A stretch of DNA of 64,000 bases from a bacterium (GTDB taxonomy: Bacteria; Bdellovibrionota; UBA2428). This document shows, in pieces, positions 1 through 64,000 of this stretch (positions within the stretch are counted from its first letter, which is position 1; each line of letters starts with the position of its first letter). Position numbers and translations under genes: made by a program. Location: contig JAACVK010000032.1 of NCBI GenBank assembly GCA_009991595.1, positions 1 through 64,000 of the forward strand, given 5' to 3'. Under the pieces are notes generated by a model, which saw nothing but the letters and a program-made list of their open reading frames with translations, was not told where the DNA came from and did no database searches.

Positions 1-1476
1 AAGAACGACGCTCAGTTGGAAGACGTTCCCCTTAAAGACATTTTAGTTGGAGATACTCTGGTTGTTTATCCCCATGAAGTTTGTCCGGTCGATGGAGAAG
101 TGATTGAAGGCCAGGGCAGCATGGATGAATCGTATCTTACGGGTGAGCCCTTTGGGATGACTAAAACAGTTGGGTCTACTGTAATTTCTGGTGCCATCAA
201 TGGCGAGGCAGCCCTAACCATTCGGGCAACTCACCGAAGTGTTGATTCAAGATATGAGAAAATTACTCGGGTCATGGAGGAATCCGAGCAAAAAAGACCT
301 CAGCTTCGTCGTTTAGCCGATCAGCTGGGCGCTCTCTATACGCCCTTAGCAGTTTCTGCTGCTGTGCTTGCTTGGGCTCTAAGTGGCGACTCCACGCGGT
401 TCTTGGCTGTCTTGGTTGTGGCCACTCCTTGTCCTTTGCTGATTGGTATTCCCGTTGCGATTATTGGTGCCATTTCACTTTCTGCAAAACATGCCATCAT
501 TGTAAAAGACCCCACGGTCTTGGAGCAGGTAACACAATGTCGCACAGCTATCTTTGATAAGACGGGCACACTTACTTATGGGCGGCCTTCACTGACAAGT
601 GTTTCTGTTTCTAATTCTTTCGAGTCCAATGAAGTCCTTGGGCTTGTGGCAGGCCTTGAGCGATATTCCAAGCATCCATTAGCTTCGGCAATATTAAAGG
701 CTGCTAAAGAGGAGTTTTTGGCAATGCTCGAGGCAAGTGAAGTGCACGAAGCTCCTGGCAAAGGTCTAAAGGGCGTTGTCGCCGGTCGATCGGTTCAAGT
801 TACTAGTAGAACTAAACTCATGAAGGAAGGCTTTCAGCAGATGGCTTTGCTTCCCGAGCAACAAAGCGGATTAGAGTGTGTAGTTCTGATTGATGAACAA
901 TATGCGGCAACTTTTCGTTTTCACGATGCTCCTCGAGCAGAAAGCAAATCACTAATCGCTCATCTTGGCCCTCGGCACAGTTTTGATACCACTATGATTA
1001 TTTCAGGTGATCGAGAACCCGAAGTAAGATATTTGGCTGAACAAGTTGGCATTGATAAGGTTTATGCCCAACAGACTCCCGAGGACAAGCTAGCCATGGT
1101 TTTAGAAGAAAACTCCCAGGCGAAGGTTCTTTATGTAGGCGATGGTATCAATGATGCCCCAGCCATGATGGCCGCAACGGTTGGCATAGCTATTGGACAA
1201 AATAGTGATGTTACCTCGCAAGCTGCAGGAGTTGTGATCATGGATAACTCTCTTAAGCGAGTGGATGAGTTTATTCATATAAGCAAACACATGAAGAGCA
1301 TCGCCATGCAGAGTGCGATTGGAGGTATGGTCTTAAGTCTCGGGGGAATGGCCTTTGCGGGCATGGGGTATTTATCACCGGTTAACAGTGCAATTTTTCA
1401 AGAGTTGATTGATGTCTTCGCTATTCTTAATGCCTTAAGGGCTTCGGTTTCCCCGAAAGAGATTTCCGACTTTTAA
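1..1476 (+). CDS. P1B-type heavy-metal-transporting ATPase, C-terminal part (cut by window edge)
   Basis: The frame is open from base 1, so the N-terminal part lies outside the window and the TTG at 16 is not a real start. In order one sees the actuator-domain TGEPF motif, a membrane helix with TPCPL, the phosphorylation motif DKTGTLT (near nt 556), the soft-metal signature SKHPLA, and the hinge GDGINDAP, followed by the last two membrane helices. SKHPLA and a cysteine in the membrane motif place it among P1B metal pumps of the inner membrane. The membrane motif is TPC, not the CPC of copper and zinc/cadmium pumps, so the metal is uncertain. All catalytic motifs visible here are intact. Confidence 0.93.
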   Translation, partial: KNDAQLEDVPLKDILVGDTLVVYPHEVCPVDGEVIEGQGSMDESYLTGEPFGMTKTVGSTVISGAINGEAALTIRATHRSVDSRYEKITRVMEESEQKRPQLRRLADQLGALYTPLAVSAAVLAWALSGDSTRFLAVLVVATPCPLLIGIPVAIIGAISLSAKHAIIVKDPTVLEQVTQCRTAIFDKTGTLTYGRPSLTSVSVSNSFESNEVLGLVAGLERYSKHPLASAILKAAKEEFLAMLEASEVHEAPGKGLKGVVAGRSVQVTSRTKLMKEGFQQMALLPEQQSGLECVVLIDEQYAATFRFHDAPRAESKSLIAHLGPRHSFDTTMIISGDREPEVRYLAEQVGIDKVYAQQTPEDKLAMVLEENSQAKVLYVGDGINDAPAMMAATVGIAIGQNSDVTSQAAGVVIMDNSLKRVDEFIHISKHMKSIAMQSAIGGMVLSLGGMAFAGMGYLSPVNSAIFQELIDVFAILNALRASVSPKEISDF

Positions 1477-1527
1477 ACCGGATGATTGGATTTTACTTTC
1501 TTAGTAATAAGAGGGTAGATAGTTGTT

Positions 1528-1905
1528 ATGGTGTTAGCAGTAAATTTTTTTATTGGCTTGGTTGGTGTGCTTCATTGTTTATTTTTCAAGCTTGAGTCCA
1601 TAGATTTCATGAAAGCAAAAACTTTGAAAAGATTTGGATTGAGTTCAGAAGAAGGAAAAGTTGTTAAGACCTGGGCTTTTAACCAAGGTTTCTATAATTT
1701 GTTTTTGGCGCTCGGCTTATTCTACTCAATATTACTTTTAAACACGGGTCATGTTTCTGAAGGAAAGGCCGTGGCTTCTGTTATTTTATTTGCCATTGTT
1801 GGCGCAGCGACGGTTTTGTTTTTTAGCGCCCCTCAAAAATGGACCGCTGCGCTAGTCCAAGGTTTACCTGCTCTGATTGGATTGATCCTTCTTTCTTTTT
1901 TGTGA
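1528..1905 (+). CDS. DUF1304 family small membrane protein
   Basis: This 125-residue protein has four hydrophobic segments, at roughly residues 2-22, 50-72, 80-98 and 105-125. A charged loop after the first segment is followed by NQGFYN near residue 51, and VQGLPALIGL lies near the C-terminus. The pattern of an NQG-N motif in the second helix and a VQ-PA-G motif in the last matches the DUF1304 family, whose function is unknown. It lies 51 bases downstream of the metal ATPase on the same strand, so the two may be cotranscribed; this is inference. Confidence 0.8.
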   Translation: MVLAVNFFIGLVGVLHCLFFKLESIDFMKAKTLKRFGLSSEEGKVVKTWAFNQGFYNLFLALGLFYSILLLNTGHVSEGKAVASVILFAIVGAATVLFFSAPQKWTAALVQGLPALIGLILLSFL

Positions 1906-2276
1906 AAGCCAAAGTTAGACCTATTTATTTTTAGATGAAACCTTGAGCTTGTTGTGAACCTCGTATTCATGAGCGTAGTTTTCGACAAACTGTAGAGCTA
2001 AAGCGTAGTCGGCTTTACTTTGCGCCAGTCCTTTAAGAACGATTACCATGTTCTATAGGGTGCAGGATATATGCCAGTCAGAGGGGGCCCTGGCTTCAGT
2101 AGATTAAATACATGGGAAGAATTGCCTCAAGGGGGTCTTTCTGACACTAGCACTAGCGGCAATTGCTTGTTTTGAATCTCCCTTCTTTTAAAAGCCTTTC
2201 CCCAATTAGCAGAAAGGATATCTCTTAATAAGAAGGCTTGCCTTGAGAGGTAAACAACCATACTTTTCTCCTTCTG
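1906..2276. other. Gap between DUF1304 gene and tamA-like gene
   Basis: This 371-base gap holds one credible small ORF on the minus strand (1921-2049, listed separately). I see no tRNA, repeat or strong terminator in the rest. No obvious Shine-Dalgarno sequence precedes the ATG at 2277. Confidence 0.5.
1921..2049 (-). CDS. Possible 42-residue small protein
   Basis: The ORF starts at ATG 2049 with an in-frame TAG two codons upstream, so it cannot extend further. The peptide is mixed hydrophilic, begins MVIVLKGLAQ, has an acidic/aromatic middle (ENYAHEYEVH) and a lysine-rich tail. Its composition looks protein-like, not random, and it fills an otherwise empty gap. There is no clear Shine-Dalgarno sequence and I recognise no family. 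It is oriented against both neighbours. Low confidence. Confidence 0.3.
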   Translation of the reverse strand: MVIVLKGLAQSKADYALALQFVENYAHEYEVHNKLKVSSKNK

Positions 2277-3998
2277 ATGCAGGCTGCAATATTGAGATTT
2301 CTTCTTTTGTTCTTGTCCTTGGGACTAGTGCGTTTTGCCTCAGCATTGGAATGTCCACATTATAAGATTCAAGGAGACTTTCAAAAATTTTCCAGTGGTG
2401 AAGAGACTCTTTTGTGTGGGGATGAGAGCTTGGTTGAATGGAATCGAATTCCTCAAAAGCAGATAAAAATTCACTTGGAGAATATACTTTTTAATCGTGG
2501 TTATCCTCACCCTAAAGTGTGGTGGAGCTCTGCCAAACAATTGAGCTTTAAGTTGGGGCGAAGCGCTAAGCTGGAGTCCCTTGTATTAGAGGGGTTTCCA
2601 CCGAAGCTGAGGGAAGAAATTCGACAAAACATTTTACTTGAAGGAACTCTCGATCAAGGGAGAGTTTCTTCGATCGAGGCAGGGATCAAAACTTTGCTTG
2701 CCAGCAGGGGCTACCTCTGCGCTAAGCTTAATATTCGTGCCGACCTTAATTTGAATAGGGTTACGGTTAGTGTCAAAGACGTTGAGCTCGCTCGGTTTGG
2801 CAGAGTTCTGTCTAAAGACAATGCAAAGTTTGAAACTCTAAAGAGGTTCGAAGCCTTTGAGGAGGGATGGCTCTTTGATCAGAGATTAGTGGAGTTGAGT
2901 GAAAGACGCATCCGAGCCTCTAATTTTGTGAGCAATGTCTTTTACTATTCATCTTGCTCTTCTGATCAAAACTTAGAAAGTATTGAAAGAGTCGTTTTCC
3001 CTGGGCCATCAAAATTCATATCTTTTGGTTTTGGCTTTGATACGGAAGAGTATTTTTTGATTAAAGGAAAATACGAGAATGTCAGACTGACTGATGACGG
3101 CGCCAAGTTCAATACAGGTGCTTTTGCTTCGTTTAGGTTTCAAGAATTAAAAACTGGTTTTGAGGATCCGGTCTTAGAGCCGGAAGATCGGTTAAAGGTT
3201 CTTTACGAGCTTTCAATCAATCGAGAGGAAGAGGATAATTACGAGATAGTTTCGGCAAATTTTTCACCGAAGTTAGTTAAATTTCTTCAGTTCAAGCCGC
3301 TTTCATTATCCCTGGCCGTGGGGCCTTATCTTGAGAGGCAGTGGAATCTTGAGGGGCTTGGGAAGAAGAATGCTCGAATTATTGGTTTGGATGCTTTTGT
3401 TGTCGTCGAATCAACTCTTCATGAATACTATGCTCAACAGCCTAGATCCGGCTTTTTACTAAGTAGCTCAATCAAGACAAGTCATCGAGATTTTTATTCA
3501 GATTATGATGCTCATTTGGTTAAGAATAATTTTGAAGTTCTTTTCTTGCTAAGCGACTCGCCAAAGGTGGATTATGTCTTAGGTGCTCGGGTGAAGTGGG
3601 ATTTTTTGCTGAGTTACGATGAGTCTGCCAATCGAGAGCTTGTTAGTCCGAAGTTGTTTAACTTCTTAGGTGGATCCAGCGATTTAAGAGGCTTTGCCAG
3701 AAAGCAGCTCGGAACTCCCAATGGGCGTGCTTCGGCTCTCTACCTAGGTCTAGAGTTGCGAGCAGCGGGTTATAATTCTATTCAGCCGTTTTTGTTTTAT
3801 GATGTTGGTAAACTGGGCGATGCTCCGTTTGCTTTTGACTCAAACTTCTATGCTTCTCCAGGCTTTGGTTTGCGTTTAGGAACTTCGTTTGGGACCTTTA
3901 GAGCTACTGCAGGATTGGGTTATGAAAACACATGGCTTGCCACCAATGGCGAAAGAACTCACATGCAGTTCTTTTTGAGCTTCGGAGAGGAGTTTTAG
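2277..3998 (+). CDS. tamA: TamA-like Omp85 outer-membrane protein
   Basis: The 573-residue protein has a signal peptide (about residues 1-23, ending ASA-L), an N-terminal region consistent with POTRA domains (residues about 30-240) and a C-terminal beta-barrel. The barrel carries the Omp85 hallmark RGF in GSSDLRGFARKQLG near residue 466, and the protein ends in phenylalanine, as expected for a BamA-recognised beta-signal. The length is close to that of E. coli TamA. The next gene, one base away, encodes a TamB-like protein, so the pair probably forms a translocation and assembly module spanning the envelope. A distant BamA paralogue remains possible, and sequence identity to TamA is probably low. 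Confidence 0.8.
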   Translation: MQAAILRFLLLFLSLGLVRFASALECPHYKIQGDFQKFSSGEETLLCGDESLVEWNRIPQKQIKIHLENILFNRGYPHPKVWWSSAKQLSFKLGRSAKLESLVLEGFPPKLREEIRQNILLEGTLDQGRVSSIEAGIKTLLASRGYLCAKLNIRADLNLNRVTVSVKDVELARFGRVLSKDNAKFETLKRFEAFEEGWLFDQRLVELSERRIRASNFVSNVFYYSSCSSDQNLESIERVVFPGPSKFISFGFGFDTEEYFLIKGKYENVRLTDDGAKFNTGAFASFRFQELKTGFEDPVLEPEDRLKVLYELSINREEEDNYEIVSANFSPKLVKFLQFKPLSLSLAVGPYLERQWNLEGLGKKNARIIGLDAFVVVESTLHEYYAQQPRSGFLLSSSIKTSHRDFYSDYDAHLVKNNFEVLFLLSDSPKVDYVLGARVKWDFLLSYDESANRELVSPKLFNFLGGSSDLRGFARKQLGTPNGRASALYLGLELRAAGYNSIQPFLFYDVGKLGDAPFAFDSNFYASPGFGLRLGTSFGTFRATAGLGYENTWLATNGERTHMQFFLSFGEEF

Positions 3999-3999
3999 T

Positions 4000-6312
4000 T
4001 TGATTAAAAAGCTTCTTTTGAGTCTGCTTATAGTTGTTTTGTTGTTTTCTGGGCTTCTTGTCTTCTCTCCAGGAGTTTTGGTCAATCGGTCGAATGTATC
4101 TCGAGCTTTGAGCTTTTTTAAGGTTGACTCTGAACTTCTTCGAGAGATCAACCAAGCTCAGTGGGTTTTAAGCGCTCCCGCGCTATTTTCTTATAAGTTG
4201 TCTTATCTTCATCCACGACTTTGTCATCACTCAAAAGAGTTTGAAGGTTGTCTAAAGGATGTGAGCCTAGAGTTGGCTTTTCAACCGTTTCTGATTAGAG
4301 ATGGAGTCTGGGCTGAGCTTCGCTCTCTAAGTGCTGAGTTGGAGAATGCAAGCTTGAACTTGACTCAATCCGAAAATAGCTCTGATTCTGAAGATACGGC
4401 GGCGTCTTTTGATCCGATTGATTTGTTTCATTCCTTCCAATCTATGGTTCAGCGGGTTCAGCTTGGAGAGGTTCATTTAAAAACTTCCGACTTAAAGATT
4501 TTTACCGCCGAAGAGAAGATGTTTCAAGTAGAGGTTTTTGAGGTCTCCAAGGCGCCTGAGCGGAAGCAACTTGAAATTAGTTTGAAGGCAAAAGGAACTT
4601 CAAGTGAACGTTTAGATGCCGTCTTTGGAATTCCTTGGGTAAAGGATCAATCAGAGTTTTTAGAGAAATTGAGTTTTCAATCACAAACTCTTGCTTTTCC
4701 TCATTTTTTTGAGCTGAACTACCAGACTGATAAAACAAATACTTTGAAGGCTTCTCGTTTTGCTTTCTCCTATTTTAATTCGGCAAATGGACTTAGTGCA
4801 AAAGGGCTGTTGGGTTTGGATTGGAGTCAAGAGCTGCGCTTGTTCTTGGAAAACACCATTCTAGAAATAAAAGAGGCAGATTTTTTTGCTCCAAAAGTCT
4901 TAATCGATCAATGTGACTTTTCTTTGCTAAAAAGTGCCTCGTCTAAAGAGCTGGTGACAAGCTTATGGGGGAGTGTCCTTCAGGGGCGTTGTGTTTTGAG
5001 TTCAAAAATAAAAAAAAGCCAAGAAATGCTTTGGGGTAACGATCTGTTGATTGATTCACTTTCCGTGCAGCTCTTAGCTAAGGTCAGTTTTTCAACTCAA
5101 TACGATGTTAAGGGAAGAGTCTCCCTTAAAAGCAGGCCCTTTTCTGAGAAACTTGGAGAAGGAGAGCTTGCCTCAGACATCGACTTTTCAAAGACTGGAA
5201 ATGGAGAGCTAAAGTTAGAAGATGCCAAAGTCGTCGGACGTTTAAAGCTTCATTCCTTCAAGAACGTTGCGGCAACATTAAATCAGTATTTTTTGGCGGT
5301 CCCGGCTCCGTTTCACGTTCTTGATGGAGTTGTGTCTTCAACTCTCGAGGGAAGGTTTCGTTGGGAGACTATGCAGCTAGAGGCGACTTTGAATGCACAG
5401 TCACAATTGAAGTCGGAGCATCAGAAATTATCGGCTACTTTGGCAACCTCCGTTTCAGGCGATTTTTTAGAGAAGAGTGTAGTTCGAATCGATGCAGATT
5501 TGCTTTTACTTGATTCTCAGGTTCAATTGCCGGAGGTGAACCTTAAACAAGCAGTCCTTCCTGTAAAAGATCCTCGTTTAGTGCTAGGAAAAGCGAAAAA
5601 TAAGAAGAAAAGGGATTTAATTCTAAGAACTCACTTCAGGATAAGGACTAGAAAGCCACTGTTGGTAAACAACCCTAAACCTCGTTTTGTGATGCCAGTT
5701 GTTTTTGATCTAAAGGGCGGTAGCCAAGAAAAAGTTCAAGGAAGTATTCACTTAGAGCCATTTGAGAGTAATTTGTTTAACCGTAAGATTGGGGTTCAGA
5801 GTTTCGAAGTTGAGATGCCCTCTCAAAAAATTAGTGGAGTTTTAACGACCAAAGCACTTGAGTATGATGTGTCTTTGATGATTTCTGGTAAACCTGATTC
5901 TATAAAACTAAACTTTCAGAGCTCTCCGCCGTTGGAGAGACGACAAATTATTGCACTTCTTTTATTTAACGACCCAAATATCGCTGATGAGAGCGAAAAG
6001 TCAGCCGCTGCTGGACACTTTGATGTCGCCGCTGCTCAGGGGGCGCTTAGTTTAGCTTCTTTCTACATGTTTGGTAATTCCAGGCTTCAGAGCTTTAATT
6101 ATGATCCCTCGACAAAGGCTGTAAGTGCTCGTCTCAGGCTGGATAACGGTTCTTCGGTTGAGCTGATTGCTGGTGAGGAAGGGGTAGAGGGGGTTGGATA
6201 TATTAGAAGGATTGGTCGAAACTGGAGGATTAAGACTCTTGGTAAAGATGGGGGGGAGCGCAAGGCCCATTCAGGCCAAGCGCTCATAGAGTGGTTTAAG
6301 TATTTTGACTAG
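4000..6312 (+). CDS. tamB: TamB-like (DUF490) envelope protein, short form
   Basis: The start is TTG 4000, one base after the TAG of the tamA-like gene, with a strong GGAGAGGAG ribosome site at 3985-3993 inside that gene. An N-terminal membrane anchor (residues about 5-25) is followed by a long beta-rich region without catalytic motifs. Near residues 640-650 comes the TamB C-terminal pattern in which a proline/leucine pair precedes an IIALLLF segment. TamB proteins span the periplasm as a hydrophobic groove moving lipid or barrel substrates. At 770 residues this one is much shorter than E. coli TamB (about 1260). Its stop codon overlaps the convergent dps stop by four bases. Confidence 0.78.
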   Translation: MIKKLLLSLLIVVLLFSGLLVFSPGVLVNRSNVSRALSFFKVDSELLREINQAQWVLSAPALFSYKLSYLHPRLCHHSKEFEGCLKDVSLELAFQPFLIRDGVWAELRSLSAELENASLNLTQSENSSDSEDTAASFDPIDLFHSFQSMVQRVQLGEVHLKTSDLKIFTAEEKMFQVEVFEVSKAPERKQLEISLKAKGTSSERLDAVFGIPWVKDQSEFLEKLSFQSQTLAFPHFFELNYQTDKTNTLKASRFAFSYFNSANGLSAKGLLGLDWSQELRLFLENTILEIKEADFFAPKVLIDQCDFSLLKSASSKELVTSLWGSVLQGRCVLSSKIKKSQEMLWGNDLLIDSLSVQLLAKVSFSTQYDVKGRVSLKSRPFSEKLGEGELASDIDFSKTGNGELKLEDAKVVGRLKLHSFKNVAATLNQYFLAVPAPFHVLDGVVSSTLEGRFRWETMQLEATLNAQSQLKSEHQKLSATLATSVSGDFLEKSVVRIDADLLLLDSQVQLPEVNLKQAVLPVKDPRLVLGKAKNKKKRDLILRTHFRIRTRKPLLVNNPKPRFVMPVVFDLKGGSQEKVQGSIHLEPFESNLFNRKIGVQSFEVEMPSQKISGVLTTKALEYDVSLMISGKPDSIKLNFQSSPPLERRQIIALLLFNDPNIADESEKSAAAGHFDVAAAQGALSLASFYMFGNSRLQSFNYDPSTKAVSARLRLDNGSSVELIAGEEGVEGVGYIRRIGRNWRIKTLGKDGGERKAHSGQALIEWFKYFD

Positions 6313-6821
6313 CTTAGATGGGACTTTAACATCCAGGTCATTTTTTGGTGCTCTCTTAAGTTGGCAACCAAAAGATCTTCTGTTCCTGGATCAATTTTTG
6401 AGTCATTCTTTTTTAAAAAGTTTTCAGTGGTTGCAATGACTGTGTGATGTTCGCGAACCAAGTCTGAAATCATTTCATTAGTGCTTAACTTTTCTAAATC
6501 ATGCTTCCGGCCATTGCTGAATGATTCAAGTTGTCTCATTGGGGCAAAGGCTGCGCCTCCAATGATCTTTACTCGTTCTGCCATGGTGTCCAGCATTTTC
6601 AGGAGAGCATTGTATTGGCCATCTAAAAAAACGTGTAGTGAGTGAAACCGTGGCCCGGAAACATTCCAATGATAGCAGAGTGTCTTTCCTAGAAGCATAA
6701 ACTGAGCGTCTGCGAGTTCGTTTAGAATTGTAACAGTTTGAGCCTTTTCTCCATGGATAGTAGAGCCCTCACTTAGGGCACTTTTGTCGTCGTTGCTAAG
6801 TTTTAGAAATTCATTCGTCAT
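6309..6821 (-). CDS. dps: Dps-type ferritin, DNA protection during starvation
   Basis: Residues His51, His63, Asp67, Asp78 and Glu82 fall exactly where Dps proteins place the ligands of their inter-subunit ferroxidase site, within HWNVSG, SLHVFLD and LDTMAER. The 170-residue length is normal for the family. Dps forms a 12-subunit shell that oxidises iron with hydrogen peroxide and protects DNA. The N-terminal tail (about 25 residues, with few basic residues) gives no clear DNA-binding arm. It is the last gene of a four-gene minus-strand operon and starts one base after the lipoprotein gene's stop. Confidence 0.93.
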   Translation of the reverse strand: MTNEFLKLSNDDKSALSEGSTIHGEKAQTVTILNELADAQFMLLGKTLCYHWNVSGPRFHSLHVFLDGQYNALLKMLDTMAERVKIIGGAAFAPMRQLESFSNGRKHDLEKLSTNEMISDLVREHHTVIATTENFLKKNDSKIDPGTEDLLVANLREHQKMTWMLKSHLS

Positions 6822-6822
6822 T

Positions 6823-7044
6823 TTATCTATCCTTCTTTTTTAGAGCCTCTTCGGTGTCTTCTGCAACATCTTCAGCGGCGTCTTTTGCGTCACCCGCAGT
6901 GTCTTTGACGGCATCACCGGCGTCTTCAGTCGTATCCTCTACAGCTTCGCCTATATCTTCTAGTCCATTTTCAACTTTGCTTTCGCATCCAGTAAACGTG
7001 AAAGCCAGTGTTGATAGTAGAATGATCTTTTTTAAAATCTTCAT
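6823..7044 (-). CDS. Small lipoprotein with acidic/lysine heptad-like repeats
   Basis: The protein has 73 residues. A lysine-rich start and hydrophobic stretch end in the lipobox FTGC (Cys19), so it is lipidated. The mature part consists of short imperfect repeats built from E-D, D-A and K-D units (for example DAGDAVKDTAGDAKDAAEDV), predicted to form one long charged amphipathic helix. Such proteins resemble entericidin- or stress-type helical lipoproteins, but I do not assign a family. It sits between DUF2383 and dps, with one base to dps, so a stress role is inferred from context. Confidence 0.82.
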   Translation of the reverse strand: MKILKKIILLSTLAFTFTGCESKVENGLEDIGEAVEDTTEDAGDAVKDTAGDAKDAAEDVAEDTEEALKKKDR

Positions 7045-7057
7045 AATCTTTAACTCC

Positions 7058-7492
7058 TTATTTCGTATACTTCATCATTCCATCAAGAGAGCTAATGTGA
7101 ATGTCATGCAATGGTAGCATTTGAGTCGAGATGGCTTCTCTTACGCTTCGGGTTAAGTCTGCTTTTGATAGTAGTTCTTTGTATTTTCTTCGACCGTGTT
7201 CTTCTCCCTGCTTCAAAATGGCTAGAGCCGAATACTCTCCAAGGACACTAGAAGCTTTGGTGAGACTTTTTGTAAAGCTTCCCCATGTTCCGGCGTCTTT
7301 GGGTGTTGACTGCCCTTCTAGCTGAAGCCAGCCCTTTAAGAGTTGTGAAGCCTTTTCGTGTTGAGACTTTATGTCGCGGAGCCTTTTAGCGACCGGCTCT
7401 TGATCGACCTTTGCTATAACTGTTTCATAGGCGTTCACGGCAGCTAATTCACCTTGAAAGATATTTGTTAATTCTTCTTTATAAGTTGTCAT
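7058..7492 (-). CDS. DUF2383 family four-helix-bundle protein
   Basis: The protein has 144 residues, all helical, with Glu and His positions spaced as in ferritin-like bundles: GELAAVNAYE near residue 14, SQHEKA near residue 43 and QGEEHGRRKYKELL near residue 96. This matches the DUF2383/PA2169 family, usually found with stress genes; its function is unknown. The start at 7492 is supported by AAGGAG seven bases upstream on the minus strand. It lies between the DUF1328 and lipoprotein genes in the dps operon. Confidence 0.82.
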   Translation of the reverse strand: MTTYKEELTNIFQGELAAVNAYETVIAKVDQEPVAKRLRDIKSQHEKASQLLKGWLQLEGQSTPKDAGTWGSFTKSLTKASSVLGEYSALAILKQGEEHGRRKYKELLSKADLTRSVREAISTQMLPLHDIHISSLDGMMKYTK

Positions 7493-7525
7493 AGTGTTTT
7501 CTCCTTTTTTCTTTTTAGAGGGTGT

Positions 7526-7699
7526 CTAAATAGCTTTTTTCCCTCGAAATGCATTTGCAATGATTGAGATTACAAAGGCGACAAGAAATACAAAAAATAG
7601 AATTTTCGCAATCGAGGCTGCGCCTGTGGCAATTCCGGTAAAACCAAAGACTGCGGCTATTATCGCAATGATAAAAAATGTAACTGTCCAACTAAGCAT
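7526..7699 (-). CDS. DUF1328 (YtjA-like) small membrane protein
   Basis: This short gene encodes 57 residues starting MLSWTVTFF, with two membrane helices (about residues 4-22 and 30-50). Between them is the glycine-rich turn [18 protein letters not shown], which is the hallmark of the DUF1328 family. It has GGAG upstream of its ATG on the minus strand. It is the first gene of the minus-strand set DUF1328, DUF2383, lipoprotein, dps. DUF1328 proteins have no known function but are commonly linked to general stress regulons. Confidence 0.88.
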
Positions 7700-7770
7700 G
7701 TTAATTCTCCTTCTTCTTGAGGGTCGCTTTCACGAGCTCAGATTAGTGTTTGCAAATTAGATGCCAACTC

Positions 7771-7959
7771 TCAGATGCTTTTAAGGGTTCTTTGGACGTT
7801 AGCTTTTGAGGCGGTATGGCTGTGTTGAGGCGAATTGCCCCTAGGTTTCACCTTCGAGAGTTTGTTTTTGACTTTGTATTTAAGATTGTCAGAATGATTG
7901 CTTTCAACACGTAGATAGCTGCCTTTATTCTCTTCATCCAACTCAAGGTCGATCGTCAC
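7771..7959 (-). CDS. Hypothetical protein, possibly remnant of a larger gene
   Basis: The ORF starts at GTG 7959 and encodes 62 residues with a basic C-terminal half. The frame stays open upstream to a TAG near 8004, and the extra residues read LREFSYDLVTIDLELDEEN. That resembles the segment around the phospho-acceptor aspartate of response-regulator receivers, and another frame just upstream reads YICADDSKMG, like a receiver N-terminus. This may therefore be a decayed receiver gene, but the similarity is weak and seen by eye only. A genuine small basic protein is the alternative. The remainder of the 7700-8103 gap shows nothing else. Confidence 0.35.
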   Translation of the reverse strand: MTIDLELDEENKGSYLRVESNHSDNLKYKVKNKLSKVKPRGNSPQHSHTASKANVQRTLKSI

Positions 7960-8103
7960 TAGGTCGTAAGAAAACTCACGAAGCCAATTGACCCCATCTT
8001 GCTATCGTCAGCACAGATATAGGACTTTGAATGCTGAGATAGGCTGACAGGTTGCATTCTTATCCATTCTGTCGCGTTCGAACTCCTTTCTGGGCTTTTA
8101 CGC

Positions 8104-9453
8104 CTATTTAATCTGCTCCCAAATTTGATTGAGTGTTTGTTCGAATACTGGATGGTAGATTGGTAGATGTTTCCAATCTCTAATATCTGAGTTTAAATTA
8201 GCTGACCATGCGATTAAATGAGAAAGATTCTCAAGTCTTGGTCCGATGGCTTCCATCCCTAGAAATCTGTTTTCGTGATGATAGATGTGAATGAACCCAA
8301 TCCGCTCGTCTTCTAAGCGGGCTCTCCCCTGATCCTCAAATGAGGCCACAGCAGTTTTGAAATTTGTTTTGCTTTTGGATAGTTGAATGTATTTTTGCCC
8401 AACAGTCGCTATTTGTGGAATGCTGAAGCAAATATTGAGGTCAAATTTGGGCGCCTTATTCTCTAGTATGCTTTCCTCTTTTGGAAAAATCTTGGAGCAA
8501 ATCGCATGGGCTTGTCTCTTTGATGTTGGGATGTTCTGACTTAGACCGCTTGCGTCTCCGCAGATAAAGATGTTGGTGTTTTTTATTCGGAGTCCTTCTT
8601 GGTCGTAGTTTTTAATTTTTCCATCCTCTTCGACTCCAGAATTTATGTTTTCGAAACCGAGCGAAGGAAGGTTACTTTGGCTTCCCGTGCAAAGAAGGAC
8701 ATTCTTGAATGCAATTTCTGAGCCTTTAGTATTTATTGAGATTTTGTCGCCTTGAGCTTTTAACTGGTTCTCGCCAATAGAGACTTTGAATCGTTCTTCG
8801 AGTTTCTTGTGATAATATTTATTCAGTTCTTCTTCGCTCAAAAGGGCAAACTGTTCGTTTATTCCATATAGATGAACAGAGGCGCCTAGAGCATCTAGAG
8901 CTGTGGCGAATTCTATGCCTTGAACTCCACTTCCTAATATTGCAACTGGCTCGTCGCTAAGATCTTTTTTCTGCCATAGGCTTTCGCTTGTCAGAACGGC
9001 ATCATGCTTCAAATCAAGGCCTTTCGGAACTCGAGGTGATGATCCTGTTGCGATGATGATATTTTCACACTCAATCTGCTTCCCCGAGACCTCAAGTCGA
9101 TTTTCGTTGATTAGCTTTACGAACCCTTGAATAAAATGGCTACTCATCCAGTTCTGATTGCTTTCTTCTTCTCTCTTAGAAAAATATGCTCCTGCTTCTT
9201 TAGAGGCCTTTAGGGCTTCTCTGAGTAAATTTCTGTTGTCAGAGTCGTTTTGTGAGGGAAAGTGTGAATGATAAGATTGTGCGGATTGTGCCTGGGCAAT
9301 TAATTTTTTAGTCGGCATACAAGCTGTTTCACTACATTTGGAGACAGGGTTTGCGTCTTTATCAATGACTACGTAGTTGTTGGTGTTTCTTGATGTGATA
9401 CTTTGACACGCTTTTCCCGCGGTGCCTGCGCCAATGATGGCAACTTTATACAT
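8104..9453 (-). CDS. Class I pyridine nucleotide-disulfide oxidoreductase (dihydrolipoamide dehydrogenase-like)
   Basis: The 449-residue protein starts with the FAD-binding motif GAGTAG (residues 8-13) and has a CxxxxC redox pair, Cys40 and Cys45, in CSETACMPTKK. A second GxGxxG (LGSGVQGIEFA, near residue 174) binds NAD(P)H, and ICGDAS near residue 300 is the second FAD motif. The C-terminal dimerisation domain holds YHPVFEQ, where HP and the following Glu correspond to the catalytic His-Glu pair. The family includes Lpd, glutathione and mercuric reductases. No lipoyl enzyme gene is nearby, so the substrate is open. The usual glycines before the first cysteine are replaced by VSK. Confidence 0.88.
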   Translation of the reverse strand: MYKVAIIGAGTAGKACQSITSRNTNNYVVIDKDANPVSKCSETACMPTKKLIAQAQSAQSYHSHFPSQNDSDNRNLLREALKASKEAGAYFSKREEESNQNWMSSHFIQGFVKLINENRLEVSGKQIECENIIIATGSSPRVPKGLDLKHDAVLTSESLWQKKDLSDEPVAILGSGVQGIEFATALDALGASVHLYGINEQFALLSEEELNKYYHKKLEERFKVSIGENQLKAQGDKISINTKGSEIAFKNVLLCTGSQSNLPSLGFENINSGVEEDGKIKNYDQEGLRIKNTNIFICGDASGLSQNIPTSKRQAHAICSKIFPKEESILENKAPKFDLNICFSIPQIATVGQKYIQLSKSKTNFKTAVASFEDQGRARLEDERIGFIHIYHHENRFLGMEAIGPRLENLSHLIAWSANLNSDIRDWKHLPIYHPVFEQTLNQIWEQIK

Positions 9454-9508
9454 TTAGTGGCACTCCATTTGTTTCATGTTCTCTTAATTGCAATAAAGAT
9501 GCCAAGGG

Positions 9509-9733
9509 GTGTGGCTTCTGTCGGTGCAATATAGGGGGAAATCGGAGACATTTTGCCTCGTTGAGGCATTTTGTTGTCCTCGGCTTTGTTGTTTTCTCAG
9601 GGAGGGCTCTTCAATTCTTTCAAAGAGTTATGCTCTAGTCTGTTGTCTTGAGCGGGTTGGGCTGAAAAGTTTCGCTCCGTTTCCTTCATGGGTTGTGCTA
9701 TTGTTTCGGGTCTTTAGGAGTGAAGTTTTATGA
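9509..9733 (+). CDS. Doubtful cysteine-rich ORF upstream of the kinase gene
   Basis: This is a 74-codon frame from GTG 9509, with six cysteines and no recognisable family. Its TGA overlaps the ATG of the 29-codon ORF at 9730 in an ATGA arrangement, which is the only argument for reality. No ribosome site stands at the normal distance from the GTG. It may be chance; the 9454-9815 gap otherwise holds only the short ORF at 9730. Confidence 0.15.
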   Translation: MWLLSVQYRGKSETFCLVEAFCCPRLCCFLREGSSILSKSYALVCCLERVGLKSFAPFPSWVVLLFRVFRSEVL

Positions 9734-9819
9734 TTAAAGAAAGTGAGCACGTCATGTCGGATTTAGTGCCATTTAGTCATGTCTCTTCAATGTTTTCTTC
9801 TTCGGTTTTTAAAGTATGA
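9730..9819 (+). CDS. 29-residue small ORF translationally coupled to the histidine kinase
   Basis: ATG 9730 has a perfect AGGAG at 9716-9720 with nine-base spacing. The peptide begins MIKESEHVMSDL and ends SSVFKV. Its TGA (9817-9819) overlaps the kinase ATG (9816) as ATGA. The kinase has no ribosome site of its own (the upstream bases are T-rich), so translation of this ORF probably feeds the kinase. It has no signal peptide or membrane helix. It may be a coupling leader with no protein function, or a small partner of the kinase. Confidence 0.55.
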   Translation: MIKESEHVMSDLVPFSHVSSMFSSSVFKV

Positions 9820-10907
9820 GTAACAAAGTTTTACAGTTCCCTATCTTTGAGCAGGCAGATTTGTCTCGTTTTTGCCAGTGTCTTTATCTCTCGGCTTCGC
9901 ACCAAGGGGTTGATGAGGCTCGGGCTCAGCGCTTAGTTCAAGGTTTTGAGGGCTTAGTTCAGAAAGTTGGCTATAGCCTAGCTCAGCCAGTTGAAATTTT
10001 TTTCATCTCTAAAAATCAGTTTTTGCTTCAATGCACAGGTGGGGAAACGATAAAGTCCGACTATTTTAAGACGACTCTCATCGATGAAGGAGTTGTTGTC
10101 GAGTTTGATGTGCTTACCTTTGATTCTGATGTCTTGAACTTTTTTTCAATAAGAAGTGAAAGGCAACAGCTTTTACAGCTTGAAAATTTGAATCGACAAC
10201 TAGAGGCGAAGAACCAGGAGTTTAAGACTTTGTTTAAAAGGAAAAAAAATCTCTTGGATTTTTTGGCTCACGAAGTAAAGAATCCTTTAAATGTAATTTT
10301 GGGGTTTGCTGAGTTGCTACAACTTTCTTCGGATGAAAGATCTCAAAAAACGGGAGTTAAAATATCTAAAGTTAGTCACGATGTTTTGAAGCTATTGCAG
10401 GAAGCCTTGGATTCTTCTCGAATTGAATCGGGAAAGATGCCGATTGAGTGTGAAGATTTTCTTGCTTCGGCTTTGGTTCATGAGGTCGCCGATTATGCCA
10501 AACATCTAGTAGAGCAGAAGGGTTTAACGTGGGTTTGTTCGAATGAATTGAAGGAAGGAACTTTGATTTATGGCGACTTTTTTCGAGTTAAGCAAATTCT
10601 TTTGAATTTTATTAACAACGCTTTAAAGTTTACTGAGTCGGGATCGATTTCGTTTAGGCTTGCTGATGAAGCCGATTTCATGTGCCTTTCCATTTCTGAT
10701 TCTGGTCGGGGCATGGAGCCAGACTTCTTAGAAGAAGTCTTTAAAAGACATTCTCAATCCTCAATAGAGGATTCTAGAGGTTGTAGTGGCAGTGGTTTAG
10801 GGTTGAGTATTTCTTTTGGTCTAGCCAAGGCGATGAATGGAAACCTAGGGGTTGAATCAAAACTCGGTCTGGGGTCGTGCTTTACTCTTCGCTTACCTAA
10901 GAGCTAA
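9816..10907 (+). CDS. Cytoplasmic sensor histidine kinase
   Basis: The 363-residue protein has no membrane segment. Residues 1-115 form an unrecognised input domain and residues 118-145 a coiled coil. The HisKA dimerisation domain has FLAHEVKNPLN with His152 as phosphorylation site, followed by a HATPase domain (about 235-360) with N-box NNALKF, G1 DSGRGM and G2 GSGLGLSI. It lacks a receiver or Hpt domain. The lone receiver at 10942 is convergent with it and is a plausible partner. Translation is probably coupled to the short ORF that overlaps its start. Confidence 0.92.
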   Translation: MSNKVLQFPIFEQADLSRFCQCLYLSASHQGVDEARAQRLVQGFEGLVQKVGYSLAQPVEIFFISKNQFLLQCTGGETIKSDYFKTTLIDEGVVVEFDVLTFDSDVLNFFSIRSERQQLLQLENLNRQLEAKNQEFKTLFKRKKNLLDFLAHEVKNPLNVILGFAELLQLSSDERSQKTGVKISKVSHDVLKLLQEALDSSRIESGKMPIECEDFLASALVHEVADYAKHLVEQKGLTWVCSNELKEGTLIYGDFFRVKQILLNFINNALKFTESGSISFRLADEADFMCLSISDSGRGMEPDFLEEVFKRHSQSSIEDSRGCSGSGLGLSISFGLAKAMNGNLGVESKLGLGSCFTLRLPKS

Positions 10908-10941
10908 CAAAGCAATAGAAGCCTTCCTAAAGATATAAATT

Positions 10942-11298
10942 TTATTGGGGTAGCATTGAAAGAAGTTGCGTGAAGCTTATGGGTTTTTCGACTACTTTCC
11001 AGAAATTTAGCCCTCGGAGCTCGTCTGGTGAAAGTTGATTGGCTGTTAGTAGAATGCAGGGGACTGAAGCCAGATTGGGTCTATTTAAAATTTCTTTTCT
11101 AAAGTCTAGTCCGTTCATCTCTGGCATTTCATGGTCGGTGATAATGACCGAAGGTAGTTTGGAGCAATTATCAAGAAACTTTAGGGCTTGGAGTGGGTTT
11201 AAAAAACCTCTCCAGGAAAGCTGTGCATTCTTTGTGTGAAGTCCGAAAATTTCGTGAATGTCTTGGGAGTCGTCAACTAATAGTATGTAATTCGTCAT
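10942..11298 (-). CDS. Single-domain response regulator (receiver only)
   Basis: This 118-residue CheY-like protein has acidic pocket Asp9-Asp10, phospho-acceptor Asp55 in ITDHEMP, Thr85 and Lys105 in VEKP, which is the full receiver set. There is no output domain. The gene is convergent with the soluble histidine kinase, so the pair may work together or pass phosphate to the nearby Hpt and sigma-54 regulator. The effector is unknown. Confidence 0.92.
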   Translation of the reverse strand: MTNYILLVDDSQDIHEIFGLHTKNAQLSWRGFLNPLQALKFLDNCSKLPSVIITDHEMPEMNGLDFRKEILNRPNLASVPCILLTANQLSPDELRGLNFWKVVEKPISFTQLLSMLPQ

Positions 11299-11372
11299 TT
11301 TTAGAAGCTAATTCTATTGGATTATGAAAAGTATCTCAATTAAAAAAAAATCTGCTATACAATGTGTCAGAT

Positions 11373-12413
11373 ATGGAAAAAATCTCACATCATGAGCGGA
11401 TCGATCTGATAAGTAAATCTTTGGGTATAATCTTCAAATTGATTTGTTTGCTGGCAATCGCTGTATCCGCTGGAGTTCTACTTGATTCATTGGTGTGTCC
11501 TTTGATTGCAGCTCTTTTTTTTAATGTGCTAGCTACGAAGTTTTATTACTTTTTGAGAAAGCGCTTCGGGTTATCTCAAAAGAAGACATTGTTTCTATTG
11601 CTGTCTGGTTCAGTGTTGCTATTTGGGCTGTGTGTTCTTTTTTTTGTAACTTGGTTTTCTGCTTTAGTTGAGGATTATGTCTCCTATGAGCAGAGTCTAA
11701 ATGAACTTTACCAGATAGCCTATCGTGCTCTGCAGAGCGTTGGAGTCAGTGAGTCTTCTATCAGGGAGTTTGAAGCAAAAAATGCCATTGGTCTTGCGAG
11801 TGTTCTGTCTGGATCCGTCTTTAGGTCAATTTCAGAGTTTTTACTTTTTTTTCTTTTTATAGTTTTTACTAGACTCCCAACGCGGATGATGAGGCGTTCT
11901 GAAAGAATTAGAGTGATAGCTAGCAAGCTTTCACGTTTTTTTGTTGCAAAAGCTTTGGTGAGTGGAGTGACTGCGATGGCTATCTTTATTTTTTTGAAGA
12001 GCTTTGGTCATAATTTTGCAAGCTTTTTTGCACTCGGCGCTTTTGTTTTAAATTTTATTCCAAATTTTGGCTCTATTTTTGCCACCCTTTTACCCCTACC
12101 GATTACCTTGATTCAGTTCGGACACTCAACGGCGCTTTTTACTTCCATTTTTGTTGGAACGGCCCTGATACAGTTTTTTATCGGAAATATTGTAGAGCCA
12201 AAAATCTCGAGCGTTGCAGTGAGGATGTCCCCCCTTCGAATTTTATTATATTTAGGAGTATTCGGACTAATGTGGGGCCCGTTTGGTTTGTTTTTTGCTG
12301 TGCCCATTGGAATCGTGTTGGATGAACTATTTTTTCAAAATCCTTCGGTTCGACTCTTGTTTGGAGAGCTCTTGGTTGATCTAGAACTGGCTTTGGGGCA
12401 AAAACAACCTTAG
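11373..12413 (+). CDS. AI-2E family transporter (DUF20/PerM-like permease)
   Basis: The protein of about 346 residues has eight hydrophobic helices, a long hydrophilic loop after the third, and the conserved C-terminal pattern ALGAFVLNFIPNFGSIFATLLP followed by GNIVEPKI, typical of the AI-2E transporter family. Members export autoinducer-2 (TqsA) or act as ion antiporters, so the substrate is not fixed by the sequence. I chose ATG 11373; GTG 11364 is in frame and equally possible since neither has a ribosome site. It stands between the receiver gene (divergent) and the YqjE-type operon. Confidence 0.88.
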   Translation: MEKISHHERIDLISKSLGIIFKLICLLAIAVSAGVLLDSLVCPLIAALFFNVLATKFYYFLRKRFGLSQKKTLFLLLSGSVLLFGLCVLFFVTWFSALVEDYVSYEQSLNELYQIAYRALQSVGVSESSIREFEAKNAIGLASVLSGSVFRSISEFLLFFLFIVFTRLPTRMMRRSERIRVIASKLSRFFVAKALVSGVTAMAIFIFLKSFGHNFASFFALGAFVLNFIPNFGSIFATLLPLPITLIQFGHSTALFTSIFVGTALIQFFIGNIVEPKISSVAVRMSPLRILLYLGVFGLMWGPFGLFFAVPIGIVLDELFFQNPSVRLLFGELLVDLELALGQKQP

Positions 12414-12427
12414 GTGACTTTTTGACT

Positions 12428-12447
12428 CAGCCATTTGGCTGCTTTTG
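12428..12447 (+). terminator. Weak candidate terminator after the AI-2E gene
   Basis: The hairpin CAGCC-ATTT-GGCTG (12428-12441) is followed by CTTTTGG. The stem is only five pairs and the T-run is short, so termination would be partial. Confidence 0.3.
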
Positions 12448-12506
12448 GCTCTAGAGCTACCTCCGCTCGATTTAAGTGTTGGCATTAGGTTTGCATCTAT
12501 TGTGAT

Positions 12507-12869
12507 ATGGAAGCAATTCGTGAGTTAGAATTTGTTGAGAAAGTTTTCGACGACAATAGTCTGGAGGCTTCTCTAAAAAGCTTGGGCACCTCTGTTTCTG
12601 CATTAGGTGTGGATGCTGTTCGAGCTGTTGAGGCGATTGCAAAGGATGCCTTGAACTCCTATTTCGAGATTAAAGTCTCTATAGCGTTCTACGCTTTAGC
12701 TGCTTTTTTTGTTTGGGGAAGTCTATCTGCAGCTCTTGTCTACACTTTTGAATTTTATCTTGGAATAAAGGCGGCTCTCTGGCTTTTGTTCGGCGTTAAC
12801 GTTCTTGCTTCACTGATTGTTAAGTTTTCATTCTTTTCAACAAAGAAAGATGCTGTGGAGGCGAGATGA
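12507..12869 (+). CDS. Holin-superfamily/YqjE-like membrane protein
   Basis: The 120-residue protein has a long amphipathic N-terminal part (residues 1-50) and two membrane helices (about 56-80 and 88-108) with a glycine-poor turn between them, then a charged tail. The layout matches the phage-holin-superfamily III/YqjE proteins that travel with YqjD-type proteins; the assignment rests on architecture and context. Its TGA overlaps the next start (ATGA). It is the first of four coupled genes up to 13581. Confidence 0.65.
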   Translation: MEAIRELEFVEKVFDDNSLEASLKSLGTSVSALGVDAVRAVEAIAKDALNSYFEIKVSIAFYALAAFFVWGSLSAALVYTFEFYLGIKAALWLLFGVNVLASLIVKFSFFSTKKDAVEAR

Positions 12870-13096
12870 GTAATAAGTCGCAGTTTGGAGCTAGGGAACT
12901 GGCTCGAGATATTAGTAAAGACGCTGATAGAATCCTCAAAGATCTTAATAGGGTTGCTCAAAGTGCTAAAGATCGCTTTGGTCCCTCTAAGATAATAAAG
13001 AGGAATGCAGTTCATTTAACGGCCAATGCATTTGTCGCTGGAATAGGCGTGGGTGCGATGCTCGTTTTTTTAAATAATAACAATAAAGGAGAATAG
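12866..13096 (+). CDS. Small protein with one C-terminal membrane helix
   Basis: The 76-residue protein has a charged, helical N-terminal half (residues 1-45) and one glycine-containing hydrophobic segment, FVAGIGVGAMLVFL (about 57-70). It overlaps the previous stop by four bases and is followed after one base by the DUF883-type gene. It looks like another member of the membrane-anchored coiled-helix group, but I recognise no family. Confidence 0.7.
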   Translation: MSNKSQFGARELARDISKDADRILKDLNRVAQSAKDRFGPSKIIKRNAVHLTANAFVAGIGVGAMLVFLNNNNKGE

Positions 13097-13097
13097 T

Positions 13098-13382
13098 ATG
13101 GGAAATACAACAGCTAATGGAAATTTTGAACAAAAGGTTAAGGACTCAATTCCTAGTAAGGATGAAGTGGTAAGAGGTGTGAATTCAACAATGGAGCAAG
13201 CTCAGGAGTTTTTGTCGGATAATGCTAGAAAAGTTACCGAGGCTTCTAGGGAAGCTTTAAATACTACGGAGAGAAGTATCAAAAAAAATCCCTTGATGGC
13301 TATGGGTATTGCTTTTGGTGTTGGGATAGCTTTATCAGCTTGGGCGATGAGAGCCTTTTCAAGAAGTAGAGAACATGGCTAA
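13098..13382 (+). CDS. DUF883 (ElaB/YqjD-like) membrane-anchored helical protein
   Basis: The 94-residue protein has a long charged helix (residues 15-65), then the sequence KKNPLMAMGIAFGVGIALS near residue 67 that matches the C-terminal anchor of ElaB/YqjD proteins. E. coli YqjD is an inner-membrane, ribosome-associated protein made in stationary phase. A good ribosome site (AAAGGAGA) precedes ATG 13098. The gene overlaps the next one by eight bases. Confidence 0.82.
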   Translation: MGNTTANGNFEQKVKDSIPSKDEVVRGVNSTMEQAQEFLSDNARKVTEASREALNTTERSIKKNPLMAMGIAFGVGIALSAWAMRAFSRSREHG

Positions 13383-13581
13383 GCTATCCGAGCTTAGTCG
13401 GTTTGAGTCACAGCCCTCGGAGTTGTCGAGGGCTGTGAGATTTGCTCGAGAAAACCCTTGGAAGGCTGTTGCTTTAGCTGCCGCCGGAGGTTTGGTGGTT
13501 GTGCCATTTGTTACAAGTGTGACTGGTAAAACTGTTTTAAAGACAGTTTTACTTAACCTTGTCAAAAATAGAATTGTTTAA
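13375..13581 (+). CDS. YqjK-like short membrane protein
   Basis: The protein has 68 residues. The middle reads RENPWKAVALAAAGGLVVVPF, the same basic-NPW-then-membrane-helix pattern as in the preceding DUF883 protein. It probably derives from a related anchor segment. The gene overlaps its neighbour by eight bases, so the four genes from 12507 form one tightly coupled operon. Confidence 0.72.
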   Translation: MAKLSELSRFESQPSELSRAVRFARENPWKAVALAAAGGLVVVPFVTSVTGKTVLKTVLLNLVKNRIV

Positions 13582-13623
13582 ACCTTTTTTTGTTTAAAGT
13601 CGCCGCCGGTTTGCGGTGCGAAG

Positions 13624-15036
13624 CTAAAGTGTTAGCTCTTCTAGTTCCTTTTCTTTTCTATAGAGCGTTTTTCTGTTGATTCCCAGGTGATCTGCTATTT
13701 GCTCTTTGGAAAGATCTTTTCGTTCTGTTAAAAATTTAACATAGGAATATTCAATTTTCTTAAGGTCATAGCCATTTACAAACAGAGCTTCGAATAGTGA
13801 GTTGTGATTCTTGGTGTCGATTTGTCTGTCTCCAGAAAGCTCGCTTTGAAGAATGATGTCCCATTCTGAAACTACGGAGCCTTGACACATGATAATAGAG
13901 CGCTCGATAGTATTTTCGAGCTCTCGAACGTTTCCAGGCCAAGTATGGGAAAGCAATTTCTTCATAGCCTCAGATGAAATCCTTAAGCCTGCTCTGTTTT
14001 GATTGCTGGAAAACTTTTCAAAAAAATGTTGAGCCAAGAGAGCGATGTCATTCTCTCGCTCTCTAAGGGCGGGTAGCTGAATAGGAAATACGGAGATTCT
14101 ATAGAAAAGATCTTCTCTAAAGTTTCCATCTTGAACTTCTTTTGCGAGGTTTTTGTGGGTGGCGCAAATAATGCGGGCGTCTATCTCTACTTCGCTGCTG
14201 GAGCCTACTCTTCGAATTTTCTTTTCCTGAAGAACTCTTAATAGTTTGACCTGTAGCTCTAGGGGGAGATCCCCAATCTCATCCAACAGCAAGGTTCCCT
14301 TGGAGGCAATTTCGAACAACCCAGCTCGATTTTCATTGGCCCCTGTAAAGGCTCCTTTTTTGTGTCCAAAAAGTTCAGATTCAAGTAGCTCTCTGGGGAT
14401 CGCCGCACAGTTTACCGCGACAAAGTTCTCTTTTGATCGATTGCTCCGGGAATGGATTAGGCGGGCAAAAACTTCTTTTCCTGTTCCGCTTTCTCCATTT
14501 ATGAGCACGGTGCTATCTGTGCCAGCCACACGAGCGGCCATTTTCTTGCAATGCAAAATCTTTGAGCTTTGACCGATTAGTTCTTTGTTTGTTGTAAGGG
14601 TGTCTTTTTTGAGTTGTCTGTTTTCTCGCTCCAGTTCAATAAATGAAATAGCTCTGCGAATGGATATGTTTACGTCGGCTGGGCGCAATGGCTTAAGGAG
14701 GCAGTCTAGGACGCCTTTCTCGTGGGCTTGGTTAAGTGCTTCAATGTCTGCGTGGGCGGTGATGAAGATAATGGGCACCGAGCGGTTCAAGGCTCTAAAT
14801 TGATCGATGAACTCAAGTCCCGATAGCTTGGGCATTTGATAGTCAACGAGAACTAGGTCTGGCATTTCGGAGGTAGACTTTAGGTGCTCTAGCGCTATTG
14901 TGGGGTCTTTTCCCCATTCTATTTCTATGGGCTGATTCTTTGTGATGTGTTCTAGAAACTCCATCACGTCGCAATCGTCGTCTATAAGTAGGATTTTAAC
15001 GGGCCTCTTTGAGGCATGTTGTCTTATTTTTTGCAT
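13624..15036 (-). CDS. Sigma-54-dependent response regulator (NtrC family)
   Basis: The 470-residue protein has three domains. The receiver covers residues 13-130 (Asp20-Asp21, phospho-site Asp65, Lys115). The AAA+ domain (about 153-385) has Walker A GESGTGKE (181-188), the GAFTGA loop (228-233) that contacts sigma-54, and Walker B LLLDEIGD. The C-terminus carries a Fis-type helix-turn-helix (QIADHLGINRKTLYRKEKE). It should activate promoters of RpoN-holoenzyme when phosphorylated. No kinase is adjacent; an Hpt protein is encoded divergently 78 bases away, so the input may come through a phosphorelay. Confidence 0.95.
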   Translation of the reverse strand: MQKIRQHASKRPVKILLIDDDCDVMEFLEHITKNQPIEIEWGKDPTIALEHLKSTSEMPDLVLVDYQMPKLSGLEFIDQFRALNRSVPIIFITAHADIEALNQAHEKGVLDCLLKPLRPADVNISIRRAISFIELERENRQLKKDTLTTNKELIGQSSKILHCKKMAARVAGTDSTVLINGESGTGKEVFARLIHSRSNRSKENFVAVNCAAIPRELLESELFGHKKGAFTGANENRAGLFEIASKGTLLLDEIGDLPLELQVKLLRVLQEKKIRRVGSSSEVEIDARIICATHKNLAKEVQDGNFREDLFYRISVFPIQLPALRERENDIALLAQHFFEKFSSNQNRAGLRISSEAMKKLLSHTWPGNVRELENTIERSIIMCQGSVVSEWDIILQSELSGDRQIDTKNHNSLFEALFVNGYDLKKIEYSYVKFLTERKDLSKEQIADHLGINRKTLYRKEKELEELTL

Positions 15037-15114
15037 ACTTGGGGTTTATTTACTCAATGTGGAGTGGGTTTTGCAAGCTTTTTCTGGTGGAACAATTTTT
15101 GCTAAACAGAAGCT

Positions 15115-15420
15115 ATGACTACAGACGATTCTGAGCTCGAGTTTTCCAATATGAAGCGTCGTTACTTAGAGCGGCGCAATGAAGACCTTCTCAAGTTGGA
15201 GGAGTGTCTTAAGGACAGCGATTTTTTAAACGCCAAGTTTATCGCGCATCGAATTAAGGGGACGGCTGTGTCGTATGGCTTTCCTGAGATGGGTGAGTGG
15301 GCGGAGAGGTTGGATCGAAGTCTCAGAGAGTCGGGGGAGGAAATGTCGAAAGAGAAGCTCGAGAGTGAATTGAAGCTTTTTAAAGAAATTTTGGAATCTC
15401 TAGATGAGATCGAAAACTAG
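15115..15420 (+). CDS. Stand-alone Hpt phosphotransfer protein
   Basis: The 101-residue all-helical protein has FIAHRIKGTAVSYGFPEMG near residue 42, the Hpt signature with phospho-accepting His (HRIKGT) and the following glycine. Such proteins shuttle phosphate between receivers in multistep relays. It is divergent from the sigma-54 regulator, suggesting they act in one relay with the orphan receiver at 10942; this is inference. Confidence 0.88.
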   Translation: MTTDDSELEFSNMKRRYLERRNEDLLKLEECLKDSDFLNAKFIAHRIKGTAVSYGFPEMGEWAERLDRSLRESGEEMSKEKLESELKLFKEILESLDEIEN

Positions 15421-15535
15421 CCTTTTTGCCTCGTAATTGTCTGTTCTCTTTCCATTCGACGCCAAGGATAGAGGCTGGCATGGTTTCTGCATCATTAGTG
15501 TTGAACGTTTTTTAAAAGTTACATCGGGAGGAAAC

Positions 15536-15943
15536 ATGAAACGATATCTAAATATAAAAAAACTTATTACACTAACTTTCCTTATCACTCTTGTGCATTC
15601 ACAAGCTATGGCTATGGAGTATGTGCACCCTGCAAATGTTACAGAAATACGCTTTTTGGAATATAAAAACACTCAAGACGTAGTGTTGGAAGTTTCGGCT
15701 TTGTTGGAGAACAGTTGTCAAGAATGGGCCCAGTTGGAAGTGCTCAAAAATGTAGAAGAAGAGGGGGGTGCCTCTCTTCATGTCTTAAGAGCAATGGTCT
15801 TCGATGAAGCGAATGTAGCTTGTCTTATGGTTACAAAAAATATTTATAAGACAGTTGAGTTGAGGAATCTGAAGCCAGGAGTGCACTTTGTTCAAGCCCA
15901 AGATAAAAATGGCAAAGTTATTACCTTGAGTTTTGAGCTCTGA
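15536..15943 (+). CDS. Small exported protein of unknown function
   Basis: ATG 15536 is chosen because GGGAGG lies directly upstream and a signal peptide starts there (KKLITLTFLITLVHSQAMA, about residues 8-26). The mature part has about 109 residues with two cysteines (in NSCQEW and NVACLM) that could form a disulfide, and a beta-rich pattern. A longer frame from 15437 exists but would bury the signal peptide. I recognise no family. Confidence 0.75.
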   Translation: MKRYLNIKKLITLTFLITLVHSQAMAMEYVHPANVTEIRFLEYKNTQDVVLEVSALLENSCQEWAQLEVLKNVEEEGGASLHVLRAMVFDEANVACLMVTKNIYKTVELRNLKPGVHFVQAQDKNGKVITLSFEL

Positions 15944-16056
15944 TCCAAGATCACTTTACAAAGGTATAGGGACTTAAGTCGCTTTCATTGGAGTGACTCT
16001 TAATTAGATTTTAATTTATTTTCTCTAGTTTATTTGTCCTGTTAGTATGAGCGGTA

Positions 16057-18078
16057 ATGAAAATTGCTTTCGTTCATAACCTTCAAAGATCTAAAGATGA
16101 GGCTGAAGCCGAATTTGACACGCCTGAGGTGGTTGAAGCCATTTCCCAGGGGATTCAAGCTTGTGGGCACACGGTAGACTTGGTCGACATGACTCGTGAT
16201 GGTGCGTGGATCGATCGTCTTTTGAATCTAAAACCAGATCTTATTTTTAATACGGCAGAAGGCTTCACCGGAGTAGGGCGAGAAAGCTATGCACCCTTGG
16301 TTTTTGAGCAGCTTGGACTTCCCTTTGTCGGAAGCGGCTCCTATTCTTGCTTTCTGACTTTGGATAAATATTTAACCAAGCAAGTTGTTTTGAAGCACGG
16401 CGTAATGGTTCCTGCTGGAGTTTTTGTGTCTCGCATAGAAGAGCTTTCGAATCTAGAGTCCGATTTAGAATTTCCAGTTTTTGTGAAACCCAACTTTGAA
16501 GGATCTAGTAAAGGAATTTCTAAGGAGTCAAAGTGCAACGATAAAGAAGAACTCCATAGAGTAGTCGAATCTCTGCTTAGTCGTTTCCCCGAAGGCCTCT
16601 TGGTGGAGAGTTATATAGAAGGTAAGGATATTACGGTTCCTTTCGTTGCAGGAATTGGCAAAGAAGGGGTGTTGAGCCCTGTTGAATACGTTGGGCCCGC
16701 TAGTCCAGATGGTTGGATTTACGATTACGAGCTTAAAAACTCTCAAGATGATTTGGTAGGAGTTCGGTGTCCAGCTGAGATTACTCAAAAGCAAGCCGAT
16801 CAAGTGACCCGATCTATGGCAAAGGCCGTGCGCGCTTTGGGGGTGGTCGACATGGGACGTGCCGATTTTAGAGTAACTCCTAATGGGGATGTGTATTTCA
16901 TTGAGTTGAATGCACTTCCTAGCTTACAGCCAGGAGCTGGGTTGTTTGAGGCTTCTTCTAGGCATGGGCTTAATTATTCGCAAACCTTGGGGCAGATTAT
17001 TACGGCAGCGGGTTCCAGGTTGGATTTAAAAACCAGGAAATTACCTTTGCGACATTCGCATAAGAGAAAGCCGAATGTCGCTTTGGTTTACAATATGAAG
17101 CGAAAGACTCATCATGATGAGGACTACGAAGCAGAGGCTGAGTTTGATTCACCTACAACAATTAAGGCGCTACTTTCGGCCCTACAAACAACAGGCTTTC
17201 CTGTTTTTGGAATTGAAGCAAAAAGAGATCTTGCTCAGAGGTTGGTCGAAGATGAAATCGATATTGTTTTTAATATTGCAGAAGGTGGCGGAGGACGTAG
17301 CCGCGAGGCTCAAGTCCCCGCGCTTTGTGATTTGATGGGGGTAGAGCATACCGGAAGTGATGCAACTTGTTTGGCTTTGACCTTGGATAAGGCCGTGACT
17401 TGTCGTCTGGTTGAAGCTGAAGGAATTTTAACTCCTAAAAGTGCTGTGGTTGATGGAAAGAAAATTCCTAAGATTCAGGGGATGAGTTTTCCTATCATAG
17501 TAAAGCCTAACTATGAGGGCACCTCTAAGGGTATTTATTCTAGCTCTGTTGTTAACAATCAGGCTGAATTAGAGGCCGCCTTTTTAAAGCTTCAAAAAGA
17601 TTATTCAGGGCAGGTCTTGATTCAGGAATACATTCAAGGACGTGAGATGACAGTCGGAGTTTTGGGGGGAGATCGTCCCAAGGTGCTAAGACCTCTGGAG
17701 ATTGTCTTTAAGGAATCCGCTGGAGAAATGCCAGTGTATACTTTTGAATATAAGCAATTAGATGAACAGCTAGACAATGAGTATTTGAAAATGGAATGTC
17801 CAGCTAAGATTTCCCAGGATGAGTGGAAAAAGATTAGGAAATTTTCTTTAAAGTGCTTTCGCGTTTTAGGTTGCCGAGATTTTGCTCGCATTGATTTTAG
17901 GATGAATGATAAAGGGGTCTACTTTATTGAAGTGAATCCACTGCCAGGTCTTTCTCCTGGGTTTAGTGATTTAACCATTATGGCTGAGAAGCAGGGGATT
18001 GAGTATCCAAAGTTGATTCAATCTATTTTAAGACCAGCCATCAGACGCTGGAGAAAGAGAGTTTCTCTATATGGCTAA
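16057..18078 (+). CDS. Tandem D-Ala-D-Ala-ligase-like ATP-grasp protein (two complete modules)
   Basis: The 673-residue protein is an internal duplication. Module 1 (residues 1-330) and module 2 (about 340-673) each start with an MKIAFVHN/VALVYNMK strand, continue with EAEAEFDTP/DSPTT and FNTAEGF/FNIAEGG, then the ATP-grasp lysine motif VKPNFEGSSKGIS or VKPNYEGTSKGIY, and end with the metal-binding RADF...ELNALPSL or RIDF...EVNPLPGL. Both active sites therefore look complete. Family members join amino acids to a second amine using ATP. Two modules in one chain suggest two successive ligations. It overlaps the P1 peptidase gene by eight bases. Its substrates are unknown, and a peptidoglycan role is not supported by context. 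Confidence 0.9.
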   Translation: MKIAFVHNLQRSKDEAEAEFDTPEVVEAISQGIQACGHTVDLVDMTRDGAWIDRLLNLKPDLIFNTAEGFTGVGRESYAPLVFEQLGLPFVGSGSYSCFLTLDKYLTKQVVLKHGVMVPAGVFVSRIEELSNLESDLEFPVFVKPNFEGSSKGISKESKCNDKEELHRVVESLLSRFPEGLLVESYIEGKDITVPFVAGIGKEGVLSPVEYVGPASPDGWIYDYELKNSQDDLVGVRCPAEITQKQADQVTRSMAKAVRALGVVDMGRADFRVTPNGDVYFIELNALPSLQPGAGLFEASSRHGLNYSQTLGQIITAAGSRLDLKTRKLPLRHSHKRKPNVALVYNMKRKTHHDEDYEAEAEFDSPTTIKALLSALQTTGFPVFGIEAKRDLAQRLVEDEIDIVFNIAEGGGGRSREAQVPALCDLMGVEHTGSDATCLALTLDKAVTCRLVEAEGILTPKSAVVDGKKIPKIQGMSFPIIVKPNYEGTSKGIYSSSVVNNQAELEAAFLKLQKDYSGQVLIQEYIQGREMTVGVLGGDRPKVLRPLEIVFKESAGEMPVYTFEYKQLDEQLDNEYLKMECPAKISQDEWKKIRKFSLKCFRVLGCRDFARIDFRMNDKGVYFIEVNPLPGLSPGFSDLTIMAEKQGIEYPKLIQSILRPAIRRWRKRVSLYG

Positions 18079-19204
18079 AAAATTACGCGAGGTTTTTTTA
18101 GAGCGCTCGCTTAAACGTAAAAGATTGCGGGATTTAGGTATTAAGGTTGGTCGATTACCCACAGGGAAAACCAATTCAATCGTAGATGTTCCGGGTGTAA
18201 AAGTTGGACATGCAACATTGATTGATGGAACTGGAAAAAGAAAGCCCGGCACGGGTCCTATCCGAACAGGGGTCACTGTGATTTCTCCAAATGACGACAT
18301 CTACCATAAGAAGTTGATGGCTGGAGGTTTCATCCTTAATGGAGCCGGTGAAATGACAGGGATGATTCAATTGAATGAATGGGGTTTGATTGAAACTCCG
18401 ATCGCTTTAACTAATACAATGAGTGTCGGGCAGGTTGGTTCGGCCTTGTCTCAATGGATGGTAGATCAATATAAAGATATTCACTCAGGTCGTCAGGTTG
18501 TTATTCCTGTCGTTGGAGAGTGTGATGATAGCTTTTTGAATGATTCGGGTGGATTGCATGTAAAAGCCCACCATGTTCGTGAGGCTGTGGGGAATTTAAG
18601 CTCAGAGCCGCCGGCTGAAGGTGCCGTAGGTGCTGGCACGGGGATGATTTGCTGTGATTTTAAAGCAGGGATTGGAAGCTCTTCTCGTGTTGTAAAAATT
18701 GGTTCGAAGTCTTTTAACTTAGGTTGTTTGGTTTTAAGTAATTTTGGTGACATGGATGAATTGCGTCTGGATGGAGTTCCAATCGGCAAGGCGTTAAAAA
18801 AAGAGTTTAGTTATATGAAAACTCGCAGAGAAAACTATGGCTCAATCATTACGGTTTTAGCAACAGATTTACCCTTGGGACCGTTGCAGCTTCAACGTTT
18901 ATGCAAGAGGGCGGCGCTTGGTATTGGGCGAGTAGGTTCGCATGCGGCTCATGGCAGCGGTGAAATTATTTTGGGCTTTTCTACGGCGAACGTGATTCCA
19001 AGGGACGAGCCCTTTTATAAACTTCAAATGACTAACGATTCGCATATAAACGTGGCCTACGAGGCAGCTATTGAAGTGGTTGAAGAAGCTATTTGGAATT
19101 CTTTGTGTATGGCAGTTGAAATGGAGGGGGTGGAAGGTAATGTGGCCCCATCGATTCCTCTAGAGCGTGTGTCCGAGGTTTATAACAAGCAAAGAGTATA
19201 CTGA
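18071..19204 (+). CDS. P1 family peptidase (DmpA/BapA-type aminopeptidase)
   Basis: The 377-residue protein has the family N-terminus NSIVDVPGVKVGH (near residue 35), GVTVI, NGAGEMTG, and the AVGAGTGM then FKAGIGSSSR stretch (185-206). These enzymes are Ntn-type hydrolases that cut themselves before the catalytic serine; here LSNFGD puts Ser223 at the expected place. Known members remove N-terminal L-, D- or beta-amino acids from short peptides. There is no signal peptide, so it is cytoplasmic. Overlap with the ATP-grasp gene implies coupled translation and a shared pathway, with one enzyme making and the other trimming an unusual peptide (inference). Confidence 0.9.
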   Translation: MAKKLREVFLERSLKRKRLRDLGIKVGRLPTGKTNSIVDVPGVKVGHATLIDGTGKRKPGTGPIRTGVTVISPNDDIYHKKLMAGGFILNGAGEMTGMIQLNEWGLIETPIALTNTMSVGQVGSALSQWMVDQYKDIHSGRQVVIPVVGECDDSFLNDSGGLHVKAHHVREAVGNLSSEPPAEGAVGAGTGMICCDFKAGIGSSSRVVKIGSKSFNLGCLVLSNFGDMDELRLDGVPIGKALKKEFSYMKTRRENYGSIITVLATDLPLGPLQLQRLCKRAALGIGRVGSHAAHGSGEIILGFSTANVIPRDEPFYKLQMTNDSHINVAYEAAIEVVEEAIWNSLCMAVEMEGVEGNVAPSIPLERVSEVYNKQRVY

Positions 19205-19283
19205 CAGTTTCTTGGCAGCTGCGTTGAGTCTTAGGCTTTGCTTTTAGACTTGTGTCGCGAGCTCTTTGTTCCGAATAGTTTTT

Positions 19284-20570
19284 ATGTGGGCAACCTTAAA
19301 GGAACGGGTTCGGGATCTATCTGAACGAATAGTTCTTGCTCAACGTCCAATTCGTATACTCAATGCGATTAAAACCCCAGAGAGAGCTATAAAAGAATTT
19401 AAAGCCTCTAATTATAAAGATATTCCTAAGCTGGGAAAGAGTGACTACGACAAGGCTATCTTGGGTTTCGACACCCTTGAAAAGAAGAAAGAACTAAGTG
19501 ATCTTGATTCAGATATTTCGACCCAGATTGGGAAAGCTCATCCTGAGTTAGCTCGATTGTTGTCCGCGACCGTTCGACAGTATTCTCAAGTTGTAGATCT
19601 GTTGGAGTCTCGCGGAAGTCCAGACTTCTATGCCTTTAGTAAAAAGCTTTATGGTTCTTCAAGCGATCCAATCCGCTCAGACAAGAATACAGTCTTTGAG
19701 ATGGCAAAACTACTCTATAGGATTTTGTCTGGGATAAAAAATACAATTCCCGTCCCAAACTCGGCTAAAACTCTTAGTGCGCAACAAGCCGTGGACGATT
19801 TGTCGGCAAGGTTTTTGAGATATTTTGGCGAAGCTATTCCTGCCATACTTTCCGATGGTGTTGTCGCAGATGCAGCGGCCGGAGGCGATGTTGTAAAAAT
19901 TAGGAGTGATCGGTTTTTTTCCCCGCGTGATTTAGATTTTCTAGAGGTTCATGAAGGCTGGGTTCATGTTGGAACCTCCTTAGGGGGTAGGGCTCAACCT
20001 GTCGCAAAATGGCTGTCGGTAGGGCCTCCTCGATGCACTTCCACTCAAGAAGGGTTGGCCGTCTTGATGGAGATCTTCACTTTTAGAAGTTCGGTTACTC
20101 GCGCCCAGAAGATCAATGATCGAATCATTGCTATTGCAAAGGCCGAAGAGGGCGCCAATTTAATAGAGGTCTTTGAATACTTTCGAACAGAGGGCTATGC
20201 AGAAGAGGAGTGTTTGACCAATTCGATGAGGGTGTTTCGTGGGACCAATCTAAGAGATGGCGCCTTTACTAAAGATTTGAGCTACTGCAGAGGATTTGTT
20301 GAGAACTATAATTTTCTTAGAGCGGCGATTAGGGCCAACAAGCCTTTTTTGATTCCATTCTTATTTGCAGGCAAGTTACATGTTGAAGACATTCCTCTGC
20401 TTTATCAGTTGCATCAGCAGGGTATTGTGACTTTTCCAAAATTCTTACCACCGCAGTTTTCAGATATTAACGGTTTGGCTGTTTGGATGAGCTTTTCAAG
20501 CTTTTTTAACAAAGTCGATTTAAAATCGGTTCAATCCCATTATAATAGTTTATTCAGAAAGTATGTTTGA
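19284..20570 (+). CDS. DUF1704 metallopeptidase with QEGLA motif
   Basis: The protein has about 428 residues. The zinc motif HEGWVH (HExxxH) is followed about 30 residues later by TQEGLA, whose glutamate is the third ligand in this family (flavohemoglobin expression-modulating QEGLA proteins; eukaryotic relatives are tubulin tyrosine carboxypeptidases). A carboxypeptidase-like role on an amide is thus plausible. ATG 19284 is used; TTG 19266 is in frame and adds six residues. It follows the P1 peptidase gene by 79 bases and likely belongs to the same unit. Bacterial substrates are not established. Confidence 0.85.
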   Translation: MWATLKERVRDLSERIVLAQRPIRILNAIKTPERAIKEFKASNYKDIPKLGKSDYDKAILGFDTLEKKKELSDLDSDISTQIGKAHPELARLLSATVRQYSQVVDLLESRGSPDFYAFSKKLYGSSSDPIRSDKNTVFEMAKLLYRILSGIKNTIPVPNSAKTLSAQQAVDDLSARFLRYFGEAIPAILSDGVVADAAAGGDVVKIRSDRFFSPRDLDFLEVHEGWVHVGTSLGGRAQPVAKWLSVGPPRCTSTQEGLAVLMEIFTFRSSVTRAQKINDRIIAIAKAEEGANLIEVFEYFRTEGYAEEECLTNSMRVFRGTNLRDGAFTKDLSYCRGFVENYNFLRAAIRANKPFLIPFLFAGKLHVEDIPLLYQLHQQGIVTFPKFLPPQFSDINGLAVWMSFSSFFNKVDLKSVQSHYNSLFRKYV

Positions 20571-20572
20571 GC

Positions 20573-21187
20573 TTAGCCGTTTCCAAGGAGGCTTTGTTTG
20601 AAGCCTCGACTTGGTGGATTCTTTCCAATCCAGGTTAAAAGTAAGGCTTTGGCAAAAGCCTTGTTTTCTGATTTGTAGGTTTGATCGCTAAAGCGAATCA
20701 ACAAGTGGTCAGAGAATATTTCAATGATGAGTTGATCTCCACGTTTGAAGCCTCTGGTTTGTGCTAAGAGTGTGTGAAAATCTTCTTTTGCTTTCTCACA
20801 ATAGCTTTCACAGTTCTCGACGAAGCTTTCTTCCCAGGCTTGTCGAAACTCTTTTGGAGTTAAGTCCATAAGAAAGCGCATTTCGACAATCAAGAATTTA
20901 TCTTTGGTGAAAACTTGCTCAATGATCTCAGAAGCTTCTTTGGTTTCTTGGGTCAAATAAAGCGAGAGGTTGTAAACTTCAAAGATAAATCGTGAATGGG
21001 TTGACGAGCCGTTAAGAACGAGGCGGCTTCCTGCCAGGCTACGGTCTTTGAGTTTAACTTCACCTCCTAGTGTGGGGCGAGCTTCTAGCAGATCAAAATG
21101 AGTGACAGCGAAGTAAGAAAAGATCGCGCCAGTAACGAGAAGTGTTGCTGCTAAAAATAGAGTGCTTTTTCGCTGCTTTTGCGTCAT
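20573..21187 (-). CDS. Membrane-anchored chalcone-isomerase-like protein
   Basis: An N-terminal hydrophobic helix (about residues 9-28) is followed by a domain with RLVLNGSSTHSRFIFEVYN, LSLYLTQ, a central KEFRQAWEESF helix and the C-terminal GKNPPSRGFKQSLLG. This order (G-R/F-VY-LYL, then a terminal lysine-LLG) matches the bacterial chalcone isomerase-like family, which binds fatty-acid-like ligands and lacks known catalysis. ATG 21187 is preferred over TTG 21196. It is convergent with the DUF1704 gene, two bases away. Confidence 0.75.
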   Translation of the reverse strand: MTQKQRKSTLFLAATLLVTGAIFSYFAVTHFDLLEARPTLGGEVKLKDRSLAGSRLVLNGSSTHSRFIFEVYNLSLYLTQETKEASEIIEQVFTKDKFLIVEMRFLMDLTPKEFRQAWEESFVENCESYCEKAKEDFHTLLAQTRGFKRGDQLIIEIFSDHLLIRFSDQTYKSENKAFAKALLLTWIGKNPPSRGFKQSLLGNG

Positions 21188-21274
21188 TGAGGACAAGTAT
21201 ATCAGAAGGACTCTTAAAGATGGAGGTAGGGAAATGACGCTTAGGTCACCTCCCTATCTCCTTGTTTTCTTACG

Positions 21275-21913
21275 TTAGAAGAAGCCTCCGACCATAACCT
21301 GCCATAGGTCCAGGTTATCTTCAGACAGGGTCTTCAGGTAGCCAACTTCCGTTAGGACACCTTGGGATTTCCCCCAACGAAAGCCTACGCTACCGCCTAA
21401 GCGATGAAACGTTTCGCTGCTTCCCCCACCGCTTGAAAAACTCAACATGTATTTAGGTGAGATGAAAATTGCTTTGAGATCATCAAACCAATAATCGGCA
21501 TAGACGGGAACAAAAACATCAACAAAGGTTAAGCTTGTTTCGCTTGTTCCCACGCCGATGGTTACTTTAGTTCCACCGAGGCCGAGACCTGCGGATAATT
21601 TAACCGCGCCATCGTCATAAAGTTTTCTCTTGTAGTCACCTTGGAAATAGGTTGCGAAATTCACAAGTCGGAAGCCAATTTCGTCTTGATCAGTGAGACC
21701 GTATCGAAGCATGTAATCAAAGGCAGCGGCTGAGCCAATAACACCGTTGTCATTGTCTAGGTTCACCTCTCCATAGCCTGCTGCAATGGTGTGCGAGTAT
21801 TCTCCTTCAGGGAGTGTTTCGGCACTTTGTAAATTGGTTACCGAGGCGCAATTATTCAGCATCAAGACCGATGCGAGAGCGCTCAACAGGTAAAGGTTTT
21901 TAAATGATTTCAT
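21275..21913 (-). CDS. Outer-membrane beta-barrel-like lipoprotein
   Basis: The start has an excellent AAGGAGG on the minus strand. A signal sequence ends in LNNC (Cys22), so the protein is lipidated. The remaining 190 residues are alternating beta-strand-like with many glycines and aromatics (for example GVGTSETSLTFVDVFVPVYADYWF) and end in phenylalanine after VMVGGF, typical of outer-membrane barrels. A lipidated barrel is unusual. No family is recognised. Confidence 0.75.
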   Translation of the reverse strand: MKSFKNLYLLSALASVLMLNNCASVTNLQSAETLPEGEYSHTIAAGYGEVNLDNDNGVIGSAAAFDYMLRYGLTDQDEIGFRLVNFATYFQGDYKRKLYDDGAVKLSAGLGLGGTKVTIGVGTSETSLTFVDVFVPVYADYWFDDLKAIFISPKYMLSFSSGGGSSETFHRLGGSVGFRWGKSQGVLTEVGYLKTLSEDNLDLWQVMVGGFF

Positions 21914-22029
21914 AGACTTCCTCCTTATTGGATAAGTTGCACAAGTTAGTTATTGCTCTTCTTTCAAGCAAGGTAGTTGTGGGTAGTTAGAGGTAGACAG
22001 GAGGGCTTCGTCTGGATATATCTCCCTAT

Positions 22030-22401
22030 GTGGAAAATTATACAAACGTACAAAAACTGATTCTCAGTTTATCGCAAGAAGATCAAGAAAAACTTCTTCA
22101 GATAATAGAGAAGTTGGATTGGAGTGGCGCTCGTCTTCGAGAGGAGCCTGTTTCGTTTGTGATGGCTGAGAAGTCTTTTTCCGTTAAACTAGGGCCATTA
22201 GAGGAAAAGCTACTAGAGCTTTTGAAAACAAAAAGTTGCTCAAAATGGGAGTTGGTTTCTTTACTTTATCCAGATGAGGGAAATAGTCTCTTAGCCGAAA
22301 ACCGCTTTAAAAATCTATTGGCCAGAGTGCGAAAAAAGTGTCCAGGGGTGGTTGTTTGTCAGTCAGGTTTGTATCAGCTGACTTTTTCAAAGAAGGCTTA
22401 A
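22030..22401 (+). CDS. Winged-helix DNA-binding regulator (OmpR-type output domain)
   Basis: The 123-residue protein begins at GTG 22030. Residues 1-45 are helical and unrecognised. Residues 50-120 resemble a transcriptional-regulator winged helix: GPLEEKLLELL, then SKWELVSLLYPDEGNSLLAENRFKNLLARVRKK, and a final hairpin VVCQSGLYQL. There is no receiver domain. Its stop is two bases before the TTG start of the kinase-like gene, so both are probably coexpressed. Confidence 0.75.
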   Translation: MENYTNVQKLILSLSQEDQEKLLQIIEKLDWSGARLREEPVSFVMAEKSFSVKLGPLEEKLLELLKTKSCSKWELVSLLYPDEGNSLLAENRFKNLLARVRKKCPGVVVCQSGLYQLTFSKKA

Positions 22402-22403
22402 CC

Positions 22404-23510
22404 TTGCGAGAGGGCTCGATTCGACAGATTGGGGCATCGGGTTTAAGTGTTGTCCTTGTGGGAAATCTATTGTTAAGCAGTAAAATCGCCGATGAGCGGA
22501 AGAATAACCCCGCTCTTTTTTATGTGGACCCAGCCAACCCGCAAGAGATTTTAAACTATCTGATTTCTATAGGTCGACTGTCGAAGCAAGCCGACAAACT
22601 CAAACTTTCAAAGGCTGGAGACGGCAATATGAATCTCACTTTGAGAGTTGAGGCAGAGGGACAGAGTTTTATTCTCAAGCAAGCAAGGCCTTGGGTTGAA
22701 AAATATCCGCAAATTGCAGCTCCGGCATCGCGGCTGGAGGTGGAATTTGCTTTTTATCAAAGTTGCTCAATGGATGGGGTTTTGCAAAAGCACACTCCAG
22801 GTGTTTTGTTCTTTGATCCAGAAAACAGAATTGAACTCCTTGAAGATCTTGGTGAGGGAGAGGATTTGGGAGCGCTTTATCGAGGAGGGGTTCTATCTTC
22901 TGATGAGCTTTCACAGTTGGCTGAAATTCTTAGCCATATACATTCTCTGAAACTTTCTTCTCAACAGAGAAAAGTGTTTCAAAACCAAAGAATGAAAGAT
23001 TTGAATCATTTTCATATTTTCGTTTTTCCTTTCGATCTAGGCAATGGCTTCAATTTGGATGAGATTACATTGGGCTTGAGTGATGATTTACTCAGATTCA
23101 CAAGTCTTCCCGCTCGGATGGAGAAGATCTCTAGGCTAGCAGATTTGTATCTTGAGTCGGGAGATAGTTTGTTACACGGAGACTTTTACCCAGGAAGTTT
23201 TTTAAAAAGAGAGCGAGTCTTTTTGATCGACCCCGAATTTGCTCATGTTGGAATGCGGGAGTTCGATCTTGGTGTATTCATTGCCCATTTGCATTTAAGC
23301 TCTCAGAAGGACGGATTGATTGAAGACTTCTTGAACGCCTATCGAAACTCCGGAGGAGATTCTTTTGATCGCCCATTGCTTGAGGCGATGGCGGGAATAG
23401 AGATTTCGAGAAGGTTGTTGGGGGTCGCTCAGTTACCCATTCATTTGAATAGAGAAGACAAAAGAAAATTGTTATTAAAATCGAGTTCTTATATAGATGC
23501 TTGGAGCTAA
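22404..23510 (+). CDS. Methylthioribose-kinase-like phosphotransferase
   Basis: The kinase fold shows AGDGNMNLTLRV (nucleotide loop), FILKQARPWVEKYP, then the catalytic HGDFYPGS and the metal motif IDPEFAHVG. The serine in place of the usual asparagine of the HxDxxxxN motif, and DPEFA, are both found in methylthioribose kinase (MtnK), which phosphorylates MTR in methionine salvage. No other salvage gene is near, so the substrate may differ. TTG 22404 is chosen: GAAGG lies seven bases upstream and the start is coupled to the preceding stop. GTG 22524 would begin closer to the family's usual N-terminus. Confidence 0.75.
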   Translation: MREGSIRQIGASGLSVVLVGNLLLSSKIADERKNNPALFYVDPANPQEILNYLISIGRLSKQADKLKLSKAGDGNMNLTLRVEAEGQSFILKQARPWVEKYPQIAAPASRLEVEFAFYQSCSMDGVLQKHTPGVLFFDPENRIELLEDLGEGEDLGALYRGGVLSSDELSQLAEILSHIHSLKLSSQQRKVFQNQRMKDLNHFHIFVFPFDLGNGFNLDEITLGLSDDLLRFTSLPARMEKISRLADLYLESGDSLLHGDFYPGSFLKRERVFLIDPEFAHVGMREFDLGVFIAHLHLSSQKDGLIEDFLNAYRNSGGDSFDRPLLEAMAGIEISRRLLGVAQLPIHLNREDKRKLLLKSSSYIDAWS

Positions 23511-23594
23511 CTTTCTTGAAAATGTCAGAACTTTTAATTGGCTTCGGTGGAAGCGGTCTATATAACCACTTTTTAAACTAAAAGGAGTCTTTTC

Positions 23595-25622
23595 ATGTGT
23601 GGCATTTGGGGTCGAAGTTATTCCAGGTCGGAATCAAGTTTAGAGCAAGGTTCCGATATGGTGCGGGCAGTTCGGTCGTTGGCGCATCGAGGGCCTGATG
23701 ATTATGGCTACTTTAATAATGAGCGTGTTGCCTTGGTTCACACCCGACTTAGCATTATTGATTTAACGGTCGAAGGTCGTCAGCCTCTTTTGAGCCATAA
23801 CGGTCGTTATTTGGGAATCTTTAATGGTGAGCTTTATGACTATGATCAACACCGCCACAAGCTTCAAAGTGCGGGTGTTCACTTTAAGAGTCATTCAGAT
23901 AGCGAAGTCTTTTTAAACTTATTCACAACTCAAGGGATTAAAGCCTTTGAGCATCTGTCCGGTGAGTTTGCCTTTATCATCTATGACTTTGAAGAAGCTA
24001 AGCTTTATTTCGGTCGAGATATCCATGGTGTGAAACCCCTGTTTATGAAGTTTGTTGATGGCGAAATCGAGGTGGCTTCAGAGGGAAAAGCTCTTATTAG
24101 TTCTGTTCAACCCGAGTTAGACTCAACCTACATTCAGCAATTTTTTTCGGGATTAATTGTGCCGCCAAGAACAGCCATCAAGCATGTGGAGCATGTGTTA
24201 CCGGGTCGTTTGTATTGTTTTGATTTGAACAACAAAAAGCTTGAGTGGAAGAATTATGACTTTTTATTTTCTAAGACCAATAAAAGATCTCTAAAAAATG
24301 CATCGGCCGAAGAGCTTGTCTACGAGGAATTAAATGCCTCGGTTCGTAGGAGGTTGAAGGCAGATGTGCCGGTTGGAGCCTATTTGAGCGGTGGGCTGGA
24401 TAGTTCTTTGGTTGCGGCTTTGATGATGGAAAATGGTGCGAATCCTAAAACCTTTACCGTGGGTTTTGAAGATCCAAAATTTGATGAAACCACTGTGGCT
24501 GTAGACACTGCAAAGCACTTGGGCCTTTCTCACCATGTTGTTTATTTGAATCAAGAAAATTACCTTCCTGCTCTCAAACGTTCTATTTTAGCTTTTGAGA
24601 ATCCAATTTTTAATACGCATGGAGCAGCGAAGAACCTTTTATCGGAATTGGCTGCTTCTCATGTGAAAGTCGTGTTGTCGGGCGAGGGCGCAGATGAGTG
24701 GTTTGGTGGTTACCCTTATTTGAGAATCCAAAAAATTTTAGAGTTCAATAAAAGGCATGAGAACCTAGCTCTTCCTAATTTAGATCTTTTTCACCAAAAA
24801 GAAGGTGATACCGCTCGAGGGCATTTGAATGGAGAAAGCGAATTTTACTCCTCTCTTGTTTTGAAGCATTTTGGTGGTCGTTATCCTGCTCTTCTAAGGC
24901 GTTTGGTGAACCCTCGAAATTTGCGTTATTTGATAGCTGAAAAACCTGACAAAGTGATTGATGATGCTTTATCCGATTTGAAAAAATATATGATCGAAGA
25001 TATGCCTTCGTCTGCCGAAGGTGTTTCGGAATTTGATTCAGACCTTTGGCTTGGATTGAGAACAGATTTATTGCATTACGTTTTGAGTAATGTGGGAGAT
25101 CGCCAAGAAATGTCACATTCTTTAGAGGGGCGAACACCCTTCTTGGATCAACGCTTGGTCAAGCTGGCGAGAACATTGTCGCCAGGGACGCTGGTTCGAG
25201 GTTTGTGTGAGAAATATGTATTGAAGCAGATCGCTAAAAAAAGGTTGCCGGAAGCTATTTCTAAAAAGAAGAAGTTTGCTTTTTTTGCACCGTCTGAAAT
25301 TCTTTTCTCGAAACAGAACCAGGATGAGTTAGTTTCTTACATGCAAATTGCTAAAGCTACCTTGGACTTCATGCCATGGAAAAAAATCGACATGATTTTA
25401 GCAGCAGATCCTGATCCAGGTCGTAGGCAAAATGTGATGACCGCGTTTTTCTCAATGGGCGTTTTGACGACTCATCTTGCGGACCCTCATTTGCATAAGC
25501 CTCGAGGATACAAGTTGCCCGTGAAGCCGAATGATTTACTGGGGCACGGTTTCTCTTATCCCGCTGTGCCGCGAGTGGGGACCTTTAGTGAATCGCGGTT
25601 GGAATTATCCCCAGGCCGGTAA
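23595..25622 (+). CDS. asnB: Asparagine synthase, glutamine-hydrolysing
   Basis: The 675-residue enzyme has the Ntn glutaminase domain first, with nucleophile Cys2 (MCGIWG), RLSIIDL, FNGELYD and the YFGRDIHGVKP turn. The synthetase domain (from about 240) has the PP-loop YLSGGLDSSL and SGEGADEWFGGY. It makes asparagine from aspartate, ATP and glutamine. The ribosome site AAAGGAG precedes ATG 23595. The C-terminus extends about 50 residues beyond the core. The 3' end overlaps the convergent marC gene by 38 bases. Confidence 0.93.
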   Translation: MCGIWGRSYSRSESSLEQGSDMVRAVRSLAHRGPDDYGYFNNERVALVHTRLSIIDLTVEGRQPLLSHNGRYLGIFNGELYDYDQHRHKLQSAGVHFKSHSDSEVFLNLFTTQGIKAFEHLSGEFAFIIYDFEEAKLYFGRDIHGVKPLFMKFVDGEIEVASEGKALISSVQPELDSTYIQQFFSGLIVPPRTAIKHVEHVLPGRLYCFDLNNKKLEWKNYDFLFSKTNKRSLKNASAEELVYEELNASVRRRLKADVPVGAYLSGGLDSSLVAALMMENGANPKTFTVGFEDPKFDETTVAVDTAKHLGLSHHVVYLNQENYLPALKRSILAFENPIFNTHGAAKNLLSELAASHVKVVLSGEGADEWFGGYPYLRIQKILEFNKRHENLALPNLDLFHQKEGDTARGHLNGESEFYSSLVLKHFGGRYPALLRRLVNPRNLRYLIAEKPDKVIDDALSDLKKYMIEDMPSSAEGVSEFDSDLWLGLRTDLLHYVLSNVGDRQEMSHSLEGRTPFLDQRLVKLARTLSPGTLVRGLCEKYVLKQIAKKRLPEAISKKKKFAFFAPSEILFSKQNQDELVSYMQIAKATLDFMPWKKIDMILAADPDPGRRQNVMTAFFSMGVLTTHLADPHLHKPRGYKLPVKPNDLLGHGFSYPAVPRVGTFSESRLELSPGR

Positions 25623-26181
25623 GGCCTGATCGAATCATGCTAATGGCTATGGCCGCCAGAAATAGTGAGGCGATCTTGCCAACAGCTCTCGCTCCGCCTT
25701 GACCAATAAGCCTCATGACTAAATTAGAGTAGCGTAAGCCAAACCAAACGATGACCAGATTCATAAGGAGTGCCACAACCGTCGGCCAATAGCCTTGAGA
25801 GTCAGAGACAACAAGTAAGGTCGTCAACGCTGCGGGGCCCATAATAAGCGGAATTCCTAGGGGGACAACCCCTACTTGGGTGGAGGGCATTCTGCGAGCT
25901 TCGCTTTTACCGGAAAGGTCTGAAATGGAGATAATGAGGAGAATAATGCCTCCTCCAACTTTGAAATCACCTTCAAGAATTCCTAGAAAGTTGAAAATAG
26001 CGTGACCGGCAACAAGAAAGGCAAGTCCCGTGAGAAGGACGGTTAGGCAGGCCTGGTTGACTAGTTCGTGTTTATCTTTTTTTGAGACATCCTCTGTGAA
26101 AGATAGATACATGGGGATGAGTCCAAAAAAGTTGATGGCGATAAAAAGTGGGACAAAGCATAAGACGATTTTGTTGAGCAT
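25585..26181 (-). CDS. MarC family integral membrane protein
   Basis: The protein of 198 residues (ATG 26181) has six hydrophobic helices. FFGLIPMYLSFT near residue 15 and VGVVPLGIPLIMGPAALTTLL near residue 104 are the two half-repeats with the conserved (N/G)P motifs of the MarC family. Members were once linked to multiple antibiotic resistance and their transport role is not settled. A longer frame to 26268 exists, but the extra residues are not membrane-like. It overlaps asnB tail to tail. Confidence 0.87.
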   Translation of the reverse strand: MLNKIVLCFVPLFIAINFFGLIPMYLSFTEDVSKKDKHELVNQACLTVLLTGLAFLVAGHAIFNFLGILEGDFKVGGGIILLIISISDLSGKSEARRMPSTQVGVVPLGIPLIMGPAALTTLLVVSDSQGYWPTVVALLMNLVIVWFGLRYSNLVMRLIGQGGARAVGKIASLFLAAIAISMIRSGLTGLGIIPTAIH

Positions 26182-26424
26182 AGTTGTTTTACCTACGTTA
26201 GAGCATATGCCATAGGAGCCTCTTGGTGCAAAGTCCTCATTGTTGAAACGTATCCGTTTACTTGTCACCGATACCCGCTACCTTTTCACGTAGTTGTTGG
26301 GATTTGCTTCGTGGGTGAGCTTGGGCTTTGTATTAATCCTTTAAAATCAATCACATGAGAGGCGTCTGTGACCTTAGCAGAAGTTTAACTGTTTCGGCCC
26401 CTTGGATCTAGGCACACTTGTTCT

Positions 26425-26931
26425 ATGGAGAGGTCACACAATTTCATTATAACGCTTGGACTGACTGCTGCTCTCATGTGGCTGGGCGGGTGTTCGGCTG
26501 ATTCTCAGGAGAACGCTAAAGGTGTTTGCCAAACTGAATCAGGAAGTGTGAATACCCATAATTTATTGGGGAAATGGAAGAAAATCTCCTCAAATGCCGA
26601 GACTCCAACGACTGAGGAAGAGCGGGAATTTAATTATGAGCTCCTCGTCGTGGAGCCAGGTGCCGCCATCTGTCTGGGCAAGGTGGTGAATAAAGCTTTA
26701 GCGGGCGCTGTGTTCAAGGGTGCGTATACTCATGATGTGGCCTCAAAGATCTACAATGTCACGTATTCCGCCCACATAGAGTCAAGTTTTGAGGACACCA
26801 GTGAGGATGTGCGTTACTCATTTTCGGGCTCTTGTAGCGATACCAAGCTTAATTTGGTCTATCCAAAAGATGGAACTGTCGAACAATATGAGCTTTTTTC
26901 CACTAAGGTGGAACAAGGTGATTGTAATTGA
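26425..26931 (+). CDS. Lipoprotein of unknown function
   Basis: The 168-residue protein has a signal sequence ending in the lipobox LGGC (Cys23). The mature domain starts with GKWKKISS and is beta-rich, compatible with a small lipocalin-like or META-type barrel, though this is only an impression. Four cysteines remain in the mature part. The following gene starts 25 bases downstream. Confidence 0.75.
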   Translation: MERSHNFIITLGLTAALMWLGGCSADSQENAKGVCQTESGSVNTHNLLGKWKKISSNAETPTTEEEREFNYELLVVEPGAAICLGKVVNKALAGAVFKGAYTHDVASKIYNVTYSAHIESSFEDTSEDVRYSFSGSCSDTKLNLVYPKDGTVEQYELFSTKVEQGDCN

Positions 26932-26956
26932 GCCTAAAATTTTAGATAATAGGGTT

Positions 26957-27286
26957 ATGAAGCACGAAGAGATTGTATCCAAACTAAAAACCAATGTTGA
27001 GGACGTTAAAAGAGTTCTCTCCGAAATGGATAAAGAAAAGGCACAGCACCTTTTTGATCAACTCGCTCAAGCTGGGTTTCATGAGGCCGTGCGATTTCGT
27101 AAAGAGGCTCAAAAACGAGTTCGTCTTGCTCGTATAGACATTAAAAAACAAGGACGCCGTATTCTCTCTGAGGGAGAGAAGGTTCAAGAACTTGCTGCAT
27201 CAAAAGCAGAAGAAGTCATTTCACAAATCAGCAGTCGATTAAGCTCTCAGAGGATGAAGTGGCGTGGACGTCGTCGATCCAACTGA
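26957..27286 (+). CDS. Basic helical protein of unknown function
   Basis: ATG 26957 begins MKHEEIVSKL, giving 109 residues. The protein is helical and very basic toward the end (KWRGRRRSN), with a central KEAQKRVRLARIDIKKQGRR stretch and a predicted coiled coil. It overlaps the TPR gene by 23 bases. An upstream in-frame extension lies inside the lipoprotein gene and is rejected. It may be a nucleic-acid-associated or polar protein; no family is recognised. Confidence 0.65.
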   Translation: MKHEEIVSKLKTNVEDVKRVLSEMDKEKAQHLFDQLAQAGFHEAVRFRKEAQKRVRLARIDIKKQGRRILSEGEKVQELAASKAEEVISQISSRLSSQRMKWRGRRRSN

Positions 27287-27758
27287 GATAGAGCGCTATC
27301 TACGTATTTATCAGGAGAATCCAGATTCAAGGGTCTTTGCACCTCTTGCCGATTTGTATCGTCGATTAGGTAAATTGGACGAAGCCGAAGACATTTGCCG
27401 AGAAGGTCTGCGTAGGCATCCCTACTATGCTGGAGGCAAGGTTGCCTTGGCACATATTCTTTTGGACCGTGGAGAGTTGGAGAGTGCTGTATCAGAGGCG
27501 GATGCAGTTGTTAGTTATTATCCAGACAATTTACTTGCCCGAAAAATTCTAATTCGGGCTTTGGCTGCAGGTGGCCAGCTTGAGCGCGCCAACCGTGAAT
27601 GGGGTGCTTTGAAGAGTTTGGCTCCGGCCGTGGCCTCCGACCCCGTGATTGAGCGAGTTTTACAAGGTGGCTCTGATAATTTTATTAATAAATCTAGTCG
27701 CTTAAACTCCCTTGAGCGCGAAGCAAAAATTCTCCAGAATATTATCGAAACCCTTTAA
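27264..27758 (+). CDS. Tetratricopeptide-repeat protein
   Basis: This 164-residue protein (GTG 27264) has at least two clear TPR units: VFAPLADLYRRLGKLDEAEDICREGL (residues 24-49) and the following KVALAHILLDRGELESAVSEAD, then a third weaker one. There is no signal peptide. It precedes efp by 32 bases and probably opens the efp-accBC operon. Its partner is unknown. Confidence 0.8.
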   Translation: MDVVDPTEIERYLRIYQENPDSRVFAPLADLYRRLGKLDEAEDICREGLRRHPYYAGGKVALAHILLDRGELESAVSEADAVVSYYPDNLLARKILIRALAAGGQLERANREWGALKSLAPAVASDPVIERVLQGGSDNFINKSSRLNSLEREAKILQNIIETL

Positions 27759-27790
27759 ACTGCCTCTGGATTAAGATAGATTCCCTCCTC

Positions 27791-28354
27791 ATGATTGAAC
27801 TAAATGACATTCGTAAGAATTCCAAGGTTTTGCTCGATAGTAGTCCTTACGCAATCATCGATTTCGAACATGTGAAGCCTGGTAAGGGTGGTTCGTTCAC
27901 TCGAGTTAAAATGAGAAACTTGATAACCGGGCAATTGTTAGAACGAACTTTTAAATCTGGAGAAAAATTTGGACAGCCTGATTTAGATCACAGAGATATG
28001 CAATACCTTTATCCTGAGGGTGACATGTATCACTTTATGGACACGGGCAATTATGAGCAGTTGGCTTTAGAGAAAAGTTTGCTTGGCGATCAAATTGTTT
28101 TTTTGAAAGAAGGTTTGCAAGTAACTGTTTTGTTCTTTAACGGGAAGCCAATCAATATTGAAATCCCCAACTTTGTAGAGTTGGCAATTGAGTATTGTGA
28201 ACCTGGCTTTAAGGGTGACACCGCTCAAGGTGCAACCAAGCCAGCTCGCCTTGTTGGTGGGCACACTGTGACTGTGCCATTGCATTTAAAAGAGGGTGAT
28301 GTGTTGAAGATCGACACTAGGACGGGAGATTACGTTGCGAAAGTCAGTGAATAA
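27791..28354 (+). CDS. efp: Translation elongation factor P
   Basis: The 187-residue protein has the three-barrel EF-P layout. The loop HVKPGKGGSF puts Lys32 at the tip, the position that is beta-lysylated by EpmA in species with that pathway. The EYCEPGFKGDTAQ signature near residue 137 and the terminal KIDTRTGDYV are both present. EF-P rescues ribosomes stalled at polyproline. It overlaps accB by 20 bases; efp-accB-accC linkage is common in bacteria. Confidence 0.96.
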   Translation: MIELNDIRKNSKVLLDSSPYAIIDFEHVKPGKGGSFTRVKMRNLITGQLLERTFKSGEKFGQPDLDHRDMQYLYPEGDMYHFMDTGNYEQLALEKSLLGDQIVFLKEGLQVTVLFFNGKPINIEIPNFVELAIEYCEPGFKGDTAQGATKPARLVGGHTVTVPLHLKEGDVLKIDTRTGDYVAKVSE

Positions 28355-28913
28355 AAAAAGGAATGTCTCGGCAGCTAAGAAAAAAGCTGCCAAGGTTGTC
28401 AAAGAGGCTCCAGTTAAAGAAAAGTTGAGCAAGCTACCAAAATCGAAAGAAGTTAACTTTGAGCTCTTGGAGCAGGTTAATTCTTTTATGCAAGATCAGA
28501 ATTTGGTCGAGTTGAGATGGGATAGTTCTAAGGTAAAACTACATTTACGGCGTCCGGAGTCAGGTGCGGCCACAGTTTTTAATGGGCACTTTGCTGCTCC
28601 ACCCATTCAAACGAAACCAGTTGCTTCCGTGGACGCTCCTAAGGCTGTGCCTAAGGTTGAACCGAAGTTAAATACGAAGAAAATTAACTCCCCATTTGTT
28701 GGGACTTTTTATAGGGCGCCAAGTCCTAATCAGAAGGCTTTTGTCGAGGTCGGCGAAATTGTGAAGCCCGGGGATAGTCTATGTGTGATTGAAGCTATGA
28801 AATTAATGAATGAGATAGAAAGCGACCTTAAGGGGCGTATCGCTAAAGTGCTTGTTGATAATGGAACTCCTGTTGAATATGGCGAGCCACTTTTCGAAAT
28901 TGAACCATTATGA
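28335..28913 (+). CDS. accB: Biotin carboxyl carrier protein of acetyl-CoA carboxylase
   Basis: The 192-residue protein has a lysine-rich head, a Pro/Ala/Lys linker (about 80-110) and a C-terminal biotinyl domain with EAMKLMNE, whose lysine carries biotin. TTG 28335 has GGGAG seven bases upstream; GTG 28347 is an alternative. The gene lies in part inside the end of efp and overlaps accC by four bases (ATGA). Confidence 0.94.
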   Translation: MRKSVNKKRNVSAAKKKAAKVVKEAPVKEKLSKLPKSKEVNFELLEQVNSFMQDQNLVELRWDSSKVKLHLRRPESGAATVFNGHFAAPPIQTKPVASVDAPKAVPKVEPKLNTKKINSPFVGTFYRAPSPNQKAFVEVGEIVKPGDSLCVIEAMKLMNEIESDLKGRIAKVLVDNGTPVEYGEPLFEIEPL

Positions 28914-30244
28914 AAAAATTATTGATTGCAAATCGTGGCGAAATCGCTGTTCGAATTATTCGAAGTGCTCGTGAAATGGGTATCAAGACTGTTGCTATAC
29001 ACAGTGAAATAGATGCTAACAGTTTGCATGTAAGAATTGCGGATGAAAGTGTTTGTGTCGGTGGAAATCGTGCAAAAGATTCTTATTTGAACGTTGTTTC
29101 GATCATGTCTGCGTGTGAATTGGTTGGAGCTGATGCTATTCATCCTGGCTATGGTTTTTTAAGTGAAAATGCAGATTTTGCCAGTGTTGTGGAGAAACAT
29201 GGAATTAAGTTTGTGGGGCCCATGGCTGAAACTATACGAAGCATGGGTTCTAAGGTAGGGGCGCGAGCGCTTGTTGAAGGTGCAGATGTTCCAGTGCTTC
29301 CGGGTTCTTCCGCAATTGAAGATATGGCTCAACTCAAGAGTGAGGTTGAGCGAATTGGGCTTCCTGTTTTGATCAAGGCAAGTCATGGCGGTGGTGGGCG
29401 CGGAATGCGCGTAGTTACTTCCATGGAGGATCTTGAAAAAACTTTTCATTCGGCAAAAAGCGAGTCTCAGTCTGCGTTTGCTTCTTCGGAAGTATTTGTT
29501 GAGAAATTTATTGAGAAACCTCGCCACATTGAAATTCAAATTTTAGCTGATGAGCACGGAAACGTGATTCACCTAGGGGAGCGTGAGTGCACTCTTCAAA
29601 GAAGGCATCAAAAGGTTATTGAAGAAGCTCCTTCTCCTGTAATGACGCCTGAATTGCGTGCCAGAATGGGGGAGTCAGCTTGTTCCGTTGCAAGAGCGAC
29701 TAATTATCGCGGAGTTGGAACTGTTGAGTTTCTCGTTGATGATAAGTTTAATTTTTACTTTATGGAGATGAACACTCGTATTCAGGTTGAACACCCTGTC
29801 ACCGAAATTGTTACAGGCATCGATCTTGTGAAAGCGCAGTTGCAAGTGGCTATGGGTGAAAAATTAACAATCAATCAAGAAGATGTTGAGATTACAGGGC
29901 ATGCCATTGAATGCCGTATCAATGCTGAAGATCCTTTCACGTTTGTTCCTTGTCCAGGAACTTTGAAGGAGTATTTGCCTTCTGGTGGTCGAAATGTTCG
30001 CGTAGACTCAGGAATGTTTAACGGGGCGGTTGTGCCTCCGTTTTACGATTCAATGATTGCCAAGCTTATTACATTCGGTTCTGATCGCGCAGAAGCTACT
30101 GAAACGATGAAGCGAGCGTTGTATGAGTTTATGATTGATGGAATTAAAACAAACATTCCTCTTCATCAGAAAATTTTAGACACAGAGGTTTTTGAGCAAG
30201 CAACGTTTTGGACTAAGTGGATTGAAAACGATCTTTTGGCGTAG
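28910..30244 (+). CDS. accC: Biotin carboxylase subunit of acetyl-CoA carboxylase
   Basis: The 444-residue ATP-grasp enzyme has KKLLIANRGEIAVRI at its start, the HPGYGFLSEN motif, the glycine-rich loop KASHGGGGRGMR (near residue 157) and EMNTRIQVEHPVTE (near residue 285). The length is normal for AccC. It carboxylates the biotin of AccB in the first step of fatty acid synthesis. The carboxyltransferase genes accA and accD are not in the window. Confidence 0.97.
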   Translation: MKKLLIANRGEIAVRIIRSAREMGIKTVAIHSEIDANSLHVRIADESVCVGGNRAKDSYLNVVSIMSACELVGADAIHPGYGFLSENADFASVVEKHGIKFVGPMAETIRSMGSKVGARALVEGADVPVLPGSSAIEDMAQLKSEVERIGLPVLIKASHGGGGRGMRVVTSMEDLEKTFHSAKSESQSAFASSEVFVEKFIEKPRHIEIQILADEHGNVIHLGERECTLQRRHQKVIEEAPSPVMTPELRARMGESACSVARATNYRGVGTVEFLVDDKFNFYFMEMNTRIQVEHPVTEIVTGIDLVKAQLQVAMGEKLTINQEDVEITGHAIECRINAEDPFTFVPCPGTLKEYLPSGGRNVRVDSGMFNGAVVPPFYDSMIAKLITFGSDRAEATETMKRALYEFMIDGIKTNIPLHQKILDTEVFEQATFWTKWIENDLLA

Positions 30245-30247
30245 CGA

Positions 30248-30742
30248 ATGAGTGACTCTTCTTTAGAACGTAATGTTGACAAACTAGTTGAGGATTTGCT
30301 GAGAGCCTTGGAGATTTCTGGTGGAGATGCTTATTCTTCACGTGTCGAGCTTGAATCTTTGTTTGAAAAAGTAATTTTACTTCCTTCGGGGCAATTTGTT
30401 CGAATTGGTTTCGATTTGAGCATGCTTATTGGAGTGTCAGGTGATTGGCAAATGGCTTACAAATTGGCGCTGAAGTTGGAGGAGTCTAACAAAAGTGTGA
30501 ATTTGGAGCTGTTGAAAGTTTGGCAGTTGCGATGCCTTGTTGAATTAGAAAGATTTTCTGAAGCCTTGGCGATTGTGCGTGCTCAAAATTGGGCCGATAG
30601 AAGCCAAATTCACGTCAACTATTTGGCCGGATTGGCGTTTCGATCGTTGGGAATGCATCAAGAAGCTAAGACTCGCTTCGACGCAGTCAACCGTAAAAAT
30701 CCTAACTATCGAGACATCGCTCTTAAGCTCAACCAAGACTAA
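30248..30742 (+). CDS. TPR-like protein of unknown function
   Basis: The 164-residue helical protein has repeats resembling TPR (WQMAYKLALKLEESNKS, LVELERFSEALAIVRAQ, AFRSLGMHQEAKTRFDAV). It starts three bases after accC and ends 11 bases before the TamB-like gene, so it lies in the middle of the operon. It has no signal peptide. Confidence 0.72.
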   Translation: MSDSSLERNVDKLVEDLLRALEISGGDAYSSRVELESLFEKVILLPSGQFVRIGFDLSMLIGVSGDWQMAYKLALKLEESNKSVNLELLKVWQLRCLVELERFSEALAIVRAQNWADRSQIHVNYLAGLAFRSLGMHQEAKTRFDAVNRKNPNYRDIALKLNQD

Positions 30743-30753
30743 ACTTAAGGGAT

Positions 30754-33700
30754 ATGCGTTATTATAGGCATAGGTTTTTGATTATAGCTTTAAGCTTAGT
30801 CTTGCCTTTTGTTTTCAGTTTGGCCGTGCTTCAGGATCAGGCCGTTTCGCGTTTGCTTTTAAATTTCACTCTCAAACTAGTTAGATTTCAAACAGGAGTT
30901 CCTTTAGAGGCCAAAGATTGGACGGTTCAGCCGTTTTCTTTTTCTCTGGTCTTTAAGGGGGTGGAGGTGCAAGAGTCTAAATGGAAGGCTGAAGTAGAAA
31001 CCCTTAACTTTCAATTCTCTCCTTTGTACCTTTTTGTCGGTCGAGTTCATTTGAAGAATTTTGTTGCTTCGAAGTCTAAAATATCAACTAGTTTTAAGTT
31101 TTTTGACAGCAAAGAAGATGAGAACAAAACCCTTAACTATCAAGACATTTCAAATGACATAGCTAAAGTCTTTGGTTCGTTGAACAACACTCTTCGGGAG
31201 CAAAGTTTAAGTTTTGAAGACATTACATTTTTAGACATGACTTTTGATTCCCCTGAAGTTTTCGCAGTTGTAAACGAAGTGTATTTTCAAAACTTAGGCC
31301 AGTCGCAGTTGCGCTTGAAGACTAGTCTTGAAGAGTTGTTTTTAAAGAATCGTCTCGAGAAAATCCATCGTTCTGAACTCTCTGCTCTTTTAATGCGACA
31401 GTCTTCGGAAGACTATTACCTAGCACTTCGAGATTTAAGTCTGCGTCTTTATGACTCTAAGTCTCCTCAAGTGAAAGTCTCTGGGCGATTACCCGGCGAT
31501 GTAAACTTTAAGGTTGATGTTGATGCTGAGCGTTTGAATGAGTATTTAAAGTCCAGTCCGCTTTTGAAAGAGGAAGATCCGGATGTTTTTCTCAGCGGTG
31601 GCCTCAAGGCTAGTGGCCACATTAAAATTGGGGCTCAAAGTCTAGAGTCAACGAAGTTAAAATTGAATTTAAATGACTTTAAGATAGACGTCTTCCACCC
31701 GAACAATGTCGATCTTTCTCTAAGCAGTAATTTTGATCAGTGGAGTATAGAAGAGTTGAAAATTGAATTGCCTCGAACTTCTTGGGAGCCTGCTTCAGTT
31801 TCTAATACGATCATTGGATCCAGCATTAAGGTTGTTGATGATAAGATTGAAGGTTCACTAAACTTAAATAGAGCCGGGCTTTGTGCCATCTTGAGAGCTT
31901 CAAGTGTTGAAGAATGCCATGTCGACTTGAAGATCTCTGGGAAAGTGGCCCTAGATGGAACTCTAAAAGACTTTAATTTACTTCTTTATCCTGATTTAGC
32001 TTTGGAAGCTTTTGATGTCTATTCTGATCCGAAAATGTATCGGACGAAGGAGTCTTCAAAAATTGTTACAGCTAATCCGGCCAAATTGACTGGCGTTTTC
32101 CGTGCTAGGGAGCAAGATTTAATCATTGAGAATGCTATGGTGGCCTGGTCTGACAAATCTTTCTTTTCCGCTAGTGGGGATGTTAAATATAAGCCTACTG
32201 TTGTTTCAATCCGCGCAACCAGTAGCCAGCTGAAGTTGAAAGAGGCTATTGATAATTTTATTGGAATTTCATTGGTCGGCGGAGCTAACACCGAGACCAC
32301 AATCAATTATCGACATGATGCGGTCGATCCAAAAGATAAAACCAAAGTTACATCCACGGTGACAATCACCGATGTCGATCTTTTAGGACAATCTGTTGGT
32401 GAATTGAAGGGGACCGTGGAGTTCGTTCGAAAGCGTTTGAGAATTGGACCCTTCTCGATGGCTCAAGGCGGGGGCCTCGCCCATATATTGGGTAATCTCT
32501 ACTTTAAAGATGGCTTCGGAACGTGGTTGGACTTGGATTGTTTGTTTGATCAGTATGAGTTTGGTTTTGTAACTGGATCTGGAGCCTATCCCGTGAAGGG
32601 TGTTTGGAGCGGGACGGCTAGTTTAAGAGGAATCCTCGGGGGCGATTCTGCTCAAGCCTTTAAGGGGCCTATCAAATTAACTGGAAAGAATGTGGAATCA
32701 TTTGGAATTCCATTCGAGAACGTGGATGCTTCTGGTGAAGTGGGTCTTGTTTATTTGGACATTAAGGACTTGAGCGCTCATAAGTCTGGCGGTGTCTTGA
32801 AGCTTAAGGGTAATTTCAAAGATGAGGGGTCTTGGGTCGAGTATAGTTCAGATAAGGTCGCTATAGCTTCTTTGGGGCTTTTCCCGGATATAGAAAAAGT
32901 CTTTTCGAAGGGAGACCTTAAAGCGAAGGGCCGATGGGACGATTCTGGTCTTTGGACGGTCGATGCGGGTCTTAGCGACTTGAAGGTGGCTTCTTACGAT
33001 TTTGATGCCGGTTCAATGAAGGTGAATGGAAATGATTCGGGAATCAATTTGTCTCTGGATTTAGATAAAGAAAATTTACTTTCCTACGAAACTGTTTGGA
33101 GTGACGACAATCTAAGGGCAAAAACGGTTCGAGCGGATTTAGACTCTAGAGGGGTTTATGCTGCTTTGGCTATTTTGAATGGTTGGACAACAGAACAACT
33201 CATTAAAGTGGCTGGAAGATTAAAATTTGATTGGTCTACTTCTGGTGGAGCTCTCGAGACAATAGATTTCAAGGTTTTGGGCCCTAAGGGCGCAGATGCC
33301 ACTCAAGTTCTTTTATTGGATGCTCAAGGCAAGCAGAAGATAGCTTGGGAGGGCTTGACCTCGACCTCTGGCGAACTCTACTGGGGAGGGGATTCGGCGC
33401 TGGGAATTAAGGGAGGTTCAAAGGACCATTTTCTACTCTCGGGTGAGTTGTCTGCCCCTTTAGTTGATTTGTTCATTCCCGATATTTTGAAGTTAAGAAG
33501 CGGAAAATTGGTTTTAAAGTCAGGTCGTTTGCATTTGCCGCCAAAACTTAAGAATTTGTCCTTAGACTCTACATTGAAAGACTCCGAGTTATCGGTCTCT
33601 GCTTTAGGGCAGCCTATTCAATCCACAGTTGCAAATATTTTTATCGAGGACTCACTTCTTAAAATTTCAAATGGCCGAGGGAGGCTGGGCGCCGGCTGGG

Positions 33701-34716
33701 TAAACTTTGAGGGGCAATACAAGATTGACTTTGAGAGCGAAGGAATTGTTCTTCGCTCAGACTTTGATAAAGCGCAAATTGTTCTTTTGGAAGAGTATCC
33801 GATGACTGTGTCGGGTAATGTAAGCATAAATGGTGCAACCCGCCCTTATCAGATGACCGGCTCTGTAAACTTACTCGAGGGATTGTATTCTAATGAATTC
33901 TCCACCTTCACGCCTTCTATTTTAGCCACAGAGGTTAAGCCCGATTTGCTTTTTAATGTAAGGGCCAACATTAACGATCAATTCCTAGTAAAGAACTCTT
34001 TGATTAACACTCGTATTAGGGGAACACTGTTTGTTCTTGGCAATAACGTTGTTCCTGAACTTCAAGGGGTTCTGTTTTTAGAGGGTGGATCTTTGTTCGC
34101 CCGCGACAACACTTTTCAAGTTGAGCGTGGCACCTTGAGCTTCGCTAGAGAGAATTCGAACATTCCTATCGTTAGTTTGCAGGCTGAAACAAATGTTCGT
34201 TACAACACAGAGAGCTATAAAATAAATCTCTTGGCTAGCGGTAGAGCGACTGAGATGAAACTCGATTTTAATAGCGAACCTGCACTTTCTACTCAAGATA
34301 CGATCTCTCTTTTGACTTTTGGGTTTATACGTTCGGATTTTGAGAATGGCGCCAATGCTGGACAGGATAATGGACTTGTTCAGAGTGCAGGCGTCGAGGC
34401 TTTTCAAGCTATATTCGGAAAGCAAATAGGAGCTAGTATCAACAAGAGCACTGGCTTTAATGTGAGTCTAAGCACTAAGGTTGATTCGGCGGACGCACAG
34501 GCGGTTCCTAAGGTTGAGGTCATGAGGCGATTAGGAGACAAGACGACGGCTACCTTCGGAAGAAGTCTTGATCTAGCTAAACCTGAAAATAATCTTCAAG
34601 TCGATTATCAGTTGTTAAAAAACTTAAACTTGACGGGTGTTTGGGAGAGTCCGGAGCCCGACGAAGAAGAGCAGTCAATGGGGGCAGATTTACGTTTTAA
34701 ATTTGACTTAAAGTGA
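30754..34716 (+). CDS. TamB-like (DUF490) envelope-spanning protein, long form
   Basis: The 1320-residue protein has an N-terminal membrane anchor (about residues 7-27) and long beta-rich repeats through to a C-terminal DUF490 domain. That domain shows VLGNNVVPELQGVLFLEGG, TFQVERGTLSFA, then ALSTQDTISLLTFGF near residue 1185, which is the TamB C-terminal signature. The length matches E. coli TamB. The next gene, overlapping by one base, is a large Omp85 protein. The order TamB-then-Omp85 is reversed relative to the pair at 2.3-6.3 kb. Confidence 0.85.
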   Translation: MRYYRHRFLIIALSLVLPFVFSLAVLQDQAVSRLLLNFTLKLVRFQTGVPLEAKDWTVQPFSFSLVFKGVEVQESKWKAEVETLNFQFSPLYLFVGRVHLKNFVASKSKISTSFKFFDSKEDENKTLNYQDISNDIAKVFGSLNNTLREQSLSFEDITFLDMTFDSPEVFAVVNEVYFQNLGQSQLRLKTSLEELFLKNRLEKIHRSELSALLMRQSSEDYYLALRDLSLRLYDSKSPQVKVSGRLPGDVNFKVDVDAERLNEYLKSSPLLKEEDPDVFLSGGLKASGHIKIGAQSLESTKLKLNLNDFKIDVFHPNNVDLSLSSNFDQWSIEELKIELPRTSWEPASVSNTIIGSSIKVVDDKIEGSLNLNRAGLCAILRASSVEECHVDLKISGKVALDGTLKDFNLLLYPDLALEAFDVYSDPKMYRTKESSKIVTANPAKLTGVFRAREQDLIIENAMVAWSDKSFFSASGDVKYKPTVVSIRATSSQLKLKEAIDNFIGISLVGGANTETTINYRHDAVDPKDKTKVTSTVTITDVDLLGQSVGELKGTVEFVRKRLRIGPFSMAQGGGLAHILGNLYFKDGFGTWLDLDCLFDQYEFGFVTGSGAYPVKGVWSGTASLRGILGGDSAQAFKGPIKLTGKNVESFGIPFENVDASGEVGLVYLDIKDLSAHKSGGVLKLKGNFKDEGSWVEYSSDKVAIASLGLFPDIEKVFSKGDLKAKGRWDDSGLWTVDAGLSDLKVASYDFDAGSMKVNGNDSGINLSLDLDKENLLSYETVWSDDNLRAKTVRADLDSRGVYAALAILNGWTTEQLIKVAGRLKFDWSTSGGALETIDFKVLGPKGADATQVLLLDAQGKQKIAWEGLTSTSGELYWGGDSALGIKGGSKDHFLLSGELSAPLVDLFIPDILKLRSGKLVLKSGRLHLPPKLKNLSLDSTLKDSELSVSALGQPIQSTVANIFIEDSLLKISNGRGRLGAGWVNFEGQYKIDFESEGIVLRSDFDKAQIVLLEEYPMTVSGNVSINGATRPYQMTGSVNLLEGLYSNEFSTFTPSILATEVKPDLLFNVRANINDQFLVKNSLINTRIRGTLFVLGNNVVPELQGVLFLEGGSLFARDNTFQVERGTLSFARENSNIPIVSLQAETNVRYNTESYKINLLASGRATEMKLDFNSEPALSTQDTISLLTFGFIRSDFENGANAGQDNGLVQSAGVEAFQAIFGKQIGASINKSTGFNVSLSTKVDSADAQAVPKVEVMRRLGDKTTATFGRSLDLAKPENNLQVDYQLLKNLNLTGVWESPEPDEEEQSMGADLRFKFDLK

Positions 34717-37655
34717 TGGCAGTTTTTGAGAAAGAGCAATTGAGATTACTTAGGAGGCTTAGTGTTTCCTTGTTTGTTTTCATGCAACTTGCCTTCTTCT
34801 CAGCCACAACCTCTGCTGATCAATTGGTTTCGGTCTTAAATATAGAAACCAATGAAAGTGTAGATTTACCCCGAGTAATGGATTTGTTGGGCCTTAAGCA
34901 AGGGGATCGGTTTGACCCCGTTGTTTTAGATCAAGGGATTGCTCGACTGGCCCTTACTGGGGATTTTCAATCCATCATAAGTCGTTTTGATGATTCGAAT
35001 GGCCGCTTGGATTTATTTCTTTTGCTTCATAACAGAATGAGTGAAGTGAAAATTAACTTTCCCTATTTTAAACGGCGAATTCCCAGTTATATGGTCGAGG
35101 ATATTAAACGCGCAGTCGGTCTGGCAGAGGGCCACATTCTTTCTCAAGATATGATTTCAGACATTAGAAAGAAGGTGTTGGAAGCCGTTAAGCGTCGTGG
35201 TTTTATTGGTGTTGAGGTTGTGGTTGTTGTGACGAGTTCTGATGCGGGTGTGCGCAAACAACTTGAGATTACAATCAATGGTGGGGAGCCACGCTTTGTT
35301 CGAGGCTTGTCTTTTATTGGCTTTGAAGATCGAGCTTATCGAGATTTTTTTGCTGAATTGCGATCAGAATCTTCGCTCCGGCCTGCTTTGACAGGAATTG
35401 GCGTGCAAGGGTTTAAGGCGGGAACACTTTCTGAGAGTATGATTTACGATCTAGAATCTCTGTCTCGTGCGAAAGAGCGCTTTGTGACTGATTTAAGAGA
35501 GCGAGGTTACTATGATATCAATTTCAATATGCTGGCGGAGGGACCTCCAGAATCCCAGTTAATTAATTTTGTCCTAAACAAAGGACCGTTATACGAAGTG
35601 CACATAGTTGGGGCGACTGCTTTTTGGGAGAGAGATCTGCGTGAACGACTTTTGGAACGTTCGGTTAAGTTAGGACTTCCGTTTAACGTTGTTGAATCCA
35701 CGTTAAGACTACAGAGAGTCTATAAAGAAATTGGCTTTGCTGATGTGGTGATTTCTCGAGAGGTTGAGGAAAAGGATGGTCTGAAGAAAGTTGTCTTTAC
35801 CATTAAACAGGGGAAGCAATATTTCTTTAAGGACGTTATTTTTAAAGGAGCCCGACCTTCTGAGCTTGCCGTTTTAGAGCCCGCCGTTCAAGAATGGTTG
35901 CGGCCATTGAGGGATCCTTTTCATCATATTTATTATAATCAAGATTTGATTTTAGGAACTTTGGGAAAGTTTGTTAATTCTCTAAGAAATCAAGGTTTTT
36001 TAGAGGCCGCTATTGTTGCTTATGATTTTTCTCAACTAAAGAAAGATAGTCGTTTCTATACGCTAGAGCTTAACGTTCGTCTTGGACGTCGTTTTAGAGT
36101 TCGAAACATAAACGTATTGGGTAACATTGTTTTAAGCGGAGAAGAGCTTGATAACATTGTCTCTTTAGAGTCGGGAGCTTTTGTTAGCCCACAAAAAGCT
36201 TTGAGAATTGCTTCTCGATTACAACAAGAATATCAGTCTCGCGGATTTATGGGTGTTGAGCTTTCGTTGACTGAAAAAGATATTTTTCAATTTCCTCGGG
36301 AGAAGGGTGTTGTTGATGTTACATACTCTATTATTCCGGGACCCCAGGTGAAAGTTGGTCGGGTAATCGTTGAGGGTGCAGACAATACGAAAGATCATGT
36401 TCTTCTTCGGGAGCTGAATCAGTTTTCGCTTGAAGAGGGAGCTCCCATGAGCCCGGAGGGAATTAGTGACTACCAACAGCGGCTTCTTGGCCTAGGTTTG
36501 TTTGCTTCCGTTGATATAAAGCCGGTTAATGGAAGAATATTGCAGAAATCTGATGCAACTCAGAAGTCGGTTGAGGTTCAGGAAAAAGACCTGCGCGTAG
36601 CAGTTAGAGAACGTCCAGCTGGCTCTATTGAGTTTGGTCCCGGGTATCGAACTGATTTGGGTGCAATAGCCTTTGCTGAGCTGAATTATAGAAACCTTGG
36701 TGGATGGAATCGAAGTGTATTTCTTCGTTCTCAGGTCAGTAGAAAACTAAATCAAGATACTTATCAGTTTCCAGAGCAGAAGTATTCTATTGTTTATTTA
36801 GAGCCTTACTTGTTTGATTGGCGAATGCGTTTTCGCACTGAGTTGGATTATAGAAAAAGAGATGATATTAAATATAAGAAAGGCCAGAGAGTGTCTGGTT
36901 ATAATTCTGAAGAATCTAGGTTGAGGCTGTCTGTTGATCGTGAGTTGTTCAGAGACTTCTTCTGGTCCTTTACGCTATATGAATTTTCTATCGCTGAAAT
37001 TTTTGATATTGTCGAGGAGCCCGAGAGCAGTCAAAATTATTATAGAATTTCTAGTACAGGGATGTCGTTTCGTTATGACAAGCGAAACAATGTCTTTGAT
37101 CCGAGTTCCGGATATGCAATTTCGCATAGTTTTACCTATGCGGATCCTCAATTAGGCGGGGGCGACGAGGCTCATTTTATAAACTGGAAACAGCAATACA
37201 ATGCCTACGTCCCATTGGGCAAGGGCGCCACGATTGCCTTGTCTGGAGTTTATGCGCGAACATGGGCTCTTAGAAAAAGTAATCAGATTCCAGAGAACAA
37301 GCGCCTTGTGCTCGGCGGTCGCTCCTCTGTTCGAAGCCTCCCTGAGCGGTGGTTGCGATTTGACCAAAAGGGGGTTTTGGATCAACAAAGCCTCAATTTA
37401 CGAGCTGAATATCGGCAACCCATCTTTGCAGAGTGGGGGGCAGCTGTCTTCGTCGAAGGCGGGCAGGTTGATGTCCTAAGAACCTATAAAGGAACCCCAT
37501 TAGAAAAGAACACAACCAGTTTTAGAAAAGCTGCTGGTGTCGGGTTTAGGTATTCAACGCCAGTTGGACCTGTTGCTTTAGACTTTGGTTACAACATGGA
37601 CTTTAAGCCTGGAGAAGATCAATACCGCTTTAACTTGAGTATTGGAAGCTTCTAG
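34716..37655 (+). CDS. Large multi-POTRA Omp85 outer-membrane assembly protein
   Basis: The protein has about 979 residues and begins at ATG 34716, with in-frame GTG 34713 also possible. It has a signal peptide (ending SATTSADQ) and a long N-terminal part with repeated beta-alpha-alpha-beta-beta POTRA units (for example RRIPSYMVEDIKRAVGLAEG, FRVRNINVLGNIVLSGEEL, VKVGRVIVEGADNT). The barrel carries GGRSSVRSLPERWL in place of the usual RGF motif, then YSTPVGPVALDFGYN, and ends GSF. It is larger than E. coli BamA (about 810). It could be the cell's BamA or a TamA partner of the TamB-like protein before it. Confidence 0.85.
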   Translation: MAVFEKEQLRLLRRLSVSLFVFMQLAFFSATTSADQLVSVLNIETNESVDLPRVMDLLGLKQGDRFDPVVLDQGIARLALTGDFQSIISRFDDSNGRLDLFLLLHNRMSEVKINFPYFKRRIPSYMVEDIKRAVGLAEGHILSQDMISDIRKKVLEAVKRRGFIGVEVVVVVTSSDAGVRKQLEITINGGEPRFVRGLSFIGFEDRAYRDFFAELRSESSLRPALTGIGVQGFKAGTLSESMIYDLESLSRAKERFVTDLRERGYYDINFNMLAEGPPESQLINFVLNKGPLYEVHIVGATAFWERDLRERLLERSVKLGLPFNVVESTLRLQRVYKEIGFADVVISREVEEKDGLKKVVFTIKQGKQYFFKDVIFKGARPSELAVLEPAVQEWLRPLRDPFHHIYYNQDLILGTLGKFVNSLRNQGFLEAAIVAYDFSQLKKDSRFYTLELNVRLGRRFRVRNINVLGNIVLSGEELDNIVSLESGAFVSPQKALRIASRLQQEYQSRGFMGVELSLTEKDIFQFPREKGVVDVTYSIIPGPQVKVGRVIVEGADNTKDHVLLRELNQFSLEEGAPMSPEGISDYQQRLLGLGLFASVDIKPVNGRILQKSDATQKSVEVQEKDLRVAVRERPAGSIEFGPGYRTDLGAIAFAELNYRNLGGWNRSVFLRSQVSRKLNQDTYQFPEQKYSIVYLEPYLFDWRMRFRTELDYRKRDDIKYKKGQRVSGYNSEESRLRLSVDRELFRDFFWSFTLYEFSIAEIFDIVEEPESSQNYYRISSTGMSFRYDKRNNVFDPSSGYAISHSFTYADPQLGGGDEAHFINWKQQYNAYVPLGKGATIALSGVYARTWALRKSNQIPENKRLVLGGRSSVRSLPERWLRFDQKGVLDQQSLNLRAEYRQPIFAEWGAAVFVEGGQVDVLRTYKGTPLEKNTTSFRKAAGVGFRYSTPVGPVALDFGYNMDFKPGEDQYRFNLSIGSF

Positions 37656-38338
37656 TGGGCTTTGCTTTAAGTAGAAGACTCTTTTTATTGTTTTCACTTT
37701 TGCTCCCGGGTCTTTGCTTTTGGATTTACTTTCTTTCTGATCTAGGTGGTGTTTTACCTAAAGTGGTTTACGCTTCGGGAAAGGTTTTTCTATTGGTGGC
37801 GCCTTTGCTCTATTGGCGAAAGAGCGAGCTCGTGGAGGGGCTTCGACTTAGGAGCTTGTCTTCAGGTCAGTTGCTCCTTTCCCTGGCCTCGGGAGTTGTT
37901 TTTTTTGCGTTTATTGTTTTAGCTTCAAAATTTATCCCTAGTGAAATTGTCGAAATGGGGCGCGAAAAGATATGGGCAAAGGTTGCGGATTTAGGGATCC
38001 AAGACCATTTGAAGTTATTCTTTTTGTTCCTGTGCGTGTTTCATTCGTTTTTAGAGGAATATTATTGGCGCACATTTTTATTTTCTGAACTAGAAAAGCG
38101 TCTGGGGTTTCCTTGGGCCTCTTTGGTGGCGTCCTTGGCTTTTACTTTGCATCATTTTTTACTTTGCTACTTCTATTTTGGTCTGCTTTGGGGGGTGCTT
38201 TCTGCGGTTGGAGTTATGGTGGCCGGACTTTTTTGGTGTTACCTCCTTTATCGAAGTAATAGCATTGTTTCGCCTTGGATTTCTCATTTTTTTGCAGATG
38301 CGGCGATTGTTTACGTGGCCTACCAATATTTCCTCTAG
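37655..38338 (+). CDS. CPBP family intramembrane metalloprotease (CAAX/Abi type)
   Basis: The 227-residue protein (GTG 37655 overlapping the previous TAG) has about seven membrane helices. The glutamate pair and arginine of motif 1 appear as EEYYWR near residue 134; motif 2 is FTLHHF near residue 168 and motif 3 is ISHFFADA near residue 210. These Glu and His residues form the metal site in CPBP proteases. The family removes C-terminal peptides or serves in secretion and bacteriocin immunity; the substrate here is unknown. Confidence 0.87.
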   Translation: MGFALSRRLFLLFSLLLPGLCFWIYFLSDLGGVLPKVVYASGKVFLLVAPLLYWRKSELVEGLRLRSLSSGQLLLSLASGVVFFAFIVLASKFIPSEIVEMGREKIWAKVADLGIQDHLKLFFLFLCVFHSFLEEYYWRTFLFSELEKRLGFPWASLVASLAFTLHHFLLCYFYFGLLWGVLSAVGVMVAGLFWCYLLYRSNSIVSPWISHFFADAAIVYVAYQYFL

Positions 38339-38405
38339 GATCTGATTTTTGTCAGGTTTTCTTCTTTGACAAAAAAAGGAACTCTCTTTAGCCTGCGTTC
38401 TCTTT

Positions 38406-39212
38406 ATGGATAAATCATCACCTAGGCAGGTTGAAATTGTTAAGTATTTAAAGTCTCTCAGGGACACAATATGCAAACGATTTGAGGGAATGGAACAATC
38501 TGGTGAGAGGTTTCAGAGAGAAGACTGGCTCTATGCAAAGGGAAGTGGGGGCGGAGAAATGTCTGTTCTTCGTGCGAAAACTTTTGAAAAAGCTGCGGTT
38601 AATTGGTCTGGCATTAGTGGCGATCAGTTTCCTATGAAAGATGGCCAAGGTGCTTTTTTTGCCTCCGGTGTTAGCTTGATTACTCATATGTCTAACCCTA
38701 AAGCGCCGACGGTCCATTTTAACATTCGCTATATTGAAACCGAAGAGAGTTGCTGGTTTGGGGGCGGTTATGACCTTACGCCCATGGGGTTCGAGTTTGA
38801 AGAAGATACGAAGCATTTTCATGCTGTTGCAAAGGCGACTTTAGATTGCCATGGAGCTGAGCTCTATCCAAAGTTTAGTCAACAAGCTAAAGAATACTTT
38901 TTCATAAAACATTACAATAAGGAACGAGGTGTTGGTGGAATATTTTTCGATCATTTTCACTCGGGTGACTTCGAGAAAGATTTTTCGATGTGGAAGTCTG
39001 TTGGGGATAGTTTTTTAGATACGATTCTTCCTATTTATGAAAAGCGCATTGACTTGCCTTTTTCTGAGGAAGATCGAAAGTTACAATTGGCGAGACGAGC
39101 TCATTATGTGGAGTTTAATCTACTTTACGATAGGGGAACTAAGTTCGGTTTTGAGTCGGGCGGAAACCCAAAGGCTATTCTTTGTTCTATGCCGCCATTG
39201 GCGGCTTGGTGA
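38406..39212 (+). CDS. hemF: Aerobic coproporphyrinogen III oxidase, short C-terminus
   Basis: The 268-residue enzyme shows KGSGGGEMSVLR, TVHFNIRYIE, WWFGGGYDLTP-type WFGGGYDLTPMGF, the YFFIKHYNKERGVGGIFFDHF region and YVEFNLLYDRGTKFG with GGNPKAILCSMPPLAAW at the end. It converts coproporphyrinogen III to protoporphyrinogen IX with oxygen in haem synthesis. E. coli HemF continues for about 30 residues after the MPPL-W motif, while this one stops right there. No frameshifted continuation is visible. It probably functions, since the catalytic region is intact. Confidence 0.92.
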   Translation: MDKSSPRQVEIVKYLKSLRDTICKRFEGMEQSGERFQREDWLYAKGSGGGEMSVLRAKTFEKAAVNWSGISGDQFPMKDGQGAFFASGVSLITHMSNPKAPTVHFNIRYIETEESCWFGGGYDLTPMGFEFEEDTKHFHAVAKATLDCHGAELYPKFSQQAKEYFFIKHYNKERGVGGIFFDHFHSGDFEKDFSMWKSVGDSFLDTILPIYEKRIDLPFSEEDRKLQLARRAHYVEFNLLYDRGTKFGFESGGNPKAILCSMPPLAAW

Positions 39213-39288
39213 AACAACTCGCTTAGAAATCGATTAGACTCTTTTTTTTGTTTGGTTTTATTCACTGCCTTGTCATAATGCTAGACAA

Positions 39289-40098
39289 GTGATCAGAAAC
39301 ACTAAAATACCAAGGTCAGTTGATATTGTAGTTCTCTCAGATGTGCATTTAGGAACCTATGGTTGCCATGCCCAAGAATTAGCTGAATATTTGGAGTCGA
39401 TTGATCCAGAGCTGCTCATATTGAATGGAGACATTGTAGATATGTGGCAGTTTAGTAAGCGCTATTGGCCAGTTGCTCATACTAGGGTTTTAGAGCTTCT
39501 ACTTAAAAAAGCAACGGGTGGAACTAAGGTTTATTACCTGACAGGCAATCATGATGATCCTCTTCGAACTTATAGCCCCTTTTGCATGGGTGATTTTTCT
39601 ATTCGAGATAAGCTTGTCTTGGAAATTGATGGAATGAAGGCCTGGTTCTTTCATGGGGACGTTTTAGATTCTGTTGTTTTAAAGGCAAAGTGGTTGGCTC
39701 GGATGGGCGGACTTGGTTATGATTTGTTGATTCTCATTAACCGTTTTGCTAACTGTTTTCTTGTTCGACTTGGGCGACCTAGGTTGAGTCTTTCAAAAAG
39801 GGTAAAGGCTGGTGTTAAGCGAGCAATGGATCATGTGAATAAGTTTGAGGACACAATTGCTGAGTTGGCGCGGGAAGAGGGGTTTGATTGGGTTTTTTGT
39901 GGGCACATTCACGAGCCTCAAATTAAATCCATCGGATCCTCCAAACAAGGTGGGTGTATCACCTATTTCAATTCCGGAGATTGGGTAGAGAATTTAACTT
40001 CGTTAGAATACTCGAATAAAGAGTGGTCCATTTATAAACATGATTTAGACGCGGATCAAAGCAGTTTCACGGGACTGTATAAAACGGCCGGACTCTAA
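39289..40098 (+). CDS. LpxH-like calcineurin-type phosphoesterase
   Basis: The 269-residue protein starts at GTG 39289. Metallophosphoesterase motifs are in order: SDVHLGTYGC, LNGDIVDMWQ, TGNHDDPLR, FHGDVLDS and CGHIHEP. The insert after FHGD is typical of UDP-2,3-diacylglucosamine hydrolase (LpxH/LpxH2-like) enzymes of lipid A synthesis. A role in lipid A is likely but other substrates are possible. It is convergent with the coiled-coil gene that ends at the next base. Confidence 0.82.
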   Translation: MIRNTKIPRSVDIVVLSDVHLGTYGCHAQELAEYLESIDPELLILNGDIVDMWQFSKRYWPVAHTRVLELLLKKATGGTKVYYLTGNHDDPLRTYSPFCMGDFSIRDKLVLEIDGMKAWFFHGDVLDSVVLKAKWLARMGGLGYDLLILINRFANCFLVRLGRPRLSLSKRVKAGVKRAMDHVNKFEDTIAELAREEGFDWVFCGHIHEPQIKSIGSSKQGGCITYFNSGDWVENLTSLEYSNKEWSIYKHDLDADQSSFTGLYKTAGL

Positions 40099-41880
40099 TC
40101 AATTTTTCAGATTCCCGACCACCTCATTACAGCGAGTGGCTGAAGTGGATATTACCTGTTCTCCTATTAGATCAATTTTAGCAATCGAGTTATCTGATGA
40201 ATTTAAAAAAGGCTGAAGTTTTAGATCACGAATAAAAGTGGCCGATGTTAAAAGCCGATCGTTGGCAATTTCTTTGCTCTTTTCCAATGCTTTATGAGTG
40301 AGTTGAATATTTCTATCAATGATATCAATTGCTCTTTTAAGTCGATTGGTTTCGCTAGCCGTGAAGCTTGTTTTTTGAGTGAGATGGGCCATCTTTAAAA
40401 GTGGGTCCGATCCTTGAGTTAGCTTCTCTAGTTTCTTCTTTAGTGCAACAAGGACTTGTTGATATTCCTTTTGCTCTTGTGCGCTCAGGTGAGTTGATTG
40501 AGATTGAATCGATGCAATCAATTCTTTGTATAGTTCCTCCACAAGTTCTCGTTTTTTGGTAAGGCTGTCTGTCATTTGAGTTCTCTCAGCGCTTGTTGGG
40601 TTTCGTGACTCCGATTCGAGAATTTTTGCGAACTCTGAAGGGCTAAAAAACCTATCTTGCTCAATTCGATACAGTTGTGACTGTAAACTTTTTAAGTCTT
40701 GAATTCTCTTTGTGATCGCTTCGATGGGTTGGTCAAGGCTCACAAAGCGTTCAATGTTGTAAACTCTAGCTAGAAGCACTTGGGCTTCGATGGCATTGGC
40801 CGCTTTTTTTAAATCGCTATCATGATCACTTAGTTCTTTTAGTAGTTTCTTGTATTCAGCTTTTTCTACTTTTGAGCTGCGACTAAGTTGCTTTTTAGTT
40901 TCTTCGCTAATCTCGTTGGATAGCTTTGCGAGAGTTTTCTTCAGTTCTTTTAGAAGAAAGAGTTTTCTTGAAATCCTTACATCGATAAAATTTCTATTAG
41001 GGGCGTTGAGAAGATATGAGTAACGATTATTAAAGTTCTCAATAAGAGCAGGGTGCTCTTTGATGTAGGACCAGAGTTCGCGAACATAGTTGCCTTGATC
41101 GAGTTGGCTCATGAAAGAGTTTTCCAGCCACTCTGATCCATTGGAATCTTGGCGCACGAGTTCTTCTAGTTCACCAGTGGAGATGCTTGGGTGCTTGGTT
41201 AACATTCGTGTTTGGGTGACGCTTAGCCAGGCTTCATGGTTAGTTGGAACACTGCCCCTTAAGTCGCTTTCTATTAGGGAAATGACATGGCCTCGTTCGC
41301 TCATGGATAGAATTTTTTTCCTTATCTTTTTGACTTCGATATAGTCATCGGTCCCTAACATCTTGACCAATTTAGCTTCTTCGATCGCCATGCCTAAGGC
41401 GATTTGAGCGGCGGCTACGACTGGCTCGAATGGTGTTGCCAAGATAGTAAGGCCGAGCGGTCCCAAGCCCAAAGCGGTGAGAATGGGTGGAAGAACGAGT
41501 GTGCTAAGAACGTTGGTGGCGACAAAGGTTTTTTGAGCCGGTCGCGTGAACTCGGCCAATAACCTCATTCCAATTCCCATTTGTTTACAGCGAAAAATAG
41601 CTCTTTTAACGGCCTTGTCCCAAGCTGTGATGCTAATTCCGCTGAGTTCGGCTTCGTGCTGAAGGTAGAGTGCATGTGCCTGGTTTTGTATGTCTTCGTA
41701 AAAGGCATCTAACTCTGCGGAGGAGGGGACGGACTCGTATTGAGGGGTACCTCTTTCCAATTCCAAATCTAGAGCATCTTTCTCTTGAGCCACCGAAGTT
41801 AGAATATAGGAAAGGGAAAAGAGTAATGTGGCTATTTGAGTAACTCTTATGAAGAGTTTGTGGTGCCGTAAATGGCTCAT
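40099..41880 (-). CDS. Large exported coiled-coil protein of unknown function
   Basis: Starting at ATG 41880 the protein has about 593 residues with a signal peptide (hydrophobic stretch ATLLFSLSYILTSVA). A glycine/leucine-rich hydrophobic patch lies near residues 125-165. The rest is charged and helical with long coiled-coil segments (for example KQLSRSSKVEKAEYKKLLKE). It has no enzymatic motif. An in-frame ATG at 41898 is possible. It may be a periplasmic scaffold; orphan proteins of this kind are common in predatory or surface-complex bacteria. Confidence 0.7.
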   Translation of the reverse strand: MSHLRHHKLFIRVTQIATLLFSLSYILTSVAQEKDALDLELERGTPQYESVPSSAELDAFYEDIQNQAHALYLQHEAELSGISITAWDKAVKRAIFRCKQMGIGMRLLAEFTRPAQKTFVATNVLSTLVLPPILTALGLGPLGLTILATPFEPVVAAAQIALGMAIEEAKLVKMLGTDDYIEVKKIRKKILSMSERGHVISLIESDLRGSVPTNHEAWLSVTQTRMLTKHPSISTGELEELVRQDSNGSEWLENSFMSQLDQGNYVRELWSYIKEHPALIENFNNRYSYLLNAPNRNFIDVRISRKLFLLKELKKTLAKLSNEISEETKKQLSRSSKVEKAEYKKLLKELSDHDSDLKKAANAIEAQVLLARVYNIERFVSLDQPIEAITKRIQDLKSLQSQLYRIEQDRFFSPSEFAKILESESRNPTSAERTQMTDSLTKKRELVEELYKELIASIQSQSTHLSAQEQKEYQQVLVALKKKLEKLTQGSDPLLKMAHLTQKTSFTASETNRLKRAIDIIDRNIQLTHKALEKSKEIANDRLLTSATFIRDLKLQPFLNSSDNSIAKIDLIGEQVISTSATRCNEVVGNLKN

Positions 41881-42051
41881 ATATAGAAATGTATGCAATC
41901 ATGCCAAGTTTTTGAGATCCAATGAATACCGACTGTTAACAACTAGCAATGTGTTCAAGTTTCAGTCAGTCTGCTTAAGGATGAGCGCTATTGAATGCCT
42001 GCCAACGGTTGAAGGAAAAGCCTGTTGGGAGTAGACAGGGCTTAAATTGAT

Positions 42052-44343
42052 ATGTGGAAGTTAGAACAGCGAGTAGTCTCTGAAAATGAACCTGAACTAG
42101 GCTTGGGCTGGATTGCTCAAATGGAAGACCGCACGGTCGATGTTTACTTTCCCAAAGCTCAATCGACCCGTCGCTATGCCGCGGCCAATGCTCCCATTAG
42201 GCGCTTTGTTTTTGAGCGTGGGAGAAAGTTTTCTGTTGAAGGGCGCTCTGGGTTAGTTATTGAAGAAATTCGAGAGCTTGATGGTTTTTTCCTGCTTCAA
42301 GCAGAGGGGGTGGAGTATTCTGAAGCCCAGATCTTAGGGGCTCAAGAAGGGCAGGGCGCTTTAGACCTCTTTGCCACCGGTTTTGTCACCAGCTTTGAGG
42401 CTTACCAGCTCCGACAAGACTTACAGGAGCTCGACTTTGACTATTCTACAAGTGATTTAAAGGGTCTGTTGGGCTCTCGAGTTCAGCTTTTAAACCATCA
42501 GTTAAGCATTGCGAAGGGGCTCTCTGGGAACACGCCCGTGCGCGCCATTCTCGCCGACGAAGTTGGCTTAGGTAAAACCATCGAAGCGGGTTTGGTTTTT
42601 ACGCGAATGAAAAAACTAGGACTCGCAGAGCGAGCTTTGATTGTGATCCCTGAATCTCTGCAAACGCAGTGGATGTCAGAGTTCTACCGAAAGTTTTTTG
42701 AGATTTTTACTTGGACTGATTTGGAGAGGTGGGAGCAAGACCAAATATCTCAGCAGAAATCAACTTTTGCAGTGAGCGACCGTGTGTTGATCTCTGTTGA
42801 AACCTTAAGAGATCATCCTCATATGCTGGAAGACCTGTTGAATCATCAATGGGATTTAGTTATTTTTGATGAGGCACACAAATTATGTGAAGAAGATTTT
42901 CAAAATTCTAGTTTCTGGAAAATGGCCAAGGGAATTTCGCAGTCCTCAAAAGGGGTTTTGCTTTTGAGTGCAACTCCTGAGAGGGCCGGCTCCAATACCT
43001 TTGAAGGCCTTGAGGCTCTTTTGGATTCTCCATCAATGGTGGCTTACAGAAACAGAAGAAAGAATTTTCCAGGCTTTCCCGAAAGGCGGGCTCTTCGTTA
43101 TGAGTTTAAAGGAAATCAGGTTTCCTGGCTGCTTGAGTTCCTGAGAGATTTTCCTGCGACAGAGAAACTTTTGATCATCACCGAATCTAGTCGCGCAGCG
43201 GCTCGGATTCATAAAGAATTGGTGGCAAAGCACCACGCTCGAGTAGCTCTTTTCACAAGAGAACAAGATTTTATTACACGAGATAAGCAAGCTGCATGGT
43301 TTGCTTCCACCGAGAGAGAAAGTGCTCAAATATTGGTTTCAAGCTCCTTGGGCGGAGAAGGCCGAAACTTTCAATGCACTAGCCATCTTCTTCTTTGGGA
43401 TATGCCACAAAGTTCAGACACTCTTGAGCAGCGTATTGGGCGCATAGATCGAATTGGCCAAGGGCCTCTGATTAATATTCATGTGCCAGTGGAAAAAGGG
43501 TCGAACGATGAGATCTATTTTGACTTTTTTGCTGAAGGCACAAAGTCTTTTAAGGAGTTTTGTCCCTTTGCCTATGAAATCGAAAAAGAAATTTCAGTTG
43601 AGAGCTTTACCGACTCAAAGACACTTTTAGCAAAAACAAAGAAACTCTATGCTAAAGCGTTGAGCGTCTATGAAAAGTCGCTTCAGCTTGATAGTCGTTT
43701 TGTAAGCTCTCCCTTGGATGAAGAAATCAGAGAAAACCTGTTGGCTTGGGAAAGGCAGAATACAGTTAAGCATTGTTTGCTTGGAGTCCTGGACTGCTTT
43801 GACGTTGACTATAAAGTGAGCTCTAAGAAGGACTCGTTTCATATTCAGGCTGATGCAATGATGTTTCTTGAGAGTTTTCCAGGGCTTTCAGATAATGAGG
43901 GAAAAAGTATTACTTTTGATCGTCAAGTTGCGCTTGAAAGAGAAGACTTTGAATACATCAGCGTAGAGCATCCGTTCTTTGAGGGGGCTCACGACGTCTT
44001 CTATCAGAACCATCAGGGCAAAGTTGGCTTGGCTGCATGGAAGAACCCGACTTGGCGATGTCGCTTTCTTTTGAGTGGTTTTTTCGTTTCAGAGGACGGA
44101 AGTAGCGTTGAGTTGTTCGTGGATGAAAAGGGCAAGGAAGTTGATTTTGATTCCTTGGGCTTTGATACTTCTGCAATCGAGGCGGTGCCTAAGTCGATGG
44201 CTGAAATGGCCGCAAAGCGAGCTGCTGGCGAGGTCTCAAAACCTCTAGCGTCGCTCCAAAGTCTTGCTGAAACTAAGTATCCAAAAGAAGACTATTCCCT
44301 CGATTCCTTCTTCTTGTATCTTCCAACAAGGGGGGGGTCATGA
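42052..44343 (+). CDS. rapA: RapA/HepA-like SNF2 family ATPase
   Basis: The 763-residue protein has an N-terminal region with two small beta-domains (residues 1-110), then a SWI2/SNF2 motor. Motif I is ADEVGLGKTIEAG (168-180), motif II DEAHKL near residue 274, motif III LLLSATPERAG, and motifs V-VI SLGGEGRNFQ and QRIGRIDRIGQ. This order and the tandem N-terminal domains match RapA, which recycles RNA polymerase. E. coli RapA has 968 residues; the C-terminal part is shorter here. The ATGA overlap with the DUF1275 gene suggests coupling. Confidence 0.88.
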   Translation: MWKLEQRVVSENEPELGLGWIAQMEDRTVDVYFPKAQSTRRYAAANAPIRRFVFERGRKFSVEGRSGLVIEEIRELDGFFLLQAEGVEYSEAQILGAQEGQGALDLFATGFVTSFEAYQLRQDLQELDFDYSTSDLKGLLGSRVQLLNHQLSIAKGLSGNTPVRAILADEVGLGKTIEAGLVFTRMKKLGLAERALIVIPESLQTQWMSEFYRKFFEIFTWTDLERWEQDQISQQKSTFAVSDRVLISVETLRDHPHMLEDLLNHQWDLVIFDEAHKLCEEDFQNSSFWKMAKGISQSSKGVLLLSATPERAGSNTFEGLEALLDSPSMVAYRNRRKNFPGFPERRALRYEFKGNQVSWLLEFLRDFPATEKLLIITESSRAAARIHKELVAKHHARVALFTREQDFITRDKQAAWFASTERESAQILVSSSLGGEGRNFQCTSHLLLWDMPQSSDTLEQRIGRIDRIGQGPLINIHVPVEKGSNDEIYFDFFAEGTKSFKEFCPFAYEIEKEISVESFTDSKTLLAKTKKLYAKALSVYEKSLQLDSRFVSSPLDEEIRENLLAWERQNTVKHCLLGVLDCFDVDYKVSSKKDSFHIQADAMMFLESFPGLSDNEGKSITFDRQVALEREDFEYISVEHPFFEGAHDVFYQNHQGKVGLAAWKNPTWRCRFLLSGFFVSEDGSSVELFVDEKGKEVDFDSLGFDTSAIEAVPKSMAEMAAKRAAGEVSKPLASLQSLAETKYPKEDYSLDSFFLYLPTRGGS

Positions 44344-45044
44344 AGGACATTATTTTTGAAAAGAGAAATAGATTTGTTTGGGGTCTATTAGCGTTTCAGG
44401 GTGGCTTTGTGAATATCGGTGGATTTTTAAGTGTTCACGTTTTTGTTTCTCATTTGACGGGCTTCCCGGGACATTTCAGTGTTGAGCTTCTCAACCAGAA
44501 CTATGTTCATGCACTTTATTTTTTGTTCGTCCCTGTCTTTTTCTTGTTTGGATCCTTTTTTACCGGTGTTTTTACCGAGGTTAAGAGAGAAAGAGGGCGA
44601 GCTCCCGTCTATGTAAATGTGTTGTTGTTGCAGTGCTTGCTCTATTTAACGGTCGCTCTGCTGGGCTATTTTGATTTCCTCGGTGACTTTGGCCGGGAGA
44701 TGTCTAATTTTAAAAATTTTATATTATTAATTATCTTGGCATTCTCATGTGGGTCACAGAACTCACTTTTTACAAAGTATTCAAATTCTATTTTAAGAAC
44801 GACTCATATAACAGGGCTTGTTACGGATTTAGGTATTGGCTTGTCAAAAGTCTATGTTGCGGGTGACCAATCAGAAAAGGAGATGAACTCAATACGCTCC
44901 TTTTTGATTTTATTCTTTGGGTTGGGAAGCTTTATTGGCCTTCTTGTCTTTAATCAATTTCAATTTTTAGGGTTTCTTGTGCCGGTTGTGGTTTCTTTGT
45001 TTGTTGGGGTCCGTCTGTATTTGTGCAGGGTTAGGTCTAGCTAG
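44340..45044 (+). CDS. DUF1275 (YoaK-like) membrane protein
   Basis: The 234-residue protein has six membrane helices. The signature CGSQNSLFTKYSNSILRTTHITGLVTDLG (a QN and an RTTHxTG-TDL pair, near residue 137) and the early GGFVNIGGFLS fit DUF1275. The function is unknown. It overlaps the rapA stop by four bases. Confidence 0.87.
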   Translation: MKDIIFEKRNRFVWGLLAFQGGFVNIGGFLSVHVFVSHLTGFPGHFSVELLNQNYVHALYFLFVPVFFLFGSFFTGVFTEVKRERGRAPVYVNVLLLQCLLYLTVALLGYFDFLGDFGREMSNFKNFILLIILAFSCGSQNSLFTKYSNSILRTTHITGLVTDLGIGLSKVYVAGDQSEKEMNSIRSFLILFFGLGSFIGLLVFNQFQFLGFLVPVVVSLFVGVRLYLCRVRSS

Positions 45045-45411
45045 GGTTGTTTTTGTTGTTTCTTCTAGAGTTCGTTTCAGTTTTAGGAGTGCTAGCGCCC
45101 ATGTCGAACTTTCGGGTTCCGTCTATAAGAGGTCCAAGCCCTACCAAAAGATTTATCGGGGGTGTTGAGGATTTGGCAGATAGCCATTGGTGCTCCGCTT
45201 TGTTTACAAGTTTAGGCTTAGTTAAGTTTTGATTCTGGGAAAATGCACGTTGAATACATGTGACATTATCGCTTTCTGTTGCAACATTCGCCTCGAAAGA
45301 AACCTCGACCTCTGCGTGATGGCAGTTAAGCGCGCAGAGGTCGAGGTAGGAGTCGCCAGGTAGAAAGGCGATTGCATTGAGAAAAAGTAGGCACGGAAGG
45401 GGCGGCTCCAA
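45037..45411 (-). CDS. Doubtful 124-residue ORF
   Basis: It starts at TTG 45411 directly after an in-frame TAG and ends inside the DUF1275 gene. Four cysteines lie in the N-terminal half. The perfect inverted repeat at 45302-45347 lies inside the frame. It has no ribosome site and no family. It is the only long frame in the 45045-45431 gap; the sequence could equally be noncoding. Confidence 0.25.
   Translation of the reverse strand: MEPPLPCLLFLNAIAFLPGDSYLDLCALNCHHAEVEVSFEANVATESDNVTCIQRAFSQNQNLTKPKLVNKAEHQWLSAKSSTPPINLLVGLGPLIDGTRKFDMGASTPKTETNSRRNNKNNPS
45302..45347. repeat. Perfect 15-base-pair inverted repeat (hairpin)
   Basis: The arms at 45302-45316 and 45333-45347 are exact complements (ACCTCGACCTCTGCG and its reverse complement), with a 16-base loop. 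A G-U and a G-C pair can extend the stem inward. There is no T-run on either side, so it does not look like a standard terminator. It could be a REP-like element or an mRNA processing or stability hairpin between convergent genes. Confidence 0.8.
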
Positions 45412-45431
45412 ACACTAGGTTTGAGTCCTAA

Positions 45432-46292
45432 TCAAGGTAAGCGATAGGCTCTAATGTTGTTCTTGGTCATTTGAGGCACGACTAGAATCGATTTTTCTCC
45501 AGACACAAGGGCAATGTCCGCGCTGCCTTGTGGAAGCTTTATGCTCCATCCGTCTCGTTTGCCGTTTATTACGCTGAAGATTTCTCCAGTCACCCAGTCG
45601 CTTAAGTAAAAGCGTTTAGCGTTTTTTGGATCAGCCTCTAGGCCATCTAAGTTTCCAAGAGACTTTGAGCTGAGGTTGGTTCTTTTGAGTGTTTTTAGGT
45701 TAATCGCGTAAAGCTTTCCGCTAGTTTTATTGTTGAAGTCTTTGGTTAGGCCCCAGGCAGCTACGATCAGCTCTTCGCCTTGAACAAGAAGGCCGTTTGG
45801 AGACTCCCATTCTTCACCGCTTACAAAAATCTTTGCAGTATCATTTTTGATTATATGGATTGAAGAAGTTAGCGTGTCTGAAACATAGACCGCACCAGAG
45901 GCATCTATAGCAACGTCATTCAAGAACTTTGCCCCTTTGATTGGGATTCTTTTCAAAATTTTTCCTTGTTTAGCATCGATCTTAACAACGTGATCAATGT
46001 CAGAAACATAAAGTAGGTTGCCTTGGGAGCGCATTCCTTTGGGGGCATTCAATCCTGTAATCCATTGGGCCTCGGTAACTTTTCCATCTAAGGAAACTTT
46101 AGATATCCAGCCCTGTCCGTCTTGGGCAGTTCCTTCACCGTGAATAGAAGAAACGAAAAGCAAATTGGTGGCAGGATCATAATAAACAGATTCAGGTGCA
46201 GAAAAGCTTTCGGAAGCTATCCAGCTTTGTTTGGCTTCGGCAAAGGCAAGGGTGGTTGATAGTAGTAAAGCAATCTTAAAAATTCGTTTCAT
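45432..46292 (-). CDS. Periplasmic SMP-30/NHL-type beta-propeller protein
   Basis: The 286-residue protein has a signal peptide ending AFAEA. The rest has repeated beta-propeller blades: PESVYYDPATNLLFVSSI, SRGNLLYVSDIDHVVKID-like SQGNLLYVSDID, FLNDVAIDASGAVYVSDT and LDGLEADPKNAKRFYLSD. These resemble SMP-30/gluconolactonase-like domains. Catalysis cannot be inferred because the metal-binding residues are not clearly identifiable. It is downstream of tRNA-Pro on the same strand. Confidence 0.8.
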   Translation of the reverse strand: MKRIFKIALLLSTTLAFAEAKQSWIASESFSAPESVYYDPATNLLFVSSIHGEGTAQDGQGWISKVSLDGKVTEAQWITGLNAPKGMRSQGNLLYVSDIDHVVKIDAKQGKILKRIPIKGAKFLNDVAIDASGAVYVSDTLTSSIHIIKNDTAKIFVSGEEWESPNGLLVQGEELIVAAWGLTKDFNNKTSGKLYAINLKTLKRTNLSSKSLGNLDGLEADPKNAKRFYLSDWVTGEIFSVINGKRDGWSIKLPQGSADIALVSGEKSILVVPQMTKNNIRAYRLP

Positions 46293-46360
46293 AAAAGCCT
46301 CCGTGTCTTAATTTGTAGCTATTGGTTTTACACTAGGAATCGACTCAGTAAATGGATTAG

Positions 46361-46437
46361 TGGTCGGCGATGCAGGATTCGAACCTGCGACCCTCTGCTC
46401 CCAAAGCAGATGCGCTACCAGGCTGCGCTAATCGCCG
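46361..46437 (-). tRNA. tRNA-Pro (anticodon UGG)
   Basis: The gene folds as a complete cloverleaf on the minus strand. The 5' acceptor arm CGGCGAT (46431-46437) pairs with ATCGCCG, followed by discriminator A and an encoded CCA (46361-46363). The anticodon loop is UUUGGGA with UGG at 46401-46403, and the T-arm contains GGTTCGAATCC. UGG reads proline codons. Confidence 0.97.
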
Positions 46438-46481
46438 ACTTATTTCGAAAGGCAAGAAATAGCACTAGCCAGCTTAAGAGT

Positions 46482-47531
46482 CTACGCCAGATCGAAACAG
46501 TTTTTTTCGTTCTCAGAATAGAGACCCTTAAAGATTTCAGCACGTTGGCTGGATAGATCCACTAGAATTCCTCCGCACGTCGAGGCTGCGTGTGGGCTGC
46601 TGGGGTTTTCTGGGATGCAAAGGGTCTTGGAGGGCTCTTCAAGGAGGATCTTGCTGTTGAGCTCTTCAAAGCTCCAGCTGTTCCATTTGTCGCCTGAGAA
46701 TAGCTCTTCTAGGGTTTTGTAGCGGGCCTTGGTGGTTTTGCTTTGGCGTTCTAAATTCTCAGCATCTTTTAAACTTCCAACATAATGATTGGTGTGAAAA
46801 ACATAGCCTTTGTCTTGAACTGACTTGGTTACTTCAAGACGCTTGCCAGTGGTTTCAATGTTGAGTCCAGAGTTGATGTCTGAAATTAAATAATTGTGCC
46901 CAGAGCTGGGTAAGTTTTTCTCCAACGTGTCTTTGGCGCTTAGGCAGTTATCTTCTTCGAGCATAAGTCTCACGGCTGCCGGCCACATCAATCCATCGGG
47001 ATTGCTTTCTAGGCAATGCATATTGTTGATGAGGGAGACTTGTCCCTTTGAGCTAACGCCTGCAAGAGCTAGGCAGCCTGTAACGGTGACAATATTGAGT
47101 TTCAGTCCGTTGGGTCTTTCGACTTCAAGATGCAACACATAGGGGGTGGCGCTTGCATGCATATCCCAGGTTTGACCGGTGAAAGTGCCTTTTGAGTTTT
47201 TAACATAGAAGACTGAGCAGCCCTCTTCTTGAGCATTGGTGCTCGAATAGTCGCGCATATCTGTGTAGTTGTTTACGATCATGAGCTCTTGCGGAGTTAA
47301 TGAAGAGGCCTGTGCCAATGCCACAAACTCTTCGTAAAGGTTTGTGCACCTTTCTAAGGCCGTAAGCTGTCTGTTTAAGAAAGCTTCTTGTTGAGGTCTA
47401 TCTAGGCTCTTCCAAAAACCATCGAGTAGGTGGCGGCGGATTTCGTAAAGTTCCTTAATGTCTTTTCGAAATTCTTCTCCATGAGCTTTGCCAATTTCGA
47501 TTGGGGTTCCTTTGAGTTTTATGTGTTTCAT
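46482..47531 (-). CDS. C45 family autoproteolytic acyltransferase/amidohydrolase
   Basis: The 349-residue Ntn hydrolase resembles the acyl-CoA:6-aminopenicillanate acyltransferase family. The N-terminal prodomain (residues 1-104) contains GKAHGEEF near residue 14 and NNYTDMRDY near residue 87. Autocleavage is expected at Gly104-Cys105 in EEGCSVF, freeing the catalytic cysteine. GQTWDMHAS and GVSSKGQVSLINN follow, both typical. Substrates in other bacteria include acyl amides and small peptides. It lies seven bases downstream of the 1090-residue aminotransferase fusion, so the two should act in one pathway (inference). Confidence 0.88.
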   Translation of the reverse strand: MKHIKLKGTPIEIGKAHGEEFRKDIKELYEIRRHLLDGFWKSLDRPQQEAFLNRQLTALERCTNLYEEFVALAQASSLTPQELMIVNNYTDMRDYSSTNAQEEGCSVFYVKNSKGTFTGQTWDMHASATPYVLHLEVERPNGLKLNIVTVTGCLALAGVSSKGQVSLINNMHCLESNPDGLMWPAAVRLMLEEDNCLSAKDTLEKNLPSSGHNYLISDINSGLNIETTGKRLEVTKSVQDKGYVFHTNHYVGSLKDAENLERQSKTTKARYKTLEELFSGDKWNSWSFEELNSKILLEEPSKTLCIPENPSSPHAASTCGGILVDLSSQRAEIFKGLYSENEKNCFDLA

Positions 47532-47537
47532 ATGTTT

Positions 47538-50500
47538 TTATTTCCACAACCAGTTTTCAATTCGATTTCTCAGGATGTGAAGCCCCGTTTCATCTCCGTC
47601 CCAGGTGCTTATCATCGCCAGTGGTTGATTGTTGAAGAATTCTTTTCGCGTGGCTACAGCGGCCAGATGAGGGGCTGCCCAAAAGTAACTAATGTCGGCG
47701 TTAAATTTGTCGGCAACAATAAATTGTTTCGAGTCGAAGGCCCCAAAGCAGGAGCCCGTTTCGTGAAACACCACGGGGATGGAGTGAGTTTTAAACAGCT
47801 TTACGAGCGCTCTAATTTTTTTGTCGTCTTTCTTTTTGATCTCGATGTTTGTTTTGGGCTCCATAAAAAAGCCAAGAATCTGTTTGGATTCATGGAATGA
47901 AAGATATTCTTCAATTTGAGATAGTGGCGTGTTTATATCAAAGGCCGGCCAGTCAAAGAAACTATTTGTTCCATCTCCACCAAGGCTTCTGGAGGCGGCG
48001 GTGGTGTTGCCGAAATCGTCACCATTAATGCTCAGGCAAATATTCGCCTCCGGTCTTTGACCTTTTAATAGCTTAACAATCTTGTCAGTGGCTTCCGCTT
48101 TTCCAGAGGCCAGATAAATGTGTTGAAATGGTTTGGGTAAAACCTGTTTTAGTGTTTGGGTATTTCTAATGTAGGACGGGCTTACAAAGTTGGCCAATGA
48201 GCCTTTGTTTTGAAGGGCACCTAGTCTTTCATCGCCAATTCGAATACTTTGATTCTTCTTTGGCAAAGTTAGGCTTTGATACTTAGCGGGCGACGACTTC
48301 GGGCCATAGGCGTTAGCAAGTTCCGAAATAATTATGCTTCCTAAACGCTGATTGAGTTGAATCATCCCACTCGATTGCGGAAAACGATTTCTGCTCCGCA
48401 AAGCGACGGCACCACTGCACCACGAACTAATGATTTGTTCGCACTTAAGTCTATAGCCTAAGCCTTGGCCTTGCGCATTGGGGTTTACAGTTAGGTCAGC
48501 TGAGTAAAGATGTTTTGGATTCCTTTGGTTTGGATCGGTGTCTATTAACCCGACGTCTCCAAATAACTTTAATGGAGCTAATACGCTTATGGCAAGTAGT
48601 TGGTTGTTTGACTGTTTGTCCAGGCAAACGTGTAGAATGCTTTCGCTTTCTTTGGAATAACTAATAAGATCTTCCATGGTGGCTCTGCGGGCGGGTTCAT
48701 AGACAAGTTCTTCGAGTGCAGTGATTTGGCTGGAAAGTTCTTTGAGCTGCTTGGTTTCTATCTGAGAAATGTAAGGTCCGCACATTCTTGAGGACTGCCA
48801 TAAGAAATCAACAAAACTAAAGTCGATATTCTTTAAATAATGAGACCATAAAGTTTCTAAACTTTCTTTGTGCAGTTTTTCTAGTGAATAAGTGCAGTTA
48901 TGTTTGCTGTATAGAAGTTGGGGAATGTTTTTGGAAAGAGTTCTGAATATCTTAATCCAATCTTTTGTGGATAGATTTTTAACTTCTTCAAAGTCGCAGG
49001 GGATTTTTGCTTTTGCAAAAGGGGTTTTATAGGAAATTGTGTTTTGGTTCAGGTGTTCTTGTTGTTCTTTAAGAACCTCGTTCCACTCAGCAAGAGATTT
49101 TCCTTCTTTAACCATTCCTGATTTTTCGAGTTCGATGAAGCATTTTCTTATCCCAGTAAATAGTTCGGCATAGTCATGGTCGTTTGCGCCAAGGAGCATG
49201 CGGAATCGTAGGGTGAAGTCTCCAGCAGGGTAAAACAACAGTCCGTTTCGAAAACGTGCTGCCACGAGAGCTTTTGCAACGTCGGCATTTTTCACATCAA
49301 AAGCAAAGGCAAGTCCCTTTGCTCTTGGGTAGAGGATTTCACCTTTTGCAACATGTTGTCCCAGAAGTTTTAAAAACCTATGGGATTTTCTTTCAGTCAC
49401 GCTGATGTCAGAACGTAAGACTTCCTGACCCTGAAGATAACCGCGATACAGACTAGCTAGGGAGGAGTCGATTTTGTGGTCTTTAATTTCAAAATTACTT
49501 AAGCATGCGGCCGCTTGAGCTTTTTTGGCAAGACAAACACAGTCGGGTTGGTCAGGTTTTCCTTCAGGTGTTTCAAATTTGAAAATTTTGTGCCAAAAGA
49601 ATTCGCTCCCAAGTCCAAAGCCAGTTTGAACTTCATCCATAATGAGAGCCGTATCATAGGAGCGAGTAAGAACCCTTAAAGCTCTAAAAAATCGATTTGA
49701 TCCATAGCGGTCACCACCTTCGCAAAGCATGGGCTCTGAGATAAGTGCGAGTGTAGATTTACTCTTGAGCTCATTTCGAATTTCAAGAAGTGCTTGAATC
49801 TCTGATTCGATCACCTCGTCCGAGTCAGTGTTGATTCGAGCAAGATCTTCTTCAAACGACTTTTCTTCAGTGAGGCTCCAAAGCTTCAGCCAGTTCTCGG
49901 GTTCAATTCGCTCTTGATCGGGCTGTTTATCTTCAGGGAATTCTACAAATTTCACAAGGTCTGGAAAGATCTCGAAAGGAATGCGCTTGGCTGGGTTGTA
50001 GGTGCAGTGCAAAGATAAAAGTGTGCGGCCATGAAAGCTTCCTTTGAAGGCGATCACTTTTGATCGGTTTGGATATTCGAGTTGGCAGGCTTTGAGTGCC
50101 GTTTCTACGGCCTCGGCGCCACTGTTGACGACATAACAATGCTTTAGGGAGCTTTGGGTTTTTAATAGATGGCAAAAGCCCTCGTAGATGTCGTTGCCTT
50201 CAAATTTTTGTGGAAATTCCAAGAGTTCAGGCTTTAAGTAGAGGGAATTCTTTTTTGAATCATTGTAACCCAAGGCCAGTGAGGCAATCTGTGCTGCACC
50301 ATCAAAGAAACTCATCGGCTCGGGATCAATAGAAATCATTCGAGCGCCTTTAGATTTGTTGAGATCGATGACGAAGGATTTTTTTTCTGCCACAACAAAG
50401 TCTTCTTCGTATAGTGAGGAGAGAGAGTCCTTACTGAGAGATGGATTTGTTTCATCAAATCCCTTTGCGCAAAATTCAGTAGCTTGTCCCCAAATCTTTT

Positions 50501-50810
50501 TTGAAAAAATATTTTCTTTGCACAAGAGTGAGCAGCAATTTTCGAGAACGAGTCGAAGTTGTTTTTGTGCTTTTGCTGGTGTGCTCTTGGGGATGTGAAT
50601 TGCTTGATCTTGAATTTTTACATTCGGTATCTTTTGCAGCTTCGTTGAGAAGAGTTTTGAGATATCTTTGCTTTGTTTCCAAAAGAGTTCTGATTCTTCC
50701 GACAAAGGAATGATTAAGTTTGAGCCGTCCCAACTGGGTTTAATGCCGATTGGCTCCAATAGCTCGAGGATTGAATTGCAAAATACATGAAATGTTGAAA
50801 ATTTATCCAC
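47538..50810 (-). CDS. Fusion: class III aminotransferase - GNAT - degenerate aminotransferase
   Basis: The 1090-residue protein starts at GTG 50810. Residues about 160-565 are a class III PLP aminotransferase with NSGAEAVETALKA (229-241), SFHGRT (258-263), the aspartate motif MDEVQTGFG (391-399) and a lysine in LAKKAQ (427-432), closest to lysine 6-aminotransferase patterns. Residues about 700-850 look like a GNAT acetyltransferase with NAQGQGLGYRL (778-788). Residues about 870-1090 resemble a second aminotransferase with HETGSCFG (1016-1023) in place of the aspartate motif and no PLP lysine, so it is probably inactive. Residues 1-150 are unrecognised. The C45 hydrolase gene follows directly. 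The substrate is unknown; amine transfer followed by N-acylation is suggested. Confidence 0.82.
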   Translation of the reverse strand: MDKFSTFHVFCNSILELLEPIGIKPSWDGSNLIIPLSEESELFWKQSKDISKLFSTKLQKIPNVKIQDQAIHIPKSTPAKAQKQLRLVLENCCSLLCKENIFSKKIWGQATEFCAKGFDETNPSLSKDSLSSLYEEDFVVAEKKSFVIDLNKSKGARMISIDPEPMSFFDGAAQIASLALGYNDSKKNSLYLKPELLEFPQKFEGNDIYEGFCHLLKTQSSLKHCYVVNSGAEAVETALKACQLEYPNRSKVIAFKGSFHGRTLLSLHCTYNPAKRIPFEIFPDLVKFVEFPEDKQPDQERIEPENWLKLWSLTEEKSFEEDLARINTDSDEVIESEIQALLEIRNELKSKSTLALISEPMLCEGGDRYGSNRFFRALRVLTRSYDTALIMDEVQTGFGLGSEFFWHKIFKFETPEGKPDQPDCVCLAKKAQAAACLSNFEIKDHKIDSSLASLYRGYLQGQEVLRSDISVTERKSHRFLKLLGQHVAKGEILYPRAKGLAFAFDVKNADVAKALVAARFRNGLLFYPAGDFTLRFRMLLGANDHDYAELFTGIRKCFIELEKSGMVKEGKSLAEWNEVLKEQQEHLNQNTISYKTPFAKAKIPCDFEEVKNLSTKDWIKIFRTLSKNIPQLLYSKHNCTYSLEKLHKESLETLWSHYLKNIDFSFVDFLWQSSRMCGPYISQIETKQLKELSSQITALEELVYEPARRATMEDLISYSKESESILHVCLDKQSNNQLLAISVLAPLKLFGDVGLIDTDPNQRNPKHLYSADLTVNPNAQGQGLGYRLKCEQIISSWCSGAVALRSRNRFPQSSGMIQLNQRLGSIIISELANAYGPKSSPAKYQSLTLPKKNQSIRIGDERLGALQNKGSLANFVSPSYIRNTQTLKQVLPKPFQHIYLASGKAEATDKIVKLLKGQRPEANICLSINGDDFGNTTAASRSLGGDGTNSFFDWPAFDINTPLSQIEEYLSFHESKQILGFFMEPKTNIEIKKKDDKKIRALVKLFKTHSIPVVFHETGSCFGAFDSKQFIVADKFNADISYFWAAPHLAAVATRKEFFNNQPLAMISTWDGDETGLHILRNRIENWLWK

Positions 50811-50848
50811 AGAGCAAACATACTATACGAGAGTAAGGGAAAAAAATG

Positions 50849-50933
50849 TGGTACCCGGAAAAGGATTTGAACCTTCACACCTTGCGGCACCAGATCCTAA
50901 GTCTGGCGTGTCTACCAATTCCACCATCCGGGC
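50849..50933 (-). tRNA. tRNA-Leu (anticodon UAG)
   Basis: This is a class II tRNA on the minus strand with a long variable arm. The 5' arm GCCCGGA pairs with TCCGGGT (closing pair G-U), followed by discriminator A and an encoded CCA (50849-50851). The anticodon UAG lies at 50897-50899, and the T-arm contains GGTTCAAATCC. It reads leucine codons of the CUN box. Confidence 0.96.
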
Positions 50934-50947
50934 AACTGCAGATTTAT

Positions 50948-51727
50948 CTAGCTAATTATTCCTTCAAAAACAAGTTCGGGTTGGCCTTTTAGAAGGTAAT
51001 TAGAGCCAACGTGTCTTACTTGAAGGGTTCCGCCTGGGAAGTTGAAGCTTTTTTCCTTTTTACAGCCCAAAGCCAGGTAGGTTGCTAGTGCTGCGCTCCC
51101 GCAGCCGAGTGTTTCCGTGTCCACGCCGCGCTCAAAGGTGATTAGTTCTGAATTTCGATTCGAATACCAGCTCACATTGGCACCTTTGGGGCCTAAAAGA
51201 GGGTGGCTTCTTAGGTCCATATTCAGCGTAATTCGGTCTTGGATGGACCATTCGTCGTGATTGCCGAGCACAAGATGGGGAACGCCTGCATCTATTAAGG
51301 CTAGATGGCTCAGTCCTCGGTCGTTAAGTTCGTAAAGCTCTTCTTTCAATGTTGGGTCAATGGGGCGCTCTTTGACTTTCGAGGCCGGAAACAGCACTTG
51401 ATAGCTGTCTTCAGAGTCGCTTTGAACCTCGATTTCGCCAATTTGGCTCTGCCATGCGAGCTTTTTTTCAGAAAAGACGTCTTTTAAGAGCTTAGCCATA
51501 CATAATGATGCGTTGCCGCAGAACTCTCCTGTCGAGCCGTCGGAGTTACAGTATTGCCACGTCCAGCCTTTGGCGTCTTGCCAAAAGTAGACAAGGCCAT
51601 CGGCTCCAATGCCCAAATGGCGTTCGCATAGCTTGCGAACAAATCGAGTTGAGTTCTCTCCTGCCCTTGGCTTTGAGTTGACGAAAACAAAGTCGTTCCC
51701 GGTGGCTTGAAGCTTCCAGAATTTCAA
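50948..51727 (-). CDS. dapF: Diaminopimelate epimerase
   Basis: The 259-residue protein has FWKLQATGNDFV at the start, HLGIGADGLV, and the two catalytic cysteines: Cys70 in GEFCGNAS and Cys209 in TLGCGSAA. The first is usually followed by GNGARC and here by GNASLC, a mild change. It converts LL- to meso-diaminopimelate for peptidoglycan and lysine. It overlaps the LptM-like lipoprotein gene by four bases. Confidence 0.92.
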   Translation of the reverse strand: MKFWKLQATGNDFVFVNSKPRAGENSTRFVRKLCERHLGIGADGLVYFWQDAKGWTWQYCNSDGSTGEFCGNASLCMAKLLKDVFSEKKLAWQSQIGEIEVQSDSEDSYQVLFPASKVKERPIDPTLKEELYELNDRGLSHLALIDAGVPHLVLGNHDEWSIQDRITLNMDLRSHPLLGPKGANVSWYSNRNSELITFERGVDTETLGCGSAALATYLALGCKKEKSFNFPGGTLQVRHVGSNYLLKGQPELVFEGIIS

Positions 51728-51897
51728 TTTGAGTCTTCCTCGCCATCTTCGCTTTCAGCGTTTCGTAGATAACCCAATGGGCCGCTCTGCTCATGCTGTG
51801 CCTTTGGTGGTAACTTAACGCCGCATTGAGTTAATAATATCGTCATTACAATGATGACAATCAATGGCCGGAGTATGGTAGATCGAGAGTGTTGCAT
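51724..51897 (-). CDS. lptM: LptM-like small lipoprotein beside dapF
   Basis: From ATG 51897 the protein has 57 residues: a hydrophobic signal, lipobox LTQC, then CGVKLPPKAQ. This matches the LptM (YifL) pattern, a short lipoprotein with CG-K-P directly after the signal, which in E. coli also lies next to dapF and helps LptD maturation. An in-frame ATG at 51945 would add residues before the signal. Translation is coupled to dapF by a four-base overlap. The assignment rests on the motif and position. Confidence 0.7.
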   Translation of the reverse strand: MQHSRSTILRPLIVIIVMTILLTQCGVKLPPKAQHEQSGPLGYLRNAESEDGEEDSN

Positions 51898-51943
51898 GAT
51901 AAAGTTATTTTTAACATATCGGAATGTGGGGTAGAGGTCGATC

Positions 51944-52195
51944 ATGGCTGAGCAAGAAAATCAACTAACCGAATTGATTGAATATGTAGTTAAAGCGCTG
52001 GTGGATGTGCCAGATCAAGTTCGCGTTTCAGCGGTGCGTGGTGAACAAACCACTGTTATCGAGCTTCACGTTGCAAAAGAAGACTTAGGAAAAGTGATTG
52101 GTAAGCAGGGGCGAACAGCTCAGTCTTTAAGAACTCTTCTTAATGCCGCTTCTACTAAGATCAAGATTCGTTCCGTTCTCGAAATCATTGAGTAA
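51944..52195 (+). CDS. khpA: KH-domain RNA-binding protein KhpA
   Basis: The 83-residue protein is a single KH domain with the GxxG loop in LGKVIGKQGRTAQSLRTLL (residues 44-62). Length and layout match KhpA (YlqC), an RNA chaperone that pairs with KhpB in other bacteria. It is divergent from the lptM-dapF operon. Confidence 0.9.
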   Translation: MAEQENQLTELIEYVVKALVDVPDQVRVSAVRGEQTTVIELHVAKEDLGKVIGKQGRTAQSLRTLLNAASTKIKIRSVLEIIE

Positions 52196-52203
52196 CAACT
52201 TTC

Positions 52204-52491
52204 TTATTTCTTTTTAAAAAGTGCTTCGGCTGCGCTCAAATGCGTTTGGCTTTGTTCAGCTTGATGCCTTTCTTTTCCAGAAAGTCTAAAATAGTCGCAA
52301 AAGTTTGACTTCTCTTTTTCCATTACCTGTTCGCTAATGTGCTCTTTACACTCCCATTGGGAGCTAGGGTCGTAGAACTCACATAGGATACAAACTCTAA
52401 GGTCTTGGGTGCATTGAGAGCATTGATCTCTTCTGCCTAGCTTTGCGCCGGCTTCGAAGGGAATTTCTGTTTGGCATTTCGGACATTTCAC
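52204..52491 (-). CDS. Zinc-ribbon protein of unknown function
   Basis: The 95-residue protein has CPKC (3-6) and CSQC (24-27), then CILC (34-37), CK and CDYF cysteines, giving two possible zinc sites. The C-terminus is charged and helical. It overlaps the upstream gene by four bases. No family is recognised. Confidence 0.78.
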   Translation of the reverse strand: MKCPKCQTEIPFEAGAKLGRRDQCSQCTQDLRVCILCEFYDPSSQWECKEHISEQVMEKEKSNFCDYFRLSGKERHQAEQSQTHLSAAEALFKKK

Positions 52492-52895
52492 TTGGAGGGA
52501 CTCTTTTCCTTTAAGTTGTAATAGTGCCAGCCTTCAAAGCCCAGCACGGCTACTTTGTATGAGGCTGGGTTGGAGGGGTCTAAGTCGGCAATCTTCTCTC
52601 TTGAGAAAATGGCCTCCGTGTTAGAGCAAGGTTCTCCATTGGCGATAAAAATAAAGCGCGGAACAATATAGGTGGTGTCCTGCTCAATGGAGATGTCGAT
52701 TTGTTTTTTGTTGAAACAGTCTAAGGGAGTTCTGCCTGTGGCGAAAACCTCAATATAGGGGACGTTGTAGACCATCTCGACACTTTGTAGGTGAGGGGGG
52801 CGCTCCAAGCGTTCGGCAGGACTCATTTGAGCCAAACTAAAGAATGAGAAGAAAAGGGTGGTGATCAGGAATATTGAGCTTTGCACTTTGATCAT
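52488..52895 (-). CDS. Small exported protein downstream of a structured RNA
   Basis: The 135-residue protein has a signal peptide ending SLAQ. The mature part is beta-rich with two cysteines (DCFNKK and EPCSNT). No family is recognised. Its ATG lies only six bases after the T-run of the terminator at 52902-52933, leaving no room for a normal ribosome site, so expression may need read-through or a start within the leader. Confidence 0.75.
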   Translation of the reverse strand: MIKVQSSIFLITTLFFSFFSLAQMSPAERLERPPHLQSVEMVYNVPYIEVFATGRTPLDCFNKKQIDISIEQDTTYIVPRFIFIANGEPCSNTEAIFSREKIADLDPSNPASYKVAVLGFEGWHYYNLKEKSPSK

Positions 52896-52901
52896 TGTAA
52901 C

Positions 52902-52933
52902 AAAAAAAACCCCGGTTCATAACTGAACCGGGG
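52902..52933 (-). terminator. Strong intrinsic terminator
   Basis: On the minus strand CCCCGGTTCA-GTTA-TGAACCGGGG forms a perfect 10-bp stem followed by eight T (52902-52909). It must stop transcripts coming from above 52934 on the minus strand, where no protein gene lies for 230 bases. Confidence 0.93.
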
Positions 52934-53147
52934 TCGCCCCTACCCTCCCCCACCCGTAAAAACGGAGTGGGTGTCATCGATTTCTACCCCTAGAACCGAT
53001 GACTCTTCGGAAAATACGGCTCTAACGAGCGTCGCACAACTTAAATGGACTTAACCGTCGAGCACAACGCAGTGCGTTTAACTGCTTGCTTTTCATGCCT
53101 TTAGTTTTAATCGAGCGCTCTCCAACTGGCACTAGGAGCGGGTGCTG
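52902..53147 (-). ncRNA. Candidate structured small RNA or attenuator leader
   Basis: The stretch between the terminator and 53147 has no protein gene but contains several hairpins on the minus strand. One is CCCACTCCG/CGGGTGGG (around 52950-52972), another GTCATCGG-TTCTA with TAGAA-TCGATGAC (around 52972-53003), and others are GCTC/GAGC and GCAC/GTGC. It ends in the strong terminator. Either it is a stand-alone RNA of about 240 bases or the terminated leader of the gene at 52895. I find no match to tmRNA, RNase P RNA, SRP RNA or 6S RNA motifs. Confidence 0.5.
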
Positions 53148-53155
53148 ACTATACT
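53126..53155 (+). promoter_or_regulatory. Sigma-70-type promoter giving a leaderless transcript
   Basis: CTGGCA (53126-53131) and TATACT (53150-53155) are 18 bases apart. A start six bases after the -10 box falls at 53161, three bases before ATG 53164, and no ribosome site is present. The mRNA would be essentially leaderless. Confidence 0.6.
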
Positions 53156-53163
53156 CGCCCATC

Positions 53164-54585
53164 ATGATGGAAACCGATCCGAATAGACAGTGGTTTGTAT
53201 ACGATAGGGAGCGCGAGCAGGGTCCCTACAGCGAGCTTGAATTAAAACTAAAAATTGAATCAGGTGAATTTAGTTCTGAAGCCTATGTTTACACAGAGGG
53301 AATGCCTGACTGGGCGCTTATTTCCGATACAGAAGTCTTACAAGAGAAAGAGCTTAAGGAGTCTAAAGAGCAAGCTTTTGTTCCCTCTCAAAGCGTTACT
53401 GGGCATTCTGATGTTGAGCGATTGGGGGCTGAAGGGCCAAGCCCATCGGAATCCTCGGGTCATGCAGCTGAAAAAACTTTGATTCAAAAAGCTCCCGAAG
53501 ATGTGAAGCTGAAAAAAGCTTCGTCTTCTAAAAAGACAACTATGTCTAAACTTACAAAGGCGGCCATTGTTTTATTAACTATAGGTTGCTTAGGAATTGT
53601 TTCCTATTTTTACTCTCCGGCGATTGGTCTCTACGTGCAAAAGGCTAAAACTTTAGTGCTGGGATCACTTCAACAAGATGTTTCAGGAGAGAGTTCTGAA
53701 GTGCAGCAAGATAGATCAAAGTCTGCATGGTCTCACTTTGAAAGCTTTCGATCGGAATCTAATAGAAATTCACCTGCCTTTATGGTGGAGGTAAGCAAAG
53801 TTGATCGAAGTTATCCATTGGTTAGAGGGGCTATTTCTTCTCTTTTAAAAATAACCGAAGTGGATGTGGCCATCTTTCCAGACTCAGAAAAGAATTTGAT
53901 GGCTGTTCCTGCTCTTTGGCGAGTGAAGGTTCCTGTGTTTGAAGGTTATTTTGTTATAGGACCTTTAAAATTGAATAAGTCTGAAGAGCTTCCTCCCGGT
54001 CGTTGGGTTGTGATGGCGGCGAATGCAGGTGTTTTCTTGGGAGAGGCTACTTTTGAGGTAGGTGATTGGCCCTCTCAGCCTGAGTTGGTTCTTTATCGCG
54101 AAAAAATTTCCGCAGAGACTCAAGGCTTAGCTGCAAAAGAGATTGAGATTCTTCAGGCCAAGGTTAAAGAATTTGAAGCGGCCGCTAGCCAACTGAGGCA
54201 GAATACAAAGCACGCAGAGGCGGGCAAGAAAAATAGGAATGCTTGGTTGGTCTTTTACGATAAGTGGCGCACTAAGATTGAGCTTGCGGTTGAAGATCAA
54301 AAGAAAGTTTTGGCGGGACCTATGTTTTATGCTCAAAACCAGACTCAGCTTTACAATGCTCTCAATGATCTCTCTAAAGTTGGAGCTAATCTTGAGCTAC
54401 TTTCTGTTGGGGGCCCCCGTAAGCTACAGTCTGAGTCGCTTATATCGGTAAAAGAAATTTGGCCTAGTTTTAGTCGCTCTGAGAGAGAGCTCTATGCTAC
54501 AGTTGAGAAGTTGAAAGTGAGTCCTCAGGTGGCACCGCTTTCTATTGATCGAGAAATTGTAAGATTGCAGCTTTTGGAGAAATAG
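53164..54585 (+). CDS. GYF_2 (DUF4339) domain membrane protein
   Basis: Residues 4-55 form a GYF_2-type domain: WFVYDREREQGPYSELELK, then VYTEGMPDWALI. After an acidic linker and a lysine-rich stretch comes one membrane helix (about 138-160, AIVLLTIGCLGIVSYF) and an exported or membrane-proximal domain of about 300 residues ending in coiled-coil sequence. GYF_2 domains bind partner proteins. ATG 53164 or 53167 is the start; the promoter leaves no ribosome site. The next gene overlaps its stop by one base. Confidence 0.78.
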   Translation: MMETDPNRQWFVYDREREQGPYSELELKLKIESGEFSSEAYVYTEGMPDWALISDTEVLQEKELKESKEQAFVPSQSVTGHSDVERLGAEGPSPSESSGHAAEKTLIQKAPEDVKLKKASSSKKTTMSKLTKAAIVLLTIGCLGIVSYFYSPAIGLYVQKAKTLVLGSLQQDVSGESSEVQQDRSKSAWSHFESFRSESNRNSPAFMVEVSKVDRSYPLVRGAISSLLKITEVDVAIFPDSEKNLMAVPALWRVKVPVFEGYFVIGPLKLNKSEELPPGRWVVMAANAGVFLGEATFEVGDWPSQPELVLYREKISAETQGLAAKEIEILQAKVKEFEAAASQLRQNTKHAEAGKKNRNAWLVFYDKWRTKIELAVEDQKKVLAGPMFYAQNQTQLYNALNDLSKVGANLELLSVGGPRKLQSESLISVKEIWPSFSRSERELYATVEKLKVSPQVAPLSIDREIVRLQLLEK

Positions 54586-55634
54586 TGGCAAAAAAAATAG
54601 AAATTCATAACTTTGAAACCGTCGTTGTTGGCTCGGGTCCATCTGGACTTATTGAATTGTCTAAGATTGAAAACTTAGACAACGTTTGTGTTCTGGAGTC
54701 GGAAGATCGTCCCTTGGGGCGTCTTGCCCAGGGCTCTTTGCATCTGTTGAAGAACCCGAAAACAATTGCTCCGGATCTTTCTTCTTCGCTCATTAAGTGG
54801 GAGCGAGAGTGGGTGCCGGCTTCTGGGTTTAAATTCGATGCGAGATTGTGGGCTCAAAGTGTGCCTCAATGGCAACATTATATCGGCGAGAGTTTTTCAT
54901 TTGTTTCAGAACCGCCCGTGGATGAATTTCAATTAGAAAAAATTCGTTTCTCGTCTCCCGTTAGTGAAGTGCAAGTAGCTGAAGATGGGTGGACTCTTCA
55001 GTCTCTGGATGCTGTCTATAATTGCAAAAAATTAATCTGGGCTGCGGGCTTAGAGTCTTTTCAAAATGCCTATGGAAAAGAGGCTGCTCGAGACTTCCAG
55101 GTTCCAAACCCAAATTACAATGCAGATGCCCGGGAAACTATGGGTGGAATTGCACTTAATTGGAGCTTTGCTGAAAAGGCCCCAGAGTTAAACGCAGATC
55201 TTCCTGTTGGAAATCTTATGCTTCTACCGGTGAAGCATAATAAGCTTTATTATCTAGCTGTAGTTACGGTGGAACGTGCAAAGGCTTTGCACGTTAAATC
55301 TTTAACTTATTTGCCGGATGATATGCTCAAGCAGCCGAAAGAAATTCTTTCTTATCAAAAGTCACTTCGCCGAGTTCTTAAAAGTCTTTTTGTGGAATCT
55401 GGTGATTTAAAGCATAGAGAAGTGATGATTCAATCTTCGAAGCTTTGTGGACATGGTTTAGGAATGCCTTGGGTTCTTGCTGACGAAAAAGAGGGAATTC
55501 GTTTCGTCGGGGATGAAGCTTTGTCGGCGGTGAGTTCCTCTCAGACCGGGATTTCTTCATTTGGTGAAGTTGATAGCAGTGATGAAGTGGATAAAGCTCA
55601 AACACTTTGTAACAATGAACCGCTAAGCTTATAA
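54585..55634 (+). CDS. FAD-dependent oxidoreductase-like protein
   Basis: The 349-residue protein starts at GTG 54585. Near the N-terminus is a Rossmann motif TVVVGSGPSGL (residues 12-22) followed by an acidic end of the second strand (VLESEDRP), a classical dinucleotide site. A further KLIWAAGLE segment near residue 149 resembles the second flavin motif. The C-terminal part carries VGDEALSAV, like the FAD-contacting GD motif. The rest does not match a recognised subfamily. Its stop-start overlap with the GYF gene suggests a shared role. Confidence 0.6.
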   Translation: MAKKIEIHNFETVVVGSGPSGLIELSKIENLDNVCVLESEDRPLGRLAQGSLHLLKNPKTIAPDLSSSLIKWEREWVPASGFKFDARLWAQSVPQWQHYIGESFSFVSEPPVDEFQLEKIRFSSPVSEVQVAEDGWTLQSLDAVYNCKKLIWAAGLESFQNAYGKEAARDFQVPNPNYNADARETMGGIALNWSFAEKAPELNADLPVGNLMLLPVKHNKLYYLAVVTVERAKALHVKSLTYLPDDMLKQPKEILSYQKSLRRVLKSLFVESGDLKHREVMIQSSKLCGHGLGMPWVLADEKEGIRFVGDEALSAVSSSQTGISSFGEVDSSDEVDKAQTLCNNEPLSL

Positions 55635-55657
55635 ACTTCTTCTCTTTGTTTGCGAAT

Positions 55658-55680
55658 ACTTTACCAACGGGTAAAGTTTT
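55658..55680 (+). terminator. Intrinsic terminator after the flavoprotein gene
   Basis: ACTTTACC-AACG-GGTAAAGT (55658-55677) is a perfect eight-pair stem with a four-base loop, followed by TTT. It stands about 25 bases after the stop at 55634. Confidence 0.55.
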
Positions 55681-55700
55681 AGTGGAGGGAGAATTGTTGA

Positions 55701-55997
55701 ATGAAAATATTTGTAGCTATTCTTTTCACTGTTTCGTTTTCGACTCTATCAGTTTTTGCTTTTGAATCCGTAGAGGTTCGTGGCTATGGTTTTGCACGTT
55801 CTACTGGAGAGTCAATCGCATGTGGTCAGGCGGAAGACTTAGCTGAGTTAGATTTGCGCAGAGAGTGTGAAACAAAGGGGACGGGCGCTCGCTTGACTAG
55901 CTATCAGGTTGATCCATGTCTATGTGTGCGTTCAGATGTTGGAAGTTTGATGTTTGATTGTGAATCTTGGTCTGAAGGCCTTTGTTCTGTTGAGTAA
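55701..55997 (+). CDS. Small exported cysteine-rich protein
   Basis: The 98-residue protein has a signal peptide (ending SVFAF) and seven cysteines in the mature part, including CLC and CESWSEGLC, so it is likely disulfide-stabilised in the periplasm. GGAGGGAG lies just before the start. No family is recognised. Confidence 0.75.
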   Translation: MKIFVAILFTVSFSTLSVFAFESVEVRGYGFARSTGESIACGQAEDLAELDLRRECETKGTGARLTSYQVDPCLCVRSDVGSLMFDCESWSEGLCSVE

Positions 55998-56175
55998 GTT
56001 TCTAGTTTGATCATAGGGTCATTAGTCTTTCATTACTTCGCTGTGGCCCTAAGTTAATGTTTTTTCAGCTCGCTGAGTGTCAATGCATTGACCGACGCAC
56101 TGGTTCTTCGACTTTGTGAAGATTTGTTTAAGTCTAATGTGCTCTCTTCCGAAGAGAAGACATAAGGAGATACTT

Positions 56176-56625
56176 ATGTCTGATAAGGATAATCTGATTA
56201 AATTTTCGGAGCGGGTAAAGCAGAAGCAGTCGGATCTTCGTCGCGAATATGAGCGATTTTTGTTTAATAAGATTCTAGGTTGTTACACCGTCATCGAGAA
56301 GCTTGGTATTAAGCCAATCGAAATCAATGATATCTCTAAGTCAGGCAGTAGCTTTAGCATGAACACTCAGCAAGGCTCCTTTGAGGTTGGGGAAAAGTTA
56401 GATCTTCGTTTCTATTTTTCGAACAAAAGCTTTCTTTCTTGCCATGTGAAAATCACTCGTGCTGCAAAGGTGGAGACTAATTTTGGTCCGGTCTGGCAAT
56501 ACGGTTGCACATTCGACAAGAAGGTTCAGTCTTATGATGCCATTAAGAAGTTTGTCGACTTCATCGAAGCTTTTTCGGAGCACGCAAAAGAAGACAAGGG
56601 CGATAGCCCCGTCCTATATTTCTAG
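56176..56625 (+). CDS. PilZ-like domain protein lacking the c-di-GMP RxxxR motif
   Basis: ATG 56176 has AAGGAGA upstream; a frame from 56116 is rejected. The 149-residue protein has a helical head, then the PilZ (D/N)xSxxG-type NDISKSGSSF and FEVGEKLDLRFYF strands. The upstream RxxxR that contacts c-di-GMP is not present (LGIKPIEIND precedes the motif). It may therefore be a non-binding PilZ-fold partner. It is convergent with a methyltransferase gene. Confidence 0.7.
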   Translation: MSDKDNLIKFSERVKQKQSDLRREYERFLFNKILGCYTVIEKLGIKPIEINDISKSGSSFSMNTQQGSFEVGEKLDLRFYFSNKSFLSCHVKITRAAKVETNFGPVWQYGCTFDKKVQSYDAIKKFVDFIEAFSEHAKEDKGDSPVLYF

Positions 56626-56626
56626 A

Positions 56627-57235
56627 TTACAAAGTTTTGTCGAAAAGAAATAGGCGCTCTCTGCCTCCTGGTATGAGCGAAGTCTCAAGCAGTTTAGAGG
56701 AATAGCTACGAAAAAAGTCTGTTAGGCTTTCATCATTAAATCGGCTGGGCATATTTCCAGTGCCAGGGTCCGTGAGTTTTGAAGAGATTTTCTTTAGAAG
56801 TGGGTTCTTCGTTTGGGCCAAGTTCCTAATTGGCTCAGCAATCAGAACATATCTATTAGAACACATAAACATTTTTTCAACGATGGCTTCGTGGTGCGGA
56901 ATAAATTGGTAGAGCCCAGCTTGCATCACAACCATGTCGAAATCCTCTTTTGGGAGTTCATCCTGGAGAAGGTTAAAGAGCCTTACATCTAATCCTCTTC
57001 TTTTTCCTTTCTCAATGAATTGAGGGCTGATGTCTAGGCCGGTGTAGTGCCCTTGTTCTAGATAGTTTTTGAGCCTTGCAGGGCCACAACAGAGCTCAAG
57101 GGTTCTAGAGTTGCTGGGAATCTTATGAGCCAAACTCTTAAAGCGAGAGAAATAAGTGCTGGGCCCATAAAGGAGTATCATGATCGCATCGTAAATTAAG
57201 GGGTGTTTGTAGATTACACTTTGTTTTTTGCTCAC
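56627..57235 (-). CDS. Class I SAM-dependent methyltransferase
   Basis: The 202-residue protein has motif I LELCCGPARLKNYL (residues 47-60), GLDISPQFIEKG (the acidic ribose-binding strand) and DFDMVVMQAGLYQF (motif IV). Its substrate is unknown. The gene is convergent with the PilZ gene, one base away. Confidence 0.85.
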   Translation of the reverse strand: MSKKQSVIYKHPLIYDAIMILLYGPSTYFSRFKSLAHKIPSNSRTLELCCGPARLKNYLEQGHYTGLDISPQFIEKGKRRGLDVRLFNLLQDELPKEDFDMVVMQAGLYQFIPHHEAIVEKMFMCSNRYVLIAEPIRNLAQTKNPLLKKISSKLTDPGTGNMPSRFNDESLTDFFRSYSSKLLETSLIPGGRERLFLFDKTL

Positions 57236-57371
57236 GATTTTGAAAACCTACTTTTAGCGATGGGCTCCATCAAGTGCATAGCTGGGGGGCTCAGCCGTGT
57301 GTGGAGCTGTCCTTTGGGGGTATTTAAGTGTTTGTTTTTATGACCGGATGTGGACATCTCGAACTTAGATG

Positions 57372-57400
57372 TTGACGCATCGCATTAGCTTTGCTATCTT
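57372..57400 (+). promoter_or_regulatory. Sigma-70 promoter of the 57454 gene
   Basis: TTGACG (57372-57377) and TATCTT (57395-57400) are exactly 17 bases apart. The start would be near 57407, 47 bases before ATG 57454. The -35 box is strong and the -10 is moderate. Confidence 0.6.
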
Positions 57401-57453
57401 CTTTTCATCCTTGTAGAGGTTGTGTTGTGCAAGAAAAGCGGAGTTGAACTTGA

Positions 57454-57717
57454 ATGATGGATAATAAAATTGTCTCCTTTGAAACCCTCAAAAAACGTCA
57501 GCAAGAGCGCAAGCTCTATACCCGTTGGCTAGATTATTACGGCCAACAAAAACACGAAGATTTATTAGAAGCACTCGTCTTTGAGCATGAAAATGGTTTT
57601 CCCATGCGCTCAAGTTCCGATGCTATTGATCAGCTTAGACATAAGGCCCTTGTGGAAGTTCTCAACGATAGAGCGCAAACAGAGTTTTTGCGAAGCTTCC
57701 TAAAAGGGATTTTGTAA
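57454..57717 (+). CDS. Small conserved-looking cytoplasmic protein
   Basis: The 87-residue protein is charged and helical with no signal peptide, beginning MMDNKIVSFETLKKRQQ and ending FLRSFLKGIL. ATG 57454 or 57457 is possible; GGAG lies about 12 bases upstream. It has a good promoter of its own. No family is recognised. Confidence 0.7.
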   Translation: MMDNKIVSFETLKKRQQERKLYTRWLDYYGQQKHEDLLEALVFEHENGFPMRSSSDAIDQLRHKALVEVLNDRAQTEFLRSFLKGIL

Positions 57718-57838
57718 CTCGGCCTGGCTTAGCCTTGAGCTAACAGGTCGAGGATTCTATTCAGTTGCCTTCTCCCGAATTTAGAAAATAGTTTCTGAAC
57801 TGGGGAGAGGGCGATAACAATTTTTTTAGGAGCCTAGA

Positions 57839-58333
57839 ATGGTGAATAAATTTTTCGTTTTCATAGCCGCAGGTTCGGCTCTTTCTTTCAACCCATCAGC
57901 ATTGTCTGCTGAAGCTGCACCAAAATGGACGCCTGCTACCTCTATTCAGCGTTTGGCTGTGAGTGAGATCACACAAGAGCATAGTGAAAATGACTGTGCT
58001 GACTTTGGCCTGTCCGAGGATTCGACGATGACCATTGTAAATTTAGACACCATGATTTTGTTACGCATCGATGGAACTCCCACTACGTGGAGGTATTCCG
58101 AGGTGAAGAGTAAAAAAGGTCTCTATCACTTTGGCCACGGCAGCACCTTAGGTGATAGCGATTATTATAGTTACGCTCTAGATTTAGAAAAATCTGAGCT
58201 GAGTTTACACCAAACTGTTTCTATCATGCGTGGACTCAATGATCGCGACATCAAAGCTTCAACATGCACAGTGAGATTCTCAAATCTTGAAAAGCGAAAC
58301 AGGCTCTCTTCAGGATCGCGAATCACCAGATGA
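57839..58333 (+). CDS. Small exported protein of unknown function
   Basis: The 164-residue protein has a signal peptide (VFIAAGSALSFNPSALSAEA) and an acidic beta-rich mature part with two cysteines. The start ATG 57839 has TTAGGAG upstream. No family is recognised. Confidence 0.75.
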   Translation: MVNKFFVFIAAGSALSFNPSALSAEAAPKWTPATSIQRLAVSEITQEHSENDCADFGLSEDSTMTIVNLDTMILLRIDGTPTTWRYSEVKSKKGLYHFGHGSTLGDSDYYSYALDLEKSELSLHQTVSIMRGLNDRDIKASTCTVRFSNLEKRNRLSSGSRITR

Positions 58334-58339
58334 TTTGCT

Positions 58340-59485
58340 TTACCTTCGGTCAAAAATCTCTTTTGAGATAATCAACCGTTGAATTTGGCTAGTGCCTTCG
58401 TAGATTTGGAAAATCTTAGAATCACGATATAGCTTCTCAACTGGATACTCAGTGCTGTAGCCGTAGCCGCCGTGGACTTGAACGGCGTCGGTGCAAACTT
58501 TGTTGCACATGTCGGCAGCAAATGCCTTGGCCATGGCGGCATACATGGTGTTTCTACGGCCCTGGTCGATTTCAAAAGCAGACTTCCAAACCATTAGTCG
58601 AGCGGCTTCAATGTTCATGGCCATTTCGGCAATCATAAAACTTACAGCTTGGTGTTTGGCGATGGGCACTCCAAAAGTTTTTCTTTCGGTCGAATATTTT
58701 ACAGACTCTTGATAAGCCGCACGCGCAACACCTACAGCTCCGGCAGCAACAGGAGGGCGAGTGTGATCAAAGGCGGTCATTGCAATTTTAAAGCCTTGGC
58801 CTTCTTCGCCAAGACGATATTTTTCAGGAACCTTTACGTTTGTGAAGCTAATGCCTCGAGTGTCCGAGCAGCGTTGGCCTAAATTGATTTCCTTTTTTCC
58901 AACTTCAAGGCCTTCCGAGTTGGCTGGAACGATAAATCCAGTCATTCCTTTTACGCCTTTTGATTTGTCGGTGTAGGCCAATACAAAAAACCAGTTTGCA
59001 ACGGAGGCATTGGTGATCCACATCTTTGCGCCATTAATAATGTAGTCGTTACCCTTTTTCTCAGCGGTAGTCTTAATTCCTTGAACATCGGAGCCAGCAG
59101 CGGGTTCTGTAACACCGTAGGCCGCCAGCAAGGGCTCTTGGGTCATGGGCTCGAGGAATTCTTTCTTTTGTTCGTCATTTCCGGCAACAATCAAAGGAGC
59201 TTGGGCTAAGCCATTGGCTTCAAGTGCAGTATACATTCCGCTGCAAAAGCTAGAGAGTTCTTCGGCAATAATACAGCCATCGAGAACGCCTAGACCTAAG
59301 CCGCCAAACTTTTCTTCAATGTGAGTGTTCATAAGGCCCACTTCGTGAGCTTTTTTGATGATGTCCATGGGGTATTCCATGGTTTCGTCGTGATGCTTAA
59401 CTTTGGGAGCCATTTCGTTTTGACCGAATTGTTTAGCAAGATCTTGAAGGGCCTTTTGTTCGTCAGAAAGTTCTAAGTTAATCAT
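58340..59485 (-). CDS. Acyl-CoA dehydrogenase
   Basis: The 381-residue protein has [16 protein letters not shown] and [10 protein letters not shown] (flavin and substrate region), [13 protein letters not shown], and [21 protein letters not shown]. The catalytic base is the glutamate of [10 protein letters not shown] near the C-terminus, as in short- and medium-chain enzymes. It oxidises acyl-CoA to enoyl-CoA, passing electrons to ETF. No other beta-oxidation gene lies in the window. Confidence 0.95.
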
Positions 59486-59516
59486 GTCGCTATTGAAGCA
59501 CTAAATAAGGAGGCTT

Positions 59517-60695
59517 TCAAAGAGTCCAGCTAGAGAAAAAGCCGCTAATGAGTTTCAGCTCTCTGCGCCAAAGGTGAGGGTAAACCTTGTTGGCTCCATC
59601 GATTCCGGCTTGATTCTCATAGATCGAAATGGCTTCTCGCAGCGAGCTGATGGCCATTTCTTTTTTGCCTTCTTTAAAGCTACGGATAGCTTGGTTGCGA
59701 AGCTTATGGCTTTGGAGAATGTATGCGTATTGATCGCATTTGCTCAGTCTTCCAAGAGGTTTCAATTCTATGGCCTTCCAAGCCTGGCTTCCGCCTCCCG
59801 CGTCAGTGTGCATAAGGCATTCTTGACTAATAGCCGAGCTGGCTGGAGCTCGGAGGTTTTCTTCTGGCGAATCTACTACATAATCCTTCAAGCCTAAAAA
59901 TGCGTGTCCTAGCTCATGGGCCAGTAAATACTCTCCAATAAATCTCGATTTTTGATTCGAGTTAAAGTGACTGTATTCAGTTGCTAATCGATGGAGAGAA
60001 ATAATGACAAGAGAAGGGTCTCCAAGTCCGGAAATGAGTTTGTTGTCGCCAAGATGCGAGGTCTCCAATACTTTCTCGCTATCGGGGGTTGCCCTAATGG
60101 GACGGTTTGTAATGACCACATTCAAATTGGAGTAGGGTGCTTTAATCCAGTCTGGGAAAAAGTATTCTCTAACTGCGGTCGCCCAGAAGAGGCCCTGCTG
60201 TGAAAGGCCCGGGTTGTCTGATACTAATTTTTCAAAAGAATCGGGCAAGGTTTTTTGATGAATCGTCCAGTTTTCAATCTCAATTCCGAAATGGTCTTTG
60301 TAGGCTTGGACTCCGATGGGGATGGCAGCCATTACCTCGAAAGGTGCTATCTGAGGATAATTAGGGTCTTGCTGAATAAAAAAACTTAGATTTCTTTTTT
60401 CCTTTATTTGTTGAAGCATTCCGCGTCGATGAAGTTCGAAACTGGAGCTTAGAATCAGGATTCCAAATAAGAACACAAGAAAGCTGGCGATGGAAAAGTG
60501 AATCAAACGTCGTCTTCTATTCAACTCAATGAATCGACTTTCCATTGTTAAATAGCTGGTTGTGGGAGGAACCTCAGAAAAGATGATTCCGCATGCAGGA
60601 CAATAGCTTAGTGTTTCGTCGGGCATGAGGGTTGCGCAGCGTCCGCATCGCAAACTTTCCTCGTCCATTAGGCTTTGAATTGAGTGTTTCCCCAC
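59517..60695 (-). CDS. Zinc-ribbon membrane protein with metzincin-like protease domain
   Basis: Residues 17-35 hold CGRC and CPAC, a zinc ribbon. A membrane helix spans about 66-86. The outer domain includes HELGH (260-264) in LLAHELGHAFLGLKD and, 30 residues on, CLMH (293-296), which resembles the methionine turn of metzincins. The usual HExxHxxGxx(H/D) has one extra residue here (HAFLGLKD, Asp271), so zinc coordination is not certain. A cytoplasmic ribbon with an exported protease domain on one chain suggests signalling across the membrane. No relative with this architecture comes to mind. Confidence 0.78.
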   Translation of the reverse strand: MGKHSIQSLMDEESLRCGRCATLMPDETLSYCPACGIIFSEVPPTTSYLTMESRFIELNRRRRLIHFSIASFLVFLFGILILSSSFELHRRGMLQQIKEKRNLSFFIQQDPNYPQIAPFEVMAAIPIGVQAYKDHFGIEIENWTIHQKTLPDSFEKLVSDNPGLSQQGLFWATAVREYFFPDWIKAPYSNLNVVITNRPIRATPDSEKVLETSHLGDNKLISGLGDPSLVIISLHRLATEYSHFNSNQKSRFIGEYLLAHELGHAFLGLKDYVVDSPEENLRAPASSAISQECLMHTDAGGGSQAWKAIELKPLGRLSKCDQYAYILQSHKLRNQAIRSFKEGKKEMAISSLREAISIYENQAGIDGANKVYPHLWRRELKLISGFFSSWTL

Positions 60696-60851
60696 GAATT
60701 CTGATCGGCAAATTTACCTAAAGCCTTGATATTTCTTCGCGCTTTGTAGAGCGCCCTGACTTGACGCATTAAGCGCAGGGATTTATGAGTCTTTGACGTA
60801 GTGAATATTGGCCTATTTTGCCCAGGCTCAGTTATAGTGACTCAAGTTTTG

Positions 60852-60877
60852 GCTCTCAGAAAAGTGAAGCTGAGGGC
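60852..60877 (+). promoter_or_regulatory. Hairpin in the ahcY leader
   Basis: GCTCTCAG (60852-60859) and CTGAGGGC (60870-60877) form an eight-pair stem with one G-U, three bases before the ribosome site GGAAGGA (60881-60887) of ahcY. The leader also has CCCTG/CAGGG pairing (60754-60780) and TTGACG boxes upstream. It does not contain the SAH riboswitch core. Confidence 0.35.
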
Positions 60878-60897
60878 GCCGGAAGGAAAGACAATTG

Positions 60898-62265
60898 ATG
60901 TCAGGACAGGAGACCATAAATATTATGTCTAACAATCAAGCAGGAAGCACTGTTGTTAAAGGATTTAACGATTACAAAGTAGCGGATGTTTCTTTGGCCG
61001 AATACGGCCGTAAAGAGATTCGAATCGCCGAAAAAGAAATGCCAGGGCTTATGTCCTTGCGCGAAGAGTTTAAAGGAAAATTTCCTTTAAAGGGCGCTCG
61101 CATTGCTGGTTGTTTGCATATGACTATTCAGACTGCTGTTTTAATGGAAACTTTGGTTGAGCTTGGAGCTGAGATTCGATGGAGCTCATGCAACATTTTC
61201 TCCACTCAAGATCACGCAGCGGCGGCCATGGCGGCAGTTGGCATTCCTGTTTTTGCTTGGAAGGGCGAAACTGAAGAAGAGTTTAACTGGTGCATTGAGA
61301 AAACTATTTTTTGGCCTGACGGAAAGCCGTTTAACATGATTCTTGATGACGGTGGAGATTTGACCGTTATGGCTCACGACAAGTTCCCTGAGACCCTAAA
61401 GGGCTGCCATGGTCTTTCTGAAGAAACCACCACAGGGGTTCATCGCTTGTATCAAATGGTAAAAGAGGGCCGGTTGAAGGTTCCTGCTATCAATGTGAAT
61501 GACTCTTGCACGAAGAGTAAGTTCGATAACCTTTACGGTTGTCGTGAATCTTTCGTGGATGCTGTTAAGCGTGCTACTGACGTGATGTTTGCAGGTAAGA
61601 CTGTGATTGTTTGTGGCTATGGTGATGTGGGCAAAGGTTGTGCTCAAGCTGCTATTGGTCTTGGTGCTCGTGTGGAAGTTACTGAGATTGATCCAATCAA
61701 CGCTCTTCAAGCCACCATGGAAGGCTTTAAAGTTGTAACTATGGACGATGCGGCCAGTTATGGCGACATCTTTGTTACAACCACCGGCAACGTGGATGTG
61801 ATTACCCGCAAGCACATGGATGAAATGCGGGATCAAGCGATTGTTTGTAACATTGGTCACTTTGATTCTGAGATTCAAGTGGCAAGTATCTTTAACGATT
61901 CCAAACTTGAAAGAGTTCAGATTAAGCCTCAAGTGGACCAGGTTTTTTGGCCTGATGGAAAGAGTGTAATCATTTTGGCCGAAGGTCGCCTTGTGAATCT
62001 TGGTTGTGCAACAGGACACCCAAGCTATGTAATGAGTGCTTCTTTCACCAATCAAGTGATGGCTCAATTGGAGCTTTGGAATGAGAAGGGGACTGGTAAA
62101 TACAAGAATGAAGTTTATGTGTTGCCAAAAATCTTGGATGAAAAAGTTGCAAGATTGCACCTTGAAAAGCTTGGCGCGAAGTTAACTCAGTTAACTCCAA
62201 AACAGGCCGAATATCTTGGAATCGATGTAAAAGGCCCCTTCAAGCCTGAACATTACCGCTACTAA
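60898..62265 (+). CDS. ahcY: Adenosylhomocysteinase
   Basis: The 455-residue enzyme shows [30 protein letters not shown], the [16 protein letters not shown] loop, [21 protein letters not shown] and the C-terminal [32 protein letters not shown]-type end with terminal RY. It splits S-adenosylhomocysteine into adenosine and homocysteine. ATG 60898 follows GGAAGG with good spacing; TTG 60895 would add one residue. It is followed by a strong bidirectional terminator. Confidence 0.97.
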
Positions 62266-62270
62266 ATAAC

Positions 62271-62316
62271 AAAACGCCCTTAGTTAAAGTAGAAATACTT
62301 TAGCTAAGGGCGTTTT
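62271..62316. terminator. Strong bidirectional terminator
   Basis: The arms 62271-62291 and 62296-62316 form a 21-pair stem with a single G-U and a GAAA loop, flanked by A-run and T-run (AAAACGCCC and its complement). It ends ahcY on the plus strand and the PilZ gene on the minus strand. Confidence 0.95.
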
Positions 62317-62319
62317 GCT

Positions 62320-62826
62320 TTAAGATCGTTCTTTTTTCTCTACGATTTCAACAGACTGAAGAATGCGCTCTACGTATTGGTGGAGCTCGCCCATGTCCAT
62401 GAAGGGGCGAAGGTTTAATTTTTCCAATATAGGCTGGAGTGTTCTAATTTCAGGTTCGCCGTGTTCTAAGATGGTGGAAACGAGTTCAAATTGGTGTCTC
62501 ATTTCTTCAACATTCGTTCTGAGTTCTTTTAAGACTTCTTCACCCTCTTCAAACTGAACAGCAATGCCGGCTGTGTTTTCGGGGTTGGGGCTCGGGGCAA
62601 CTACTCGTTTGATAACCCCTTCCATAGTTATGGGGTCAGTGTCAGCACGCACGCTGAAGACACACTGGCATTTGTCGTTCTGTTTAAAGGCAGAGACATC
62701 CAGTAGGTTGATGAATGCACCACCAGAGGAAACGTTTACACAGGTTCCGGCAAAGACACCGTCCGCTTTTCCAACGACAAACTTTCTGTTTAGAGGAAGT
62801 CTATAATATTGCCTATTCTCAAACAT
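62320..62826 (-). CDS. PilZ domain protein, c-di-GMP-binding motif intact
   Basis: The 168-residue protein has RxxxR as Arg5-QYY-Arg9 and the following NVSSGGAF (the (D/N)xSxxG motif near residue 31), which together form the c-di-GMP site. The C-terminal half is a helical extension with leucine-rich stretches. It starts one base after the phoH-like stop, so they form an operon ending in the terminator at 62271. Confidence 0.85.
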   Translation of the reverse strand: MFENRQYYRLPLNRKFVVGKADGVFAGTCVNVSSGGAFINLLDVSAFKQNDKCQCVFSVRADTDPITMEGVIKRVVAPSPNPENTAGIAVQFEEGEEVLKELRTNVEEMRHQFELVSTILEHGEPEIRTLQPILEKLNLRPFMDMGELHQYVERILQSVEIVEKKERS

Positions 62827-62827
62827 T

Positions 62828-64000
62828 CTACAGTAAGTTAGATGTCAGCTCGGCGAGTGACGATCTTTCTCCTTTAACAAGTGAAACGTGGCCAACAATG
62901 TCTTCGCCCTTCATGCGCTCAACCACATAAGCAAGACCATTGCTGGAGCTATCAACATAAGGGTTGTCAATTTGGTAGCAATCCCCTGTGAGAACAACTT
63001 TGGTGTTGTCTCCGGCACGAGTCAAAATGGTTTTAATCTCGTGTGGAGTTAAGTTTTGGGCTTCATCGACAATCATGTATTGATTGGGGATAGAGCGTCC
63101 TCGAATATAAGTGAGTGGCTCAATGTGGAGCATTCCTTGGTTGATTAATTCATGCATACCGCGAGTAACACCGCCTCTTCGGCGAGTGTTGTCGGTGCCA
63201 CCCATCAAAAATTCTAAGTTATCAAAAATAGGTTGCATCCATGGGTTGAGCTTTTGTTCAATGTCGCCTGGTAGGTAGCCAACGTCTTTGCCCATGGGGA
63301 AAATTGGTCGCGAGCACAAAAGTCTTTGAAAGCGACCTTCGTCTAGAGTCTTTTGAAGTCCAGCAGCTAGAGCAAGAAGAGTTTTTCCTGTTCCAGCTTT
63401 TCCGACGAGTGTTACCAATTGAATGTCATCATTGAGTAAAACATCCATGGCAAAACTTTGCTCAACGTTCTTAGGGTGAAGGCCCCAAATTCCTTCAGGA
63501 CTTTTGATCAAAGGCACTACAGCTCCTTGGCGAACATCATATCGTCCAACAGCAGAGTGGCTTGGGTTTGCTTGGTCCCTTAAAATAACAAATTCGTTCG
63601 GATGCAGATCTTGGCTATCGATTTCTAGTTTCTTATCGCTATAAAACGATTCAATTGATTGGGAGTTCACTTCGAAAATCCCAATGCCTGAATAGAGTTC
63701 TTCGATAGAGACGCTGGAAGCTTCGTAATCACTTGCGGGAATTCCGAGAGCATCGGATTTAATTCTCAGGTTTGTGTCCTTAGTGATCATGGTTACATTT
63801 TCGGCACCCACTTTTTTAACGGCCGCAAAGGCTGCTGCGAGAATACGGTTGTCTGCTTTGTCGTCAAAAAGTTCTTTGGGTAAATCTCCAATGTCTTGGA
63901 GTAAGTCCACCCGAACAACGCTCTTGTTGTCGAGTGTGACACCTGCGGCGAGAGAGCCTTTTGCGCGGAGGTCGTCCATCATTCGACTAAACTGGCGAGC
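62828..64000 (-). CDS. PhoH-like ATPase with PIN-type N-terminus (cut by window edge)
   Basis: The frame is open to base 64000, so the N-terminus lies outside the window. The visible 391 residues begin in a PIN-like region with VTMITKDTNLRIK, and continue with a PhoH-type ATPase having Walker A LVGKAGTGKTLLALA, CSRPIFPMGKDVGYLPGDI, Walker B MIVDEAQNLTPHEIK and the arginine finger/TRAG region. This matches PhoH2-type proteins in which a PIN nuclease is joined to a PhoH ATPase. The PilZ gene follows after one base. Confidence 0.9.
   Translation of the reverse strand, partial: ARQFSRMMDDLRAKGSLAAGVTLDNKSVVRVDLLQDIGDLPKELFDDKADNRILAAAFAAVKKVGAENVTMITKDTNLRIKSDALGIPASDYEASSVSIEELYSGIGIFEVNSQSIESFYSDKKLEIDSQDLHPNEFVILRDQANPSHSAVGRYDVRQGAVVPLIKSPEGIWGLHPKNVEQSFAMDVLLNDDIQLVTLVGKAGTGKTLLALAAGLQKTLDEGRFQRLLCSRPIFPMGKDVGYLPGDIEQKLNPWMQPIFDNLEFLMGGTDNTRRRGGVTRGMHELINQGMLHIEPLTYIRGRSIPNQYMIVDEAQNLTPHEIKTILTRAGDNTKVVLTGDCYQIDNPYVDSSSNGLAYVVERMKGEDIVGHVSLVKGERSSLAELTSNLL

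Follow-up and report, generated by a model that had tools for sequence, protein, structure and literature searches.

The window, by which we mean the whole 64,000-nucleotide stretch analysed, corresponds to contig C3 in a MAG of 2.96 Mb that is 90.6% complete. Close homologues in genomes of Bdellovibrionota support its placement in that phylum. Three open reading frames lie in a row on its forward strand. The first (16057..18078, +; 673 aa) encodes a double ATP-grasp carboxylate-amine ligase of the MXAN_4097-like family. Two PF07478 stretches, scoring 234.7 bits together in a profile match, were found within this one open reading frame, which bears out the earlier note's description of a single chain with two D-Ala-D-Ala-ligase-like (Ddl-like) modules. 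Module 1 covers approximately residues 1-325 (16057..17031, +) and module 2 approximately residues 339-673 (17071..18075, +). The ligase stop codon (TAA, 18076-18078) overlaps the next start codon (ATG, 18071) by exactly the eight bases previously described (18071..18078, +). This second gene (18071..19204, +; 377 aa) encodes a P1 (S58, DmpA/BapA-type) N-terminal-nucleophile aminopeptidase that matches PF03576 (Peptidase_S58) with 370 bits and an E value far below chance.

The third gene (19266..20570, +; 434 aa) encodes a MATCAP/DUF1704 (QEGLA) zinc peptidase, as had been read from the sequence: it contains HEGWVH (residues 229-234; 19950-19967) and QEGLA (residues 261-265; 20046-20060), and it matches PF08014 with 382.5 bits against a Pfam cut-off of 27, again with an E value far below chance. 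Its likely start is the ATG at 19284, not the TTG at 19266, because alignments with relatives begin at the W of MWATLKE. The gap between the S58 gene and this gene is thus 61-79 bases, and no terminator-like site was found within it. On the opposite strand a gene for a chalcone-isomerase-like protein (20573-21196, -) has its 3' end 2 bases from the MATCAP stop codon. Further downstream (22030-25622) the window encodes a small protein to which no family was assigned; an APH protein of the methylthioribose-kinase-like kind, which overlaps it; and, 3 kb downstream of the three genes, an asparagine synthase that hydrolyses glutamine. Apart from tRNAs, no riboswitch or other RNA was found near the ligase-S58 pair, and PADLOC gave no match to a defence system.

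Each half of the ligase was aligned to E. coli DdlB, and conservation was scored across 99 homologues. The DdlB residues for ATP and Mg binding and phosphoryl transfer (K97, K144, K215, R255, D257, E270 and N272) are all present in both modules, where their equivalents (module 1/module 2) are K104/K445, K144/K483, K227/K566, R268/R611, D270/D613, E283/E625 and N285/N627; E184 of module 1 also belongs to the ATP/Mg residues. All seven are invariant in module 2, and in module 1 K104, K144, K227 and E283 are invariant, R268 is kept in 98 of the 99 homologues, D270 is D or E, and N285 is N or D. Retention of the catalytic residues in both modules, which the earlier note had proposed to check, is thereby confirmed, and the alignment supports the prediction that both ATP-grasp modules are catalytically complete.

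The residues of DdlB that choose D-alanine are H63, Y216 and S281-L282. H63 is replaced by E68/E409, invariant across the homologues. Y216 is replaced by N228/Q567 in the window ligase; among the homologues, module 1 has N, T or S here, and module 2 has Q or L. S281-L282 corresponds to A294-G295 in module 1 and, in the equivalent loop of module 2, to S637-D638, which is invariant. E19/E362 and D21/D364, also invariant across the 99 homologues, lie close to where Ddl has its Glu for binding the first amino group. Because the D-Ala-selecting residues are lost in both modules, and because the conserved pockets of the two modules differ from each other, the tandem enzyme is predicted to be a two-site amide ligase and not a Ddl.

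In a phylogenetic tree the two modules fall into separate clades, and the window sequences lie inside both. Module 1 has a support of 100/100, and module 2 forms one group in 90% of the bootstrap trees with a support of 77/58. The separation indicates one old duplication or fusion that predates the spread of the family. An AlphaFold model of the ligase (mean pLDDT 93) has two confident lobes joined by a disordered or flexible linker at 327-335, the mutual position of the lobes being uncertain (pTM 0.54), and in Foldseek searches the best matches are Ddl structures and CPSase, with each lobe matching Ddl structures. Two ligations in succession are possible, and so equally is a fused pseudo-dimer. 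Single modules also occur: in one genome (G321) module 2 alone stands before S58 (L229:6100-8773), some 500 bases downstream of a transposase-like gene, and this ligase has likely lost module 1. The plasmid relatives, of which three stretches were inspected, are single-module and have no S58 linkage.

The family already has a name. It appears as 'MXAN_4097-like amidoligase' in a study of lichen Nostoc, where a cell-wall role was assumed (PMC5987646), and no biochemical function for its members was found in the literature that could be searched. The window ligase is about 43-47% identical to myxobacterial members. We took MXAN_4097 of Myxococcus xanthus as an orthologue on the basis of tandem PF07478 and of a HemB-SglS-RDD-ligase order in related Myxococcaceae that matches MXAN_4100-4097. 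An insertion mutant of MXAN_4097 has no obvious defect in growth, shape or S-motility, and MXAN_5601 has been named the likely primary ddl of this organism (PMC9108774).

An accessory role in peptidoglycan metabolism, with the ligase making D-Ala-D-Ala or D-Ala-D-X and the S58 protein acting as a D-aminopeptidase that recycles D-Ala dipeptides, would agree with the assumption made in the Nostoc study and with Ddl being the nearest solved family of the ligase. The relatives of the S58 protein include enzymes deposited as D-aminopeptidases, and in the Bdellovibrionota group f3 a UppP gene follows the pair, with an Mpl-like ligase further on. A PF07478 search found no canonical Ddl in the window's own MAG; sister genomes, however, have a separate canonical Ddl that keeps the mapped active-site residues, so that the absence is probably a gap in an assembly of limited completeness. 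The replaced D-Ala pocket and the lack of an obvious growth or shape defect in the mutant of M. xanthus, which has its likely primary ddl elsewhere, also stand against this role, and we regard it as unlikely. The narrower proposal that the tandem ligase is itself the cell-wall Ddl was rejected on the changed pocket residues together with the separate Ddl genes.

The closest solved relative of the window S58 protein is PH0078 (2drh). The residue previously singled out as a plausible catalytic Ser223 (18737-18739) lies in the motif SNFG and occupies the nucleophile position in an alignment to P1 structures, and the protein also has the Ser-x-Glu motif (S296-x-E298) and E150. Of the 63 S58 proteins that partner a double ligase, 58 have Ser or Thr at this position and the other five have Asn or Ala (L087, L095, L118, L125 and L116, all from one myxobacterial-type group), so hydrolysis cannot be universal in the partners; those five are possibly inactive or changed enzymes. 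The sequence ECDD is invariant in 63/63 partners. DmpA/BapA and carnosine are treated in PMC9235088.

The linkage of the two genes was followed through 82 distinct ligase loci from Bdellovibrionota, Myxococcota, an Elusimicrobium and a Planctomycete, 78 of which have room downstream. A same-strand S58 gene lies directly 3' of the ligase at 50 of these 78 by a strict cut and at approximately 54 after correction for four loci (L136, L130, L103 and L112) that miss the cut solely because of overlong stop-to-stop ORFs. Four other loci have S58 2.5-5.2 kb downstream, and at L115 it is divergent. Eleven relatives have a ligase with 46-54% identity to that of the window, and in 10 of them S58 is next door. 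Unbiased clustering of neighbours recovered S58 at 62 loci, 61 of them on the same strand, and no other neighbour with an evident link in function that is conserved beyond one lineage. Candidates for a universal third partner were rejected, since HemB-SglS-RDD is a synteny of Myxococcota and f3 alone has the arginase-like, UppP and PotABCD genes. ABC ATPases recur at 26 loci and are of mixed kinds, PotA-like in f3 and drug-export-like in Myxococcota. NtrC-type regulators lie near several myxobacterial loci, in genomes that hold many of them.

The two genes also occur together where they are not adjacent. Across 369 Bdellovibrionota genomes the ligase was found in 38, S58 in 43 and both in 36 (statistics that ignore phylogeny), and these include genomes in which the two stand apart (G001, G078 and G177), even on different contigs; the ligase carriers in which S58 went undetected in this search are G176 and G342. 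The distance matrices of ligase and S58 are correlated with a Mantel r of 0.92 against a permutation maximum of 0.23. When 21 genomes with no adjacent S58 at the ligase locus were searched, 14 had S58 elsewhere and seven gave no detection; most of the ligase genomes in which S58 went undetected are incomplete MAGs. With both adjacency and co-occurrence holding across lineages, the ligase and S58 genes form a deep, conserved two-gene unit that is inherited together across at least four phyla and in many predatory and social bacteria. In G177 and G078 (L240:5202-7954 and L242:5336-8068), the gene directly after S58 encodes a divergent ATP-grasp protein with one module and the next a RimI-like GNAT, the double ligase being on another contig.

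The third gene does not share this history. The MATCAP protein itself appears intact, in that H229, E230, H234 and E262 are invariant in 12 sequences, and it matches human MATCAP (7z5g) both by profile (E 1.7e-4) and by Foldseek (E 3.5e-6); at 322.1 bits it misses the TIGR02421 QEGLA equivalog cut-off of 338.65. We know of no bacterial substrate of MATCAP. A MATCAP gene lies directly beside the pair at only two of the 82 loci and in differing orientations, namely in the window and, convergently, in G054, where it belongs to another subfamily and is about 30% identical to that of the window. Among relatives, the closest homologues of the window MATCAP (50-60% identity) have unrelated neighbours (fructose-bisphosphate aldolase, ribosomal proteins) in genomes that have no double ligase, and four f3 genomes carry the ligase-S58 pair and no MATCAP. 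A conserved three-gene unit is thus ruled out, and MATCAP is a neighbour, mostly a passer-by, outside the conserved unit.

The earlier note had joined all three enzymes in one pathway that makes, trims or recycles a nonstandard small peptide in the cytoplasm, and had named conservation of the three-gene order as its own measure. The co-inherited ligase-S58 pair retains its place in that scheme and MATCAP does not; with the three-gene order not conserved, the accompanying idea of processing at each end of the peptide is left without comparative support. A pathway in which one peptide is served by the ligase, by S58 at its amino end and by MATCAP at its carboxyl end would nonetheless fit the shared strand and short uninterrupted gap in the window. 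It would also fit the three loci of 82 (window, L034 and L094, the last at 5.4 kb) with MATCAP no more than 7 kb from the ligase, against 0.08-0.31 expected (Poisson 1e-4 to 4e-3). Ligase and MATCAP occur together in 7 of 59 relatives (carriers 12 and 16; p 0.011, phylogeny ignored), and in a wider set MATCAP is present in 7 of 25 genomes, mostly Myxococcota. Because three loci exceed chance there may be an occasional functional link, but given the rarity, differing orientations and divergence of the adjacent MATCAPs we hold the three-enzyme pathway to be improbable.

We favour, with a confidence a little above even, a reading of the ligase and S58 genes as a cytoplasmic two-gene make-and-break cassette, dispensable to the cell, whose product is a small peptide or amide that keeps its amino end free; MATCAP is in this reading an optional, lineage-specific addition. 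Ddl-type ligases leave the amino group of a substrate free and activate its carboxylate, and P1 aminopeptidases need a free amino end and cleave the first amide. Since the overlapping genes encode such a ligase and such an aminopeptidase, the simplest account has both enzymes working on one compound, although gene adjacency argues for a shared process and not necessarily for the same bond. The substrate of the tandem ATP-grasp enzyme would be an amino acid or short peptide whose amino group is free; the enzyme would convert its carboxylate to an acyl phosphate and couple it to an amine, using one or both of the two different active sites. The peptidase encoded by the S58 gene would recognise the free amino end of the product and remove or transfer the N-terminal residue, thereby turning over, trimming or proofreading the same bond that the ligase had made; we infer turnover as the direction, rather than maturation. 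The product would not be D-Ala-D-Ala for peptidoglycan. A cytoplasmic location agrees with the absence, as read from the sequence, of a signal-peptide-like start from both proteins, and the cassette is read as dispensable because the M. xanthus homologue is (PMC9108774).

It is very doubtful that the two enzymes instead run a protein-tagging cycle, in which the ligase would extend a protein at an end or side chain and the peptidase would take the added residues off again, in the manner of tubulin tyrosine ligase and MATCAP. The substrates of Ddl-type modules are small and free, known S58 members have a narrow pocket, and neither a conserved substrate-protein gene (neighbour clustering) nor a docking domain (ligase model) was found. 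ATP-grasp ligase/peptidase pairs of this sort do exist elsewhere (RimK; tubulin), and tagging, like small-peptide synthesis, has been discussed in connection with the linked presence of several ligases (PMC4431377).

For the make-and-break cassette, several hints touch on the substrate. Invariant acidic residues occupy Ddl substrate positions (E68/E409 and D638), and the S58 partners carry ECDD. The f3 loci (L036:1-15131 and others) share a conserved row of genes: Mpl-like, beta-lactamase-like, BamB-like, UppP, S58, double ligase, agmatinase-like and then divergent PotABCD-type. The agmatinase-like gene and the divergent polyamine transporter genes precede the pair. A single-module relative in Thioflavicoccus stands in a cluster of 2,3-diaminopropionate, diaminobutyrate and KamA genes (SbnA, a diaminobutyrate transaminase, ornithine cyclodeaminase and KamA), and in G177 and G078 S58 stands before a different ATP-grasp enzyme and a GNAT. 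The acidic residues and neighbouring genes weakly suggest basic or beta-amino substrates. It is a long shot that the pair builds and degrades a new conjugate, cytoplasmic and used by predatory and social bacteria, that contains a basic amino acid (a diamino acid, a beta-amino acid such as beta-lysine, or a polyamine amide).

That a catalytically intact ligase and an aminopeptidase have been kept side by side in at least four phyla suggests that Bdellovibrionota and Myxococcota contain a small peptide or amide not yet described. This can be tested, as M. xanthus is a genetic model with an existing insertion mutant of the homologue. The routine annotation 'D-alanine-D-alanine ligase' is corrected for the MXAN_4097-like family.

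Compared with known systems, the window ligase has in each module the fold of DdlB, DdlA and VanA and all of their ATP/Mg residues, and differs in having two modules per chain, in its replaced D-Ala-selecting residues and in the coexistence of a true Ddl in relatives. With the MXAN_4097-like ligases it has the tandem PF07478 protein in common; the HemB-SglS-RDD synteny of the MXAN_4097 locus is absent from the window, and S58 overlaps the ligase, whereas in MXAN_4097-type loci it follows after a gap. The window MATCAP shares with human MATCAP (7z5g) and the TIGR02421 QEGLA proteins the HExxxH and (Q/E)EGLA motifs and the fold (TMt about 0.6), but is only about 16% identical to the human protein and falls below the TIGR02421 cut-off. 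The N-acetylglutaminylglutamine amide trio, which serves here as a lead, consists of an ATP-grasp/GNAT protein, an amidotransferase and an M42 peptidase, and likewise keeps a ligase and a peptidase for one small peptide. The trio differs from the ligase-S58 pair in its ligase family, its peptidase and its need for an amidotransferase; the cut-off for the trio is 570, and the window's AsnB (at 23595) reaches only 285. The P1 peptidases PH0078, DmpA and BapA, and more distantly ThnT, have PF03576, the nucleophile, the Ser-x-Glu motif and the amine-site Glu in common with the window S58. The partner S58 proteins carry ECDD where DmpA has ETYD, BapA ETLD and PH0078 ECND, and, unlike the known P1 peptidases, they are genetically tied to a ligase.
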